The notes below the pieces were generated by a model, which had not been told where the DNA came from, did no database searches, and saw nothing but the letters and a program-made list of their open reading frames with translations. The translations under genes and the position numbers were made by a program. Positions 1 through 64,000 of a stretch of 64,000 bases of DNA are shown one piece after another. Each line of letters begins with the position of its first letter. The stretch's first letter is position 1. The stretch is from Klebsiella michiganensis (GTDB lineage: Bacteria > Pseudomonadota > Gammaproteobacteria > Enterobacterales > Enterobacteriaceae), in assembly GCF_002925905.1 (NCBI RefSeq), contig NZ_PRDB01000001.1, forward strand, positions 434,001 through 498,000, read 5' to 3'.

Positions 1-1
1 G

Positions 2-511
2 CAGGTCTTTTTCTTCGCTGCCAATATTTACGGCTGGTACGCGTGGAGCCGGCAAAACGAGGCGCAGGAGGCCGCGCTCAAGGTACGCTGGCTTTCCCGT
101 CAGCAAACGCTGGCGCTGGGCGGCGTCTGCGCGGTGGCGATTGTGCTGATGACGCTGTTTATCGATCCGGTGTTCGCGACGCTCACTCGTATCATGATTG
201 CTCTGCTGCAAACGTTCGGTATGCAGGTCGCGATGCCCGACCTCCAGCCAGACGCCTTCCCGTTCTGGGATTCCACCATGCTGGTGTTGTCGATTGCCGC
301 CATGGTGCTGATGACGCGTAAATTCGTCGAAAACTGGCTGCTGTGGGTGGTTATCGACGTGATTAGCGTGGTTATCTACGCGGTACAGGGCGTTTACGCC
401 ATGTCGCTTGAGTATGTCCTGCTGACGGCGATCGCGGTAATGGGTTCATACAGCTGGATCAAGAGCGCACAGCGTAACGGCTATACGCCGCTTGCCGCGG
501 CCGCATCCTGA
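2..511 (+). CDS. pnuC: PnuC-family nicotinamide riboside/mononucleotide transporter, 3' part
   Basis: The gene is cut by the window start; the frame is open from base 2 to the TGA at 509-511. The visible 169 residues match the C-terminal two thirds of E. coli PnuC, including FFFAANIYGWYAWSRQ near the start and the segments IDPVFA, LQPDAFPFWDS, MTRKFVENWLLWV and QGVYAMSLEY. PnuC is an inner-membrane facilitator for nicotinamide riboside in NAD salvage, and several hydrophobic membrane segments are visible. In E. coli pnuC lies beside nadA, so its place directly upstream of rep is unusual and may mean a second copy. The promoter and any riboswitch lie outside the window. The family call is firm; whether this is the only pnuC in the genome is unknown. 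Confidence 0.9.
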   Translation, partial: QVFFFAANIYGWYAWSRQNEAQEAALKVRWLSRQQTLALGGVCAVAIVLMTLFIDPVFATLTRIMIALLQTFGMQVAMPDLQPDAFPFWDSTMLVLSIAAMVLMTRKFVENWLLWVVIDVISVVIYAVQGVYAMSLEYVLLTAIAVMGSYSWIKSAQRNGYTPLAAAAS

Positions 512-613
512 TTGACCGATTTCCAGGCTGCCTGAATGGGCAGCCTGTTGCTCTCTGTGCCCCTCTTTCTGCTACAATCCCCACCCCGTTCGAAGATTGA
601 GCAAAAGACTCCC

Positions 614-2632
614 ATGCGTTTAAATCCTGGCCAACAACAAGCCGTCGAATTCGTTACCGGACCGTGCCTGGTGCTGGCGGGTGCCGGTTCCGGTAAGACC
701 CGCGTGATTACCAATAAAATCGCCCACCTGATCCGCGGCTGCGGCTATCAGGCGCGTCATATCGCGGCGGTCACCTTTACCAACAAGGCGGCGCGCGAAA
801 TGAAAGAGCGCGTCGGGCAAACGCTGGGACGCAAAGAGGCGCGCGGCCTGATGATTTCCACCTTCCACACGCTGGGGCTGGATATCATCAAACGCGAATA
901 CGCCGCGTTAGGGATGAAATCAAACTTCTCGCTGTTCGACGATACCGACCAGGTGGCGCTGTTAAAAGAGCTCACCGAAGGGCTGATCGAAGACGATAAA
1001 GTGGTGCTTCAGCAGCTGATCTCGACGATCTCCAACTGGAAAAACGATCTGCAAACCCCTGCTCAGGCCGCCGCTGGGGCGAAAGGGGAGCGGGATCGGA
1101 TCTTTGCTCACTGCTACGGGCTGTACGACGCGCACATGAAAGCCTGCAACGTACTCGACTTTGACGATCTGATCCTGCTGCCAACGCTGCTGCTGCAGCG
1201 CAACGAAGAGGTGCGGGAGCGCTGGCAGAATAAGATTCGCTATCTGCTGGTGGATGAATACCAGGACACCAACACCAGCCAGTACGAGCTGGTGAAACTG
1301 CTGGTGGGACAGCGGGCGCGCTTTACCGTGGTCGGCGATGACGATCAGTCGATCTACTCCTGGCGCGGCGCGCGGCCGCAGAACCTGGTCCTGCTAAGCC
1401 AGGATTTCCCGGCGCTGCAGGTGATCAAGCTGGAGCAAAACTACCGTTCTTCCGGGCGCATCCTGAAGGCGGCTAACATCCTGATTGCCAATAACCCACA
1501 CGTTTTCGAGAAGCGTCTGTTTTCCGAACTGGGCTATGGCGTAGAGCTGAAGGTGCTCTCTGCCAATAACGAAGACCATGAGGCGGAGCGCGTTGCCGGT
1601 GAACTGATCGCGCATCACTTTATTAATAAAACCGCCTATAAGGACTACGCGATCCTGTATCGCGGCAACCATCAGTCGCGGGTTTTTGAAAAGATGCTGA
1701 TGCAGAACCGCATCCCGTACAAAATTTCCGGCGGCACGTCGTTCTTTTCCCGCCCGGAAATTAAAGACCTGCTGGCCTATCTGCGCGTGCTGACTAATCC
1801 CGATGATGACAGCGCTTTCATGCGCATCGTCAATACGCCAAAGCGTGAAATCGGTTCGGCGACGCTGAAAAAGCTGGGTGAATGGGCGATGGGGCGCAAT
1901 AAAAGCATGTTTACCGCCAGCTTCGATATGGGCCTGACCCAGACCCTGAACGGACGCGGCTATGAGTCTTTGACCCGCTTTACCCACTGGCTGCGGGAGA
2001 TCCAGCAGCTTTCAGAGCGTGAACCGATTGCCGCCGTCCGCGATCTGATCCGCGGCGTGGATTATGAATCCTGGCTCTATGAGACCTCGCCCAGCCCGAA
2101 AGCCGCCGAAATGCGGATGAAAAACGTCAATACGCTGTTCACGTGGATGACCGAAATGCTCGAAGGCAGCGAGATCGATGAACCGATGACGCTCACTCAG
2201 GTCGTTACCCGCTTTACCCTGCGCGATATGATGGAGCGCGGCGAGTCGGATGAGGAGACGGATCAGGTGCAGCTGATGACGCTTCACGCGTCAAAGGGGC
2301 TGGAGTTCCCCTACGTCTACCTGGTTGGTATGGAAGAGGGGCTACTGCCGCACCAGAGCAGCATTGATGAAGACAACGTCGATGAAGAGCGCCGTCTTGC
2401 CTACGTGGGTATCACCCGTGCGCAGAAAGAGCTGACTTTTACCCTGTGCAAAGAGCGCCGTCAGTACGGCGAGCTGGTGCGGCCGGAGCCGAGCCGTTTC
2501 CTGCTGGAACTGCCGCAGGACGACCTGATTTGGGAGCAGGAGCGCAAAGTGATTTCGCCGGAAGAGCGCATGCATAAAGGCCAGGCGAACGTCGCCAACA
2601 TCAGGGCGATGCTGGCGAAAGCGCGTAAATAG
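614..2632 (+). CDS. rep: ATP-dependent DNA helicase Rep
   Basis: This is a 672-residue UvrD/Rep-type superfamily 1A helicase that moves 3' to 5' on single-stranded DNA. It removes proteins ahead of replication forks and supports restart with PriC and DnaB. Walker A (GAGSGKTR) is at about residues 24-31, the DEYQDTN Walker B motif near 213, and [16 protein letters not shown] and the C-terminal [14 protein letters not shown] motif follow in order. The reading frame stays open upstream to 536, but the start at 614 (MRLNPGQ) matches E. coli Rep exactly and gives the expected length. It is almost full-length identical to E. coli Rep as remembered. The stop is only 3 nt from the stop of the convergent kinase gene. 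Confidence 0.98.
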
Positions 2633-2635
2633 CGG

Positions 2636-3598
2636 CTAGCGGCTGTTTTGCTGTTGAATCTGGAACTGACGTAGCGCTTTGCGACCGGGTGCGCCGTCTG
2701 AACCGGGTTGACTGACGACAATGGCCGCCACTTCATTGCCCAGCCGCGTTGCCTGCTGCAAATCCATTCCACAGGCCAGCCCGGCGATCGTACCGGCACA
2801 GTGGCTGTCTCCTGCGGCAATCGTGTCGTGGACCTTCACGCGGCAGGCCGGAATATGCTGCGGTGCTGCGTCAGGTTCAACCACCCATGCGCCATCCTTA
2901 TCAAACCGACAGATCGCCCGAATATGCCAGTCGCTGGCGAGCCGTGAGGCGGCATCAAGGGTCGCGCTATCCAAATCGTATAAACGCGCGCACAGCACGC
3001 TGAGTTCATCGCGATTCAGGGTGAGCAGGGGGCGTTTGCGCAGCAGCGCCTGGATAAAGTGAATATCCAGGTCGCACAGACGCGGGCCAAAATCGACGAA
3101 CAGCGTTTTATCTTCCGTCTGGGCAAGGATCCACTGGCGCAGCGCTTCGCTGGCCAGTTCGTATCCCGAGACGTAAATAATCGCCTCCTTCGGCAGCGGT
3201 ATTTGCGCTAATAGTTCATCAGTCCAGTGCTGTTCGCAGCCCTCAATGGTGATAAACGTCCGCTCTTTGCTGGCTTCGACAAGAGCCAGACACCAGCCGT
3301 TATCGTGGGTGGGATGGCGCAAGAGGACGGGCAAGTTTTCCAGCGCCATTTTTTGCGCAACGGCCTGCCCCCAATCGCCATTGCCTACCGGTATGGCGTT
3401 AATGGGAAACAGTTCGAGGCGCGAGAGCGCGCGGGCGACGTTGAACGCACAGCCGCCAATCTGCCGTCCGCCGTCGCGGGCGGAGACATCGCTACCGCTT
3501 TGCGGCAGCGCATCGAGATGGAGAATAATGTCGCCAAAAGCGGCGCCGATAACCACGATCGGCCGCTGAGGCGATAGCAGGTCAGCGCTGATTGTCAC
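2636..3598 (-). CDS. PfkB-family carbohydrate/nucleoside kinase (YegV-like)
   Basis: This 320-residue ribokinase-fold protein has an N-terminal GAAFGD strand, the substrate-binding GGRQIGGCAFNVARAL segment (about 42-58), a long alpha/beta body, and the ATP/anion-hole signature DTIAAGDS at about 264. The usual PfkB signature is DTxGAGD, so one glycine is replaced by alanine here. Enzymes of this family phosphorylate sugars or nucleosides. Its start overlaps the 3' end of the upstream permease gene by 17 nt, so the two are translationally close and probably one operon with the glycohydrolase gene. E. coli yegV, next to yegU and yegW, is the nearest remembered relative. The substrate is unknown; a ribose-containing compound would fit the neighbours. 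Confidence 0.85.
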   Translation of the reverse strand: MTISADLLSPQRPIVVIGAAFGDIILHLDALPQSGSDVSARDGGRQIGGCAFNVARALSRLELFPINAIPVGNGDWGQAVAQKMALENLPVLLRHPTHDNGWCLALVEASKERTFITIEGCEQHWTDELLAQIPLPKEAIIYVSGYELASEALRQWILAQTEDKTLFVDFGPRLCDLDIHFIQALLRKRPLLTLNRDELSVLCARLYDLDSATLDAASRLASDWHIRAICRFDKDGAWVVEPDAAPQHIPACRVKVHDTIAAGDSHCAGTIAGLACGMDLQQATRLGNEVAAIVVSQPGSDGAPGRKALRQFQIQQQNSR

Positions 3599-4997
3599 GG
3601 CAGGCCCCCTTTCTCGTTCCGAAGGCGAGATACAGCGCCAGGCTCAGAATAAAAGAGACGAATAACCCGAGGCTGGAGTCCGCGAAAATACCGACCGCGA
3701 AAGGTCCGTCGATAAAACCGGTTTTAGAGACCATCAATCCTGCCAGCGCACCGACAATCCAGCAGCCCAGCGCGGTACGGTTTGCGCCGCTCTCCCTGAA
3801 TAAATCAGCTTCAGGATATCCGGCACGGCGGCGCAGCCGATAAAAATCGACCATAAAGATGGCGGCCCAGGCGGCCAGAAATACGCCGCAGAAAATCAAA
3901 AACGCGATAAACGGCCCGAGAAAATCTTTCGAGACAAACAGCACGTAGAGGGCAATCCCCAGCACCAGCACGGCGTCGAGGGCCACGGCGGAACGCTGCT
4001 GTAGCTTAATCCCCATGCTTAACAGGTTAAGGCTGGCGGAATAGAGGCTCAACACGGCGATGGTCACGACCCCGGCGGTAGCCGCGGCCAGATAGGGGAT
4101 TGCCATCCACGAAGGCAGCAGTTTACCGATCGCTGAAATGGGGTTCTCGCTGGAGGCCAGATCGGGGATCTGCGCGGTAAGCAGTATTCCGGTGAGCATC
4201 AGCAACAGCAGCGGGAGGGCGGCGCCGCTGACCACGGCGAGAAAAATAGGCTTTTCCCCGGAGTCAGGGCGCTGATCGCGACTATAGTCGGCGCCGGCGA
4301 TAGCCCAGCTGATGCCGGTGCCTGCGGCAATAATAGACACGGCAGGCAGAAAGCCGGTCAGCCAGCTGCCTGAAGGCAGCGCGAGGATGGCCTGCCAGTC
4401 CGCGGTGAAGAGTAAATAGATCACCACCAGCAGCGTCATGGCGCCAAAGATCCGGGTGATCCATTTTTGCATCATCAGCACGGCGTTTTGCCCGAGCACG
4501 CTGACCAGTACGGTCAGCCCGCCAAACAAGAAAAGCGACAGCGCGGTGGTGGTCAGACTCTCTTCAAGACCCATGGCGGCAAACAGCGCAACGAGGGTGA
4601 GCGTGCCGGTAATGATATTGACCGCTTCCCAGCCCATCAGATTCACCCAACAGAAGCTGGTGGGGGCGATATTACCGCGTTTGCCAAAAATGACGCGGGA
4701 GAGGGTTAGCGTCGTCGTACGACCAATTTTCCCGGCGATGCTGGTGATGCCGACCAGCGCAAAGGAGGCGACGCCCGCCACGGCGGCAAGAATCGCCTGC
4801 CAGAATGAGAGGCCGAACGACACAATCACCGCGCCGTAAACGACGCCAAGAATGCCAATATTCGCGGCGCACCAGACGAAAAACAGCTGGACCGGTTTCT
4901 GGGTCTGGTGGACCGGGGGGACCAGACCGATCCCTAATTCTGCCATTCCGGGATCTGCCGCCTGGATATTTCCATCGTATGAAGCTTTGCTGTCCAT
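3582..4997 (-). CDS. NCS1-family (cytosine/purine/nucleoside-type) permease
   Basis: This 471-residue integral membrane protein has about 12 hydrophobic segments. It starts with a short polar N-terminus, then FFVWCAANIGILGVVYGA, and later GISWAIAGADYSRDQRPDSGE, which resembles the ADYSR loop typical of NCS1 cytosine permeases such as CodB. NCS1 carriers import nucleobases, nucleosides, hydantoins and related compounds by cation symport. It is the middle gene of a three-gene minus-strand unit (glycohydrolase, permease, kinase), 18 nt after the glycohydrolase stop and overlapping the kinase start. In the related E. coli yeg cluster the transporter is YegT, an MFS nucleoside-type carrier, so here an unrelated carrier family fills the same slot. 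The imported compound is not known. Confidence 0.85.
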   Translation of the reverse strand: MDSKASYDGNIQAADPGMAELGIGLVPPVHQTQKPVQLFFVWCAANIGILGVVYGAVIVSFGLSFWQAILAAVAGVASFALVGITSIAGKIGRTTTLTLSRVIFGKRGNIAPTSFCWVNLMGWEAVNIITGTLTLVALFAAMGLEESLTTTALSLFLFGGLTVLVSVLGQNAVLMMQKWITRIFGAMTLLVVIYLLFTADWQAILALPSGSWLTGFLPAVSIIAAGTGISWAIAGADYSRDQRPDSGEKPIFLAVVSGAALPLLLLMLTGILLTAQIPDLASSENPISAIGKLLPSWMAIPYLAAATAGVVTIAVLSLYSASLNLLSMGIKLQQRSAVALDAVLVLGIALYVLFVSKDFLGPFIAFLIFCGVFLAAWAAIFMVDFYRLRRRAGYPEADLFRESGANRTALGCWIVGALAGLMVSKTGFIDGPFAVGIFADSSLGLFVSFILSLALYLAFGTRKGACRDNQR

Positions 4998-5015
4998 AGT
5001 GATACCCTCTGTGAA

Positions 5016-6035
5016 TTATGCGAAGCGGTAGCCTGCAAGCCGCTGTGCGTAAGGCGTGAAGTCGATGCTGTTGGCCTGCTTAATCCGTTGTATATGTTCT
5101 TCAGGAAAAGCCTCTATGCCATGAAGCGCGCCGCAGATGGCGGTGGCCATCGCGCCAATGGTGTCGGTGTCGCCGCCTAAATTGGCTGCCAGCATAGCGC
5201 ATTTCATAGGCTGCGTTTTTGCCAGCTCAACCAGAGCAATCGCTGCGGGGACGGACTCGATAATATCCATACCGGCGCCGATGTCCTCATAAATCCGTTC
5301 AATACCCGTCAGATGGTCAGTCTCCCCGGCGATCGTTTCCAGCGCCAGGTGGATACGGTTTCCCAGTAGTGGACTAAAAGTGGACTCATAATGGCGCTGC
5401 GTCTCATTGGCGAGCGACGCCAGCTCCGTTTTAATTAACGGCCATTCGGCCCCTTCAATGGCGCGGCCGATCGCCCAGGCAATGACCACCGCGCCGGCGA
5501 TAGCGATATCTGATTTATGCGTCGGCAGGCAGGATAGCCGCACTTGCTCAATGAAAAACGTTCTGTCCCCGGTGGGCAGTAGACAGCCCATCGGCGCCAC
5601 GCGCATTGCCGCGCCGTTGGTTACGCCGTTGGCCGCGATCTCCTCCAGCGGCTGCCCCTGTTCAAGCGCGATCAGGGAAGCCTTCGAGGTCGGGCCAAGA
5701 ATATTTTTTTCAAAGGCCTGACAGCGTCTGGCCCACAGCAGAATATGCCTGGCGATGACCAGTGGATCGGTCACGCCGTTGGTTTCATTCAGGGCATCCA
5801 TGAGTGCGATGCACTGATGGGTATCATCGGTGAACTCAGCGGCGCGAAATTCGCAGGCCGCAATATTCTCTTTCGGTCCGGGGAGGAAGCGCTCAATCCA
5901 GCCAAAATGGTTGATAATTCGGCGCTTAGGCCACAGTTCGGAAGGCATACCCATCGCATCACCGATGGCTTGCCCATAAAGGCAGCCGAGGATGCGGTTT
6001 TCGGTGGTATAGGTAGGGTGAATAGCAAACATCAT
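5016..6035 (-). CDS. ADP-ribosylglycohydrolase family protein (YegU-like)
   Basis: This is a 339-residue member of the DraG/ARH family, whose two Mg/Mn ions sit in an all-helical fold and which cleave N- or O-glycosidic ribosyl bonds. The first metal motif is FTDDT (about residue 67-71) and the second is NLGGDTDTIGAMA near 283-296, so both metal sites look intact. The core GQAIGDAMGMPSELWP, PGPKEN and NGVTNGAAMRVAP closely matches E. coli YegU. It is the first gene of the minus-strand cassette, divergent from the GntR regulator. The start could be either of two adjacent ATGs (6035 or 6032). With a sugar kinase and permease downstream, a ribosyl-compound hydrolase in a salvage route is more likely than a protein de-ADP-ribosylase; that is inference. 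Confidence 0.88.
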   Translation of the reverse strand: MMFAIHPTYTTENRILGCLYGQAIGDAMGMPSELWPKRRIINHFGWIERFLPGPKENIAACEFRAAEFTDDTHQCIALMDALNETNGVTDPLVIARHILLWARRCQAFEKNILGPTSKASLIALEQGQPLEEIAANGVTNGAAMRVAPMGCLLPTGDRTFFIEQVRLSCLPTHKSDIAIAGAVVIAWAIGRAIEGAEWPLIKTELASLANETQRHYESTFSPLLGNRIHLALETIAGETDHLTGIERIYEDIGAGMDIIESVPAAIALVELAKTQPMKCAMLAANLGGDTDTIGAMATAICGALHGIEAFPEEHIQRIKQANSIDFTPYAQRLAGYRFA

Positions 6036-6078
6036 CGGCTCCCTGGAAGAAATGAATAAAAGTTATACTAAAAGTAGA

Positions 6079-6222
6079 TCCAGATTAAGTCCAGTTAAAG
6101 TCCTTTGTGGCCACGCTGTGATCGAAGACGCATTCTGAAAGAAAAGTGAGAAGCTAAAAAAGGGTGGGGAGACGTTATGAGGGGGCTATTGATTCCAGTA
6201 TGGATCCACTATGATAAATCCA
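6079..6222. promoter_or_regulatory. Candidate operator repeats (TCCA, 11-bp spaced) between divergent cassette genes
   Basis: In the 218-bp space between the glycohydrolase and GntR genes, TCCA/TCCT motifs start at 6079, 6090 and 6101, exactly 11 bp apart. A second set starts at 6194, 6205 and 6219. Contexts are alike (GATCCAG, AGTCCAG, then GATCCACT, AATCCACT). Motifs placed on one face of the helix next to a regulator gene suggest binding by the adjacent GntR/UTRA protein. No exact GntR consensus was recognised, so this is a candidate only. Confidence 0.4.
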
Positions 6223-6253
6223 CTGCCACTGAATTCCGGAAGACTACGACATT

Positions 6254-6994
6254 ATGCCGCAATCGCTGCTTGAGTATATAAAAGGGCGTCTGAATACAGA
6301 GGCTCCCGCGCCGCTTTATATTCAACTTAAACAAGCTATTGAAGCGGCAATGACCGAGCGGTTGCTGACGCACGGCAGCATCCTGCCTTCCGAACGCAAA
6401 ATGTCGCAGACGCTTGAGCTATCGCGCGTGACGGTCGTGAAGGCGCTTGATGCGCTGCTGGAGGCCGGGCTGGTTATTAAACGCCACGGAAAAGGGACCG
6501 AGGTGAATCTGCCGGTAAGCTATAACCTTGCCAGCGGCGGATTTTCTGCCCAGCTACAAAATTCAGGCACGGTGTCCAACCGATGGCTGGTGAGGGAAAA
6601 GCTGGCGGCGGATGATTTTCTGGCCCGTGAGCTGGAGATCGCGGTCGGCGATCGGGTGGCGAAAATCAAACGCGTCCGTCTGGTCGATGCCCTCCCGGTG
6701 TCTCTCGAAACCATGTTTATCCCCGAGCGTTTCTTACCCCGCCCGGATCTACTTGAAGGTTCGCTGTACGCGCACTGGGCGGAAAATGATATTTATCCCG
6801 ATCTTCAGGATTACTCACTGACGGTGCATATTCCTTCGGCGGAAGAGTTGAATTTGCTCGACCTGCCGCAAGGCGTGCCATTGATGAAAATTACGCTGAA
6901 AAGCCGCAATGCTCAGGGAGAGGTGCTTGAGTACGGAACCGCATTCTGCCTGAGCAATTACTTTAATTTTGATTTCAGAGTGAAGCTGCAATAA
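6254..6994 (+). CDS. GntR/HutC-family (UTRA) transcriptional regulator, YegW-like
   Basis: This 246-residue regulator has an N-terminal winged helix (PLYIQLKQAIEAAM, then ILPSERKMSQTLELSRVTV at about 43-61 and GLVIKRHGKGTEV) and a C-terminal UTRA ligand domain starting near 105. The UTRA part carries RVAKIKRVRLVDALPVSLE and ends LEYGTAFCLSNYFNFDF. HutC-subfamily proteins usually repress neighbouring catabolic operons until an effector, often a substrate or phosphorylated sugar, binds. It is divergent from the glycohydrolase-permease-kinase operon, as yegW is near yegV/yegU in E. coli, and is the likely local regulator. It converges on gppA with a 64-bp gap that shows no strong terminator. Confidence 0.9.
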   Translation: MPQSLLEYIKGRLNTEAPAPLYIQLKQAIEAAMTERLLTHGSILPSERKMSQTLELSRVTVVKALDALLEAGLVIKRHGKGTEVNLPVSYNLASGGFSAQLQNSGTVSNRWLVREKLAADDFLARELEIAVGDRVAKIKRVRLVDALPVSLETMFIPERFLPRPDLLEGSLYAHWAENDIYPDLQDYSLTVHIPSAEELNLLDLPQGVPLMKITLKSRNAQGEVLEYGTAFCLSNYFNFDFRVKLQ

Positions 6995-7058
6995 GCGCTT
7001 TGGCATGGCCGGTGTATAAAACCCGCCATCGCTTTATGCGAGAGCGGATCGTAGCCGA

Positions 7059-8546
7059 CTACTGCTCGTTAAGCCGCAGCGGCCAGTGAACGTAGCTCTG
7101 CCACTGGCACTCCTGTTCGACCATTTCCCGGCCCAGCGGATGATTCTCCAGCCAGCCCTGCGGCAGCGTTAACGTCAAATTTTCATCTTCGGCAGCCAGC
7201 GTAAGCATCGGCAGCAGATCGTCGCGTCGGCGGCTGGCAAACAGAATCGCCAGACGCAGCAGACGGCACATATGCTCCGCGACTCTCGGAGGCACCGCGT
7301 TTTGTTGATGAATGGATGAAAGGTCGACGGCGTTGGTTTGGTTTAACAGCAGCGTCGCCAGCAGCTTCTTTTGTGCGGGGGTAAAGCCGGGCAGGTCAAG
7401 ATTGCGCACCAGCCAGGCGGCGTGCAGGGGGGCCTGCTTGTACTCCACGCTCAGACCAATTTCATGCAGCTGGCAGGCACTTTGCAGCAAATCGAAGCAT
7501 AGCGGCTCAATTTCCCAGCTGTTTTCCACCTGATGAACGAAATGGGCGGCCAGTTGGGCAACGCGCTGTGCCTGTTCAGTATCAACCAGAAACCGGCGCT
7601 GAATATTGCGTAAGGTACGACTGCGAATATCCTGATCGATCGACAGGTGCAGCATGCCGTAGACCAGACCTTCACGCAGCGCGCCGCCGGCGAGCGTCAT
7701 ACACTGAATATTCAGCTCGCTGAAGATGGCCATAAGAATCGCCAGCCCGCTGGGAAAGACGAGCGCCCGTTCAAGCGTCAGGCCTTCGATCTCCAGCTCT
7801 TCCAGACGACCGCACTGAATGGCGCGCTGTTTGAGCTGCTGTAGCTTGGCTAAGGTGATGCGTTCATCCATCCCCTGCGCCATCATGATTTCCTGTAACG
7901 CCTGAACCGTACCGGACGCCCCGACGCACACTTTCCAGCCGTGATAGCGCAGCACATCGGCGACGGGACGCAAAACTTCACGCGCGGCGGTTTCGGCCTG
8001 GTCAAAGTTCTCTTTGGTCAGGCTGCGATCGGCAAAGTAGCGTTCCAGCCAGGTCACGCAGCCCATGGACAGGCTGAAAAGCGAGGTGGTTTGCGCACCG
8101 GTACCGGTAACCAGTTCGGTGCTGGCGCCGCCAATATCCACGACCAGACGCTGATCTGCGCCGCCTGTTGTATGCGCAACGCCCTGATAAATCAGGCGCG
8201 CTTCCTCTTCACCGCTGATAACCTGAACCGCGCAGCCGAGAATTTCCCGCGCTTTCTCCAGAAACTCACCGGCGTTAACCGCCAGGCGCAGCGTCGCTGT
8301 GGCGACCACGCGGATTTGCGTCGGGGGGATATCCTGCAAACGCTCGGCAAACAGGCGTAAACATTGCCAGCCGCGCTCCATGGCTTCCGCCGAGAGCGTA
8401 TTGTCGCCGCTGAGTCCAGCGGCCAGACGGACTTTGCGTTTGATACGACTCAGGGTCTGGATGCTTCCGGCAACCTCGCGTACAACCAACATATGAAAAC
8501 TATTGGAGCCAAGATCGATAGCGGCATAGAGCGAGGTGGAGCTCAT
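7059..8546 (-). CDS. gppA: Guanosine-5'-triphosphate,3'-diphosphate pyrophosphatase GppA
   Basis: This 495-residue Ppx/GppA phosphatase converts pppGpp to ppGpp in the stringent response and can act on polyphosphate. The sugar-kinase/actin fold motif [11 protein letters not shown] is at about residues 8-18, [11 protein letters not shown] lies near 120, DIGGAS near 142, [11 protein letters not shown] near 210, and an HD-like C-terminal half follows. It is close to E. coli GppA over the whole length. Two in-frame ATGs are possible (8555 and 8546). The second gives [11 protein letters not shown], like the E. coli protein, and has GAAGGA about 8 nt upstream. That start codon and Shine-Dalgarno lie inside the terminal repeat of an ERIC element. 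As in E. coli, gppA follows rhlB on the same strand. Confidence 0.96.
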
Positions 8547-8670
8547 ACACTTCATCCTTCAAGTTGCCTCTGTGTTGGCTGCGTTCTCTTACCCGAATCA
8601 CTTACCAGCGTCAGCTTGCCGCGATTCGCTTTCCTGCGGCCTTGATGCAACTTGAATGATTTTGTGTATG
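8544..8670. repeat. ERIC element between rhlB and gppA
   Basis: A 127-bp imperfect palindrome with ends CATACAC...GTGTATG. Inner arms pair: CCTTCAAGTTGC on the left and GCAACTTGAATG on the right. The centre (CTTACCCGAATCACTTACC...) is recognisable as a diverged ERIC core. It fills nearly all of the space between the rhlB stop (8681) and the gppA start (8546), and its left end carries the gppA ATG (complement of 8544-8546). It would be transcribed in any rhlB-gppA read-through message. It resembles the copy at 36973-37099 most closely. Confidence 0.85.
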
Positions 8671-8680
8671 GCATAGTGCT

Positions 8681-9946
8681 TTAACCTGAACGACGACGAT
8701 TACGTGGCGGACCGTTACGACGCGGGCCGTTGCCTGGGCGCGGGCGCGTAAGACGTAGAGGTCTGGGCAGTTCAGTCATCAGCGCGTCCGAATTGTATTT
8801 GCTGACCGGAATTGAATGACCGATATAGGTTTCAATTGCCGGCAGATTCAGCGCGTACTCTTCACAGGCCAGGCTGATGGAGTGACCGCTGGCGCCAGCG
8901 CGGCCGGTACGGCCAATACGGTGAACGTAGTCTTCGCAATCGTCCGGCAGGTCGTAGTTAAAGACGTGCGTAACGGCCGGAATATGCAGACCGCGGGCGG
9001 CAACGTCGGTTGCGACCAGAATGTCGATATCGCCGCGGGTAAATTCATCGAGAATGCGCAGGCGTTTTTTCTGCGCAACGTCGCCGGTTAACAGACCAAC
9101 GCGATGGCCGTCCGCCGCCAGGTGACCCCAGATATCTTCACATCGATGTTTGGTGTTGGCGAAAATAATCGCGCGATCCGGCCACTCTTCTTCCAGCAGC
9201 GTCTGCAGCAGGCGCATTTTTTCTTCGTTGGAAGGATAGAACAGCTCTTCTTTAATACGGTGGCCCGTTTTCTGCTCAGGCTCAACTTCGACGTACTCGG
9301 CGTTGTTCATTTGTTCGAACGCCAGTTCACGGACGCGATAAGAAAGGGTGGCAGAGAACAGCATGTTCAGGCGCTGATTCGCTGGCGGCATACGGCGGAA
9401 CAGCCAACGGATATCTTTAATAAAGCCGAGATCGTACATGCGATCGGCTTCGTCAAGCACGACAACCTGAATGGCGCCGAGGTTAATATGGTTCTGTTTG
9501 GCGTAGTCGATAAGGCGACCGGTGGTACCGATCAGAATATCCACGCCGCTTTCCAGCACTTTCAGCTGCTTATCGTAGCCGTCGCCGCCGTAAGCCAGGC
9601 CGAGTTTCAGACCGGTAGCCTGCGCCAGCGGTTCGGCGTCAGCGTGGATCTGAACCGCCAGTTCACGCGTCGGCGCCATGATCAGCGCGCGCGGCTGGTT
9701 GACCTGGCGGTCAGCGATCGCCGGGTGAGTGAGAAGATAATGAAACGTTGACGTCAGAAACGCCATCGTTTTACCGGTACCGGTTTGCGCCTGCCCGGCG
9801 ACATCGCGACCTTCCAGCGTAAGCGGGAGGGCGAGTGCCTGAATGGGTGTACAATTATGAAACCCTTTCTTTTCAAGGGCTTCAATCACTGCCGGGTGCA
9901 GGGCGAAGTCGGAAAACTTCTGTTCTGTTAAATGTGTTTTGCTCAT
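8681..9946 (-). CDS. rhlB: ATP-dependent RNA helicase RhlB
   Basis: This 421-residue DEAD-box helicase is the RNA-unwinding partner of RNase E and PNPase in the degradosome. Motifs in order: the Q motif region FHNCTPIQ (about 29-36), AQTGTGKT at 53-60, PTRELA, DEAD near 165, SAT, ARGLHIP and [10 protein letters not shown]. The C-terminal tail is basic and arginine/proline/glycine rich ([21 protein letters not shown] in part), as expected. Length equals E. coli RhlB. It is transcribed divergently from trxA and followed by gppA on the same strand. Confidence 0.98.
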
Positions 9947-10287
9947 AGTGTGGTAGAATATCAGCTAACTATTGCATTAAGAAAGCGTATCCGGTGAAAT
10001 AACGTCAACCTTTCGTTGGCTATGTATGAAATTATTCAAGGTGCGTCTGCGGCAACTGAACGAATCTTCGAAAGCTTAGACTACTAAGCGAGGCGAGGGT
10101 GACAAATCTGCGATAAGCCGGTTTGAACGCTGGTTGCTTTATCTTTTGCGGGGCAAAGTTCATGATGGGCATTGTGATGCAGAGAGATAAAAGAGGCATT
10201 CTGAAGAACAGCGTGCATAACGTAGCATCGACACGTCGTTGATGGCCGCGACACCAACACACCAGGCTTATTCCTGTGGAGTTAAAT
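9947..10287. other. rhlB/trxA divergent intergenic region
   Basis: A 341-bp gap with no convincing coding sequence; the short minus-strand open frame at 10032-10262 has no homology I recognise. It must hold the divergent promoters of rhlB and trxA. The trxA Shine-Dalgarno is visible just before its start (GTGGAG ending about 7 nt upstream of 10288). I could not assign -35/-10 boxes with confidence. Confidence 0.5.
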
Positions 10288-10617
10288 ATGAGCGATAAAA
10301 TTATTCACCTGACTGACGACAGTTTTGACACGGACGTACTCAAGGCTGACGGGCTAACCCTCGTCGATTTCTGGGCAGAGTGGTGTGGTCCGTGCAAAAT
10401 GATCGCCCCGATTCTGGATGAGATCGCTGAAGAGTATCAGGGCAAACTGACCATTGCGAAACTGAACATCGATCAGAACCCGGGTACTGCGCCGAAATAC
10501 GGCATTCGCGGCATCCCGACCCTGCTGCTGTTCAAAAATGGCGAAGTGGCAGCGACCAAAGTTGGCGCGCTGTCCAAAGGACAGCTGAAAGAGTTCCTCG
10601 ACGCCAACCTGGCGTAA
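10288..10617 (+). CDS. trxA: Thioredoxin 1
   Basis: This 109-residue cytoplasmic thioredoxin has the redox motif WCGPC at residues 32-36 and the cis-proline loop [11 protein letters not shown]. It reduces protein disulfides, for example in ribonucleotide reductase, PAPS reductase and methionine sulfoxide reductase, using electrons from thioredoxin reductase. It is nearly identical to E. coli TrxA. An in-frame ATG 12 nt upstream (10276) is rejected because [13 protein letters not shown] is the family start and GTGGAG is positioned for it. It lies upstream of rho and divergent from rhlB, as in E. coli. Confidence 0.98.
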
Positions 10618-10946
10618 GCGGCTTGTTCTCCCGGCGTCCAGCGTCCAATTTTTTGCGGATCTCTGGACGCCCGGCGAGAGTCGTGCTAAGTTAATCTCAG
10701 ACTTCGTTTTAAACATACCTTTGTTTGAATCTTGTTTTACCCAAAGCGTCCCGCAAAAATGCGCGTGAGGCTTATAATCCGGGCTTATCACTCATTCCGT
10801 TTAGTCGTTTCAGTTCTGCGTTCTTTCCTGTGACCAGGCAACGTACAGACACGAGATGAAGGCCGTTAACAGGCATGGATGTTCCTGCCATACCATTCAC
10901 AACATTAAGTTCGAGAATTACCCCGAGTTTAAGAACCCACACCATT
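10618..10946 (+). promoter_or_regulatory. rho leader region with promoter-like -10 and hairpin
   Basis: A 329-bp untranslated stretch before rho. A TATAAT hexamer at 10773-10778 followed by a GC-rich discriminator (CCGGGC) looks like the rho promoter, although the -35 is poor. Just after trxA, GCGTCCAG (10634-10641) can pair with CTGGACGC (10663-10670); there is no U-run directly after it. In E. coli the rho leader is the site of Rho autoregulation. I could not identify a convincing rhoL leader peptide. Confidence 0.5.
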
Positions 10947-12206
10947 ATGAATCTTACCGAATTAAAGAATACGCCGGTTTCTGAGCTGATTACTCTCGGC
11001 GAAAATATGGGGCTGGAAAACCTGGCCCGTATGCGTAAGCAGGATATTATTTTTGCCATCCTCAAGCAGCATTCAAAGAGTGGCGAGGATATCTTTGGCG
11101 ATGGCGTACTGGAGATACTGCAGGATGGATTTGGTTTCCTCCGTTCAGCAGACAGCTCCTACCTCGCCGGTCCCGACGACATCTACGTATCCCCCAGCCA
11201 AATCCGCCGCTTCAACCTCCGCACTGGTGACACCATTTCCGGTAAGATTCGTCCTCCTAAAGAGGGTGAGCGTTACTTTGCGTTGTTGAAAGTTAACGAA
11301 GTTAACTACGATAAGCCGGAAAACGCGCGTAACAAGATTCTGTTCGAGAACTTAACCCCTCTGCACGCAAATTCACGTCTGCGTATGGAGCGTGGTAACG
11401 GCTCAACGGAAGACTTAACCGCTCGCGTCCTGGATCTGGCATCGCCGATCGGCCGCGGCCAGCGTGGTCTGATTGTTGCGCCGCCGAAGGCCGGTAAAAC
11501 CATGCTGCTGCAGAATATCGCGCAGAGCATTGCGTACAACCATCCTGATTGCGTTCTGATGGTACTGCTGATCGACGAACGTCCGGAAGAAGTGACCGAG
11601 ATGCAGCGTCTGGTTAAAGGCGAAGTTGTCGCTTCTACCTTTGACGAGCCGGCATCTCGCCACGTTCAGGTTGCCGAGATGGTTATCGAGAAAGCGAAGC
11701 GTCTGGTTGAGCATAAGAAAGACGTTATCATCCTGCTCGACTCCATTACCCGTCTGGCGCGTGCCTACAACACCGTCGTCCCGGCTTCCGGTAAAGTGTT
11801 GACCGGTGGTGTGGACGCCAACGCCCTGCATCGTCCGAAGCGTTTCTTCGGTGCCGCGCGTAACGTGGAAGAGGGCGGCAGCCTGACGATTATCGCTACG
11901 GCGCTGATCGATACCGGTTCTAAAATGGACGAAGTTATCTACGAAGAGTTTAAAGGCACCGGTAACATGGAGCTTCACCTCTCTCGTAAGATCGCAGAAA
12001 AACGCGTCTTCCCGGCTATCGACTACAACCGTTCCGGTACCCGTAAAGAAGAGCTGCTCACCACTCAGGAAGAGCTGCAGAAGATGTGGATCCTGCGTAA
12101 AATCATTCACCCGATGGGTGAGATCGACGCGATGGAATTCCTCATCAATAAACTGGCGATGACTAAAACTAACGATGACTTCTTCGACATGATGAAGCGC
12201 TCGTAA
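10947..12206 (+). CDS. rho: Transcription termination factor Rho
   Basis: This 419-residue hexameric RNA-dependent ATPase terminates transcription at untranslated, C-rich RNA. The N-terminal Rho-N helical domain comes first ([19 protein letters not shown]). The OSB/CSD RNA-binding fold carries GFGFLRS near 60-66, Walker A APPKAGKT lies at about 177-185, and [12 protein letters not shown] and the Q/R-loop region [22 protein letters not shown] follow. Sequence and length match E. coli Rho. The frame is open further upstream (from 10875), but this ATG is the conserved start. A perfect terminator hairpin follows the stop. Confidence 0.99.
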
Positions 12207-12222
12207 GCTAAAAACGCCAGAG

Positions 12223-12254
12223 AACGCCACGCTATTGCGTGGCGTTTTGTTTTC
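12223..12254 (+). terminator. rho: Intrinsic terminator of rho
   Basis: AACGCCACGC at 12223-12232 and GCGTGGCGTT at 12237-12246 form a perfect 10-bp stem with a TATT loop, followed by TTGTTTT. It sits 17 nt after the rho stop and separates rho from the ECA operon. Confidence 0.92.
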
Positions 12255-12448
12255 CGGGTTTGTATGATCCAGGAAGGGAAAACAAAATGGGTCTTAACGT
12301 ATGATATGCGCAGGATGATGGCAGGCAGAGACGGCTTTAACAGTCTAAAATTTCTACAATAAATTTGTAATGTTCTGCTTTGCCCCTTCTGGAGTTGAGG
12401 CATCATCGTTATACTTCCCGGATTAACTATGCTGAGAGCACATGCGTT

Positions 12449-13543
12449 GTGAATTTACTCACTGCTATTACTGAATTAATCAGTATTTTCTTATTCACCA
12501 CCCTGTTTATATTTATCGCTCGCAAGGCGGCAAAAAGAGTTGGGCTGGTGGATAAACCTAACTATCGCAAACGGCATCAGGGTTTGATTCCGTTAGTCGG
12601 TGGTATTTCAGTTTTCGCAGGTATTTGTTTTACGTTTGCTATCGCCGATTATTACATTCCCCACGCTCGGTTATACCTGGGATGTGCCGGGGTGCTCGTG
12701 CTGGTCGGTGCGCTGGACGACCGCTTTGATATCAGCGTAAAAATTCGCGCGGTAATTCAAGCCGCTATCGCCGTCATTATGATGATGGTGGGTAATCTTC
12801 ATCTTAGTAGCCTCGGTTTTATATTCGGCTCATGGGAGCTGGTGCTCGGCCCTTTTGGCTTCTTCCTCACGCTGTTCGCCGTCTGGGCGGCGATCAACGC
12901 CTTCAATATGGTTGATGGTATCGATGGGCTGCTTGGCGGTCTGTCGTCAGTCTCTTTCGCGGCAACGGGCATTATCCTGTGGTTTGATGGCCAGTACAGC
13001 CTGGCGATGTGGTGTTTTGCGATGATTGCCGCCATTTTGCCCTATATTTTACTTAACCTCGGTGCGCTTGGTCGTCGCTATAAGGTCTTTATGGGTGATG
13101 CCGGCAGCACCATGATTGGCTTCACTATCATCTGGATCCTGCTGGAGACCACGCAGGGAAAAACGCATCCAATTAGCCCGGTCACGGCGCTGTGGATTAT
13201 CGCTATTCCGTTGATGGATATGGTGGCGATTATGTACCGTCGCCTGCGCAAAGGGATGAGCCCATTCTCCCCGGACCGTCAGCATATTCATCATTTAATC
13301 ATGCGCGCCGGGTTTACTTCCCGTCAGGCGTTTGTGCTGATCACCCTGGCCGCCGCGCTGCTGGCCCTGGTTGGCGTGGTGGCGGAATACACCCGCATTG
13401 TTCCTGAATGGGTGATGTTAATACTCTTTTTGTTAGCCTTCTTTCTTTATGGCTACTGCATTAAACGCGCCTGGAAAGTGGCGCGCATGGTTAAGCGCAT
13501 TAGACGCAGAATACGGCGACACAGCGGCAATAATCCAAATTAA
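12449..13543 (+). CDS. wecA: Undecaprenyl-phosphate N-acetylglucosaminyl-1-phosphate transferase WecA
   Basis: This 364-residue polytopic membrane enzyme transfers GlcNAc-1-phosphate from UDP-GlcNAc to undecaprenyl phosphate, making lipid I for ECA and for many O antigens. Visible family motifs are GLVDKPNYRKRHQGLIPLVGG in part near 32-52, the Mg-binding DDRFD at 90-94, NMVDGIDGL near 150, and the C-terminal HIHH sequence, with about 11 membrane spans. The start is a GTG at 12449, as in E. coli (V/MNLLT), although the frame is open from 12380. It is the first gene of the ECA operon; the 242-bp gap upstream contains the rho terminator and presumably the operon promoter. Confidence 0.97.
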   Translation: MNLLTAITELISIFLFTTLFIFIARKAAKRVGLVDKPNYRKRHQGLIPLVGGISVFAGICFTFAIADYYIPHARLYLGCAGVLVLVGALDDRFDISVKIRAVIQAAIAVIMMMVGNLHLSSLGFIFGSWELVLGPFGFFLTLFAVWAAINAFNMVDGIDGLLGGLSSVSFAATGIILWFDGQYSLAMWCFAMIAAILPYILLNLGALGRRYKVFMGDAGSTMIGFTIIWILLETTQGKTHPISPVTALWIIAIPLMDMVAIMYRRLRKGMSPFSPDRQHIHHLIMRAGFTSRQAFVLITLAAALLALVGVVAEYTRIVPEWVMLILFLLAFFLYGYCIKRAWKVARMVKRIRRRIRRHSGNNPN

Positions 13544-13564
13544 CCAAGTCAATCTGGGGACGTG

Positions 13565-14611
13565 ATGACTCAACCATTACCGGGAGCACAAACAGTGAAC
13601 GTTGAGAACGAGCTGGATATTCGCGGGCTGTTTCGCGCCTTATGGGCCGGAAAAAGCTGGATAGCAGGTATCGCAGTGCTCTTTGCACTGATTGTTCTGG
13701 TTTATACCTTTTTTGCTCGTCAGGAGTGGAGCGCGACGGCGATTACCGACCGACCGACGGTGAACATGCTGGGGGGATACTATTCACAACAGCAGTTCTT
13801 ACGCAATCTCGATATCAAGGCCAATCTCGTCTCTGTCGATCAGCCTTCGGTCATGGACGAAGCATATAAAGAGTTCATCATGCAGCAGGCGTCGTGGGAT
13901 ACCCGCCGCGACTTCTGGTTGCAAACGGACTACTACAAGCAGCGCCAGTCGGGTAACGCTCGCGCCGATGCCGCGCTGTTGGATGACCTGATTAACGATA
14001 TCCAGTTCATGCCCGGCGATGCGCTAAAAAGCATCAACGATAGCGTGAAGCTGACGGCAGAAACCGCGCCTGATGCCAACAATCTGCTGCGCCAGTATGT
14101 GGCTTTCGCCAGCCAGCGTGCGGCAGGGCATCTGAATGATGAGCTCAAAGGCGCCTGGGCCGCGCGTACCGTACAGATGAAAGCGCAGGTGAAGCGCCAG
14201 GAAGAGGTGGCGCGAGAGATTTTCAATCGCCGCATGCACAGCGTGGAACAGGCGCTGAAAGTCGCGCAGCAGCACAACATCTCCCGCAGCGAAACCGATA
14301 TTCCACCAGATCAGCTGCCGGATTCCGAGCTGTTTTTACTGGGGCGTCCAATGCTGCAGGCCCGGCTGGAAAATCTGCAGGCGGTGGGGCCGCAGTACGA
14401 TCTTGATTATGACCAAAGCCGCGCCATGTTAACGACGTTGAACGTGGGGCCGACCCTGGACCCGCGTTTTCAGACTTACAGGTATTTGCGAACGCCTGAA
14501 GAACCGGTAAAACGCGATAGCCCGCGCCGCGTGTTTCTGATGGTGATGTGGGGGATTGTGGGCGCGCTCATCGGCGCAGGCGTTGCGTTATCGCGTCGCC
14601 GTGTCCAGTGA
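13565..14611 (+). CDS. wzzE: ECA polysaccharide chain length modulator WzzE
   Basis: This 348-residue Wzz-type polysaccharide co-polymerase sets the repeat number of ECA chains by acting with WzyE. It has an N-terminal membrane span (about 35-55), a large periplasmic alpha-rich domain with a coiled-coil-like part (KRQEEVAREIFNRRM region), and a C-terminal span (VFLMVMWGIVGALIGAGVAL) preceded by the proline-rich RTPEEPVKRDSPRR. The start is ATG 13565 (MTQPLPG); the GTG three bases earlier is less likely since E. coli begins at the same MTQP. GGGGA precedes it. It lies 21 nt after wecA. Confidence 0.96.
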   Translation: MTQPLPGAQTVNVENELDIRGLFRALWAGKSWIAGIAVLFALIVLVYTFFARQEWSATAITDRPTVNMLGGYYSQQQFLRNLDIKANLVSVDQPSVMDEAYKEFIMQQASWDTRRDFWLQTDYYKQRQSGNARADAALLDDLINDIQFMPGDALKSINDSVKLTAETAPDANNLLRQYVAFASQRAAGHLNDELKGAWAARTVQMKAQVKRQEEVAREIFNRRMHSVEQALKVAQQHNISRSETDIPPDQLPDSELFLLGRPMLQARLENLQAVGPQYDLDYDQSRAMLTTLNVGPTLDPRFQTYRYLRTPEEPVKRDSPRRVFLMVMWGIVGALIGAGVALSRRRVQ

Positions 14612-14667
14612 ATGCGGCCTGTGGTGAAGGACATTCAGCCTTTATCACCTAATCGAAGAGAATCGAT

Positions 14668-15798
14668 GTGAAAGTACTAACGGTATTTGGCACGAGACCA
14701 GAAGCTATCAAGATGGCGCCTCTGGTTCATGCGCTGGCAAAGGATCCTCATTTTGAGGCGAAAGTTTGCGTGACCGCGCAGCATCGGGAGATGCTCGATC
14801 AGGTGTTGAAACTTTTTTCTATTGCTCCGGAATACGACCTTAACATTATGCAGCCGGGTCAGGGATTGACGGAGATTACCTGTCGCATCCTTGAAGGTTT
14901 AAAGCCGGTGCTGGAGTCGTTTAAGCCAGACGTGGTGCTGGTGCATGGCGATACCACCACGACGATGGCGGCAAGCCTGGCCGCTTTCTATCAGCGGATC
15001 CCGGTAGGGCACGTGGAAGCCGGGCTGCGCACGGGCGATCTGAGCTCGCCGTGGCCGGAAGAGGGGAACCGTACGTTGACCGGGCATCTGGCGACGTACC
15101 ACTTTGCGCCGACGGAAACCTCAAGGCAGAACCTGCTGCGGGAAAACATCGCCGACAATCGGATCACGGTAACCGGTAATACGGTTATTGACGCGCTATT
15201 CTGGGTGCGCGACCGGGTGTTGAGCGATGAAGCCCTGCACAACGAGCTGACTCAGCGTTATCCCTTCCTCGCCAACGGCAAGAAGATGATTCTGGTCACC
15301 GGACACCGTCGGGAAAGCTTTGGCCGCGGTTTCGAGCAAATCTGCCATGCGCTGGCGGAGATCGCCGCGAACAATCCGGACGTACAGATCGTCTATCCGG
15401 TGCATTTGAATCCGAACGTCAGCGAACCGGTGAAGCGCATTCTCGGCCACGTTGAGAACGTCATACTTATTGAGCCGCAGGATTATTTGCCGTTTGTCTG
15501 GCTGATGAACCGCGCGTGGTTGATCCTGACCGATTCCGGCGGTATCCAGGAAGAGGCGCCCTCGCTCGGGAAACCGGTGCTGGTGATGCGTGAAATGACC
15601 GAGCGCCCGGAGGCGGTCAGCGCGGGCACCGTGTGCCTGGTGGGTACCGATAGCCAGCGCATCGTCAATGAGGTCACGCGCCTGCTGCAAGATGAGTCCG
15701 CGTATCAGGCCATGAGCCGGGCGCATAACCCGTATGGCGATGGACATGCGTGTCATCGTATTTTGTCTGCACTTAAAAATAATCAGGTAACGCTATGA
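14668..15798 (+). CDS. wecB: UDP-N-acetylglucosamine 2-epimerase WecB
   Basis: This 376-residue GT-B fold epimerase converts UDP-GlcNAc to UDP-ManNAc for ECA synthesis. It begins [19 protein letters not shown], then [17 protein letters not shown] (with the catalytic acidic residues), [11 protein letters not shown] near 212, and [21 protein letters not shown] near 290. It uses a GTG start like the E. coli gene. Its stop overlaps the wecC start (ATGA), so the two are translationally coupled. Length equals E. coli WecB. Confidence 0.98.
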
Positions 15799-17057
15799 AT
15801 TTTTCTACCATTTCAGTGATTGGCCTTGGATATATTGGCCTGCCAACCGCTGCCGCGTTCGCCTCCCGGCAAAAGCGGGTGGTCGGCGTTGATATCAATC
15901 AACACGCCGTGGAGACCATTAACCGTGGTGAAATTCATATCGTGGAGCCGGATCTGGCGAGCGTCGTCAAAACAGCGGTCGAGCAGGGCTACCTGAGCGC
16001 CACTACCGCGCCGGTAGAAGCCGACGCTTACCTGATTGCGGTGCCGACGCCGTTTAAAGACCTGCATGAACCGGATATGGTTTTCGTCGAGTCGGCGGCG
16101 AAATCTATCGCACCGACGCTGAAGAAAGGGTCGTTGGTTATCCTTGAGTCCACCTCGCCGGTGGGTTCAACCGAGCAGATGGCGGGCTGGCTGGCGGAAA
16201 TGCGCCCCGATCTGAGCTTCCCGCAGCAGGTTGGCGAAGCGGCGGATGTCAATATCGCCTACTGTCCGGAGCGCGTGTTGCCGGGACAGGTGATGGTTGA
16301 GCTGATTAAAAACGATCGCGTGATTGGCGGTATGTCGCCGGTTTGCTCAGCCCGCGCCAGCGAGCTGTATAAAATTTTCCTCGAAGGCGAATGCGTGGTG
16401 ACCAACTCGCGCACCGCCGAGATGTGCAAGCTGACTGAAAACAGCTTCCGCGACGTTAATATCGCTTTTGCCAATGAACTTTCGCTAATTTGCGCCGATC
16501 AGGGGATCAACGTCTGGGAACTGATTCGCCTGGCGAATCGTCATCCGCGCGTCAATATCCTCCAGCCGGGGCCGGGCGTTGGCGGCCACTGCATCGCGGT
16601 CGACCCGTGGTTTATCGTGGCGCAAAACCCGCAGCAGGCGCGGCTTATCCGGACCGCGCGTGAAGTCAACGACCACAAACCAGAATGGGTGATCGATCAG
16701 GTCAAAGCGCGGGTCGCCGACTGCCTCGCCGCCAGCAACAAACGCGCCAGCGAGCTAAAAATCGCCTGTTTTGGCCTCGCGTTTAAGCCGAATATTGATG
16801 ACCTGCGCGAAAGCCCGGCCATGGCCATTGCCGCGCAGATCGCCCGCTGGCACGGCGGCGAAACCCTGGTCGTTGAGCCAAATATTCATCAGCTGCCGAA
16901 AAAGCTCGACGGACTGTGCGCTCTGGCGTCGCTGGACGAGGCGCTGGCGAGCGCCGATGTGCTGGTGATGCTGGTCGATCATAAAGAATTTAAAGCGGTT
17001 GGCGGGGAGAGCGTTAGTCAGCAGTTTATCGTCGATACCAAAGGGGTGTGGCGGTGA
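15795..17057 (+). CDS. wecC: UDP-N-acetyl-D-mannosamine dehydrogenase WecC
   Basis: This 420-residue UDP-sugar dehydrogenase oxidises UDP-ManNAc to UDP-ManNAcA with two NAD+. The N-terminal Rossmann motif is [14 protein letters not shown] (about 10-23), the catalytic cysteine lies in [15 protein letters not shown] near 265, and the C-terminal domain has [17 protein letters not shown]. It overlaps wecB by 4 nt. It is intact up to DTKGVWR, the same C-terminus as remembered for E. coli. In E. coli rffG and rffH follow; here only 78 nt separate it from wecD. Confidence 0.98.
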
Positions 17058-17135
17058 GAGGGCGTCTGGTAAAAGATGAAAGTGTTCGCAGCTTCGCGCG
17101 CTTTCATCGTGACCAAAACTTAACAGATCTATTTT

Positions 17136-17810
17136 ATGTTCGCCCGCGCCAGTATTGAGCCCCTTGAGTGGGAAAACCGCTTCTTCGGCGTCAATAGCGC
17201 CATTCTCCGCTTTGGCGACGATGCGCCGCCGCTGACGGTGCAAGCGCTGGCGGGATGGTCGCGGGTGCAGGCGAAAGTCGCGGCGGATGATGCCGCGCGC
17301 CTGGATGCGCTGCAGGCATTAGGCTTCCGGCTGGTGGAGGGCGAGGTCGATCTTGCGCTTTCGCCCGCGGCTTCTGATGATATCGGCGCCGAGCCGGCGA
17401 CCGAGGTGGATATCCCCCGGCTGCGCGAACTGGCGGCGCTGGCCTTTGCGCAGAGCCGTTTTCGCGCCCCCTGGTACGCCGACGATGCCAGCGGTCGTTT
17501 CTACGCCCAGTGGATTGAAAATGCGGTGCGCGGAACCTTCGATCACCAGTGTCTGGTGCTTCGCGCCCCTGACGGCGATATCCGCGCGTTTGTCTCCCTG
17601 CGCCAGCTCAGCGAGCGCGAGGCGAGGATTGGCCTGCTGGCCGGACGCGGCGCCGGAGCGGAATTAATGCAGGCGGCGCAGCGCTGGGCCGCGCTGCGCG
17701 AGCTGACGACGCTGCGGGTGGCGACCCAGATGGGCAACACCGCCGCGCTTAAACGTTACATTCTTAGCGGTGCCAATGTCGAAAGCACCGCGTACTGGTT
17801 ATACAGGTGA
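17136..17810 (+). CDS. wecD: dTDP-fucosamine acetyltransferase WecD
   Basis: This 224-residue GNAT acetyltransferase acetylates dTDP-4-amino-4,6-dideoxygalactose to give dTDP-Fuc4NAc. The N-terminus is [19 protein letters not shown], the middle [21 protein letters not shown], and the acetyl-CoA loop [15 protein letters not shown] is near 168-182, ending [24 protein letters not shown]. Despite the loss of rffGH immediately upstream, wecD is full length. Bases in the alternative frame at its start (17138-17158) read VRPRQY-stop, which resembles the C-terminus of RffH that overlaps wecD in E. coli. Confidence 0.95.
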
Positions 17811-17814
17811 CATG

Positions 17815-18945
17815 ATGATTCCATTTAACGCGCCGCCGGTGGTGGGTACCGAGCTTGATTATATGCAGTCCGCAATGGGGAGCGGCAAGCTGTGCGGCGA
17901 TGGCGGTTTTACCCGCCGCTGCCAGCAGTGGATGGAGCAGCGTTTCGGCACCGCGAAAGCGCTGCTGACGCCATCCTGCACCGCTTCGCTGGAAATGGCC
18001 GCGCTGCTGCTGGATATTCAGCCGGGCGATGAAGTGATTATGCCGAGCTATACCTTCGTCTCCACCGCCAACGCCTTTGTGCTGCGCGGCGCGAAAATCG
18101 TCTTCGTTGATATTCGTCGCGATACCATGAATATCGATGAAACGCTGATTGAAGCGGCCATCACCGAGAAAACCCGCGCGATTGTACCGGTCCACTACGC
18201 CGGCGTGGCCTGCGAGATGGACACCATTATGGCTATCGCCAGCAAGCATAATCTGTTTGTGGTGGAGGATGCTGCTCAGGGCGTGATGTCGACCTATAAA
18301 GGCCGGGCGCTCGGCACTATCGGCCATATTGGCTGCTTCAGCTTCCATGAAACCAAAAACTACACCGCGGGCGGTGAAGGCGGCGCAACGCTGATTAACG
18401 ATCGCACGCTGATAGAGCGCGCGGAGATCATTCGTGAAAAAGGCACCAACCGCAGCCAATTTTTCCGTGGCCTGGTGGATAAATATACCTGGCGCGATAT
18501 CGGCTCCAGCTACCTGATGTCCGATTTACAGGCGGCCTATCTGTGGGCGCAGCTGGAAGCGGCGGAGCGGATTAACCAGCAGCGTCTGGTGCTGTGGCAG
18601 AACTACTACGACGCCCTGCTGCCGCTGGCGCGCGCCGGGCGTATCGATCTGCCCATCGTGCCTGCCGACTGCGGGCAAAATGCGCATATGTTCTATATCA
18701 AGCTGCGCGATATTGACGATCGCAGCAAGCTGATCGCCTGGCTGAAAGAGGCGGAAATTCTGGCGGTATTCCACTATATCCCGCTGCACAGCTGCCCGGC
18801 CGGGGAGAACTTCGGCGAGTTCCACGGGACGGATCGCTACACGACCCAGGAGAGCGAACGCCTGCTGCGCCTGCCGTTATTCTACAATTTGTCGAACGTT
18901 AACCAGCGCACGGTGATTAACTCGCTGCTGAGCTATTTCTCCTGA
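17815..18945 (+). CDS. wecE: dTDP-4-amino-4,6-dideoxygalactose transaminase WecE
   Basis: This 376-residue DegT/DnrJ/EryC1-family PLP aminotransferase makes dTDP-4-amino-4,6-dideoxy-galactose from the 4-keto sugar with glutamate. Visible features: MIPFNAPPVVGTELDYM, the GDGGFTRRC segment, VEDAAQG, and the PLP lysine in HETKNYTAGGEGG near residue 181. Two adjacent ATGs occur (17812 and 17815); the second matches the E. coli start. It lies 4 nt downstream of wecD. Its substrate must come from RmlA/RmlB-type enzymes, which this operon lacks. Confidence 0.97.
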   Translation: MIPFNAPPVVGTELDYMQSAMGSGKLCGDGGFTRRCQQWMEQRFGTAKALLTPSCTASLEMAALLLDIQPGDEVIMPSYTFVSTANAFVLRGAKIVFVDIRRDTMNIDETLIEAAITEKTRAIVPVHYAGVACEMDTIMAIASKHNLFVVEDAAQGVMSTYKGRALGTIGHIGCFSFHETKNYTAGGEGGATLINDRTLIERAEIIREKGTNRSQFFRGLVDKYTWRDIGSSYLMSDLQAAYLWAQLEAAERINQQRLVLWQNYYDALLPLARAGRIDLPIVPADCGQNAHMFYIKLRDIDDRSKLIAWLKEAEILAVFHYIPLHSCPAGENFGEFHGTDRYTTQESERLLRLPLFYNLSNVNQRTVINSLLSYFS

Positions 18946-18946
18946 T

Positions 18947-20197
18947 ATGTCGCTGGCAAAAGCGTCTCTGTGGACCGCGGCGTCCACGCTGGTCAAAATC
19001 GGGGCCGGTCTGCTGGTGGTAAAACTGCTGGCCGTGTCGTTCGGCCCGGCTGGCGTGGGGCAGGCGGGTAACTTCCGCCAGCTGGTGACCGTGCTTGGCG
19101 TGCTGGCGGGGGCCGGGATATTCAACGGCGTCACGAAGCTGGTGGCGCAGCATCATGACGATCGCCGGCAGTTGAACAACGTCGTTGGCACCGCTTCAGC
19201 GATGGTACTCGGTTTCTCCACCCTGCTGGCGCTGATCTTCCTGCTGGCGGCCGCGCCAATAAGCCAGGGGCTATTCGGTCATCAACATTACCAGAATCTG
19301 GTACGGCTGGTGGCGCTGGTGCAGATGGGGATTGCCTGGGCGAATTTCCTGTTAGCGCTGATGAAAGGCTTTCGCGATGCGGCGGGTAATGCGCTGTCGC
19401 TTATCGCCGGGAGCCTGATTGGCGTGGCGGCGTACTATGCCTGCTACCGTTTTGGCGGCTATCAGGGCGCATTGCTGGGGCTGGCGCTGGTGCCGGCGCT
19501 GGTGGTGGTGCCGGCTGCTATCGTACTGTGGCGTCGCGGCAATATTCCGCTAAGCGCGCTGCGCCCGCGCTGGGACAACGGCCTGGCGGGGCAGCTGTCG
19601 AAATTTACCCTGATGGCGCTGATTACCTCGGTGACGCTGCCGGTCGCCTACGTGATGATGCGTAACCTGCTGGCGGCCCACTATGGCTGGGACGCGGTGG
19701 GGATCTGGCAAGGGGTGAGCAGCATCTCCGACGCCTATTTGCAGTTTATTACCGCGTCATTTAGCGTTTATCTTTTACCGACGCTGTCCCGTCTGACGGC
19801 GAAAGCGGATATCACCCGCGAGATTGGCAAATCGTTAAAATTTGTCCTCCCGGCGGTGGCGGCAGCGAGCTTAACGGTGTGGCTGCTGCGTGATTTCGCT
19901 ATCTGGCTACTTTTTTCCGACCGCTTTACGGCGATGCGCGATCTGTTTGCCTGGCAGCTGGTGGGCGATGTGTTAAAGGTCGGGGCTTATGTTTATGGCT
20001 ATCTGGTGATCGCCAAAGCCTCGCTGCGTTTTTATATTCTGACGGAAATCAGCCAGTTCACGCTGTTGACCGCATTCTCGCACTGGCTTATCCCGGCGCA
20101 CGGCGCAATCGGCGCGGCGCAGGCGTATATGGCTACCTATATTGTTTATTTCGCCCTCTGCAGCGGCGTGTTTTTACTTTGGCGTAAACGGGCATGA
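18947..20197 (+). CDS. wzxE: ECA lipid III flippase WzxE
   Basis: This 416-residue MOP-superfamily flippase has about 12 membrane helices and moves the lipid-linked ECA trisaccharide (lipid III) from the inner to the outer face of the cytoplasmic membrane. It starts [21 protein letters not shown] and contains [25 protein letters not shown] and [16 protein letters not shown], all like E. coli WzxE. It begins 1 nt after the wecE stop and overlaps wecF by 4 nt. Confidence 0.97.
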
Positions 20198-21273
20198 CAG
20201 CACTGATACATGTACTGGGATCGGATATCCCGCACCACAACCAGACCGTGCTGCGGTTCTTTAATGATGAGCTGGCCGTGGATGACGAACAGGCTCGCCT
20301 GTTTATGGTCGTCGGTGATGCGACAGAAATTTCCGCCGCTTATCCCGCACTCTCCATTCGCTGCTATCCGGGGAAAAAGTCGCTGGCAAAGGCGGTTATC
20401 GCGCTGGCAAAGGCGAACCGGCAGCAGCGCTTTTTCTTTCACGGCCAGTTTAATACCGGCCTGTGGCTGGCGTTGCTCAGCGGCGGGATCCGCCCGGCGC
20501 AGTTTAACTGGCATATCTGGGGAGCGGATCTGTACGAGAACTCCGCCAGCCTGAAGTTTCGCCTGTTTTATCCCCTGCGGCGCCTGGCGCAGGGCCGGGT
20601 AGGTCGTGTGTTTGCGACCCGGGGCGATCTGAGCTGGTTCGCCGCCCGCCATTCTGGCGTAGCGGGAGAGCTGCTCTACTTTCCGACCCGCATGGATCCG
20701 GCGCTGAATTCGCTCGCCGATAGCGCACCGCGCGGCGACACGCTGACTATCCTGGTGGGTAATTCCGGCGACCGTAGCAACGAGCATATTGCGGCGCTGC
20801 GTGCGATTCGCCAGCAGTTTGGCGATACGGTTAACGTTGTCGTGCCGATGGGTTATCCGGCAAATAACGGCGACTACATCAACGAAGTCCGCGCGGCCGG
20901 CGCGGCGCTGTTCAGCCCGCAGCATTTCCAGGTATTGAGCGACAAGCTGGCGTTTGATGACTACCTTGCCCTGCTGCGCCGCTGCGATCTTGGCTACTTC
21001 CTGTTTGCCCGCCAGCAGGGTATCGGCACGCTGTGCCTGCTGATTCAGGCGGGGATCCCCTGCGTGCTGAACCGGGAGAATCCCTTCTGGCAGGATATGT
21101 CGGAGCAGCATATTCCGGTACTCTTTACCAGCGATACGCTGGACGTGAGCGTTGTGCGTGAAGCGCAGCGCCAGCTGGCTGGCGTGGATAAAAATCAAAT
21201 CGCCTTCTTCCGGCCGAATTACCTGACGGGCTGGCGACGAGCGTTGCGAATTGCTGCGGGGGTGGACGCATGA
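20194..21273 (+). CDS. wecF: TDP-Fuc4NAc:lipid II Fuc4NAc transferase WecF
   Basis: This 359-residue glycosyltransferase of the 4-alpha-L-fucosyltransferase family adds Fuc4NAc to lipid II (GlcNAc-ManNAcA-PP-undecaprenol) to make lipid III. It begins [27 protein letters not shown]; the middle contains [24 protein letters not shown] (nucleotide-sugar binding region) and [12 protein letters not shown]. It overlaps wzxE and wzyE by 4 nt each, so the three are tightly coupled. A 376-residue open frame on the opposite strand is a GC-bias shadow. Confidence 0.96.
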
Positions 21274-22616
21274 CATTAATGCAATTTAGCGGGCTGCTGC
21301 TGGTCTGGCTGCTGTCGACGCTATTTATCGCCACCGCCACGTACTTTGAATTTCGTCGCGTACGCTTCAACTTCAACGTCTTTTTCTCGCTGCTGTATCT
21401 GCTGACGTTTTTCTTTGGCTTCCCGCTGACCAGTATTCTGGTGTTCCGCTTTGACGTCGCGGTCGCCCCGCCGGAAATTCTGCTGCAAACCCTGCTGGTT
21501 TCCGTCTGCTTTTATGCGGTTTATTACGTGACTTATAAAACGCGGCTACGGTCGGCGACGCACGGTCATCCGCATCGTCCGCTGTTTACGATGAATCGCG
21601 TGGAGACCCACCTCACCTGGGGCATTTTGCTGGGGCTGGCGCTGCTTTGCGTCGGCATCTTCTTTGCGCATAACGGCTTCCTGTTATTCAAGCTCAACTC
21701 CTACAGCCAGATCTTCTCCAGCGAAGTCTCCGGCGTGGCGCTAAAGCGCTTCTTCTACTTTTTCATCCCGGCAATGCTGGTGGTCTATTTTCTGCGTCAG
21801 GATTATAAAGCGTGGATATTCTTCCTTGTCAGCACCGTCGCCTTTGGCCTGCTGACCTACGCCATCGTTGGCGGCACCCGGGCGAATATCATTATCGCGT
21901 TTGCCATCTTCCTGTTTATCGGCATCATTCGCGGCTGGATTAGCCTGTGGATGCTGGCGGCGGCGGGCGTGCTGGGCATCGTCGGTATGTTCTGGCTGGC
22001 CCTGAAGCGCTATGGCATGAACGTCAGCGGCGATGAGGCGTTTTATACTTTCCTCTATCTGACCCGCGACACCTTCTCGCCGTGGGAGAATCTGGCCCTG
22101 CTGCTGCAAAATTACGACAAGATTGAGTTCCAGGGGCTGGCGCCAATCATCCGGGATTTTTACGTCTTTATCCCCAGCTGGTTGTGGCACGGTCGTCCGA
22201 CAATGGTGCTCAATACCGCGAACTATTTCACCTGGGAAGTATTGAATAATCATTCTGGTCTGGCGATTTCGCCGACCCTGATTGGCTCGCTGGTGGTGAT
22301 GGGCGGCGTCTGGTTCGTCCCGCTGGGCGCGGTGGCGGTTGGGCTGATTATTAAATGGTTTGACTGGCTGTACGAGCTTGGCAACCGGGAAACGAACCGC
22401 TATAAAGCGGCGATTCTGCACAGTTTCTGTTTTGGCGCTATCTTCAACATGATCGTGCTGGCGCGTGAAGGGCTGGATTCATTTGGCTCTCGCGTGGTTT
22501 TTTTCCTCGTTATCTTTGGGATCTGCCTGCTGGCGGCAAAACTGCTGTACTGGTTCCTGGATAGCGTGGGGCTGATTCACCGGCGGGCCAAACCGCTGAC
22601 GCAACCTCAAGTCTGA
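21270..22616 (+). CDS. wzyE: ECA polymerase WzyE
   Basis: This 448-residue polytopic membrane protein has about 11 spans and polymerises ECA trisaccharide repeats on the periplasmic face together with WzzE. It starts [19 protein letters not shown] and contains a periplasmic loop with [21 protein letters not shown], characteristic of the WzyE family (E. coli 450 residues). The start overlaps the wecF stop. The last 20 residues are polar and diverged. Confidence 0.96.
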
Positions 22617-22627
22617 TAAGGGTGTAC

Positions 22628-23368
22628 ATGACTGAGACCACATCCGCGCCGTTGTACCTGCTGAGAGGGCTACAACTCATTGGTTGGCGCGATATGCAAC
22701 ACGCTCTGGATTATCTGTACGCCGATGGTGAGATCCGCACGGGAACGCTGGTGGCGATTAATGCAGAGAAGATGCTGGCGGTAGAAGACAGCCCCGAAGT
22801 CCGGGCGCTGATTGAAGCGGCAGAATTCAAATACGCTGATGGCATCAGCGTAGTACGTTCATTACGTAAAAAATACCCTCAGGCTCAGGTCTCGCGCGTC
22901 GCCGGAGCCGATTTATGGGAAGCCCTGATGGCGCGCGCAGGCGCTCAGGGAACGCCGGTATTTCTGATCGGCGGCAAGCCCGAGGTGCTGGCGCAGACGG
23001 AGCAGCAGCTTCGCCAGCGCTGGAACGTGAATATCGTTGGAAGCCAGGATGGCTATTTTGCCGCTGACCAGCGTCAGGCGCTATTTGAGCGTATCCGCGA
23101 TAGCGGGGCGAAGATCGTCACGGTGGCGATGGGCTCGCCGCGTCAGGAGATCCTGATGCGCGACTGTCGGGACGTTTATCCGCAGGCGCTGTATATGGGC
23201 GTGGGCGGCACCTACGATGTTTTTACCGGCCACGTTCAGCGGGCGCCGAAGTTCTGGCAGGACCTGGGTCTGGAGTGGTTCTATCGCCTGGTTTCGCAGC
23301 CGAGCCGCATAAAAAGGCAGGCGCGCCTGCTGCGCTATTTACGCTGGCATTACACCGATAAGCTGTGA
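22628..23368 (+). CDS. wecG: UDP-ManNAcA transferase WecG
   Basis: This 246-residue WecG/TagA/CpsF-family glycosyltransferase adds ManNAcA to lipid I to give ECA lipid II. Visible: [33 protein letters not shown], the core [16 protein letters not shown] (about 69-84), [12 protein letters not shown], and the end [10 protein letters not shown] and [20 protein letters not shown] 22628 is preferred over the upstream GTG 22622 because AAGGG lies 6 nt upstream and the length then equals E. coli. It is the last gene of the ECA operon. Confidence 0.95.
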
Positions 23369-23480
23369 CATTCCACTGCAAGCGGGCGGGTTTACCTGGG
23401 TATTCTGTGTAATGTCTTCACTCGCCTGATACTTTATTTGCCATTTCCCTCAAATTCATTAACCATTCGCATGCTTAAAA

Positions 23481-23504
23481 CGCGACGGTCAGTTTACCGT
23501 CGCG
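23481..23504. other. Perfect 9-bp hairpin between wecG and yifK
   Basis: CGCGACGGT at 23481-23489 and ACCGTCGCG at 23496-23504 form a perfect stem with a 6-nt loop. No T-run follows on the plus strand (CAGGCAGGG), so it is not a standard terminator. It lies in the 231-bp gap before yifK, which also holds the yifK promoter and leader. A 3'-end stabilising structure for the ECA mRNA or a yifK leader element are both possible. Confidence 0.5.
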
Positions 23505-23599
23505 CAGGCAGGGCTATTCATTCAATAAAAATAACCGGCATAGACACATCCCGGTTGGGATGCGCTTAAACCCGGAGCAGGGCAAACACAAGAGGCTAT

Positions 23600-24985
23600 A
23601 TGACTGAGAAAAAAGCGGAACTTCAGCGGGGACTGGAGGCGCGGCACATTGAGCTAATCGCTCTTGGTGGGACAATTGGCGTCGGGTTATTTATGGGCGC
23701 GGCCAGTACGCTGAAGTGGGCCGGACCTTCGGTTCTGCTGGCGTATATTATCGCCGGGCTCTTTGTCTTCTTCATCATGCGTTCGATGGGCGAAATGCTG
23801 TTCCTCGAACCGGTAACCGGATCGTTCGCCGTTTACGCACACCGCTATATGAGCCCATTTTTCGGCTATCTCACCGCCTGGTCCTACTGGTTTATGTGGA
23901 TGGCGGTCGGGATATCGGAGATTACGGCTATCGGGGTTTATGTGCAGTTCTGGTTCCCGGATATGGCGCAGTGGATACCGGCGCTGATTGCCGTCGGGCT
24001 GGTGGCGCTGGCGAACCTCGCGGCGGTACGGCTGTACGGCGAAATTGAATTCTGGTTTGCCATGATTAAGGTCACCACCATTATTGTGATGATCGTGGTG
24101 GGGCTGGGCGTTATTTTCTTTGGCTTTGGCAACGGCGGGCACGCCATTGGCTTTGGCAATCTGACCGAGCACGGTGGCTTCTTCGCCGGCGGCTGGAAGG
24201 GCTTCCTGACGGCGCTGTGCATCGTGGTCGCGTCTTATCAGGGCGTCGAGCTTATCGGGATTACCGCCGGTGAAGCGAAGAACCCGCAGGTTACGCTGCG
24301 TAGCGCGGTTGGCAAGGTACTGTGGCGAATCCTGATTTTCTATGTAGGGGCGATTTTTGTGATCGTCACTATTTTCCCGTGGGATCAAATTGGCTCCAAC
24401 GGCAGTCCGTTCGTACTGACCTTTGCCAAAATCGGCATCACCGCGGCGGCGGGCATTATTAACTTTGTGGTGCTCACGGCGGCGCTTTCCGGCTGTAACA
24501 GCGGTATGTACAGCTGCGGCCGCATGCTCTACGCGCTGGCAAAAAACCGTCAGCTGCCCGCGGCCATCGCCAAAGTCTCGCGCAACGGCGTGCCGTCAGC
24601 GGGCGTGGCGCTGTCGATCCTGATTCTGCTGGTCGGCTCGTGCCTGAACTACATTATCCCTAATCCACAGCGAGTTTTCGTCTACGTTTACAGCGCCAGC
24701 GTGCTGCCGGGGATGGTGCCGTGGTTTGTGATTCTGATTAGCCAGCTGCGTTTTCGTCTCGTGCATAAAGAAGCGATGGCCAGCCATCCGTTTCGCTCGC
24801 TGCTGTTCCCGTGGGCGAACTATTTGACCATGGCGTTCCTGATTTGCGTGCTGATAGGGATGGGATTTAACGACGATACGCGTATGTCGCTCTTTGTCGG
24901 AATGATTTTCCTCGCCGCCGTGACGCTTATTTATAAGGTATTTGGCCTTGGCCGACGCGGAAATGTTGATAATGTGGCGCAATAA
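23600..24985 (+). CDS. yifK: Amino acid permease YifK (threonine/serine transporter ThrP)
   Basis: This 461-residue APC-superfamily amino-acid permease has about 12 membrane helices. The signature [26 protein letters not shown] is at the N-terminus, [24 protein letters not shown] follows, and [16 protein letters not shown] and [20 protein letters not shown] are in the middle. It is almost identical to E. coli YifK, reported to import threonine and serine by proton symport (named ThrP). It lies between the ECA operon and the tRNA cluster, as in E. coli. AAGAGG precedes the ATG. Confidence 0.95.
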
Positions 24986-25037
24986 GCAACAAAACGCACA
25001 AAGCATGAGCAAACAATAATTTTCTTTAAAAAGGCAC

Positions 25038-25066
25038 TAGACAGCGGGGTAGGAAGTCCGTATTAT
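25038..25066 (+). promoter_or_regulatory. Promoter of the argX-hisR-leuT-proM tRNA operon
   Basis: A TAGACA -35 (25038-25043) and a TATTAT -10 (25061-25066) are separated by exactly 17 bp, then a GC-rich discriminator (CCGACCCCG). This is the typical layout of a stringently controlled stable-RNA promoter, and the first tRNA begins at 25088. Confidence 0.8.
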
Positions 25067-25087
25067 CCGACCCCGCAACGGCGCTAA

Positions 25088-25164
<77 letters not shown>

Positions 25165-25218
25165 TTTACCCGGTGCTGGAGCTGCGGTGGTTTCAATACC
25201 GCGTAAAAGATTTGCAGT

Positions 25219-25295
25219 GGTGGCTATAGCTCAGTTGGTAGAGCCCTGGATTGTGATTCCAGTTGTCGTGGGTTCGAATCCCATTAGCCACCCCA
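25219..25295 (+). tRNA. hisR: tRNA-His (GTG)
   Basis: A 77-nt tRNA including the histidine-specific extra G at position -1 pairing with C73, anticodon loop ATTGTGAT (anticodon GTG), T loop GGTTCGAATCC and encoded CCA. It is identical to the remembered E. coli hisR. Confidence 0.98.
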
Positions 25296-25317
25296 TTATT
25301 TAGAAAGTTGTGATATT

Positions 25318-25403
25318 GCGAAGGTGGCGGAATTGGTAGACGCGCTAGCTTCAGGTGTTAGTGTTCTTACGGACGTGGGGGTTCAAGTCCCCCCCTCGCA
25401 CCA
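25318..25403 (+). tRNA. leuT: tRNA-Leu (CAG), 86 nt
   Basis: A class II tRNA with a long variable arm (GTGTTCTTACGGACG) and anticodon loop TTCAGGT (anticodon CAG), ending in CCA. It measures 86 nt, whereas E. coli tRNA1-Leu is 87 nt. The difference is a run of 7 rather than 8 C bases at the T-stem/acceptor junction, which leaves the 5-bp T stem or the 7-bp acceptor one base short. The variable stem also has a G-U pair where E. coli has G-C. Confidence 0.93.
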
Positions 25404-25448
25404 CGACTTTATAAAGAATTGAACTAAAAATTCAAAAAAGCAGTACAT

Positions 25449-25525
25449 CGGCGAGTAGCGCAGCTTGGTAGCGCAACTGGTTTGGGACCAGTGGGTCGGA
25501 GGTTCGAATCCTCTCTCGCCGACCA
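25449..25525 (+). tRNA. proM: tRNA-Pro (TGG)
   Basis: A 77-nt cloverleaf with acceptor CGGCGAG/CTCGCCG, anticodon loop TTTGGGA (anticodon TGG), T loop GGTTCGAATCC and encoded ACCA. It is the last gene of the tRNA operon and is followed directly by a terminator. Confidence 0.98.
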
Positions 25526-25531
25526 ATTTTG

Positions 25532-25560
25532 AACCCCGCTTCGGCGGGGTTTTTTGTTTT
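25532..25560 (+). terminator. Intrinsic terminator of the tRNA operon
   Basis: AACCCCGC (25532-25539), TTCG loop, GCGGGGTT (25544-25551), then TTTTGTTTT. The UUCG tetraloop stem and U-tract are textbook, starting 7 nt after proM. Confidence 0.95.
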
Positions 25561-25701
25561 CCGCTTTTGCAAAAACGTTCCTATCTCCCTGATATCGCAA
25601 AAAATATCTCGCTAATCAGCATGCGATTTATTGTCCAGAATAGTCCCAATTCCTTGTGCGGATAGATGCATTTTCTACCGATCCTGTGCGATAATAAACG
25701 G

Positions 25702-26037
25702 GTAGATGCTCATTCCATCTCTTATGTTCGCCTTAGTGCCTCATAAACTCAGGAATGATGCAGAGCCGTTTTACGGTGCTTATCGTCCACTGACAGATGT
25801 CGCATTTTATATGCTAAATCATTCATGATGTGTCGAGACGGCCAGCACGGGAATCCCCCGGAGCTTACAAAGGTAAGTGACTGGGGTGAGCGTGTGCAGC
25901 CAACGAAGAGACAGCGTGAAGGATGAAGCATATAGCCTCATCAAACACCATGGACACTACGTTGAGTGAAGCACCCAATTTGTTGTCAAACAGACCTGTT
26001 TTAACGCCTGCCCTGGTTTCAGAGCAGGCGTTTTTTT
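25702..26037 (+). ncRNA. glmZ: GlmZ small RNA interrupted by an ERIC element
   Basis: The sequence from GTAGATGCTCATTCC (25702) through CCACTGACAGATGTCGC (about 25803), and again from GCCTCATCAAACACC (25935) to the terminator, matches remembered E. coli GlmZ, the Hfq-binding RNA that activates glmS translation. A 127-bp ERIC lies between the two parts. Removing it with one TA leaves about 211 nt, close to the 207 nt of E. coli GlmZ. GATAAT at 25690-25695 puts the start at 25702; the -35 is weak. The 3' part with TTGTTGTC and ACAGACCTGTTTTAACG, where glmS pairing is expected, is intact, as is the terminator (AACGCCTGC / GCAGGCGTT, 26003-26032, then T7). The position between the tRNA cluster and hemY is that of E. 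coli glmZ. Confidence 0.9.
25808..25934. repeat. ERIC element inside glmZ
   Basis: A 127-bp imperfect palindrome counting the TA on each side. Inverted ends TATGCT (25810-25815) and AGCATA (25927-25932) are flanked by TA at 25808-25809 and 25933-25934, the duplication expected for ERIC insertion. The core contains GGAGCTTACA and GTAAGTGACTGGGGTGAGCG, matching the classical ERIC1R/ERIC2 primer sequences almost exactly. It is the least diverged ERIC in the window and would fold into a long hairpin within the GlmZ transcript. Confidence 0.93.
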
Positions 26038-26067
26038 CTTTTCAGGGATAGAGAAACGCTCAGGCGG

Positions 26068-26103
26068 GAAGAGAAGAGATTCTCGCCCCGATGGAGGCGA
26101 GAA
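26068..26103 (-). terminator. Intrinsic terminator of the hem operon (minus strand)
   Basis: On the minus strand TTCTCGCC (26103-26096) pairs with GGCGAGAA (26087-26080), an 8-bp stem 5 nt after the hemY stop. A pyrimidine-rich tract TCTCTTCTCTT follows. The U-tract is imperfect, so efficiency is uncertain. Confidence 0.7.
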
Positions 26104-26108
26104 GGGCA

Positions 26109-27305
26109 TTACTGCTGCGGGTTGTTTTGCAGGGTTAACAGCAGGCCGTCGCGACGCATCGTCGCCGCTTCTTCCGGCTGATGCAGGCGGTCAAGTGTAT
26201 CGGCCAGCCACGCGTAGTCAAACGCATCCGGGCGCTGCTTGAGCGCTGCGCGGAACGCGATGCTGGCTTCCTGCCACTCGCCGTGACGCATGAGCGATTG
26301 CCCCAGCGTACTCCACAGCAGCGGACGGTCGCCGACCGTTTTGATCTGCTGGCGCAGCACCTTTTCCAGCTGTTCCGGATTATTCGTTTTCAGCCGCGGG
26401 ATCGGCATCACCAGACGATCGTCGTAGTGCTTTTTCAGACCTTCGATAATAATCTGCTGCGCGGTATCATGGTCGTCGCTTTCGATAAGGCGATTAGCCA
26501 TTGCCACCTGTAGCGCCACCTGGCTGCGGGTTTTTCGGTTCTGGCTTTTCCACCAGTCGCGCAGACCTTCGCTGCCGCCGTCGGCCAGCGTTTTATCCAT
26601 CAGGCCAATCCACGCCAGCTGTTCCAGTTCGGCACGGTGCTCCTCATCGCTGACGTTGGCTTTCGCCATTGATGGAAGAATATCCAGCAGCGAATTCCAG
26701 GCGCCGGTACGAATGTAGGCCTGCTCGGCGAGGCGCAGGACCTCCGGATGACGCGGCGTGATCTCCAGCAGCTTGTCGATGCCGTGGCGGGCGGCGTGGT
26801 TTTCATTACGCGCCAGCTGCAGGCGTACGCGGGTGATTTCGACAGGTATCAGGTCGTCGCCGGCGAGCTCTGTCGCGCGCTCCAGATGCTGGTTGGCGCG
26901 GGCTTCATCGCCACGCTGCTGGGCGGCTTCTGCCGCCAGCAGGTAGTTCACAACGGGCTGCTCAGCGTGATCGGCATTTTTCGCCATCAGCTTCTCAACC
27001 TGCTGATAATCGCCCTCCGCCAGCTTCAGCAGCGCCTGCTCGGTTTGCTTACGCGCGCGGCGACGCTTGCGGCCCACGAACCAGCCGCGGGTATGCGCGC
27101 CGGTGCGGAAAATGCGCCGCAGCAGCCACTCAATGGCAAACAGCACCACCATGGTGAGGATCATGATGATCGCTAACCCGGTGACGCTGGTTTCAATGTT
27201 GTAATTATCGGTCTGGATCAGGACGTAGCCCTGATGACCCGCGATCATCGGACCGACCACGATCCCGGCAAGCAGCAGCGCGAAGAGTAAGAGAATTTTC
27301 AACAT
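26109..27305 (-). CDS. hemY: HemY, membrane TPR protein of the hem operon
   Basis: This 398-residue protein starts with two membrane segments (about 4-25 and 40-60; ILLLFALLLAGIVVG, then IIMILTMVVLFAIEWLLRR). They are followed by a basic stretch (GRKRRRARKQTEQALL) and a cytoplasmic tetratricopeptide-like helical region ending in a TPR-like GEWQEASIAFRAALKQRPDAFDYAWLADTL. It is the protoheme IX biogenesis protein HemY of enterobacteria, unrelated to the Bacillus protoporphyrinogen oxidase of that name; its biochemical role is not settled. It is the last gene of hemCDXY, 3 nt after hemX. Confidence 0.93.
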   Translation of the reverse strand: MLKILLLFALLLAGIVVGPMIAGHQGYVLIQTDNYNIETSVTGLAIIMILTMVVLFAIEWLLRRIFRTGAHTRGWFVGRKRRRARKQTEQALLKLAEGDYQQVEKLMAKNADHAEQPVVNYLLAAEAAQQRGDEARANQHLERATELAGDDLIPVEITRVRLQLARNENHAARHGIDKLLEITPRHPEVLRLAEQAYIRTGAWNSLLDILPSMAKANVSDEEHRAELEQLAWIGLMDKTLADGGSEGLRDWWKSQNRKTRSQVALQVAMANRLIESDDHDTAQQIIIEGLKKHYDDRLVMPIPRLKTNNPEQLEKVLRQQIKTVGDRPLLWSTLGQSLMRHGEWQEASIAFRAALKQRPDAFDYAWLADTLDRLHQPEEAATMRRDGLLLTLQNNPQQ

Positions 27306-27308
27306 GCG

Positions 27309-28499
27309 TTACTCTCCTTGTGGCGCAGGCGTTGGCGCGTGGGCAGCAGGTGCCGGCGCGGGAGCCGGGGCGCTGGCCTGGGTTTCAGCCGGCTGCGCCA
27401 TCAGATTACGTACCCGCGTTTGCATCAGTTTCTCAAGCAGCGCCTGGCTCTGCAGGCTCTCCGGTACGTTCATGGTGATGGTTTGCTGGCTGAGCTTATC
27501 CACGTCCTCAAGGAAGGCTTTGGTGGTGGCATCTTCAGTGTCGTAGTAAGCACGAACCCACGTCGAGACGTTATCCAGAGCCTGTTTGTAGGTTTCTTCC
27601 TGATGACGCGGAACCGCCTGCGCCGCGACCAGCAGACGGGAGCGGATGTTTTCGCGCAGATAAACGTCCTGGTTTGGCGCCAGCAGCGGCACGGCGGTCT
27701 CATCGCGGCGGCGAACGGTAATAAAGCTGTCCATAAAGTTCTGCCAGCTTTTTTGCAGGTTTACCCGCCACTCGCTAATGGAGCTGGATAGCTCATCGCT
27801 ATCGGAATCCATCGGGGTGTCATCGTCGTTGTTGTCCGCCAGGCGTAAATTATCGATCTGGTTGGCGAGCTGGTTCACTTTCAGAATGATGCCGTCGTAG
27901 TCGACCTGACTCACGGCGGAAAGCGAAGCAATATCGTCGGTAATGGCGCGACGGGCGGAAATCAGGCTCGGATCGTTCATATCGGCGAGGCTGGCATCAG
28001 CGCTTTTCAGCAGTGCGGCGGCGGTCGTCACGTCCTGATCGCTCCACAGCTTACGTCCGGCCAGTTTTACGAGGAAATCAGCCTGCGCGAGCAGCCAGGT
28101 TTTTGCATCGCTGCCGGAAATGACCGCGACCTTCTCCTGCACTTCTTCCAGCTTCTTCGCCAGAGAATCCTGCTGACGCTGCGCTTCCGTCAGCTGGTCG
28201 GCCTGCTGCTTGATGATGCCTTCAAGCTCGCTTTTTTGGCTCTCCTGCGCTTTTTGCAGCGCGGCGATCTGGCTGGATAGCCCGGCGCTGGCTTCGCTCT
28301 GGCGGGTTGCCTGAGTCTTCGTCAGACCATAAAGGCCTACGCCAGCGGCGAGGGCGATAGCGATAGCTATAGCGCTCAGGGCGAGGCTGGTTTTACTGCC
28401 GCCGTTTTTCTTTTCGACATTCTTCTCTGGCTGTGGCGTCGTTTCCACGGCCTCCCTGGTCTCTTCAACCACGGCGGATTGATTCTGTTGTTCCGTCAT
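27309..28499 (-). CDS. hemX: HemX, single-pass membrane protein of the hem operon
   Basis: This 396-residue protein has a short acidic/polar N-terminus, one membrane span ([22 protein letters not shown], about 40-62) and a long coiled coil ([20 protein letters not shown] through [11 protein letters not shown], about 75-125). A helical periplasmic domain follows ([43 protein letters not shown]), and the C-terminus is rich in proline and alanine. Start MTEQQNQS at 28499 is chosen by homology; the frame is open 12 nt further. Often annotated as a putative uroporphyrinogen methyltransferase, it lacks an obvious methyltransferase fold. It lies between hemD and hemY. Confidence 0.93.
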
Positions 28500-28520
28500 T
28501 ATGGCTTCCAATGTTGAGAG

Positions 28521-29261
28521 TTATTGTAATGCGCGTAGCAGCGCATCGTTGTCGGCGCTATCGGCAACCTGGATATCCTGCCAGCCCAATTCCCTGGCCT
28601 GCTCGGCCAGACGTTCACTGACAACGAAAATGCGACAGCTCAGGAGCCAACGTTCGCGATACCACTGTGGTATTAGCGTCCAGAGCTGCTGCAGCATCTC
28701 GCCGCTGGTGATGACCAGCGTCGAAACCCCGCGAGACTGCCAGCGCATTGCTTCTTCTGCGCCATCGTAGTGCCTTGCACTACGTTGATAACATTCACAA
28801 AAAGTGACATCAGCACCGCGTTCGCGAAGCGTGTCACCGAGTAATTCCCGCCCGCCGTTGCCGCGCAGGATGAGCGCTTTTTTCCCCGCAATGTTTTGTA
28901 ATTCAGGTAATTGTAGCAAGACTTCGCTGATTTCCCGATCTAACGGGTAGCGAACTTGTCGATTACTGACCTTATGCAGGGCCAGCGCGGTGGTGCGGCC
29001 AATGGCAAAATAGTCGGGCGCCGTGGGCCAGCGCAGCCCCTGCTGCTGGAGGCGAGCGTGGGCAAACTCGACGGCATGCTGAGATAGCGCGAAGAGCAAA
29101 TCGCCTGCGGCGAGGCTTGCCAGCTGGCCGCCCAGCTCAGGGAGCTGACGGCCCGGGGTAAACTCAATGAGCGGAAAGCTCCAGGCCACGCGTCCCAGCG
29201 CGCGCAGGCGGCTGACTAACTCTTCGCCTTGCGGCAGCGGACGGGTAACCAGAATGCTCAT
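28521..29261 (-). CDS. hemD: Uroporphyrinogen-III synthase HemD
   Basis: This 246-residue two-domain enzyme cyclises hydroxymethylbilane to uroporphyrinogen III, inverting ring D. Visible: the N-terminal [39 protein letters not shown] near 55, the linker, [32 protein letters not shown] near 125-158, and [14 protein letters not shown]. It overlaps hemC by 4 nt (ATGA), so translation is coupled. Confidence 0.96.
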
Positions 29262-30199
29262 TGAGGCGCTTCTCCTGCGTAGACGACGGCGAGAATGTCG
29301 CGAGCGCCGTTATCCAGAAGTTCTTCGGCAAGGGCGACGCCCAGCGTTTCGGCATCTTCCGGGCGACCGCGCCGCTCGCCGCGTACCGTGTGTGAGCCAT
29401 CCGGCGCGCCAACCAGCGCGCGCAGCCATAGCTCACCGTCGATCAGTTCGGCATAGCTGCCGATAGGTACCTGACAGCCGCCTTCAAGCCGGGTGTTCAT
29501 CGCCCGTTCAGCGCGGACGCGGATGGCCGTTTCCGTATGATTCAGCGGGGCCAGCAGCGTTTTGGTCCATTCGTCGTCAAGGCGACACTCAATGCCGACC
29601 GCGCCCTGGCCGACGGCGGGCAGAGATTGCTCCGGGGACAGCGGTTGACGAATACGCGCCTCAAGGTTCAGGCGCTTAAGCCCTGCGGCGGCCAGAATAA
29701 TGGCGTCGTACTCGCCGCTATCAAGCTTGCCCAGACGCGTGCCAACGTTGCCGCGCAGGGAGCGGATCGTGAGATCCGGCCGCGCGGCGGCCAGCTGACA
29801 CTGACGGCGTAAACTTGAGGTGCCAACGATGCTGCCGTGGGGGAGTTCATCAATGGAAGCGTAGTGATTCGAGACAAAGGCATCGCGCGGATCTTCGCGT
29901 TCACAGATGGTCACCAGCCCCAGCCCTTCGGGAAACTCCACCGGCACGTCCTTCATAGAATGGACGGCAATGTCGGCGCGACCTTCCAGCATGGCCAGCT
30001 CTAACTCTTTCACAAAGAGGCCCTTACCGCCCACTTTTGCAAGGGGCGTATCAAGGATCACGTCGCCGCGGGTGACCATAGGCACCAGCTCAACGGAAAG
30101 CCCCGGATGACAGGACTCCAGGCGCTCTTTCACATAATGTGCCTGCCATAGCGCAAGCGGGCTTTGCCGTGTGGCAATTCTCAAAACTTTGTCTAACAT
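29258..30199 (-). CDS. hemC: Porphobilinogen deaminase (hydroxymethylbilane synthase) HemC
   Basis: This 313-residue enzyme polymerises four porphobilinogens on a dipyrromethane cofactor. Motifs: [14 protein letters not shown], the active-site [12 protein letters not shown] with its catalytic aspartate, [33 protein letters not shown], and the cofactor cysteine in [13 protein letters not shown] near 242. [10 protein letters not shown] at 30199 is the family start; an in-frame ATG 15 nt upstream is rejected. It is the first gene of hemCDXY, divergent from cyaA. Confidence 0.97.
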
Positions 30200-30398
30200 G
30201 CTTGTTACCGTCATAGTCGACCACTAACCATCCTAACATTGTTGTCTTAGGGATGTTAGTTTTGTGGGGTTAAGGGTCGCGGCCATTTTTTTAGCCTTTC
30301 ATGCGTTTGCGGGTTGCCGCAAACGTAGTGAAGAATTTACACGTAGTAAAGGGTGCTACACTTGTATGTAGCTCATCTTTCTTTACGGTCAATCAGCA

Positions 30399-30420
30399 AG
30401 GTGTTAGATTGATCACGTTT
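30399..30420 (+). promoter_or_regulatory. cyaA: CRP-binding site in the cyaA promoter region
   Basis: The 22-mer AAGGTGTTAGATTGATCACG plus TT resembles the CRP consensus (TGTTA-N6-TCACG) and matches the known repressing CRP site of the E. coli cyaA P2 promoter. The rest of the 346-bp hemC-cyaA gap holds the divergent promoters. The long cyaA leader (30421-30545) is highly conserved in sequence. Confidence 0.8.
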
Positions 30421-30545
30421 TAAACCATTTGTCAGTCAGCAGTTCATCACAACCACACCGACGACGAATGGTGACGGTTTTTGTTGAAATACTGAAACTC
30501 TCCGTACTATTGTACGTCGGGTTTTTGAACATCAGGCGATATGTC

Positions 30546-33095
30546 TTGTACCTCTATATTGAGACACTGAAACAGAGACTGGATGCCATCAACCAATTGC
30601 GCGTGGATCGCGCCCTTGCTGCCATGGGACCCGCTTTCCAGCAGGTTTACAGTCTACTGCCGACATTACTACATTATCATCATCCGCTGATGCCGGGTTA
30701 CCTTGACGGTAACGTTCCCCGTGGCATTTGCCTCTACACGCCTGATGAAACCCAACGTCACTATCTTGATGAACTCGAGCTCAACCGTGGAATGCTGGCC
30801 AAAGAGCCGCCGAAAGGCGAGCTGCCGATCACCGGCCTTTACTCTATGGGTAGTACTTCTTCCGTCGGCCAAAGCTGCTCTTCCGACCTGGATATCTGGG
30901 TTTGCCACCAATCCTGGCTGGATAGCGAAGAGCGCCAGCTGCTGCAGCGCAAATGTAGCCTGCTCGAGAGCTGGGCGGCGTCGCTGGGCGTTGAGGTCAG
31001 CTTCTTCCTGATCGACGAAAACCGCTTCCGCCATAACGAAAGCGGCAGCCTGGGCGGTGAAGACTGCGGCTCAACTCAACACATCCTGCTGCTGGATGAG
31101 TTTTACCGTACCGCGGTGCGCCTGGCCGGGAAGCGTATTCTGTGGAATATGGTGCCGTGCGATGAAGAAGAGCATTACGACGATTACGTGATGAGCCTCT
31201 ACGCGCAGGGCGTGCTGACGCCGAACGAATGGCTGGATCTCGGCGGCCTGAGTTCCCTCTCGGCAGAAGAGTACTTCGGCGCCAGCCTGTGGCAGCTGTA
31301 TAAAAGCATCGACTCGCCCTATAAGGCGGTGCTGAAGACGCTGCTGCTGGAAGCGTACTCCTGGGAGTATCCCAACAACCGTCTGCTGGCGAAAGATATC
31401 AAGCAGCGCCTGCATGATGGTGAAATCGTATCGTTTGGCCTTGACCCTTACTGCATGATGCTGGAGCGCGTCACGCTCTATCTGCAGGCCATCGAAGATG
31501 AAACGCGCCTCGATCTGGTGCGTCGATGTTTCTATTTAAAAGTGTGCGAGAAGCTGAGCCGCGAGCGCGCCTGCGTCGGCTGGCGCCGTGAAGTCGTCAG
31601 CCACCTGGTGAAAGAGTGGGGCTGGGATGAAAAGCGTCTGATGATGCTCGATAACCGGGCCAACTGGAAGATTGACGAAGTCCGTAAAGCGCACAACGAA
31701 CTGCTTGATGCGATGATGCAGAGCTATCGCAACCTGATTCGCTTTGCGCGCCGTAATAACCTGAGCGTTTCCGCCAGCCCGCAGGATATTGGCGTGCTGA
31801 CGCGTAAGCTGTACGCCGCCTTTGAAGCGCTGCCGGGGAAAGTGACCCTGGTAAACCCGCAAATTTCGCCGGATCTGTCTGAGCCGAATCTGACTTTCAT
31901 CCACGTGCCGCCGGGCCGTGCCAACCGTACCGGCTGGTATGTCTATAACCGCGCGCCGGACATGGAGTCGATCATCAGCCATCAGCCGCTGGAATATAAC
32001 CGTTATCTTAATAAGCTGGTGGCCTGGGCCTGGTTTAACGGCCTGCTGACGTCACGTACGCGCCTGTTTATTAAGGGCAACGGCATTGTCGATCTGGCGA
32101 AGCTGCAGGAGATGGTGGCCGATGTGGCGCATCACTTCCCGCTGCGCCTGCCGTCTCCGACGCCGAAAGCGCTGTATAGCCCCTGCGAAATTCGCCACCT
32201 GGCGATTATCGTCAACCTCGAATATGACCCGACGGCGGCCTTCCGCAATCAGGTGGTGCATTTCGACTTCCGCAAGCTGGATGTTTTCAGCTTCGGCGAA
32301 GAGCAAAAGTGCCTGATTGGCAGCATCGATCTGCTGTATCGCAACTCGTGGAACGAGGTGCGTACGCTGCACTTTAACGGCGAGCAGGCGATGATCGAAG
32401 CGCTGAAAACCATTCTTGGCAAGATGCACCAGGACGCCGCGCCGCCGGATAGCGTGGAAGTTTTCTGCTATAGCCAGCATCTGCGCGGCCTGATTCGCAC
32501 TCGCGTGCAGCAGCTGGTGTCTGAATGCGTTGAGCTGCGTCTTTCCAGCACCCGCCAGGATACCGGCCGTTTTAAAGCGCTACGCGTTTCCGGGCAGACC
32601 TGGGGACTCTTCTTCGAGCGTCTTAACGTCTCGGTACAGAAGCTGGAAAACGCCATCGAATTCTACGGCGCGATTTCGCATAACAAACTGCACGGCCTGT
32701 CGGTGCAGGTGGAAACCAACCACGTCAGGCTGCCGCAGGTGGTGGATGGTTTTGCCAGCGAAGGGATTATTCAGTTCTTCTTTGAAGATGCGGATAACGA
32801 TAACGGATTTAACATCTATATCCTTGATGAGAGCAACCGCGCCGAGGTGTATCACCACTGCGAAGGCAGCAAAGAAGAGCTGGTACGCGACGTCAGCCGC
32901 TTCTACTCTTCGTCGCATGACCGCTTTACCTACGGCTCCAGCTTTATCAACTTTAACCTGCCGCAGTTTTATCAAATCGTCGACGTCGACGGTCGCGAAC
33001 AGGTGATCCCGTTCCGCAGCCAGGTGATTGCCGCGGCGACCCTTGCTGCAGGTGAGGATTCCGCGACATCATCGATGTTGCAGCACTACTCATGA
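30546..33095 (+). CDS. cyaA: Adenylate cyclase class I CyaA
   Basis: This 849-residue enzyme makes cAMP from ATP, giving the ligand for CRP. The N-terminal catalytic domain has [20 protein letters not shown] near 102-121 with the metal-binding aspartates 114 and 116. The C-terminal half is the regulatory region that responds to phosphorylated EIIA-Glc. The frame is open from 30429, but the native start is the TTG at 30546 ([22 protein letters not shown]). This is the same inefficient UUG used in E. coli, with a poor Shine-Dalgarno (AGGCGA), and it limits expression. Only the last 20 residues diverge clearly from E. coli. Confidence 0.97.
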
Positions 33096-33178
33096 CCCGC
33101 CGCGTAGACCTGTCATTCGGCGCAGGTGAATTTCCCGGGGGCGCTTCGCTTGCCTGGGTTTCGGGGTGATATGGGTTT

Positions 33179-33216
33179 TGTCGCCCGGATACGGCGTTAG
33201 CCGCAATCCGGGGAAC
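33179..33216. repeat. REP-like palindromic unit downstream of cyaA
   Basis: GCCCGGATACGGCGTTAGCCG followed by CAATCCGGGG forms an imperfect hairpin (CCCGGAT / ATCCGGG) of the size and composition of enterobacterial REP units, in the convergent cyaA-cyaY gap. It is a single copy. Family assignment is by appearance only. Confidence 0.55.
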
Positions 33217-33231
33217 TCGAATCACGCGCGT

Positions 33232-33552
33232 TTAGCGAAAACTCACCGCTTCACCGGCCTGCGCGGTCGCCGCCTGTTCCAGCAGATCCCAGAAGGTTTC
33301 GCCGCTGCGGTCGCATACCCACTCGTCGCCTTTCAAGTCGAAATGGTAGCCGCCTTGTTTTGTCGCCAGCCACACCTGGTGCAGCGGCTCCTGGCGGTTG
33401 ATAATAATTTTGCTGCCGTTTTCAAAGCTGATAGTCAGCACGCCGCCGTTGATTTCGCAGTCGATATCGCTGTCGCCATCCCAGTCGTCGAGACGCTCTT
33501 CGATGGTCATCCACAGGGTATCGGCCAGGCGATGGAATTCACTGTCGTTCAT
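33232..33552 (-). CDS. cyaY: Iron-sulfur cluster assembly modulator CyaY (frataxin)
   Basis: This 106-residue bacterial frataxin binds iron and regulates the IscS-IscU cluster machinery. The acidic helix [31 protein letters not shown] is followed by the beta-sheet face [21 protein letters not shown] and the C-terminal [12 protein letters not shown] helix, all like E. coli CyaY. The frame stays open far upstream (to 34203) only because it runs through the neighbouring gene in another frame. It converges on cyaA and lies 44 nt downstream of an inserted MFS gene, so some transcription may come from that unit. Confidence 0.97.
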
Positions 33553-33596
33553 GGTTCTTTCCCGCTTTTTTGATCGTGGCGGCAGTATAGCGCAAT

Positions 33597-35180
33597 CTAC
33601 GATGACTTCGGCAGATGGCGAAGGCGGATCAGCAGTAGAGACGTCACGATCGCCATCGCCAGCAGCCCGTAACGGGCGCTCAGCATCCGGCTCTGTTGAT
33701 AATGCTGAAGAAGGCCAGAGAGATCGCCGGGCGCCAGGTTTTGTGACTGGATAAGCTGATGGAAAGTCCGATCGCTCGTCCAGGGGATAAACGTGAGATG
33801 GCCGATGGCCTGTCGGGCGGCCAGGCCCATTGCCGGGTCGTGCTGTACCTGATATTTCATCAGGAAGGTCAACACCGTGAGCATGACGGTACTGATTAAC
33901 GCCATTCCTAATGCCTGCCCGATATCGCGCGAGGCGGCCTGAACGCCGCCGGACTGTTCGGCGTGCCGATTCCCTGCGCCAGTGGTAACCAGTATCGGGG
34001 CATTGGCCGCGATGGTGCCCATCCCCGCGCCGATTAAACAAAGCCCTGACGCCATCAGTACAGGGGTAAATCCCGTTACGTGCAGCGCCGCGGCGGCGAC
34101 CAGAGCGCCGGCGATTCCCGCCGTCAGCCCCATCTGGCACTGGCGGCGAGGGTTTCGCTGCTGAATAAACAGCGGCAGGCCCAGCGAACAGGCGGCGAGA
34201 CATATCGCAAAAGGGAGTATCAGCAGCCCTGTTTCCATCGCCGATACGCTTTTAACAATCTGCGCAAAACTCACCACGGTAAAAATAGCCGAACTGTAGG
34301 CAAAAAATATCCAACCGGTGAGATAGAGCCCGTGGCGCACCAGGCGGGTTTTCAGGAAAACCGCGGGGAGCAGAGCGTGGCCGGTGGTGGCTTCAAAATG
34401 ACGTTCCCAGCGCAGCATCATCACCAGCACCATCAGGCCGCAGAGAATAACGAAAGGGGCGGGGCTCAGGCCGAGAACGCTCACTGCCGGGTCGAAGGGC
34501 ATAACCAGTCCCCAGACCGGGATGCGCAGAATACCGAAAATCGTCAGGAACAGCCCCAGGGTGCCTAACAGAAAGCCCGGGGTATCGAAGGCGATAGCGG
34601 CGCGTTTGTTTTCTGATGCCGGGATGATGACGGAGCAGAGCAGGATAAGCAGCGCCAGCAGGCCAAGCGAGGCAAACGCGATGCGCCAGCCGACGTGGTC
34701 CAGCAAATATCCGCATACAATTGGACCACAGGCGAATGAAATGCCGCTGGAGGCGCCCAGAGCGCCAAAGGCGGCAACCCGTCGTCGCTGCTGATACAGG
34801 GCAGAGATCAGGCCAAAAACGGCGGGGATCATCAGGCTACCGCCTATCCCGGCGGTCAGACGCGCGCCCCAGGTGAAGAGCGCGATCGATGGCGAAAAAA
34901 AGGCGCAGGCTTCGGCGAGGATAAAAATCAGGCAGCCGATGCGAAACAGCATTCGCCAACCCCAGATACACCCCAGCATTCCGCCTGCCACCATAAACGT
35001 GCCCGCAATCAACGGATACATGGTATTCGCTGTACTGACCTGCCCAAGCGTGGCGTGCAGATCGTTCATTAGCGCCTGCGTGGCGATACTTAACGTCACG
35101 TTATCGGCGGAAGCCAGAAACTGTGCGCAGCATAAGACAACCAAAGGTAACCAGTTTGTCGGTGTAGGGTTGGTGGTCAC
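33597..35180 (-). CDS. MFS transporter, DHA2-like (14-TM type), first paralogue
   Basis: This 527-residue membrane protein has roughly 14 hydrophobic segments and the drug:H+ antiporter-2 layout. Visible motifs are the N-terminal [25 protein letters not shown], the motif-C-like [17 protein letters not shown] with a [25 protein letters not shown] segment, and [22 protein letters not shown]. It is clearly homologous to the second MFS gene (35267-36943) along its whole length, so the pair looks like an old tandem duplication. An intrinsic terminator precedes it, so it may have its own promoter. No counterpart exists in E. coli between cyaY and lptM. The substrate is unknown. Confidence 0.88.
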
Positions 35181-35205
35181 AGCGTGTTCCTTTTTGATAG
35201 AAACG

Positions 35206-35240
35206 ACAAAACGCGCCCTTCCTCGCGGGAGGGGCGCGTT
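35206..35240 (-). terminator. Intrinsic terminator after the second MFS gene (minus strand)
   Basis: Perfect 9-bp stem AACGCGCCC / GGGCGCGTT (35210-35218 with 35232-35240, plus-strand reading), with TTTTGTCG on the minus strand after the stem. It sits 27 nt past the stop of the upstream MFS gene and 26 nt before the next MFS start. Confidence 0.85.
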
Positions 35241-35266
35241 ATTGTTAGTTATCTTTCGATCTTAAC

Positions 35267-36943
35267 TCAGATTTTCGACTTCTTCGCACGCGGCTCTTCT
35301 CCTGCTGCGTCATCAGAACCCCTGGCGCGGACGGGAAGATTGCGCGTCCCGAATAAAAACAGCAGCGTCATGACCGCGGTGGCGACCATACCCGCTCGCG
35401 TGGCTTTCAGGCGGGCGGTTTTATAGACCTGGTTGAGTTCCGTTACATCCTTCTGATTCACGCCCTGGTCCAGCATCAGCGTTGAGAAACCCGTATCGCT
35501 GAGATAAGGAATAACGGAGAGATTTGCCACCTTCTGCTGTGTATCCTGGCTTAGCGAAGCGTCGTGGCTGGCCATATCCTGTACCGTCATGGTGACCGCC
35601 GTCAGCATCACCATACCGCAAACCGCTACGCCGATTGCCTGGCCGACGTTACGCGAAGTCGCCTGCACGCCGCCGGACTGCTGCGCATCGCGCGCCGGCA
35701 GGGCGCTGGTAACAATATAGCTGGAATAGGCGGAAACGATGCCCATACTGACGCCAATCAGACACATCCCTACCGGCACGATCATGCTGAAATCGGACGG
35801 GCCGAAGCCGAAGATGCACAACACGGAGCCCAGCGTGCCGATGAGCAGCGCGCTCTGGCACATCCGTTTCGGATTCGCGTTTTTCCAGACGATCGGCAGC
35901 CCCAGCGAAAAGACCACGACGCCCAGCGCAAACGGCAGAATGAGCAAGCCGGTTTCAATGCCGTTCAGCCCGGCAACCACCTGTACAAAGCTCACGGTCA
36001 CAAAAATACCGGAACCGTAGGCGAGGAAGATAAACGCCGTCAGATAGAGACCGTTACGCACCTGCGGCGTTGCGAGGAACGACAGCGGGATCAGCGCGCT
36101 GCCGGTGGTGGCTTCGCGATGGCGCTCCCACTTCAGCATAATCGCCAGCACGATCAGGCCAAACAGGACGAGGAACGGCGCCGGGCTAAGACCCATGACG
36201 GTGAACGGCGCGTTAAACGGCGTAAACAGACCCCAGCTCGAGACTTTCAGGAAGCCGAGGATCACGCTGAACAGGCCGATTACGGTCAGGACGACGCCCG
36301 GCAGATCGAACACCACTTTGCGTTCAGGTTTTGCCGGCGTAGGGACCAGGAAGGAGCCGCTGAAGATAACGATGCACAGGCAGGCGATAGCGGCAAACGC
36401 GGCGCGCCAGCCGAGGTGGTCAACCAGCAGGCCGCAAATCAACGGGCCGGCGGCGAAGGAGACGCCGCTTGCCGCGCCGATAGCGCCAAAGGCGATCGCC
36501 TGCTGGCGGCCTTTATAGTTACTGGCGATAAGCCCCAGCACCGAAGGGATCATAAAGCTTCCGCCAATACCGGAAAGCAGACGGGCGCCGTAGGTGAAGA
36601 CCAGCATGTTCGGTGAGAAATAAGCGGTCAGCTCGGCAAGAAACAGCAGCGCGCAGCCGATGCGGAAGGTTTTCTTCCAGCCGACGATAAGCCCGGCCAT
36701 CCCGGCGGCGACCATCAGAGAGCCCGCGGCCAGCGAATACATCGCGTTGGCGATGCTGATGAGATCCATTGACGCGTGCAGGTCTTTGACCAGCGCGCCG
36801 GTAGCGATGCTCAGCGTGGCATTATCGCCGGATGTCGAGAGCTGAGCGAGGCACAGCACCAGCAGCGGCAACCATTTCATCGCCGTATCGGCGGCCGCGT
36901 TGCGCGATATGCCGGGAGAGTTAATTACTGAATTTGTCGTCAT
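35267..36943 (-). CDS. MFS transporter, DHA2-like (14-TM type), second paralogue
   Basis: This 558-residue polytopic protein aligns end to end with the 527-residue MFS protein downstream. Shared stretches include CLAQLSTSGDNATLSIATGAL, YGARLLSGIGGSFMIPSVLGLIAS, GVSFAAGPLICGLLVDHLGWRAAFA, LSPAPFLVLFGL and QQSGGVQATSRNVGQAIG. It has longer polar ends, with an N-terminal extension and a basic C-terminal tail. It is on the same strand as the amidohydrolase upstream, 204 nt away across an ERIC element, so co-transcription is possible. Export of a substrate or product of that hydrolase, or drug efflux, are both plausible; neither can be shown here. Confidence 0.88.
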   Translation of the reverse strand: MTTNSVINSPGISRNAAADTAMKWLPLLVLCLAQLSTSGDNATLSIATGALVKDLHASMDLISIANAMYSLAAGSLMVAAGMAGLIVGWKKTFRIGCALLFLAELTAYFSPNMLVFTYGARLLSGIGGSFMIPSVLGLIASNYKGRQQAIAFGAIGAASGVSFAAGPLICGLLVDHLGWRAAFAAIACLCIVIFSGSFLVPTPAKPERKVVFDLPGVVLTVIGLFSVILGFLKVSSWGLFTPFNAPFTVMGLSPAPFLVLFGLIVLAIMLKWERHREATTGSALIPLSFLATPQVRNGLYLTAFIFLAYGSGIFVTVSFVQVVAGLNGIETGLLILPFALGVVVFSLGLPIVWKNANPKRMCQSALLIGTLGSVLCIFGFGPSDFSMIVPVGMCLIGVSMGIVSAYSSYIVTSALPARDAQQSGGVQATSRNVGQAIGVAVCGMVMLTAVTMTVQDMASHDASLSQDTQQKVANLSVIPYLSDTGFSTLMLDQGVNQKDVTELNQVYKTARLKATRAGMVATAVMTLLFLFGTRNLPVRARGSDDAAGEEPRAKKSKI

Positions 36944-36972
36944 GATCGTGTTCTGTGGTTAATTTCAGGCAA

Positions 36973-37099
36973 TCTACACATCATCCTTCTAGCTGCCTCT
37001 GTGCTGGCTGCCTGCGTTCACCCCGATCGCTTACTGTAGTAAGTGACCGGGGATTCTCTCAGGTGCCGCCTTGATGCAACGTGAATGATTTTGTGCAAT
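36973..37099. repeat. ERIC element between MFS and amidohydrolase genes
   Basis: A 127-bp imperfect palindrome. The left arm is ATCATCCTTCTAGCTGCC and the right arm CAACGTGAATGATTTTGTG. The core TTCACCCCGATCGCTTACTG...AGTAAGTGACCGGGGATT matches the ERIC consensus. Its right arm (TTGATGCAAC-TGAATGATTTTGTG) is shared with the copy next to gppA, so these two belong to one subtype. It lies within the presumed amidohydrolase-MFS transcript. Confidence 0.9.
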
Positions 37100-37147
37100 A
37101 GCTATCCGCCCGACGTCGCCGCCGGGTGGATAATGTTCGCAACAGGA

Positions 37148-38794
37148 TTACTGGATTTGCTGTTTCTTACCGCCCAGCACGGTGCCCCAGACCTTCACAT
37201 CTTTAAGCTGAACCGGCTCGATGGCCTGCGGATCGTCTTCCAGCACGGTGAAGTCGGCATATTTACCGCATTCGATGCTGCCGATCAGATGGTCCATTTT
37301 CATGGTCCATGCCGCGCCGAGGGTCATCGCGTGCAGCGCTTGATCGACGGAGATTTTTTCCGCTTCGCCCAGTACGCGCCCGGATGCCGTCAGGCGGTTC
37401 ACCGCGCACCAGCCGGTGAACAGCGGGTTGATGGGGGTGATGCCGCAATCGCTGTGGAAGGCGAAAGGAATACCGTGGCGCACCGCGCTGCCGCAGGCGT
37501 CCATACGCATTGCGCGCTCCGGGCCCATGGTTTTGCTGTAGTGCTGATCGCCCCAGTAATAGATGTGGTTGCTGAAAAAGTTCACGCCCATACCCATCTC
37601 TTTGATGCGTTTGAACTGATCTTCACGCAGCATCTGCGCGTGCTGCATCACCGCGCGGTGGTTCACTGCCGGAATACGATTCAGGGTTTTCTCGACGGTT
37701 TTAATGAACGCTTCCGAGGCCTCGTCGCCGTTACAGTGGCAGTGAACCTGGTAGCCGCGGGACATGATGTCGTAGACCTGCTGCTCCACCTCTTCCGGCG
37801 TAGCGTTCCACGCGCCGTTGTGGCCATCCAGATAATAGAAGGGCTCCAGCATCCGTCCTGACCCACCCTGGATAGAGCCGTCGAGGAAGATTTTCATCGG
37901 GCCGAAGTGCATTTTTTCGTGCCCGTGACGCATGACGTCCGGGGCGAAATCCAGCGCTTCCTGGAAGGTTTTTTTGACGAAAGGAGGACCGTAGGCCACC
38001 AGCAGACGAATCGGGAAGTCCTCTTCACGGGTCATGCGGATGTAGTTGGTCATCAGCTCGGGATTGCTGAAATCGGTCAGACCCATATCGGCTGCGCTGG
38101 TGCAGCCTGCGCGAAACGCTTCCTGGCCGAAATTGGCGATGGCGATTTCGGTGGTGAGTTCGTCCCAGAAACCATATTTATTCAGGATTGGCCCCATGGC
38201 GGCGAACTCCACCAGCTCGCCGTGCAGCGTACCGTCCTGATTTTTCACCACGCCTTCAATCTGGCAGTCGTCAAATATTCCGCAGTCGTGCAGCGCGGCG
38301 GTATTGGCGCCCATCAGGTGGATGCTCATATGGATAACCGCGACCGGACGGGTGGTTGAGACGCGGTCCAGATGTTCGCGACCCAGCTTTTCGCTGCCGA
38401 AATAAATGGGATCAACGCCCCATGCGATCAGCGGCGCGTGCGGATCGGTCATCTCACGTTCCACCGCCTGCAGCGCGCTGACGACGTCGTCAAAAGAGCG
38501 GCAGCCTTTCCAGACTTTACCGGTATGGTCCGGGCGATCGTAGTAACCCACATAGGGGAATTGCCACATACCGCCGCCGGTGACGTGCGAGTGGGCTTCA
38601 ATCAGGCCGGGCATTAACACTTTATCGGCAAAGGTCTCGTCCAGCTGGTATTCGCCAAAGCCGGTGAGTTCTTCAAGCGTGCCGGTGCCTAAAATACGGT
38701 CGCCGCGCACCGCGACATGGGTGGTCTCCGGGCGGTTCGGGCACATCGTAATGATTTTTTTAGCGGCAAAAATCGTGATTTCTGATGCTGACAT
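37148..38794 (-). CDS. Amidohydrolase-3 family metal hydrolase (YtcJ/AepA-like)
   Basis: This TIM-barrel amidohydrolase has about 548 residues. It shows the N-terminal beta-sandwich strand (ITIFAAKKIITMCPNRP), VLMPGLIEAHSH with the first metal histidines, and MKIFLDGSIQGGSGRM with a candidate bridging lysine. Further histidines are in HCHCNGD and MQHAQML, and the metal aspartate is in FHSDCG. The composite domain ends GKYADFTVLEDDP. The family includes imidases, N-acyl or N-formyl hydrolases and the Erwinia exoenzyme regulator AepA; the substrate cannot be predicted. An alternative ATG lies at 38809; neither start has a strong Shine-Dalgarno. The adjacent MocR-type regulator is divergent and two MFS carriers lie downstream. 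Confidence 0.87.
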   Translation of the reverse strand: MSASEITIFAAKKIITMCPNRPETTHVAVRGDRILGTGTLEELTGFGEYQLDETFADKVLMPGLIEAHSHVTGGGMWQFPYVGYYDRPDHTGKVWKGCRSFDDVVSALQAVEREMTDPHAPLIAWGVDPIYFGSEKLGREHLDRVSTTRPVAVIHMSIHLMGANTAALHDCGIFDDCQIEGVVKNQDGTLHGELVEFAAMGPILNKYGFWDELTTEIAIANFGQEAFRAGCTSAADMGLTDFSNPELMTNYIRMTREEDFPIRLLVAYGPPFVKKTFQEALDFAPDVMRHGHEKMHFGPMKIFLDGSIQGGSGRMLEPFYYLDGHNGAWNATPEEVEQQVYDIMSRGYQVHCHCNGDEASEAFIKTVEKTLNRIPAVNHRAVMQHAQMLREDQFKRIKEMGMGVNFFSNHIYYWGDQHYSKTMGPERAMRMDACGSAVRHGIPFAFHSDCGITPINPLFTGWCAVNRLTASGRVLGEAEKISVDQALHAMTLGAAWTMKMDHLIGSIECGKYADFTVLEDDPQAIEPVQLKDVKVWGTVLGGKKQQIQ

Positions 38795-38926
38795 AGTAGG
38801 CTCAATCATTCAGGGTTCAGAGAGCAATGAAAGGTGTCGCTTTCATCATGAGTATTAATGCGCCTATGCTAATTGTCATATTGGATGTATAACAGGACCA
38901 AAAACCCACGATATTAAGGTGCCAAT

Positions 38927-40387
38927 TTGTCGGTTGCTCTGCCTTTTGATTTAACGGGAATAAAGCTGGATGCTGGCAGAAAGCGTAGCGAGCAGCTTTA
39001 TCGCGCCCTGAGAGAGAAGATGGTGAATACGCCCGGTCTTCACGGGGCTAAACTACCCGCGACGCGTGAGCTGGCGCGGCTGCTGGGGGTTTCTCGCAAT
39101 ACGGTAGTCTCGGTCTACGAGCGTTTATATGCCGATGATTTAATTGAAACCCGACAGGGCGACGGCACCTATATACGTTATCGCGGGCAGGAGGTTGACG
39201 AAGGCCCCGACGTCCCTGAAATTCCTGCCTTACGCGTCGACTCGCGCCTGCCGCTGACGGCGCGGTTTAATCGCCATTTTGTGCACGATGGCCCGCCGAA
39301 GGCTTTTCGCATCGGCATGCCCGCGATTGACCATTTCCCGTTTGATACCTGGTCGCGCCTGCAAAACCGCTTCTGGCGGCGGCGACCCATTGCGCAAATG
39401 GGTTACGGCGTTCCGGCGGGCGATTTACAGCTGCGCGAGCTTATCGCCAGCTATCTGCATACCTCGCGCGGCCTGAAGTGCGATCCGGCTCAGGTGATTA
39501 TTACCCTTGGCGCACAACAGGCGATAATGCTCTGTTCCGCGCTGCTGCTGCGCGCCGGGCAGGACGTCATTATGGAAAACCCCTGCCACTGGGCGGCGGC
39601 GGGCGTATTCTCCTGCCTTGGTTTGAATATTAAAGCGATTAACGTTGATGATGAGGGGCTTCAGACGGCGCAGTTGACTGATTATCCCGACGCCCGGATG
39701 GTCTACGTGAGCCCGTCATGCCAGTACCCGACGGGCGCGACGCTCTCGCTATCGCGGCGGATGACGCTGCTGGAGTGGGCCAGAAAGCATCAGGCGTGGA
39801 TTATGGAGGATGATTACGACGGCGAGTATCGCTATAACGGCACGCCGCTGATGCCGCTCGCCGCGCTGGATAACCGCCATCGGGTGATTTATATCGGTTC
39901 GTTTTCCAAAGTGATGTATCCCGCGCTACGCCTGGGCTACATGGTGGTTCCGCAACAGCTGGTGGAACCGCTGAACCTGCTGCGTACGCTATCCACCCGC
40001 CAGCCGCCAATGAACGACCAGCAGGTGATGGCGAGCTTTATTTCGGAGGGTCATTTCCAGCCCCATATCCGGCGAATGCGCAGAATCAGTAAAAGCCGTC
40101 GCGATCTGCTGCTGGCCGAATGGAATCAGCATCTGAGCCATATTGGCGTGATGCCGGAAGTGGCCTCGGGGCTACATGCGGCGATTACGCTGGATGATGC
40201 TGAAACAGAAACCCGTCTCGTTAGCCAGGCCCAGGCGGCAGGCGTGGAAATTACGCCGCTGAGCGCATTGTGGATCCCCGGTACGCCTGAAAGCCGCCAT
40301 CATTACGGCGTGGTGCTGGGATTTGCCGGCGTGATGGAAGCGGATATTGTGCAGTCGATACAGGTGCTAAAAAAATGCTGGCAGTGA
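38927..40387 (+). CDS. MocR/PdxR-family transcriptional regulator (GntR HTH + aminotransferase-like domain)
   Basis: This 486-residue protein has an N-terminal GntR winged helix (SEQLYRALREKMV, LPATRELARLLGVSRNTVVSVYERLYADDLIETRQGDGTYI, about 22-85) and a class I aminotransferase-like domain. The PLP lysine is in GSFSKVMYPALRLGYMVVP near residue 328, and MEDDYDGEYRYNG lies upstream of it. MocR proteins bind PLP or amino compounds and usually control a divergent metabolic or transport gene, here the amidohydrolase 132 bp away. The start is a TTG at 38927 with AAGGTG upstream, which fits SVALPFDL as an N-terminus. The effector is unknown. Confidence 0.88.
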   Translation: MSVALPFDLTGIKLDAGRKRSEQLYRALREKMVNTPGLHGAKLPATRELARLLGVSRNTVVSVYERLYADDLIETRQGDGTYIRYRGQEVDEGPDVPEIPALRVDSRLPLTARFNRHFVHDGPPKAFRIGMPAIDHFPFDTWSRLQNRFWRRRPIAQMGYGVPAGDLQLRELIASYLHTSRGLKCDPAQVIITLGAQQAIMLCSALLLRAGQDVIMENPCHWAAAGVFSCLGLNIKAINVDDEGLQTAQLTDYPDARMVYVSPSCQYPTGATLSLSRRMTLLEWARKHQAWIMEDDYDGEYRYNGTPLMPLAALDNRHRVIYIGSFSKVMYPALRLGYMVVPQQLVEPLNLLRTLSTRQPPMNDQQVMASFISEGHFQPHIRRMRRISKSRRDLLLAEWNQHLSHIGVMPEVASGLHAAITLDDAETETRLVSQAQAAGVEITPLSALWIPGTPESRHHYGVVLGFAGVMEADIVQSIQVLKKCWQ

Positions 40388-40550
40388 CCCTGCTAAAATG
40401 AATACTCAGCGTATATCCACCAACGCGTTTGCGCTGTAACCCTGGTGGAAAGCCGCTTTTCAGATGTCATAAAGCTGCCCTAAACGCTTGCTTTTACGTC
40501 TTCTCCTGCGATGATAGAAAACAGAAAGAATGAATTACGGGCTACTATCC

Positions 40551-40754
40551 ATGAAAAACGTTTTCCCAGCGCTTGCCGTTTTATTTGCGGTCCTCAGCCT
40601 CACCGGCTGTGGTCTGAAAGGGCCGCTCTATTTCCCGCCAGCGGATAAAACGGCGCCTCCGCCGACTAAACCGGTTGATAGCGGTATCCAGAGCTCTACG
40701 CCGGATCGTAACGATCGCGGTGATAGCGGTGGTCCGACCCAGGTGAATTACTGA
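40551..40754 (+). CDS. lptM: LPS assembly lipoprotein LptM (YifL)
   Basis: A 67-residue outer-membrane lipoprotein. The signal peptide ends with lipobox LTGC, the mature part starts CGLKGPLYFPPADK, and a proline-rich low-complexity tail follows. In E. coli, YifL (renamed LptM) stabilises LptD/LptE folding at the BAM complex and promotes LptD disulfide maturation. The in-frame ATG at 40530 would add MNYGLLS before the signal peptide; 40551 gives the E. coli length. It lies 25 nt before dapF, as in E. coli. Confidence 0.94.
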   Translation: MKNVFPALAVLFAVLSLTGCGLKGPLYFPPADKTAPPPTKPVDSGIQSSTPDRNDRGDSGGPTQVNY

Positions 40755-40779
40755 CAGTTCCGCGCTGCTGGAGTAGATG

Positions 40780-41604
40780 ATGCAGTTCTCTAAAATGCAT
40801 GGCCTTGGCAATGACTTTATGGTTGTTGACGCGGTAACTCAGAATGTTTTTTTCTCACCGGAACTGATTCGTCGTCTGGCGGATCGGCATCTTGGCGTGG
40901 GCTTCGATCAGCTGCTGGTGGTTGAGCCGCCCTACGATCCGGAGCTCGACTTCCACTATCGTATCTTCAATGCCGACGGTAGCGAGGTGGCGCAATGCGG
41001 CAACGGCGCGCGCTGTTTCGCCCGCTTTGTGCGGCTGAAAGGCCTGACCAATAAACGTGACATCCGCGTCAGTACCTCGAACGGCCGTATGGTATTAAGC
41101 GTAACGGAAGACGATCTGGTGCGCGTGAATATGGGTGAGCCAAACTTCGAACCGTCGCAGGTGCCGTTCCGCGCCAACAAAGCGGAAAAGACCTATATCA
41201 TGCGCGCCGCTGAACAGACAGTATTGTGCGGCGTGGTGTCGATGGGCAACCCGCACTGCGTTATCCAGGTCGATGATGTGGAAACCGCGACGGTGGAAAC
41301 GCTCGGCCCGGTGATGGAAAACCACGAGCGCTTCCCGGAGCGGGCGAACATCGGCTTTATGCAGGTGGTCAGCCGCTCCCATATTCGCCTGCGCGTGTAT
41401 GAACGCGGCGCGGGTGAAACGCAGGCCTGCGGCAGCGGCGCCTGCGCGGCGGCGGCAGTCGGTATCCAGCAGGGGTTACTGGGCGAGGAGGTCCGCGTGG
41501 AATTACCCGGCGGGCGTCTTGATATCGCCTGGAAAGGTCCGGGCCAACCGCTGTATATGACTGGCCCGGCGGCACATGTCTATGACGGATTTATTCATTT
41601 ATGA
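40780..41604 (+). CDS. dapF: Diaminopimelate epimerase DapF
   Basis: This 274-residue PLP-independent epimerase interconverts LL- and meso-diaminopimelate for peptidoglycan and lysine. The two catalytic cysteines are visible: C73 in QCGNGARC and C217 in ACGSGAC, with [13 protein letters not shown] at the N-terminus. ATG 40780 is chosen over the adjacent ATG 40777 because GGAG is then 6 nt away. Its 3' end overlaps yigA by 4 nt. Almost identical to E. coli DapF. Confidence 0.98.
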
Positions 41605-42308
41605 AACAAGTCGGGGAAGAACAGCAGGAACTCGCCAGCGAGCTGAACGATCGCGCAGTGGTGGACTATCTGTTGCAACATCCTGAATTCTTTATTCGTA
41701 ATGCGGCGCTGGTGGAGCATATGTCGGTGCCGCATCCGGTACGTGGTTCGGTCTCGCTGGTGGAATGGCACATGGCGCGGGCGCGGAACCATATCAACGT
41801 GCTGGAAGAGAATATGACGCTGCTGATGGCCCAGGCGACGGCTAACGAAAGCCTGTTTCAGCGCCTGTTTGATCTCCAGACGCGGCTGGCGGCGGCCGAT
41901 AGCCTTGATGAAATGCTGAACCGCTTTCATCGCTGGGCGCGCGAGCTGGGGCTGGCGGGCGCCACGGTGCGCCTGTTTCCCGACAGCTGGCGGCTCGGCG
42001 CGCCCTCCAAATTCACTCATCTGGCGATAAGCCGTCAGGCGTTTGAGCCGATTCGCATTCAGCGTCTTAGGCAACAGCGCCATTATCTTGGCCCATTAAA
42101 CGGCCCGGAACTGCTGGTGGTGCTGCCGGAAGCAAAAGCCGTGGGTTCGGTGGCGATGTCGCTGCTGGGGGGAGATGAAGCGCCCGGCGTGATGCTGTTC
42201 AGCAGTCGCGACCCTCAGCACTATCAGCAAGGTCAGGGAACGCAGCTTTTGCAGGAAATTGCGTCGATGCTCCCGGGGTTGCTGGAGCGCTGGATCGAGC
42301 GCGCATGA
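41601..42308 (+). CDS. yigA: DUF484 family protein YigA
   Basis: A 235-residue cytoplasmic protein with an N-terminal helical segment ([20 protein letters not shown]), a coiled-coil-like stretch ([24 protein letters not shown]) and a GAF-like C-terminal domain. This is the DUF484 arrangement found between dapF and xerC in most gammaproteobacteria. Its function is not established. It overlaps dapF and xerC by 4 nt each, so all are translated from one message. Confidence 0.92.
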
Positions 42309-43207
42309 CCGACTCGCCGCTGTTTACGCCCGTAGAACGCTTTTTACGCTATCTCGGCGTGGAGCGTCAGCTGAGCCCGATAACGCTGCTGAACTACCGC
42401 CGCCAGCTTGAGACGCTTATCGCGCTGGCGGATAGCGCCGGGCTGAAAAGCTGGCAGCAGTGCGATGCTGCCCAGGTCCGTAGCCTGGCGGTGCGCAGCC
42501 GTCGCCAGGGGCTGGGGCCAGCCAGCCTGGCTTTACGTCTCTCCGCCTTACGCAGCTTCTTTGACTGGCTGGTGAGCCAGGGCGAACTGGCCGCGAATCC
42601 GGCGAAGGGGATTTCGGCGCCGAAAACACCGCGCCATTTACCAAAAAATATCGACGTCGACGACGTTAACCGACTGCTGGATATCGATCTTAACGATCCG
42701 CTGGCGGTACGCGACAGGGCGATGCTGGAAGTGATGTACGGCGCGGGACTGCGTCTCTCGGAGCTGGTGAATCTCGACATTAAGCACCTCGATCTGGAAT
42801 CCGGCGAGGTGTGGGTGATGGGCAAAGGCAGCAAAGAGCGCCGCCTGCCGATTGGCCGCAACGCGGTGGTGTGGATTGAGCACTGGCTCGACCTGCGCGG
42901 CCTGTTCGGCGCTGATGAAGGCGCCCTGTTCTTATCAAAGCTGGGTAAGCGAATTTCCGCGCGTAACGTGCAAAAGCGCTTTGCCGAATGGGGCATTAAG
43001 CAGGGCCTCAACAGCCACGTGCATCCGCATAAGCTGCGCCACTCTTTCGCGACCCATATGCTGGAGTCGAGCGGCGATCTGCGCGGGGTGCAGGAGCTGC
43101 TGGGTCATGCGAATCTGTCCACCACTCAAATTTATACCCATCTTGATTTTCAACACCTTGCGTCGGTGTACGATGCGGCGCATCCGCGCGCCAAACGGGG
43201 GAAATAA
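42305..43207 (+). CDS. xerC: Site-specific tyrosine recombinase XerC
   Basis: This 300-residue recombinase acts with XerD and FtsK at dif to resolve chromosome dimers and on cer-like plasmid sites. An N-terminal SAM-like core-binding domain precedes the catalytic domain. The catalytic residues are arginine in [10 protein letters not shown], lysine in KGSKERRLP, HxxR in [14 protein letters not shown], a later histidine in LLGHANLS, and the tyrosine nucleophile in [11 protein letters not shown]. Its ends overlap yigA (4 nt) and yigB (1 nt). Confidence 0.98.
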
Positions 43208-43923
43208 TGCGTTTTTACCGACCTCTGGGCCAGATTTCAGCACTGACATTTGACCTGGACGATACCCTTTATGACAACCGTCCGGTGATTGACCGAACGC
43301 TGCATGAGTCGCTGAGCTTTGTGCGCAGCTACCACCCGTCGCTGAGTCAATTTGACGCCAGCGAACTCAACCGGCTGCGCCAGACGCTGCTGGCGTCAGA
43401 GCCGGAAATTTACCACGATGTCACCGAGTGGCGCCGCCGCGCGCTGGAGCTGGGGATGATCAACGCCGGGCTTTCTGCGGCGCTGGCGAAAACGGGGGCC
43501 GAGGAAGCGATGGCGAACTTCGCCCACTGGCGCAGCCTGATCGATGTCCCGCAGGAAACGCACGATACGCTGGCGCAGCTGGCGGAAAAGTGGCCGCTGG
43601 TGGCCATTACCAACGGTAATGCCCAGCCGGAGCTTTTTGGCCTGAGCGACTACTTCCGCTTCGTGCTGCGCGCCGGTCCGGACGGGCGCTCTAAGCCTTT
43701 TGCCGATATGTATCATCTCGCAGCCGAGCGGCTGGCGCTGCCGCTGGGGCAGATTCTGCACGTCGGGGACGATCTGACGACCGACGTGGCGGGCTCCATT
43801 CGCTGCGGCATGCAGGCCTGTTGGATCAAACCGCAGGGCGCAGACCTGATGCGCACCGCCGACAGCCGCCTGTTACCGCACATCGAAATTTCACGGTTGG
43901 CATCTCTGACCTCGCTGATATAA
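43207..43923 (+). CDS. yigB: HAD-family FMN phosphatase YigB
   Basis: A 238-residue HAD hydrolase with motif [10 protein letters not shown] at about 17-25, motif II in [14 protein letters not shown], the motif III lysine near RSKPFADMY, and motif [15 protein letters not shown]. coli YigB dephosphorylates FMN to riboflavin and other small phosphates. It is the last gene of the dapF-yigA-xerC-yigB run. The stop lies 12 nt before the LexA box of uvrD. Confidence 0.95.
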
Positions 43924-43935
43924 TCGTCAGTAGTT

Positions 43936-43951
43936 CTGTATAAATTAACAG
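43936..43951 (+). promoter_or_regulatory. uvrD: LexA (SOS) box upstream of uvrD
   Basis: CTGTATAAATTAACAG is an exact CTGT-N8-ACAG SOS box 50 bp before the uvrD start, at the same place as the E. coli uvrD operator. It implies LexA repression and DNA-damage induction. Downstream, GCCCGG and CCGGGC around 43953-43980 can form a short stem in the uvrD leader. Confidence 0.92.
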
Positions 43952-44000
43952 TAGCCCGGTGGACTGAACGTTGCCGGGCGTCTCATTTCCGGCGGTGCCA

Positions 44001-46163
44001 ATGGACGTTTCTTATCTGCTCGACAGCCTTAATGACAAACAGCGTGAAGCCGTTGCGGCATCACGTACTAACATGCTGGTTCTGGCAGGCGCGGGCAGCG
44101 GTAAGACGCGCGTACTGGTACACCGCATCGCCTGGCTGCTGAGCGTTGAGCACTGTTCCCCTTACTCCATTATGGCGGTGACCTTTACCAACAAAGCGGC
44201 GGCGGAAATGCGCCATCGTATTGGCCAACTGATGGGTACCACCCAGGGCGGTATGTGGGTTGGCACTTTCCACGGGCTGGCGCACCGGCTGCTGCGCGCT
44301 CATCACCTTGACGCCAACCTGCCGCAGGACTTCCAGATCCTCGACAGCGAAGACCAGCTGCGCCTGCTCAAGCGTCTGATTAAGGCGATGAATCTCGATG
44401 AGAAGCAGTGGCCGCCGCGTCAGGCGATGTGGTACATCAACGGCCAGAAAGATGAAGGGCTGCGCCCGCACCATATACAGAGCTACGGTAACCCGGTTGA
44501 GCAGACCTGGCAGAAGGTTTATCAGGCCTACCAGGAGGCCTGCGATCGGGCGGGGCTGGTGGATTTCGCCGAACTGCTGCTGCGCGCCCACGAACTGTGG
44601 CTCAACAAGCCGCACATTCTTCAGCACTACCGCGAGCGCTTTACCAATATCCTGGTGGACGAATTTCAGGATACTAACAACATTCAGTACGCGTGGATCC
44701 GCCTGCTGGCGGGCGATACCGGCAAGGTGATGATCGTCGGCGATGACGATCAGTCCATTTACGGCTGGCGCGGCGCGCAGGTGGAGAACATCCAGCGCTT
44801 CCTCAACGATTTCCCCGGCGCGGAAACTATCCGTCTCGAGCAAAACTATCGCTCGACCAGCAATATCCTCAGCGCGGCCAACGCCCTGATTGAAAACAAC
44901 AGCGGGCGCCTGGGGAAAAAGCTGTGGACCGATGGCGCCGACGGCGAGCCGATTTCGCTCTACTGCGCGTTTAACGATCTTGATGAGGCGCGCTTTGTCG
45001 TCAACCGCATCAAAACCTGGCAGGAAAACGGCGGGGCGCTGGAGCAGTGCGCGATTCTGTATCGCAGCAACGCCCAGTCGCGCGTGCTGGAAGAGGCGCT
45101 GCTGCAGGCCAGCATGCCGTATCGTATTTATGGCGGCATGCGCTTCTTCGAACGCCAGGAGATCAAAGATGCGCTCTCCTATCTGCGCCTGATCGCCAAT
45201 CGTAATGACGACGCGGCCTTTGAGCGCGTGGTGAATACCCCGACGCGCGGTATCGGCGATCGCACGCTGGACGTGGTGCGCCAGACCTCGCGCGACCGTC
45301 AGCTGACGCTGTGGCAGGCCTGTCGCGAGCTGTTAAAAGATAAAGTGCTTGCCGGACGCGCCGCCAGCGCCCTGCAGCGTTTTATGGAGCTCATTGACGC
45401 CCTGGCGCAGGAAACCGTCGATATGCCGCTGCACGTGCAGACCGATCGGGTGATTAAAGACTCCGGCCTGCGCATGATGTACGAGCAGGAGAAAGGCGAG
45501 AAAGGCCAGACGCGCATTGAAAACTTAGAGGAGCTGGTGACGGCAACGCGCCAGTTCAGCTACAACGAAGAAGATGAAGATTTGATGCCGCTGCAGGCGT
45601 TCCTCTCGCATGCGGCGCTGGAAGCGGGAGAAGGGCAGGCGGATACCTGGCAGGATGCGGTACAGCTGATGACCCTGCACTCGGCGAAAGGGCTGGAGTT
45701 CCCGCAGGTCTTTATCGTCGGCGTGGAAGAGGGGATGTTCCCGAGCCAGATGGCGCTTGATGAGGGCGGCCGCCTGGAAGAAGAACGCCGTCTGGCCTAC
45801 GTCGGCGTCACCCGTGCGATGCAGAAGCTCACGCTGACCTATGCGGAAACCCGCCGCCTGTATGGCAAAGAGGTTTATCACCGTCCGTCGCGCTTTATCG
45901 GCGAGCTGCCGGAGTCGTGCGTGGAAGAGGTGCGGCTGCGCGCCACGGTGAGCCGTCCGGTCAGCCATCAGCGGATGGGGACGCCGATGGCGGAAAACGA
46001 CACCGGCTATAAGCTGGGCCAGCGCGTGCGCCATGCCAAGTTTGGCGAAGGCACGATCGTGAACCTCGAAGGCAGCGGCGAACACAGCCGCCTGCAGGTT
46101 GCGTTTCAGGGGCAGGGGATTAAATGGCTGGTCGCGGCGTATGCCCGGCTTGAAACAGTGTAA
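44001..46163 (+). CDS. uvrD: DNA helicase II UvrD
   Basis: This 720-residue SF1A 3'-5' helicase of nucleotide excision and mismatch repair displaces UvrC/damaged strands and works with MutL. Walker A GAGSGKTR is at about 28-35, VDEFQDTNN near 219, SIYGWRGAQ, EQNYRSTSN and LMTLHSAKGLEFPQVF follow. The C-terminal Tudor-like RNAP-binding domain reads YKLGQRVRHAKFGEGTIVNLEG. The frame is open from 43971, but MDVSYLLDSLNDKQ is the conserved start. It is nearly identical to E. coli UvrD and is controlled by the LexA box just upstream. Confidence 0.99.
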   Translation: MDVSYLLDSLNDKQREAVAASRTNMLVLAGAGSGKTRVLVHRIAWLLSVEHCSPYSIMAVTFTNKAAAEMRHRIGQLMGTTQGGMWVGTFHGLAHRLLRAHHLDANLPQDFQILDSEDQLRLLKRLIKAMNLDEKQWPPRQAMWYINGQKDEGLRPHHIQSYGNPVEQTWQKVYQAYQEACDRAGLVDFAELLLRAHELWLNKPHILQHYRERFTNILVDEFQDTNNIQYAWIRLLAGDTGKVMIVGDDDQSIYGWRGAQVENIQRFLNDFPGAETIRLEQNYRSTSNILSAANALIENNSGRLGKKLWTDGADGEPISLYCAFNDLDEARFVVNRIKTWQENGGALEQCAILYRSNAQSRVLEEALLQASMPYRIYGGMRFFERQEIKDALSYLRLIANRNDDAAFERVVNTPTRGIGDRTLDVVRQTSRDRQLTLWQACRELLKDKVLAGRAASALQRFMELIDALAQETVDMPLHVQTDRVIKDSGLRMMYEQEKGEKGQTRIENLEELVTATRQFSYNEEDEDLMPLQAFLSHAALEAGEGQADTWQDAVQLMTLHSAKGLEFPQVFIVGVEEGMFPSQMALDEGGRLEEERRLAYVGVTRAMQKLTLTYAETRRLYGKEVYHRPSRFIGELPESCVEEVRLRATVSRPVSHQRMGTPMAENDTGYKLGQRVRHAKFGEGTIVNLEGSGEHSRLQVAFQGQGIKWLVAAYARLETV

Positions 46164-46517
46164 CAGTAAGAAAAGTATCATTATTTTGTAATATTCTGCT
46201 ACCTTTATACGTTAAGGAGCTTGATTTGCTCTTTAGCGCTCCGTTGCGTGTTGACGCCGTTTTTGCGCTGGCGTAACATGCGCGCACGATTACGCTAAGA
46301 GGACATTCGCCTTGGACACACCCAGTAGATGCTGGCTCAATTTCCTGCCCATCAGGAACAACTCCTAAGGCTATCCTCTTATGCTGATAGCCTTAGCGGT
46401 TGTCGGCGACCCGTTCTATTCCCGTCGCTCTGAGTCAGGCTTAATGGTCTGAAACCCAAATTGTTTCTGTGTGCCCACCGAACTGTCCGATAATTTTTTG
46501 CATTGGGAGTCCCGGTC
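46164..46517 (+). promoter_or_regulatory. corA: corA 5' leader with an 11-bp hairpin
   Basis: A 354-bp gap between uvrD and corA. TTTATACG near 46205 may be the promoter -10. The transcribed part contains a perfect 11-bp stem, CTAAGGCTATC (46365-46375) with GATAGCCTTAG (46386-46396), not followed by a U-run. In Salmonella the corA leader is known to control Rho-dependent termination through a short upstream open reading frame, corL; the layout here is consistent with that. Confidence 0.6.
46329..46433 (+). CDS. Candidate corA leader peptide (CorL-like, 34 aa)
   Basis: An ATG at 46329 opens a 34-codon frame (MLAQFPAHQEQLLRLSSYAD at its start, ending PVLFPSL) that stops at 46431-46433, 84 nt before corA. 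A stop codon lies directly upstream in frame, so no earlier start is possible. There is no good Shine-Dalgarno; GAGG is 20 or more nt away. The 11-bp hairpin of the leader falls within this frame, so ribosome position could change the fold. It resembles the corL arrangement reported for Salmonella. The call rests on position and layout, not on a sequence comparison. Confidence 0.45.
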   Translation: MLAQFPAHQEQLLRLSSYADSLSGCRRPVLFPSL

Positions 46518-47468
46518 ATGCTGAGCGCATTTCAACTGGAAAACAATCGTTTAACACGTCTGGAAGCCGACGAGATCAAGCACCTCGCCAGTTCGGTGTG
46601 GGTCGATCTGGTCGAGCCTGACGACGATGAACGAAGCCGCGTGCAAACGGAATTGGGTCAGAACCTGGCGACGCGCCCGGAGCTGGAAGACATCGAAGCG
46701 TCAGCGCGTTTCTTTGAGGATGAAGACGGCCTGCATATCCACTCATTTTTCTTTTTTGAAGATGCAGAGGATCACGCCGGTAACTCTACCGTCGCGTTTA
46801 CTATCCGCGAAGGGCGTCTGTTCACCCTGCGCGAACGGGAGCTGCCCGCTTTCCGCCTCTATCGCATGCGCGCCCGCAGCCAGTCGATGGTGGACGGCAA
46901 CGCTTACGAGCTGCTGCTGGACCTGTTCGAAACCAAAATCGAGCAGCTGGCGGATGAAATTGAAAACATCTATAGCGACCTGGAAAAGCTCAGCCGGGTG
47001 ATCATGGAAGGCCGTCAGGGCGATGATTACGATGAGGCGCTCTCGACGCTGGCGGAGCAGGAAGATATCGGCTGGAAAGTCCGCCTGTGTCTGATGGATA
47101 CCCAGCGTGCGCTGAACTTCCTCGTGCGCAAAGCCCGCCTTCCGGCCGGTCAGCTGGAGCAGGCGCGGGAGATCCTGCGCGACATCGAATCCCTGCTGCC
47201 GCACAACGAGTCGCTGTTCCAGAAGGTTAACTTCCTGATGCAGGCGGCGATGGGTTTTATCAACATTGAGCAGAACCGCATCATCAAGATCTTCTCGGTG
47301 GTCTCCGTGGTGTTCCTGCCGCCGACGCTGGTGGCTTCCAGCTATGGGATGAACTTTGAGTTTATGCCTGAACTGCACTGGAGCTTTGGCTATCCCGGCG
47401 CGATTGTCTTTATGATGCTCGCCGGCCTGGCGCCGTATCTGTACTTTAAGCGTAAAAACTGGCTGTAA
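46518..47468 (+). CDS. corA: Magnesium/cobalt/nickel channel CorA
   Basis: This 316-residue CorA channel subunit has a large N-terminal cytoplasmic domain rich in acidic and helical segments ([26 protein letters not shown]). Two C-terminal membrane helices carry the hallmark [11 protein letters not shown] loop near 277-287, and the C-terminus is basic (YFKRKNWL). It forms the pentameric housekeeping Mg2+ uptake channel. [16 protein letters not shown] at 46518 is the E. coli start, although the frame is open 15 nt upstream. A bidirectional terminator follows immediately. Confidence 0.98.
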
Positions 47469-47493
47469 AAAAAGGAGCTTCGGCTCCTTTTTT
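47467..47493. terminator. Bidirectional terminator between corA and rarD
   Basis: AAAAAAGGAGC, TTCG, GCTCCTTTTTT: an AT-flanked perfect stem with a UUCG loop just after the corA stop. The A-run on the left serves as the U-tract for the convergent minus-strand rarD transcript. In E. coli yigF and yigG lie in this gap; they are absent here. Confidence 0.93.
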
Positions 47494-47509
47494 GCGTACC
47501 AGCTTGGTT

Positions 47510-48403
47510 TTATGCCCTACGCGTACGGCGTATTGTGTAAACCGCATCCATCACGAAAATCGCCAGCGCCACCCAGATAAAGGCGAAGGTTACCATTTTA
47601 TCCGCGCCCGGCACTTCGCCGTAGAAGGTTACCGCCAGCAGGAACATCAGCGTCGGGCCGATATACTGGAAAAATCCCAGCGTGGAGAGGCGCAGACGCG
47701 TCGCCGCGCCGGTAAAGCACAGCAGCGGGATGGTGGTGACCACGCCCGCCGCCATCAGCAGCAGGTTCAGCGACCACGGATTCTGCCCCATGTGGCTGGT
47801 CGGGCTATCGGCAATACCAAACAGATAAATCGCAGCAACCGGCAGCAGCCAGAGCGTCTCAAACAGCATCCCGGTTTGCGCATCCACGGCGATCTTTTTA
47901 CGCAGCAGGCCGTAAAAAGCGAAGCTGAACGCCAGGCCCAGCGCGATAATCGGCAGCGAGCCGAAGGTCCAGAGCTGTACCAGCACGCCGCAGGCGGCCA
48001 GCAGCACCGCCAGCCACTGCATCCGGCGAAAGCGCTCCCCGAGGAAGATCATCCCCAGCAGAATATTCACCAGCGGATTGATAAAATAGCCCAGGCTGGC
48101 TTCCAGCATATGATGGTTATTCACCGCCCAGATAAACAGCAGCCAGTTGCCGCCCACCAGCACCGCAGAGAGCGCCAGCAGGAACACCTTTTTCGGCGTT
48201 TTCAGCAGCCTTTTGACCTGCGGCCACTGACGGCTGATGCTGATCAGCGCGACCATGAAGAAGAAGGACCAGATCACGCGGTGAGTCAGAATTTCATCGG
48301 CGGGAACATAGTAGATAAGCTTGAAGTACGCCGGCGCGATACCCCAGATAAAATAGGCGGCCAGGGCCAGAAGAATCCCCACCCGCGTTTGTTTAGCGTC
48401 CAT
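47510..48403 (-). CDS. rarD: EamA/RarD-family permease RarD
   Basis: This 297-residue membrane protein has ten predicted helices in two EamA-type halves. It starts MDAKQTRVGILLALAAYFIWGIAPAYFKL and contains WAVNNHHMLEASLGYFINPL and LSTLGFFQYIGPTLMFLLAV, as in E. coli RarD (named for chloramphenicol resistance when overexpressed; natural substrate unknown). The frame stays open to 48658 upstream, but that extension is the shadow of yigI. It lies 49 nt downstream of yigI on the same strand. Confidence 0.95.
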   Translation of the reverse strand: MDAKQTRVGILLALAAYFIWGIAPAYFKLIYYVPADEILTHRVIWSFFFMVALISISRQWPQVKRLLKTPKKVFLLALSAVLVGGNWLLFIWAVNNHHMLEASLGYFINPLVNILLGMIFLGERFRRMQWLAVLLAACGVLVQLWTFGSLPIIALGLAFSFAFYGLLRKKIAVDAQTGMLFETLWLLPVAAIYLFGIADSPTSHMGQNPWSLNLLLMAAGVVTTIPLLCFTGAATRLRLSTLGFFQYIGPTLMFLLAVTFYGEVPGADKMVTFAFIWVALAIFVMDAVYTIRRTRRA

Positions 48404-48452
48404 CGGTACAAATCCATTGCCAAAGAGAGAGATGTTACTCGATTTAGGCCGA

Positions 48453-48917
48453 TCAACCCACCATATACGTCGCCGTGGCGCTGGCGATATACACCTGCTC
48501 TTCGTTATGCAGCTCGACGCGGGCCACCGCCACTTTATTACCGGCTCGCAGCAGGCTGCTGGTGGCGGTAAAGCGTTCCCCGCGGCCCGGACGCAGGTAG
48601 TCGACGCGCAGATCGATAGTGCCCATCCGCGACAGGCGCTGGCGCAGCTCTTCTTCATTGATGGTGTCGTGGCGAGTCAGCGTGCTGCCGACGCATACCA
48701 GCCCCGCAGCGACGTCCAGCGCTGAGGCGATCACGCCGCCATGTAAAATGCTCTGCGCCCAGTTGCCCACCATCATCGGCTGATTGTTGAAACTCAGCTG
48801 GGCAAACTCCTTTTCATAGCGCTCCAGCTCCAGCCCTAAGGCACGATTAAACGGCATATGGTAGACGAAGATCTCTCCCACCAGCTTCAGGGCGGCGGCG
48901 GCGGTCAGTTCAGACAT
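48453..48917 (-). CDS. yigI: Hotdog-fold thioesterase-like protein YigI
   Basis: A 154-residue PaaI/YigI-type hotdog protein. The hotdog helix and loop are in [32 protein letters not shown], followed by strands [35 protein letters not shown]. It matches E. coli YigI over its whole length. Acyl-CoA thioesterase activity is expected from the fold. It is divergent from pldA and probably co-transcribed with rarD. Confidence 0.92.
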
Positions 48918-49072
48918 AACAACACTTCCATAAGTTAATGAAATGTTGATTTTATGCTTCTAAAATATTGATTTCTACTTTAAGAACGGATAACAGGTCA
49001 GATGCCGCATAAATAGGTAGAATGCTGCCTGGGTTAAACAGAAATAATAAATATCCATCCAGGAGAACAGCA

Positions 49073-49945
49073 ATGCGTATCTCTTTGGCCTGCCTGCTGG
49101 CGCTTGTTGCGCTTCCGGCCGGCGTTCTGGCGCAGGACGCGCCGGTGAATAAACAGGTCCACGACGCTCCGGTCGTTCGCGGGAGCATTATCGCCAACCT
49201 GTTACAGGACCATGATAATCCGTTCCTGCTCTATCCCTACGAGAGCAACTATCTGCTCTATACGTGGACCAGCGATCTCAATAAAGAAGCGATTCGTAGC
49301 TACGACTGGGCCGAAAATGCGCGTAAAGATGAAGTGAAGTTCCAGCTCAGCCTGGCGTTTCCGCTGTGGCGAGGGATCCTCGGCGAGAATTCGCTGCTGG
49401 GCGCTTCTTATACGCAAAAATCCTGGTGGCAGCTCTCCAACAGCAAAGAGTCCGCGCCGTTTCGCGAAACCAACTATGAACCGCAGCTGTTCCTCGGGTT
49501 TGCGACCGATTACTCGTTCGCCGGCTGGACGCTGCGCGACGTTGAGATGGGTTATAACCACGACTCTAACGGCCGTTCCGATCCCACCTCCCGCAGCTGG
49601 AACCGCCTCTATACCCGGCTGATGGCGCAAAACGGCAACTGGCTGGTTGAGGTGAAGCCCTGGTACGTGATTGGCAGCACCGACGATAACCCGGATATCA
49701 CCAAATATATGGGGTATTACCGGCTGAAAGTGGGCTATCAGCTGGGCGACGCCATCCTCAGCGCCCAGGGGCAATATAACTGGAATACCGGCTACGGCGG
49801 CGCCGAGCTTGGGGTGAGCTATCCGATCACCAAACACGTGCGCGTCTATACTCAGGTCTATAGCGGTTATGGCGAGTCGCTCATCGATTATAACTTCAAT
49901 CAGACCCGCGTCGGCGTCGGGCTGATGCTCAACGATCTGTTTTAA
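49073..49945 (+). CDS. pldA: Outer-membrane phospholipase A PldA (OMPLA)
   Basis: This 290-residue enzyme begins with a signal peptide (MRISLACLLALVALPAGVLA, cut before QDAP) and forms a 12-strand outer-membrane barrel. The catalytic segment YNHDSNGRSDPTSRSWNR holds the histidine, serine and asparagine of the active site. As a calcium-dependent dimer it degrades phospholipids that reach the outer leaflet and signals lipid imbalance. AGGAG precedes ATG 49073; the frame is open 51 nt upstream but would spoil the signal peptide. Confidence 0.97.
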   Translation: MRISLACLLALVALPAGVLAQDAPVNKQVHDAPVVRGSIIANLLQDHDNPFLLYPYESNYLLYTWTSDLNKEAIRSYDWAENARKDEVKFQLSLAFPLWRGILGENSLLGASYTQKSWWQLSNSKESAPFRETNYEPQLFLGFATDYSFAGWTLRDVEMGYNHDSNGRSDPTSRSWNRLYTRLMAQNGNWLVEVKPWYVIGSTDDNPDITKYMGYYRLKVGYQLGDAILSAQGQYNWNTGYGGAELGVSYPITKHVRVYTQVYSGYGESLIDYNFNQTRVGVGLMLNDLF

Positions 49946-49963
49946 TCGTTGCACTCTGGCTCT

Positions 49964-49990
49964 CAGGCGCTGAAAATAGCGCCTGTTTTC
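49964..49990 (+). terminator. pldA: Intrinsic terminator of pldA
   Basis: CAGGCGCT (49964-49971) and AGCGCCTG (49978-49985) form an 8-bp stem followed by TTTTCTTTT, between pldA and recQ. It ends about 20 nt before the recQ start, so recQ needs read-through or a promoter overlapping pldA. Confidence 0.85.
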
Positions 49991-50012
49991 TTTTCAGGCA
50001 TATGGGGTCAAC

Positions 50013-51839
50013 GTGGCGCAGGCGGAAGTATTGAATCAGGAATCGCTGGCTAAGCAGGTTTTACAAGAGACCTTCGGCTACCAGCAGTTTCGCCCGGGCC
50101 AGGAAACCATTATCGATACGGCGTTGGCCGGGCGCGATTGCCTGGTGGTGATGCCAACCGGCGGCGGCAAGTCGCTGTGTTATCAGGTTCCGGCGCTGGT
50201 ACTGGGCGGTCTCACCGTCGTGGTGTCGCCGCTTATTTCCTTGATGAAGGACCAGGTCGATCAGCTGCTGGCTAACGGCGTGGCGGCGGCGTGCCTGAAC
50301 TCAACCCAGAGCCGGGAGCAGCAGCAGGAGGTGATGGCCGGCTGCCGCAGCGGGCAGATTCGCCTGCTGTATATCGCCCCGGAGCGCCTGATGCTGGATA
50401 ACTTCCTTGAGCATCTTACGCACTGGAATCTGTCGATGGTGGCGGTGGACGAGGCGCACTGTATTTCCCAGTGGGGGCACGATTTCCGTCCGGAATACGC
50501 CGCGTTAGGGCAGCTGCGCCAGCGGATACCGCAAATCCCGTTTATGGCGCTGACCGCCACCGCCGATGACACGACGCGTCGCGACATTGTTCGCCTGCTG
50601 GACCTAAACGACCCGCTCATTCAGGTCAGCAGCTTCGACCGACCCAACATCCGCTATATGCTGATGGAGAAGTTTAAGCCGCTGGATCAGCTGATGCGCT
50701 ACGTGCAGGACCAGCGCGGTAAGTTGGGCATTATCTACTGCAATAGCCGCTCAAAAGTGGAAGACACCGCCGCTCGCCTGCAAAGCCGCGGTATCAGCGC
50801 CGCGGCCTATCACGCCGGGCTGGAAAACCATATCCGCGCCGACGTGCAGGAAAAATTCCAGCGCGACGACCTGCAAATCGTGGTGGCGACGGTAGCCTTC
50901 GGTATGGGTATCAACAAACCGAACGTCCGTTTTGTGGTGCATTTCGATATCCCCCGCAATATTGAATCCTATTACCAGGAGACCGGCCGCGCCGGGCGCG
51001 ATGGGCTGCCTGCCGAGGCGATGCTGTTTTACGATCCGGCGGATATGGCGTGGCTCCGACGCTGCCTTGAGGAGAAACCCGCCGGGCCGCTGCAGGACAT
51101 TGAACGCCATAAGCTCAACGCGATGGGGGCCTTTGCCGAAGCGCAAACCTGCCGCCGTCTGGTGCTGCTCAACTACTTTGGCGAGGGGCGCCAGGAGCCC
51201 TGCGGCAACTGCGATATCTGCCTCGACCCGCCGAAACAGTACGACGGTTTAATGGACGCGCGTAAGGCGCTGTCGACGATTTACCGCGTCAACCAGCGCT
51301 TTGGTATGGGGTACGTGGTGGAAGTGCTGCGCGGCGCCAATAACCAGCGTATTCGCGATATGGGGCACGACAAGCTGCCGGTCTACGGCATTGGGCGCGA
51401 ACAGAGCCACGAGCATTGGGTCAGCGTTATCCGTCAGCTTATTCATTTAGGCCTGGTTACGCAGAATATAGCCCAGCACTCTGCGCTACAGCTTACCGAG
51501 GCCGCGCGTCCGGTCCTGCGCGGCGACGTGACGCTACAGCTTGCCGTGCCGCGTATTGTGGCGCTGAAGCCGAAAGCGATGCAGAAATCCTTTGGCGGTA
51601 ATTACGATCGCAAGCTGTTCGCCAAGCTGCGCAAACTGCGTAAGGCGATTGCCGACGAAGAGAATATCCCGCCCTACGTGGTGTTTAACGATGCGACGCT
51701 AATTGAAATGGCTGAGCAAACGCCGCTGACGGCCGGGGAGATGCTCAGCGTCAACGGCGTTGGCACGCGTAAGCTTGAGCGTTTTGGTAAAGAGTTTATG
51801 GCCCTGATCCGCGCTCACGTGGATGGCGATGATGAGTAG
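50013..51839 (+). CDS. recQ: ATP-dependent DNA helicase RecQ
   Basis: This 608-residue SF2 3'-5' helicase starts the RecF recombination pathway and resolves structures with topoisomerase III. Motif 0 is FGYQQFRPGQE, Walker A PTGGGKSLCYQ near 50-60, DEAHCISQWGHDF near 146, and ATVAFGMGINKPNVRFV and QETGRAGRDG follow. Zinc-binding cysteines are in QTCRRLVLL and EPCGNCDICLDPP, then a winged helix and a C-terminal HRDC domain (FAKLRKLRKAIADEENIPPYVVF). It uses a GTG start, as E. coli recQ does. Confidence 0.98.
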   Translation: MAQAEVLNQESLAKQVLQETFGYQQFRPGQETIIDTALAGRDCLVVMPTGGGKSLCYQVPALVLGGLTVVVSPLISLMKDQVDQLLANGVAAACLNSTQSREQQQEVMAGCRSGQIRLLYIAPERLMLDNFLEHLTHWNLSMVAVDEAHCISQWGHDFRPEYAALGQLRQRIPQIPFMALTATADDTTRRDIVRLLDLNDPLIQVSSFDRPNIRYMLMEKFKPLDQLMRYVQDQRGKLGIIYCNSRSKVEDTAARLQSRGISAAAYHAGLENHIRADVQEKFQRDDLQIVVATVAFGMGINKPNVRFVVHFDIPRNIESYYQETGRAGRDGLPAEAMLFYDPADMAWLRRCLEEKPAGPLQDIERHKLNAMGAFAEAQTCRRLVLLNYFGEGRQEPCGNCDICLDPPKQYDGLMDARKALSTIYRVNQRFGMGYVVEVLRGANNQRIRDMGHDKLPVYGIGREQSHEHWVSVIRQLIHLGLVTQNIAQHSALQLTEAARPVLRGDVTLQLAVPRIVALKPKAMQKSFGGNYDRKLFAKLRKLRKAIADEENIPPYVVFNDATLIEMAEQTPLTAGEMLSVNGVGTRKLERFGKEFMALIRAHVDGDDE

Positions 51840-51900
51840 TCAGCCAGACGAAAAAGTGTAAATATAGTTTTCGTCCTGACTATTTTCCTGCGAGTTAATT

Positions 51901-52524
51901 ATGTTGACGCTTTTTTTCACCGTGGCGCTGGTGCATATCATTGCGCTGATGAGTCCTGGCCCGGACTTCTTCTTTGTTTCACAAACCGCCGTTAGCCGCT
52001 CCCGCAAAGAGGCGATGATGGGCGTGCTGGGGATCACCTGCGGAGTGATGGTATGGGCGGGCGTAGCGCTGCTCGGCCTGAACCTGATTATCGAGAAGAT
52101 GGCCTGGCTGCATACCATTATTATGGTCGGCGGCGGTCTGTATCTGTGCTGGATGGGCTTCCAGATGCTGCGCGGCGCGCTGAAAAAAAGCGAAGCGGCA
52201 GCGGCGGTAGAGCCTCAGGTCGAACTGGCGCGCAGCGGCCGGAGCTTCCTGAAAGGGCTGCTGACCAATCTGGCTAACCCAAAAGCGATTATCTATTTTG
52301 GCTCCGTGTTCTCGCTGTTTGTCGGCGACAGCGTCAGTTCCGGCGCGCGCTGGGGGATTTTCCTGCTGATTGTTCTGGAGACGCTGGCCTGGTTTACGGT
52401 GGTCGCCAGCCTGTTCGCCCTCCCGGGCATGCGCCGTGGCTATCAGCGGATGGCGAAGTGGATAGACGGCATTGCCGGTACTCTGTTTGCCGGGTTTGGT
52501 ATTCACCTGATTATTTCGCGCTAA
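51901..52524 (+). CDS. rhtC: Threonine efflux protein RhtC
   Basis: This 207-residue LysE/RhtB-family exporter has about six helices, starting with the family signature HIIALMSPGPDFFFVSQTAVSRSRKEAMMGVLGI in part. NPKAIIYFGSVFSLF lies in the middle and RRGYQRMAKWIDGIAGTLFAGFGIHLI at the end. It exports threonine in E. coli. It is 61 nt after recQ. In E. coli its convergent neighbour is rhtB; here an Rpn nuclease gene lies between them. Confidence 0.95.
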   Translation: MLTLFFTVALVHIIALMSPGPDFFFVSQTAVSRSRKEAMMGVLGITCGVMVWAGVALLGLNLIIEKMAWLHTIIMVGGGLYLCWMGFQMLRGALKKSEAAAAVEPQVELARSGRSFLKGLLTNLANPKAIIYFGSVFSLFVGDSVSSGARWGIFLLIVLETLAWFTVVASLFALPGMRRGYQRMAKWIDGIAGTLFAGFGIHLIISR

Positions 52525-52532
52525 GCGTTCTG

Positions 52533-52561
52533 CGGCCCGCCCAAGGGTTATGGGCGGGCCG
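52533..52561. other. 11-bp GC-rich hairpin between rhtC and rpn
   Basis: CGGCCCGCCCA (52533-52543) and TGGGCGGGCCG (52551-52561) pair perfectly around a 7-nt loop, in the gap between convergent rhtC and the Rpn gene. Neither side has a proper T-run, so it may act as a 3'-end stabiliser or a weak, Rho-assisted terminator for both genes. Confidence 0.6.
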
Positions 52562-52565
52562 GATA

Positions 52566-52751
52566 TTAATGACGCAGCTGCTGCAAATCGTCGGACGTCA
52601 GACCGGTCATTTCCATAACCGCAGTAGTATCAATGCCCCGCTCGAGCATGGCCTTTGCGACGTTAAGAAGCGCAGCGCGTTTGCCCTCTTTTATGCCTTC
52701 CTTAATGCCCTTCTGCATACCTTCCTCAAGCCACTTTTCTGCCAGAGTCAT
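52566..52751 (-). CDS. Candidate intragenic C-terminal Rpn small protein (RpnS-like antitoxin, 61 aa)
   Basis: Inside the Rpn gene and in the same frame, an ATG at 52751 (MTLAEKWLEEGMQKGIKEGI at its start) is preceded on the minus strand by GGAGGT with 6 nt spacing (GGAGGTGTACTGATG). This is a near-perfect ribosome-binding site, much stronger than that of the full-length start. The product would be the 61-residue helical C-terminus, ending SDDLQQLRH. In E. coli, Rpn genes have been reported to encode short C-terminal proteins from internal starts that block the full-length toxin. Seen: SD and start. Inferred: its translation and antitoxin role. Confidence 0.6.
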   Translation of the reverse strand: MTLAEKWLEEGMQKGIKEGIKEGKRAALLNVAKAMLERGIDTTAVMEMTGLTSDDLQQLRH

Positions 52752-53474
52752 CAGTACACCTCCATGTTGCGGCACCCGCTGTGCCAGCTCATATAATAGC
52801 GGCCGAACATCCTGCTCTTCTCCCGCCAGGGCCATATATTTTATCAGTACGGTAATTTGTTGTCTGCTCATCTGTTCCAGCAACAGCAGGCTGGTGAGCT
52901 TGTCGACGAGCTCGGCCATATCGCGCTGCCATATATGCTTTTGTACCAGCGTCAGGGCCGCCATACTCCGGTGCTCCATGATTTCGTCATCGGGAATAAC
53001 GGTGATGTCCACCAGCGGAAAGGCGGTGGAGTAAATCTGGCGCGCAGTATCCGGATCGGCAAAGTTCTCCAGCCAGCCCAGCGACCAGGGATAGGGGCTT
53101 CGCCGTCCCTGATAAAAAAGAATCGGGATCACCAGAGGTAGCGTTTTATGCCCTTCTTCTATGTGCCGCTGCATAGCAGCGATGGCATAGCGCATTAAAC
53201 GAAACGCCATTAATTTATCTGGCGAACTTTGATGTTCAATCAGAACGTGAACATAGCCGCAACCACTGGTCGTTTCCAGAGAATAGAGGATATCGCTGTA
53301 GTAGGGGCGCAGATCATCTTCAATAAAGCTTCCTGACTCAAGGCGTAGGGTATCCAGTTTGCAAATTTGCATGAGTGAGGGGGGCAGATGGATCTCGATA
53401 AAATCCCGTGCGGTTTCCACACGGGAGAGAAAAGTTCTGAATACCGCATCGTGAGGGGTTGCCGCTTCCGCCAT
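52566..53474 (-). CDS. Rpn-family recombination-promoting nuclease / putative transposase (PD-(D/E)XK)
   Basis: This 302-residue member of the Rpn (YhgA-like, Transposase_31) family starts AEAATPHDAVFRTFLSRVETARDFIEIHLPP. The nuclease core has YYSDILYSLE followed by YVHVLIEHQSSPDKLMAFRLMRY, giving the D...E-x-Q catalytic pattern of E. coli RpnA. The C-terminal third is helical with KGIKEGIKEGK repeats. The start at 53474 is preceded by a weak Shine-Dalgarno; the frame is open to 53534. E. coli Rpn proteins are DNA endonucleases with reported toxic, antiphage activity. The gene sits alone between rhtC and rhtB, a junction that is uninterrupted in E. coli, so it was probably acquired. An internal start is noted separately. 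Confidence 0.9.
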   Translation of the reverse strand: MAEAATPHDAVFRTFLSRVETARDFIEIHLPPSLMQICKLDTLRLESGSFIEDDLRPYYSDILYSLETTSGCGYVHVLIEHQSSPDKLMAFRLMRYAIAAMQRHIEEGHKTLPLVIPILFYQGRRSPYPWSLGWLENFADPDTARQIYSTAFPLVDITVIPDDEIMEHRSMAALTLVQKHIWQRDMAELVDKLTSLLLLEQMSRQQITVLIKYMALAGEEQDVRPLLYELAQRVPQHGGVLMTLAEKWLEEGMQKGIKEGIKEGKRAALLNVAKAMLERGIDTTAVMEMTGLTSDDLQQLRH

Positions 53475-53636
53475 CGTTTTCGTCCATGAAGAAGAGAATC
53501 TGGCGGCATTCTGGCACTGGCGCTGCGAGTTCAACAGCGGGCAAAAAAATTATCTTTGTTCTTTGCCCGCCTGCTCGGCTGAGGATGTCGCTATACCCGC
53601 AAAGCTAACGATAATTTGCGAGCGTGCTTCCATCCA

Positions 53637-54257
53637 TCACGCGTGGCGCGCGGAGGCCAGCAGGGCGCCGACCAGCATAAACAGCGATCCAAAAACCTTG
53701 TTTAGCGCCTTCATCTGTTTCGGCCCCTTGATCCACGCGGCGATGCGCTGCGCCAGCGTGGCGTAGCCAATCATCACGATAATATCGACCACGATGGTGG
53801 TGACGCCGAGCACGAGGTACTGCATCACCTGGGGCTGGTGCGGTACGATAAACTGCGGGAAGAGCGCGGCGAGGAACACGATGCTTTTTGGGTTGGTCAG
53901 GTTGACGAACACCGCGCGCTTAAAGAGTTTGCCGCGGCTCTGCGCTTGCGCAAGGGTATTCAGATCGAGAGAACCCGCGGCTCGCCACTGCTGAATGCCG
54001 AGCCAGATAAGATAAGCGGCGCCCGCCCATTTCAGGATTTCAAAGGCCAACAGCGAACGGGAAAAAAGCGTACCCAGGCCAACGCCCACCAGCACGATAT
54101 GAATGCCGAGCCCGGTCTGTAGCCCGGCAATAGAAGCCGCCGCGCCGCGATAACCGTGGTTGATTGAGGTGGTCATGGTATTTATCGCCCCGGATCCCGG
54201 CGACAGGCTGAGAATAAGAGATGTCAGCAGATAGGCAAACCACCACTCGAACGTCAT
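53637..54257 (-). CDS. rhtB: Homoserine/homoserine lactone efflux protein RhtB
   Basis: This 206-residue LysE-family exporter has about six helices: [39 protein letters not shown] at the start (in part), [20 protein letters not shown] in the middle, and [15 protein letters not shown] at the end. E. coli RhtB exports homoserine and homoserine lactone. It is divergent from pldB and 162 bp from the Rpn gene. The gap 53475-53636 holds the Rpn upstream region and nothing else I recognise. Confidence 0.94.
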
Positions 54258-54366
54258 GAGAAACTCCCTGATTGTCTGTTTTTATGCCACAATACGCTAT
54301 TGTGTAAGCATTGTGTGATGCACGATAAAAAAACGATTTTCAGCGGTTATCAGGGGTGTAAGCCCG

Positions 54367-55359
54367 ATGTTTTTGCAGCAAAAGGACTGGGAAACACGAG
54401 AAAACGCGTTTGCGGCCTTTACCATGGGGCCACTGACCGATTTCTGGCGTCAGCGGGAAGAGGCTGAATTTACGGGCGTGGATAACGTTCCGGTGCGCTT
54501 TGTTCGCTTCTGCGCCAAAAGTCATGACCGGGTCGTGGTTATTTGTCCGGGTCGCATTGAAAGCTACGTTAAGTACGCCGAACTGGCTTACGATCTTTTC
54601 CGCAGCGGTTTTGACGTGATGATTATCGATCATCGCGGCCAGGGGCGCTCCGGACGCATGCTTTCAGATACCCACCGCGGGCACGTCGTTAATTTCAGCG
54701 ATTACGTCGACGATCTCGCCGCGTTCTGGCAGCAGCAGGTGGCGCCCGGACGCTGGCGGAAACGGTTTATACTGGCCCACTCCATGGGCGGCGCCATTGC
54801 GACGCTATTTTTGCAGCGCTACCACCAGCATTGCGACGCGATGGCGCTCTGTGCGCCGATGTTCGGCATCGTTATGCGCCTGCCTGACTGGATGGTGCGC
54901 CATATTCTCGATTGGGCTGAGGGCCATCAGCGCATTCGTGAAGAGTATGCCCTCGGTACCGGCCGCTGGCGGGCGCTGCCCTTTGCGGTTAACGTACTGA
55001 CGCACAGCCGTCAACGCTATCGCCGCAACCTGCGCTTTTACGCCGATGAGCCGCAGCTGCGGGTCGGCGGGCCGACGTTCCACTGGGTGCGCGAGGGGAT
55101 CCTCGCCGGCGAAGAGGTGCTGGCCGGTGCGGAGAAAGACGTCACGCCAACATTATTGCTCCAGGCGGAAGAAGAGCGGGTGGTCGATAACCGTATGCAC
55201 GATCGCTACTGTGAACTTCGCGCCGCTGGCGGTCATCCCTGTGAAGGGGATAAGCCGTTTGTCATAGAAGGGGCATACCATGAGATCCTTTTTGAAAAGG
55301 ACGCAATGCGCTCGGTCGCGCTAAACGCTATCGTCGATTTTTTTGGTCGACACACTTAA
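54367..55359 (+). CDS. pldB: Lysophospholipase L2 PldB
   Basis: A 330-residue alpha/beta hydrolase of the inner membrane/cytoplasm. The oxyanion region is VVVICPGRIESYVKYAELAYDL, the nucleophile serine is in LAHSMGGAIATLFLQ near 140, and the catalytic histidine is in GAYHEILFEKDAMRSVAL near the end. It hydrolyses lysophospholipids and can transacylate phosphatidylglycerol in E. coli. The C-terminus is about ten residues shorter than E. coli PldB. It is followed 43 nt later by yigL. Confidence 0.94.
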   Translation: MFLQQKDWETRENAFAAFTMGPLTDFWRQREEAEFTGVDNVPVRFVRFCAKSHDRVVVICPGRIESYVKYAELAYDLFRSGFDVMIIDHRGQGRSGRMLSDTHRGHVVNFSDYVDDLAAFWQQQVAPGRWRKRFILAHSMGGAIATLFLQRYHQHCDAMALCAPMFGIVMRLPDWMVRHILDWAEGHQRIREEYALGTGRWRALPFAVNVLTHSRQRYRRNLRFYADEPQLRVGGPTFHWVREGILAGEEVLAGAEKDVTPTLLLQAEEERVVDNRMHDRYCELRAAGGHPCEGDKPFVIEGAYHEILFEKDAMRSVALNAIVDFFGRHT

Positions 55360-55402
55360 TCCGGCGAAACGCTCGTCGCCCTGCTTAGAGGTTAAAATTT
55401 TT

Positions 55403-56203
55403 ATGTACCAGGTTGTTGCGTCTGATTTAGATGGCACGCTGCTTTCTCCCGATCACTGCTTAACTCCTTACGCCAAAGAGACGCTGAAGCTGCTTACCGC
55501 ACGCGGTATCAACTTCGTGTTCGCGACCGGCCGCCACTACATCGATGTTGGGCAAATTCGCGATAATCTCGGCATTAAATCCTATATGATCACCTCGAAC
55601 GGCGCTCGCGTACACGATAGCGAAGGGAAGCAGATCTTCGCCCACAACCTTGACCGCGATATCGCCGCCGACCTGTTCGAAATGATGCGTAACGATCCGG
55701 CGATTGTGACCAACGTCTATCGTGAAGATGAGTGGTATATGAATCGCCATCGTCCGGAAGAGATGCGCTTCTTCAAAGAGGCGGTGTTTAACTACAAGCT
55801 GTACGAGCCGGGCGAGCTGGATCCTGAAGGGATCAGCAAAGTCTTTTTCACCTGCGATAAGCATGAGCATCTGCTGCCGCTGGAGCAGGCGATCAACGCC
55901 CGCTGGGGCGATCGGGTGAACGTGAGCTTCTCTACCGTTACCTGCCTCGAAGTGATGGCGGGCGGCGTGTCGAAAGGGCATGCGCTGGAGGCCGTGGCGA
56001 AAATGCTCGGCTATAGCCTGAAAGAGTGTATCGCCTTCGGCGACGGTATGAACGATGCGGAAATGCTGTCAATGGCGGGCAAGGGCTGCATTATGGCCAA
56101 CGCGCACCAGCGGCTGAAAGACCTGCATCCTGAGCTGGAAGTGATCGGCAGCAACGTCGATGACGCCGTTCCCCACTACCTGCGTAAACTCTATCTTGAC
56201 TAA
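55403..56203 (+). CDS. yigL: HAD-family sugar/pyridoxal phosphatase YigL
   Basis: A 266-residue Cof-type HAD phosphatase: motif I VASDLDGTLLSPD, motif II MITSNGARVHD, the lysine in GGVSKGHALEAVAKML, and motif IV AFGDGMNDAEMLSMAGKG. E. coli YigL dephosphorylates pyridoxal phosphate and sugar phosphates. Together with upstream pldB it is stabilised and activated by the sRNA SgrS under glucose-phosphate stress in Salmonella and E. coli. The start MYQVVASDL at 55403 follows GAGG; the frame is open 60 nt upstream, overlapping pldB. Confidence 0.95.
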   Translation: MYQVVASDLDGTLLSPDHCLTPYAKETLKLLTARGINFVFATGRHYIDVGQIRDNLGIKSYMITSNGARVHDSEGKQIFAHNLDRDIAADLFEMMRNDPAIVTNVYREDEWYMNRHRPEEMRFFKEAVFNYKLYEPGELDPEGISKVFFTCDKHEHLLPLEQAINARWGDRVNVSFSTVTCLEVMAGGVSKGHALEAVAKMLGYSLKECIAFGDGMNDAEMLSMAGKGCIMANAHQRLKDLHPELEVIGSNVDDAVPHYLRKLYLD

Positions 56204-56291
56204 AAAAGATTGACGATTGTTTAATTAATGAGCAGTCGTCAACCTATCACTCCGCTACAATGCGTGTTCTTTACTCTATGAGACATTCATT

Positions 56292-57191
56292 GTGGCGCTA
56301 CTGATTATCACCACCATTCTGTGGGCCTTTTCCTTTAGCCTGTATGGCGAATACCTGGCAGGCCACGTCGACAGCTATTTTGCGGTGCTGGCGCGCGTTG
56401 GCCTGGCGGCGCTGGTGTTTTTGCCCTTCCTGCGCACCCGCGGGCAGAGCCTGTCAACCATCGGCCTGTATATGCTGGTGGGGGCGATGCAGCTCGGCAT
56501 TATGTATATGCTGAGTTTCCAGGCCTATCTGTACCTGACGGTATCGGAGCTTCTGCTGTTTACCGTCCTGACGCCGCTCTATATCACGCTGATTTACGAT
56601 GTGATGAGCCGCCGTCGCCTGCGCTGGGGCTACGCCTGCAGCGCGCTGCTGGCGGTAATCGGCGCGGGCATCATCCGTTATGACCAGGTGACCAACCATT
56701 TCTGGACCGGTTTGATCCTGGTTCAACTCTCCAACATCAGCTTCGCGATTGGCATGGTGGGATACAAGCGCCTGATGGAAACGCGTCCGATGCCGCAGCA
56801 TAATGCCTTCGCCTGGTTCTACATCGGGGCGTTTCTGGTGGCGGCGGTTGCCTGGTCGATGCTGGGTAACGCGCAGAAAATGCCGGAAACTTCGCTAGAG
56901 TGGGGCATCCTGGCCTTTCTTGGCGTGGCGGCATCCGGGATTGGTTACTTTATGTGGAACTACGGCGCCACCCAGGTGGATGCCGGTACGCTCGGCATCA
57001 TGAACAATATGCACGTGCCTGCCGGGCTGCTGGTGAACCTGGCCATCTGGCAGACGCAGCCCCGCTGGCCGAGCTTTATTATTGGCGCTCTGGTGATCCT
57101 GGCCTCGCTATGGGTCCATCGACGCTGGGTCGCTCCGCACTCCGCACAAACGGTAAATGATCGCAAGCGTGGTTCCGCGCTGAGCGAATAA
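56292..57191 (+). CDS. yigM: Biotin transporter YigM (EamA family)
   Basis: A 299-residue membrane protein with ten helices in two EamA repeats ([23 protein letters not shown] at the start; [31 protein letters not shown] in the second half, in part). E. coli YigM is the high-affinity biotin importer. The start is a GTG at 56292. The 3' end overlaps the convergent metR coding region by 113 nt, an arrangement I believe is shared with E. coli. Confidence 0.94.
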
Positions 57192-58032
57192 ACGCCTCGG
57201 TAACCGGCTGGCGCTGCTCGCCGTCGCGCACCGCGGCGTACAGTCGGCTCCACAGTCCCTCGCCCAGGGTTTTGGTCACCACCAGGCCCTGGCGCTCAAA
57301 GCTTTCCACGACCCAGTGCGGCAGGGCGGCGATGCCCATTCGCGCCGCCACCATCTGAATTAACAGCAGCGTATTGTCGACGCTCTTCAGCTGCGGGCTA
57401 ATCCCGGCAGGCTGCAGGAAGTGACGCCAGATATCCAGACGTGCGCGCTGGACCGGATAAATCAGCAGCATTTCGGTCGCTAAATCCTCGGGCGCGATGC
57501 GCGCCTTTGTCGCCAGCGGATGATCCGGCGCCATCACCAGGCGTACTTCGAAATCAAACATTGGCGAATAGTGCAGTCCGCTGCGCGGCAGGATATCGGA
57601 GGTCATCACCAGATCCAGCTCGCCCTGCTGCAGGCCCGGCTGCGGGTCGAAGATCACCCCGGACTGAAAGTCCACCTCCACATGCGGCCAGCGGGCGCGG
57701 AAACTCTCCAGCGCCGGCGTGAGCCACTGAATACAGCTATGGCATTCGATGGCGATACGCAGCCGGGTTTGCTGCGGCTCATTGCAATCCTGCAGGGCGC
57801 GGCTGATTTGCGGCAGGACCTGATTGGCCAGCTGCAGCAGGATCTCTCCCTGCGGCGTAAAGCGCAGCGGCTGACTTTTACGTACAAACAGACGGAAGCC
57901 GAGGCGCTGTTCCAGATCGCTGAACTGGTGGGACAAGGCGGATTGGGTCTGGTGCAGGGCCGCCGCCGCGCCTGCCAGAGAGCCGCTATTCCGCAACGCC
58001 TGGAGCGTTTTCAGGTGTTTAATTTCGATCAT
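57079..58032 (-). CDS. metR: LysR-type regulator of methionine genes MetR
   Basis: This 317-residue LTTR has an N-terminal winged helix ([46 protein letters not shown], in part) and a periplasmic-binding-protein-like effector domain that senses homocysteine. It activates metE, metH and glyA. It is divergent from metE, with the MetR site overlapping its own translation start region, which fits autoregulation. Nearly identical to E. coli MetR; the last 25 residues vary. Confidence 0.97.
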
Positions 58033-58044
58033 GAAAGTCCTTCA
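58032..58044. promoter_or_regulatory. MetR-binding site
   Basis: TGAAAGTCCTTCA is an exact TGAA-N5-TTCA MetR palindrome. It overlaps the metR start codon and Shine-Dalgarno, and lies about 60 bp upstream of the likely metE start site. A second, half-conserved copy, TGAATAATTTGCG, begins 21 bp further on at 58053, matching the two-site arrangement known for metE. Confidence 0.82.
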
Positions 58045-58096
58045 CTTCGGCATGAATAATTTGCGCTTGAGGAATATACAGTAACTGCCAATTATG

Positions 58097-58120
58097 GATG
58101 TGTAAACATCTGGACGGCTA
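58097..58120. promoter_or_regulatory. MetJ operator (three met boxes) in the metR-metE region
   Basis: Three consecutive 8-mers, GATGTGTA, AACATCTG and GACGGCTA, match the phased met-box repeat (GACGTCTA) at 6, 6 and 6 of 8 positions. They overlap the probable metE transcription start, given TTGAGG (58067-58072) and AATTAT (58090-58095) as -35/-10 with 17-bp spacing. This implies repression by MetJ-S-adenosylmethionine. The following ERIC abuts the operator. Confidence 0.65.
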
Positions 58121-58250
58121 AATCCTTTATCTTTCGAATTTATGGCAGCGTTGGCTGCACTTCCTCACCCCAGTCACTTACTTCAGTAAGCTCCTGGGGA
58201 TGAGCAAGTTTGCCGCCTTCCCTAAATCCGAAATCTTTCGGATTGCAATT
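58119..58250. repeat. ERIC element in the metE leader
   Basis: The core GCGTTGGCTGCACTTCCTCACC and CAGTCACTTACTTCAGTAAG followed by CTCCTGGGGAT matches the ERIC consensus closely. The outer arms (TTTATCTTTCGAATTTATGG on the left; AAATCCGAAATCTTTCGGATT on the right) are more diverged, so the ends are approximate. It lies between the MetJ operator and the metE ribosome-binding site, inside the transcribed leader. Confidence 0.88.
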
Positions 58251-58264
58251 ATGAGGCTCAAAAA

Positions 58265-60526
58265 ATGACAATTATTAACCACACCCTCGGTTTCCCTCGC
58301 ATTGGCCTGCGCCGCGAGCTGAAGAAAGCGCAAGAAAGCTACTGGGCGGGCAATACCAGCCGCGAAGAATTGCTGGCCGTTGGCCGCGAACTGCGCGCTC
58401 GCCACTGGGAACAGCAGAAGCAGGCGGGCATTGACCTGCTACCGGTGGGCGATTTCGCCTGGTACGACCATGTTCTGACCACCAGCCTGTGGCTTGGCAA
58501 CGTGCCGGCTCGTCATCAGAACAAAGACGGCTCCGTTGATATCGATACCCTTTTTCGCATAGGCCGCGGCCGCGCGCCGACCGGCGAACCGGCCGCGGCG
58601 GCGGAAATGACCAAATGGTTTAACACTAACTACCACTACATGGTGCCGGAATTTGTGAAGGGCCAGCGGTTCAAACTGAGCTGGACCCAGCTGCTGGATG
58701 AGGTGGACGAAGCGCTGGCGCTGGGCCACAAGGTGAAGCCTGTTCTGCTGGGGCCGGTCACCTACCTGTGGCTCGGTAAGGTGAAAGGCGAGCCGTTCGA
58801 CCGCCTGAGCCTGCTGAACGATATTCTGCCTGTTTACCAGCAGGTGCTGACTGAACTGGCAAAACGCGGCGTTGAGTGGGTGCAGATTGATGAACCGGCG
58901 CTGGTGCTCGAGCTGCCGCAGGCGTGGTTGGATGCCTTCAAACCGGCTTACGCGGCCCTTAGCGGTCAGCTTAAGCTGCTGCTGACTACCTACTTTGAAG
59001 GCATTACCGATAACCTCGACACCATTACCGCACTGCCGGTACAGGGCCTGCATGTGGATCTGGTCCACGGCCAGGACGATGTCGCCGAACTGCATAAGCG
59101 CCTGCCTGCCGACTGGCTGCTCTCCGCGGGGCTGATCAACGGCCGCAACGTCTGGCGCGCCGATCTGAGCGAGAAGTACGCGCAGGTTAAAGATATCGTC
59201 GGCAAACGTGAACTGTGGGTAGCCTCTTCCTGCTCCCTGCTGCACAGCCCGATCGATCTGAACGTGGAAACGCGGCTCGATGCCGAAGTGAAGAGCTGGT
59301 TTGCCTTCGCCCTGCAAAAATGCCGGGAGCTGGCGCTGCTGCGCGATGCGCTGAACAGCGGCGACACCGCGGCGATTGCTGACTGGAGCGCGCCGATCCA
59401 GGCACGTCGCCAGTCAACCCGCGTGCACAACGCTGCGGTAGAGAAGCGTCTGGCGGCCATTACCGCTCAGGACAGCCAGCGTCAAAGCGTCTACGAAGTT
59501 CGCGCCGAAGCGCAGCGCGCCCGCTTTAAGCTGCCGGCCTGGCCAACCACCACCATCGGCTCCTTCCCCCAGACCACCGAGATCCGCGGCCTGCGTCTGG
59601 ACTTCAAAAAGGGCAATCTCGATGCTAACCGCTACCGCACCGGCATCGCCGAACACATTAAGCAGGCGATCGTTGAGCAGGAGCGACTGGGGCTGGACGT
59701 GCTGGTACACGGTGAAGCCGAGCGTAACGATATGGTGGAATACTTCGGCGAACACCTGGACGGCTTTATTTTCACGCAGAACGGCTGGGTACAGAGCTAC
59801 GGCTCCCGCTGCGTCAAACCGCCGGTGGTCATCGGCGACATCAGCCGCCCGGAGGCGATCACCGTCGAGTGGGCAAAATACGCTCAGTCCCTGACCGACA
59901 AACCGGTAAAAGGCATGCTGACCGGCCCGGTGACCATTCTTTGCTGGTCCTTCCCGCGTGAGGACGTCAGCCGTGAAACGATTGCGAAACAGATAGCCCT
60001 CGCGCTGCGCGATGAAGTGGCGGATCTGGAAGCCGCCGGTATCGGTATCATCCAGATCGACGAACCGGCCCTGCGGGAAGGCCTGCCGCTGAAGCGTAGC
60101 GACTGGGATGCGTATCTGGCATGGGGGGTGGAAGCTTTCCGTATCAATGCCGCGGTGGCGAAAGACGACACGCAGATCCACACCCATATGTGCTATTGCG
60201 AGTTCAACGACATCATGGATTCCATCGCCGCGCTGGATGCGGACGTGATTACCATCGAAACCTCGCGCTCTGATATGGAGCTGCTGGAGTCGTTCGAAGC
60301 GTTCGACTACCCGAATGAAATCGGGCCGGGCGTGTACGACATTCACTCCCCGAACGTGCCGAGCGTGGAGTGGATTGAAGCGCTGCTGGAAAAAGCCGCG
60401 CAGCGTATCCCGGCAGAGCGCCTGTGGGTGAACCCGGACTGCGGCCTGAAAACCCGCGGCTGGACGGAAACGCGCGCCGCGCTGGCCAACATGGTCAAGG
60501 CCGCGCAAAACCTGCGCCAGGCGTAA
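58265..60526 (+). CDS. metE: Cobalamin-independent methionine synthase MetE
   Basis: This 753-residue enzyme transfers the methyl of 5-methyltetrahydropteroyltri-glutamate to homocysteine. It has two TIM barrels. The N-terminal part begins [22 protein letters not shown], and the catalytic C-terminal barrel holds the zinc ligands in HTHMCYCEF (H641, C643) and NPDCGLK (C726). Length and sequence match E. coli MetE. GAGG is 7 nt before the ATG. Expression should respond to MetR-homocysteine and MetJ-SAM through the sites upstream. A long opposite-strand frame is a shadow. Confidence 0.98.
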
Positions 60527-60543
60527 TATAAATCACACTTGTG

Positions 60544-60565
60544 GGAGGCCCCGGCCTCCTTTTTT
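60544..60565 (+). terminator. metE: Intrinsic terminator of metE
   Basis: GGAGGCC (60544-60550), CC loop, GGCCTCC (60553-60559), then TTTTTT. It lies 17 nt after the metE stop. Confidence 0.93.
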
Positions 60566-60732
60566 GGTTTCTTCTCTTCGCTGGCAAAACCGAATGTGAA
60601 GAACTGTTCGGCGTGAGGCGGCAGCGTCTGGACAACGTCCACCCGCTCCCGGCTGTTGCTCAGGACGGATGTCTTTGACTACAGTTAAGCGTTCCCTGAA
60701 CCGAAGCTGTGATAACTCTCCTGAGGTGAAAG

Positions 60733-61422
60733 ATGATTGAACACCACGATCAAAAAGGGTATTTGCGTTTTGCCATTAATCTGGGTAATCCGGTGCTTAC
60801 GACACTGCTGCCGGATGGGTCTCCGGGGGGGATTACCGTCGAGCTGGCAAAGAAACTGGCTGCAGAGAGCCAGCGCGAAGCGCGGTTTGTGACCTGGCCG
60901 ACGGCCGGGCAGGTAGTTGACGCGGCGCTGCAGGATCAATGGGATATCGCCTTTCTGGCTATCGACCCGGCGCGGGAAGATAAGCTTCGCTTTACGCCAT
61001 CCTACGTCACTATCGAAAGCTCGCTGATGGTGAAAAAAGAGAGCCAGATTCAATCGGTTCAGGAGATGGACCGCGCAGGCGTGGTAATTAACGTGGGCAA
61101 AGGCGCGGCCTACGAGCTGTATCTGATTCGCACGCTGCAGCATGCGACGATGCGCCAGTACGCCACCTCACAGGAGGCTATTCAGGCGTTTATCAACGGC
61201 GAAGGCGATTGGGTGGCCGGTATTCGCCAGCCTCTGGAGAAAGCCGCGCAGGAGAATCCGCAGTTTCGCGTTCTGCCCGACAGCTTTAGCCAGATACACC
61301 AGGCGATATGCGTACCGCGCAATGCGACGCAGCACTATGAATTTATTTGCCGCCGCCTCTCTTCCTGGATAGCGGACGGTACTATTGCCGGGATGGTGAG
61401 CCGCCATATCGGCAATAGCTGA
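60733..61422 (+). CDS. Solute-binding-protein family 3-like protein without signal peptide
   Basis: This 229-residue protein has the fold pattern of amino-acid ABC transporter binding proteins: LRFAINLGNPV...GSPGGITVELAKKLA, WDIAFLAIDPAREDKLRFTPSYVTIESSLMV, VVINVGKGAAYELYL, AIQAFINGEGDWVAGIRQPLEKAA, and ICRRLSSWIADGTIAGMV. Unlike transport components it starts directly with MIEHHDQKGY and has no signal sequence, lipobox or membrane segment. No permease or ATPase gene is nearby. GAGGTG stands 5 nt before the ATG, so the start is well supported. It lies between metE and ysgA, which are adjacent in E. coli. It may be a cytoplasmic ligand sensor or an enzyme of cyclohexadienyl-dehydratase type; its function is unknown. 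Confidence 0.8.
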   Translation: MIEHHDQKGYLRFAINLGNPVLTTLLPDGSPGGITVELAKKLAAESQREARFVTWPTAGQVVDAALQDQWDIAFLAIDPAREDKLRFTPSYVTIESSLMVKKESQIQSVQEMDRAGVVINVGKGAAYELYLIRTLQHATMRQYATSQEAIQAFINGEGDWVAGIRQPLEKAAQENPQFRVLPDSFSQIHQAICVPRNATQHYEFICRRLSSWIADGTIAGMVSRHIGNS

Positions 61423-61425
61423 TCG

Positions 61426-62238
61426 TTAACCGCGCTTACCGCCATACTGCGCAAACCAGGCCAGCATCCGCTGCCAGCCGTCTTTTGCCGACTCTTCATG
61501 ATAGCTGGCGCGATAGTCGGCATTAAAAGCGTGGTCGGCGTGCGGGTAAACCACGATTTCCGCCGTGGCGTTGGCCGCCCGCAGCGCCTGACGCATCGTT
61601 TCCACCGTGTCCTGCGGGATGCTGTCATCTTTCGCGCCATAAAGCCCTAACACCGGCGCGTTAAGATCGACGGCAATATCGACCGGATGCTTCGGCGAAT
61701 TCAGCGTTTTCTCGCCGACCAGCTTGCCGTACCAGGCGACGGCGGCTTTTAACTGCGGATTATGCGCAGCGTACAGCCAGGTAATACGCCCGCCCCAGCA
61801 GAAGCCGGTAATCAGCAAGCGATGGGCATCGCCGCCGTGGCGGTAGGCCCAACTGGCCACGTGATCGAGGTCGGCCAGCACCTGAGAATCCGGCACCTTT
61901 TTGACCAGTCCCTGGAACAGAGAAGGGATGTCGCTGTAATCATTAGGATCGCCCTGGCGGAAGTAGAGCTCCGGTGCGATAGCCAGATACCCCTCCTTTG
62001 CCAGACGGCGGCAGATATCGCGGATATGTTCATGCACGCCGAAAATTTCCTGGACCACGATAACGACCGGCAGCGGACCGTCGACGCCGCGCGGGCGAGC
62101 ATGGAACGCCGGCATGTTATCTCCCTGTGAAGGGATGGATGTCTCCCCGGAGACGATGTTCTCATCTGATGTGTGAACGGCAGTTGAGGCGTGCGGCGTG
62201 GCTGCAGGTGCAAAGCCGGTTTGCTTAATTGTCGTCAT
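61426..62238 (-). CDS. ysgA: Dienelactone hydrolase family protein YsgA (DlhH)
   Basis: A 270-residue alpha/beta hydrolase with the nucleophile cysteine in ITGFCWGGRITWLYAA near 148, the acid in VLGLYGAKDDSIP, and the histidine in YPHADHAFNADYR. VVIVVQEIFGVHEHIRDICRRLAKEGYLAIAPELYFRQGDPND (in part) is the DLH signature. It closely matches E. coli YsgA, whose substrate is unproven. It converges on the solute-binding-like gene with a 3-nt gap and is divergent from udp. Confidence 0.93.
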   Translation of the reverse strand: MTTIKQTGFAPAATPHASTAVHTSDENIVSGETSIPSQGDNMPAFHARPRGVDGPLPVVIVVQEIFGVHEHIRDICRRLAKEGYLAIAPELYFRQGDPNDYSDIPSLFQGLVKKVPDSQVLADLDHVASWAYRHGGDAHRLLITGFCWGGRITWLYAAHNPQLKAAVAWYGKLVGEKTLNSPKHPVDIAVDLNAPVLGLYGAKDDSIPQDTVETMRQALRAANATAEIVVYPHADHAFNADYRASYHEESAKDGWQRMLAWFAQYGGKRG

Positions 62239-62362
62239 GGTATTCTCCGTACCCTCAATTTATTAGCGCATCAATAACTATAGCTGCTCTGGACAGGACG
62301 TTAATCAAACACAGTGCCCGAAACAGGCTATCTTTTGTTCAGGCTTCTGCGATTTAGCTTGT

Positions 62363-62460
62363 TAATGTGATGTATATCACTATTTTATGGAAAGTTATTG
62401 CAATGAATTTCATTCATGGTGATTGTGGTCACAAAATTGAGCCGACAGCTTCTGTAAAGT
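62363..62460 (+). promoter_or_regulatory. udp: udp promoter with two CRP sites
   Basis: CRP2 is TGTGA-TGTATA-TCACT at 62366-62381 and CRP1 is GGTGA-TTGTGG-TCACA at 62418-62433. Their centres are 52 bp apart, the same spacing as the E. coli udp sites at -93.5 and -41.5. With CRP1 at -41.5, the -10 falls on TAAAGT (62455-62460) and transcription would start near 62467. The space between the sites is where CytR binds in E. coli. CRP-cAMP activation and CytR repression by cytidine are expected. Confidence 0.85.
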
Positions 62461-62505
62461 ACCGTTTTGCTTCTGCTGATAATTCGACCCACAGAGGAGT
62501 TTTTT

Positions 62506-63267
62506 ATGTCCAAGTCTGATGTTTTTCATCTCGGCCTCACCAAAAACGATTTACAAGGGGCTACGCTGGCTATCGTCCCTGGCGATCCGGAGCGTGTGGA
62601 AAAGATCGCCGCGCTGATGGATAAGCCGGTTAAGCTGGCATCTCACCGTGAATTCACCACCTGGCGCGCTGAGCTGGATGGTAAAGCAGTGATTGTCTGC
62701 TCTACCGGTATCGGCGGCCCATCGACCTCTATCGCCGTGGAAGAGCTGGCCCAGCTGGGCATCCGTACCTTCCTGCGCATCGGCACCACCGGCGCCATTC
62801 AGCCGCATATTAATGTCGGCGACGTTCTGGTGACGACCGCGTCCGTCCGTCTGGACGGCGCAAGCCTGCACTTTGCGCCAATGGAGTTCCCGGCGGTGGC
62901 TGACTTTGAATGTACTACCGCGCTGGTTGAAGCGGCGAAGTCTATCGGCGCGACCACCCATATCGGTGTCACCGCCTCTTCCGACACCTTCTATCCGGGC
63001 CAGGAACGTTACGATACCTTCTCCGGCCGCGTTGTTAGCCGTTTTAAAGGCTCGATGGAAGAGTGGCAGGCGATGGGCGTGATGAACTATGAAATGGAAT
63101 CCGCCACGCTGCTGACGATGTGCGCCAGCCAGGGCCTGCGCGCCGGGATGGTTGCCGGAGTTATCGTCAACCGTACCCAGCAGGAAATTCCGAACGCGGA
63201 AACCATGAAGCAAACCGAAAGCCACGCGGTGAAAATTGTCGTGGAAGCGGCGCGCCGCCTGCTGTAG
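62506..63267 (+). CDS. udp: Uridine phosphorylase
   Basis: This 253-residue hexameric nucleoside phosphorylase splits uridine with phosphate to uracil and ribose-1-phosphate. Motifs: [51 protein letters not shown] near 91-109, and [24 protein letters not shown] near the end. [19 protein letters not shown] at 62506 is the E. coli start, and GAGGAG precedes it. The frame is open 39 nt further upstream. Confidence 0.98.
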
Positions 63268-63285
63268 TTACCCTTTCTTCTGCCA

Positions 63286-63316
63286 GGGGTCGGACTCTCC
63301 GGCCCTTCTTTTTTGC
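63286..63316 (+). terminator. udp: Intrinsic terminator of udp
   Basis: GGGTCGGA, CTC loop, TCCGGCCC (one G-U pair), then TTCTTTTTTG, starting about 19 nt after the udp stop. Confidence 0.85.
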
Positions 63317-63405
63317 GTAGCGCCTCGCAGGAAAACCCTTTCAAACTGGACGTTTGTACAGCACAATTCTATTTTGTGCCGTAAGTCGTTGCCGCAGGGG
63401 GCGTT

Positions 63406-64000
63406 GTGGATATCTCAATTATTATTAGTGCCGTTGTGGCGCTGGCCGTCGGGCTGATTGTCGGCTGGCTGGCGACCAAAGCGCACGCCGATCAAATTCG
63501 CGCCGATCTTATCGATGAGCGGCGCGAGCTGGATATTGAGCTGAGCGCGGCCCGCCAACGTCTGGTGCAGGAGTCACACTGGCGAGAAGAGTGTGAACTG
63601 CTCAATAACGAACTGCGCAGCCTGCGCGATATCAACGCCTCGCTGGAAGCCGATCTTCGCGAAGTGACCACCCGACTTGAATCCACTCAGCTGCATGCGG
63701 AAGACAAAATTCGCCAGATGGTGAACAGCGAGCAGCGTCTTAGCGAACAGTTTGAGAATCTGGCAAATCGCATTTTTGAGCACAGCAACCGGCGGGTGGA
63801 TGAGCAGAATCGCCAGAGCCTGCACGGCCTGCTGACGCCGCTTCGCGAACAGCTGGATGGCTTTCGTCGGCAGGTGCAGGATAGCTTTGGTCAGGAAGCG
63901 CGGGAGCGCCATACTCTGGCCCATGAAATCCGCAATCTTCAGCAGCTGAATGCGCAAATGGCCCAGGAGGCGCTAAACCTGACGCGCGCGCTCAAAGGCG
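63406..64000 (+). CDS. rmuC: DNA recombination protein RmuC, 5' part
   Basis: The first 198 codons are present; the window ends inside the gene. It starts with GTG (AGGGG 6 nt upstream) and an N-terminal membrane segment (MDISIIISAVVALAVGLIVG). A long coiled coil follows (about 35-150) with HWREECELLNNELRSLRDINASLEADLREV and SEQRLSEQFENLANRIFEHSNRRVDEQNRQS (in part), as in E. coli RmuC. The RmuC nuclease-like domain lies beyond the window. RmuC limits inversions at short inverted repeats in E. coli. Confidence 0.95.
   Translation, partial: MDISIIISAVVALAVGLIVGWLATKAHADQIRADLIDERRELDIELSAARQRLVQESHWREECELLNNELRSLRDINASLEADLREVTTRLESTQLHAEDKIRQMVNSEQRLSEQFENLANRIFEHSNRRVDEQNRQSLHGLLTPLREQLDGFRRQVQDSFGQEARERHTLAHEIRNLQQLNAQMAQEALNLTRALKG

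Follow-up and report, generated by a model that had tools for sequence, protein, structure and literature searches.

The small RNA gene glmZ of Klebsiella michiganensis carries a complete ERIC element of 127 bp in the apical loop of its central stem (SLII). In our preferred reading, to which we give a probability of about three in four, the gene encodes a working, RapZ-controlled GlmZ whose SLII bears a tolerated, MITE-derived extension, inserted once and later trimmed or lost in some lineages. The locus lies in the window, by which we mean the whole 64,000-nt stretch of DNA analyzed here (contig positions 434001 to 498000 of the genome referred to as G000). The window RNA is a MITE-extended variant of a known sRNA, old, common to several species and most likely tolerated. 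A sequence-only reading of the window had proposed the ERIC insertion; that it is old and shared among species, with trimmed derivatives, goes beyond what could be seen at that stage and comes from comparison of sequences between genomes.

The covariance model RF00083 (GlmZ_SraJ) gave one match at positions 25702 to 26037 (+), covering model positions 1–214 of 214 with 194.3 bits, where the gathering score is 60 (E value 2.9e-51), and the glmZ sequence first recognized on both sides of the ERIC proved to be a single end-to-end match. An Rfam scan of the full window returned the same GlmZ match and four tRNAs. The predicted RNA is 336 nt long as against the usual ~207–214 nt; the insert accounts for the excess, and the window RNA is counted as GlmZ because of the model score, not its length. 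The gene is split after nt 106, close to the interruption near nucleotide 108 originally estimated, and the covariance-model alignment put the insert at the tip of SLII, in agreement with the proposed insertion in the loop of the central stem. The 5′ part of GlmZ (25702–25807, +) comprises SLI and the 5′ arm of SLII (GUCCA...GAUG, 25785–25799, +), which is predicted to pair with the 3′ arm (CAUC...UGGAC, 25939–25955, +) at mean pair probabilities of 0.93 for GUCCA and 0.99 for GAUG, while the 3′ part (25935–26037, +) holds the 3′ arm of SLII, the next segment and the terminator. The surroundings are the conserved genomic place of GlmZ, with tRNA-Pro at 25449–25525 and, downstream, a gene at 26109–27305 (−) that we take to be hemY; among the named relatives, of which the best 80 of 220 were taken, 78 have glmZ next to the hemY-side gene. 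A second intact glmZ, whose presence had been raised as a counter-argument, was looked for by covariance-model search in G000 (6.19 Mb, 32 contigs) and not found; the other RF00083 match of this genome (68 bits, 189 nt) reads as GlmY. Both RapZ and GlmS are present, the former as a 299-aa open frame at 240.7 bits and the latter at 883.2 bits.

The element itself, at 25808–25934 (+), consists of a 123-bp core (25810–25932) with TA at each border, which are counted in its 127 bp, and has the inverted ends TATGCT (25810–25815, +) and AGCATA (25927–25932, +), exactly as first described. Folded alone, it reached −58.6 kcal/mol compared with a mean of −30.8 for shuffled sequences (z −8.05), and 0 of 200 shuffles were as low; the long new hairpin anticipated earlier is thereby supported by both the sequence and the predicted fold. 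At least 31 ERIC matches at E ≤ 0.001 were counted in G000 (40 of 43 candidates scored), and E. coli has ERIC matches in 5375 of 5426 genomes, with a median of 8 places among genomes with any. Two more copies lie in the window, one at 8550–8662 (−), grouped with same-place ERICs of genomes G007, G005 and G017, and the other at 58149–58201 (−), grouped with G004 and G010. K. grimontii (G004) is poor in ERICs, with 4 matches to the glmZ ERIC query and 6 to another ERIC query when all candidates were scored; the same two queries matched at least 31 and 39 times in G000, which is closely related to it, and 24 and 31 times in K. oxytoca (G009), and the second query gave 12 in K. pneumoniae (G012). 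The eight listed best E. coli matches to the glmZ ERIC all fall under the annotated acpH and appear to be an intragenic ERIC, and the best match was at 90–95% identity in 5 of 5394 E. coli records. ERICs within ORFs have already been reported, according to the available part of the source (PMC10969869).

The insertion was then placed among relatives. In a genus sample of 20 genomes (Klebsiella, Raoultella included), six carry a glmZ of 335–336 nt with an ERIC at the same place, namely G000, G005, G007, G009 (K. oxytoca NBRC 105695), G010 and G017 (K. spallanzanii SB6411); G007 is very likely 'Enterobacter' sp. JUb54, and G005, G007 and G010 are assemblies of 1–2 contigs. Four others (G003, G008, G015 and R. 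planticola, G011) have a glmZ of 259–260 nt with a 59-nt SLII tip. The remaining 10 of 20 have a glmZ of 208–218 nt with tips of 7–16 nt, and count as empty. Some empty relatives have TA-containing tips, e.g., CATTTTATGT, and in a comparison for TA duplication none was clearly the pre-insertion allele. Anchors located glmZ in 78 of the 80 named relatives and did not find it in the other 2; three had the ERIC, two a long trimmed tip and 73 a tip of 7–17 nt, which starts with CTTCGG in 43 of the 73. A family-wide scan gave a glmZ match in 187 of 295 genomes, and among the matches listed none besides G000 was longer than 234 nt. None of 20,395 E. coli records reaches 80% coverage of the interrupted glmZ, and part of it is matched in 5374 of 5426 genomes. 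In a tree built from the flanks, three groups were seen. The five genomes on the K. pneumoniae side are all empty; of the seven in the Raoultella group, one has the ERIC, four have 59-nt tips and two short tips; and of the eight in the K. oxytoca group, five have the ERIC and three short tips. The window genome stands beside K. grimontii (support 96/93). The tree with an outgroup gave a long-branch warning for E. coli, and the tree without outgroup had the same groups.

The part of GlmZ outside the insert is nearly unchanged in the carriers. Among the five oxytoca-group carriers, the GlmZ body diverges by 0–1.0% and the downstream gene by 6.4–11.8%. The median ratio of body to downstream-gene divergence was 0.054 for 15 ERIC–ERIC pairs, 0.247 for 45 empty–empty pairs and 0.205 for 60 mixed pairs, sets that differ in age, and these ratios give no sign of decay of GlmZ after the insertion. 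Upstream, a −10-like hexamer GATAAT (25690–25695, +) precedes the RNA start by 6 nt. All 13 Klebsiella/Raoultella rows aligned, from 13 of the 20 genus genomes, keep it with or without the ERIC, and the E. coli row differs; CCTGTGCGATAAT is kept in 12 of the 13, the exception being K. indica (G006). A generic promoter scan listed no sigma-70 promoter pair. Two segments of the 3′ part, GUUGUC (25982–25987, +) and ACCUGUUU (25994–26001, +), match the reverse complement of the glmS leader of the same genome exactly, and this 6- and 8-base complementarity is kept; the free energy of the GlmZ–glmS duplex was uninformative, as 196 of 500 shuffles were as good. SLIII, the intrinsic terminator (26003–26037, +), is marked by the end of the RF00083 match and a T run, and was not listed by a simple terminator scan. 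The glmS-pairing part and the terminator hence remain, as the sequence-only reading had stated, in both the sequence and the predicted fold. In the window RNA, SLI and SLII have predicted pair probabilities of 0.93–0.99, and in the K. grimontii GlmZ, which has no insert, 0.93–1.00. Competing folds were predicted for three relatives: in JUb54 (G007, with the ERIC) a fold 1.4 kcal/mol better than the canonical one, leaving canonical SLI/SLII probabilities of 0.07–0.28; in G008 (trimmed tip) one 0.4 kcal/mol better (SLII 0.23–0.26); and in R. planticola (trimmed tip) one 2.3 kcal/mol better (SLII 0.04).

The most serious alternative is that the extension has been co-opted, the extra helix altering RapZ or RNase E binding or the lifetime of the RNA and being kept by selection in the K. 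oxytoca complex; we consider this possible but unlikely. Its attraction is that the glmZ ERIC differs by 1.6–3.1% among the five oxytoca-group carriers, and neighboring DNA by 4.8–23.9% (4.8–8.3% over a 1300-bp upstream stretch and 9.4–23.9% in the 160 bp just upstream). The proper control for this divergence is ERICs at other shared places, chosen by their similarity to the glmZ ERIC. The control set used 31 of 31 matches of G000, 39 of 40 of G007, 40 of 40 of G005, 30 of 40 of G017, 12 of 24 of G009, 19 loci for the 43 matches of G010, 5 of 40 of G016 and 4 of 4 of G004, with 40 candidates scored in each of G000, G005, G007, G010, G016 and G017. Shared-place pairs needed both flanks above a score threshold, whereby the glmZ pair of G000 and G007 was dropped and was calculated separately. 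The glmZ ERIC was the least diverged of 8 in the pair G000–G009 and tied for lowest of 9 in G000–G005. In G000–G010 it was the middle of 3 (0.016, the others being 0.008 and 0.020), in G000–G017 tied second of 5 (0.023), in G005–G010 third lowest of 7, in G005–G017 only 10th lowest of 12 (0.031), and in the pairs of G007 with G005 and G017 second or tied second of 4. Slow evolution as proof of function, strong against neighboring DNA, is weakened by this overlap with shared-place ERICs and was set aside; ERICs at other shared places appear to evolve about as slowly as the glmZ ERIC, some falling below it.

The positions of the substitutions were also considered. The glmZ ERIC has 3 in its outer 66 columns and 15 in its inner 63, compared with 109:124 in 27 other ERIC families (Fisher p 0.014), and an outer share so low was seen in 0 of 11 other ERIC families with at least 6 variable columns. 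The placement away from the SLII junction would favor co-option, but the 31/95 cut was chosen after viewing the alignment, and p rises to 0.17 in a cut-free test and 0.11 with family-balanced resampling, and it was rejected as a signal of selection. No compensatory changes were found in the ERIC helix, with 0 of 46 pairs changed on both sides in the six rows, and paired cells made up 96.0%, not above the 96.3% of shuffles. The absence of the ERIC from three of the eight oxytoca-group genomes also argues against co-option. Equally speculative is the broader idea that the SLII tip is an open end of the RapZ–GlmZ–RNase E complex onto which lineages graft helices, and that the ERIC helix of the K. 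oxytoca complex tunes GlmZ turnover, a MITE domesticated as a structural module in a core sRNA. Co-option of the glmZ ERIC is accordingly kept here as a possible outcome, as is the change in RapZ recognition or stability raised in the sequence-only reading, and the tolerated extension as the favored one.

The six glmZ ERICs share a common ancestry. They are mutually 0.89–0.98 identical, and among 174 further ERICs, drawn from eight genomes, none exceeds 0.81 identity to them. Place and orientation are the same in all six, and because of the gap in identity they most likely descend from one insertion. The oxytoca group would set a minimum age for the insertion, which is probably older since one member of the Raoultella group carries the ERIC; the tree leaves the branching order of the three groups unsettled. 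Empty genomes inside ERIC-bearing groups would then require several losses or local recombination, the latter being a possible source of the patchy distribution. We regard it as somewhat less likely even than co-option that, instead of a single old event, the pattern reflects several independent insertions or a recent transfer from one species to another. In keeping with such histories, the carriers do not form a single clade in the tree of the flanks (five belong to the oxytoca group, which also includes three empty genomes, and one to the Raoultella group), and the SLII tip GCGCAAGC is identical in G016 and K. grimontii, which are not sisters. Nevertheless, the shared place, orientation and identity, together with an ERIC divergence of 9% between G000 and G007 where the flanks are at 7–15%, make separate insertions very unlikely. 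The tip common to K. grimontii and G016, a GCAA tetraloop, sits in different glmZ bodies; it may reflect convergence or a very short recombination tract. Retention of the glmZ ERIC is not unique either, as 3 of 31 G000 ERICs have a same-place ERIC among 39 ERIC loci examined in G007; in a fourth G000/G007 locus pair the region is in common and the ERIC is not.

With one old insertion as the preferred history, the 59-nt tips can be read, with moderate confidence, as a trimmed, internally deleted ERIC. Aligned to the ERIC with a single internal deletion, they fit its two ends better than do shuffles in which the base pairs are preserved. Against the genomic ERIC consensus, 0, 1, 0 and 0 of 250 shuffles reached the score in the four genomes; against the glmZ ERIC itself the signal was weaker (1, 17, 3 and 1 of 250). 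Because the four rows are related, they do not amount to four independent tests in either comparison. An earlier scoring (0 of 150 shuffles in each of the four) had kept flanking bases, which was too favorable, and was set aside.

Taken together, we propose a single insertion of ERIC, a non-autonomous MITE, into the SLII apical loop of glmZ, at a TA, in an ancestor that belonged to Klebsiella (Raoultella included). As ERIC is a long imperfect inverted repeat, its RNA would fold back on itself and prolong SLII as a long hairpin; nothing would change in SLI, in the lower SLII where RapZ and RNase E make contact, in the segment that pairs with glmS or in the terminator. Transcribed as a 336-nt RNA, GlmZ would most likely still be a RapZ-controlled activator of glmS with normal activity, its tip protruding from the complex, and in some lineages the ERIC would later have been cut down to shorter hairpins or have disappeared. 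In the accessible text of the E. coli cryo-EM work, RapZ binds SLI and SLII via dimers of its C-terminal domain, with SLII contacts at A125 and A127, RNase E touches SLII through its DNase I and 5′-sensor/S1 domains, and the cleavage site lies between SLII and SLIII (PMC9841335). The ERIC lies at the distal end of SLII, and elsewhere the sequence of the stem is unchanged. SLII tips vary elsewhere too, being by eye ~25 nt longer than usual in two genomes of another genus (G184 and G267), and most simply the tip would project from the RapZ–GlmZ–RNase E complex, although a clash with the complex is possible. The long tips of these two genomes are not obviously ERIC by eye, and in the GlmZ of G058, G193 and G066 it is SLI, not SLII, that is lengthened. 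That several lineages lack the ERIC or have it trimmed shows it to be dispensable. The suggestion that it is tolerated as a loop extension is favored because the species that keep the same insertion also keep the GlmZ body nearly unchanged.

GlmZ is not translated, and the longest unbroken helix in the predicted ERIC fold, 8 bp, is short for RNase III. The helix length weighs against a further alternative, which we hold to be improbable, that RNase III or RNase E cleaves the ERIC helix, so that GlmZ acts as two pieces, or turns over faster, independently of RapZ. Precedents for such cutting reported in reviews, as far as the available portions of the sources go, are the cleavage of Correia repeats by RNase III and, for Yersinia mRNAs, an RNase E site within the 3′ end of ERIC (PMC10969869, PMC2229807). 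The Yersinia effect, however, is described in the latter as exposed by ribosomes and dependent on orientation (PMC2229807), and would therefore not be expected in an untranslated sRNA. Least probable is that the insertion inactivated glmZ and left a decaying pseudogene, with glmS controlled otherwise: a 127-bp insertion in a gene for a ~207-nt RNA and the competing fold predicted for JUb54 would fit, but the GlmZ body is nearly unchanged across several species, and the promoter core, glmS complementarity, terminator, RapZ and GlmY-like RNA are all kept.

The tolerated extension thus offers a natural experiment on a well-studied sRNA, in which the stem bound by RapZ and RNase E has gained 46 predicted pairs. 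Some lineages have apparently shortened this addition again and others have lost it, with the rest of GlmZ kept. It leads to the prediction that the SLII tip makes no contact in the RapZ–GlmZ–RNase E complex. More generally, it suggests that a MITE landing in a hairpin loop of a structured regulatory RNA can persist there, since it comes with a helix of its own. A search of the open-licence PMC literature on ERIC or other insertions with GlmZ or sRNA genes found no paper on an ERIC in glmZ.

Compared with GlmZ (SraJ) as described by RF00083, the window RNA has in common the full-length match, SLI, SLII and the terminator, the place between tRNA-Pro and the downstream gene and the complementarity to the glmS leader, and differs in being 336 nt rather than ~210 nt long, with the 127-bp ERIC at the SLII tip. 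The element shares with the ERIC/IRU repeats of enterobacteria its 127 bp, TA borders, inverted ends, long hairpin and multiple copies; in the available text on these repeats they lie between genes (PMC2229807), whereas the window's ERIC lies within a structured sRNA gene. The nearest parallel is QMITE1/QMITE2 of Coxiella burnetii, where, as in the glmZ of the window, MITE sequence contributes to an sRNA. According to the accessible part of that report (PMC5896051), the Coxiella MITE is the sRNA itself or part of its promoter, whereas in the window the MITE lengthens one stem of a pre-existing, conserved sRNA.
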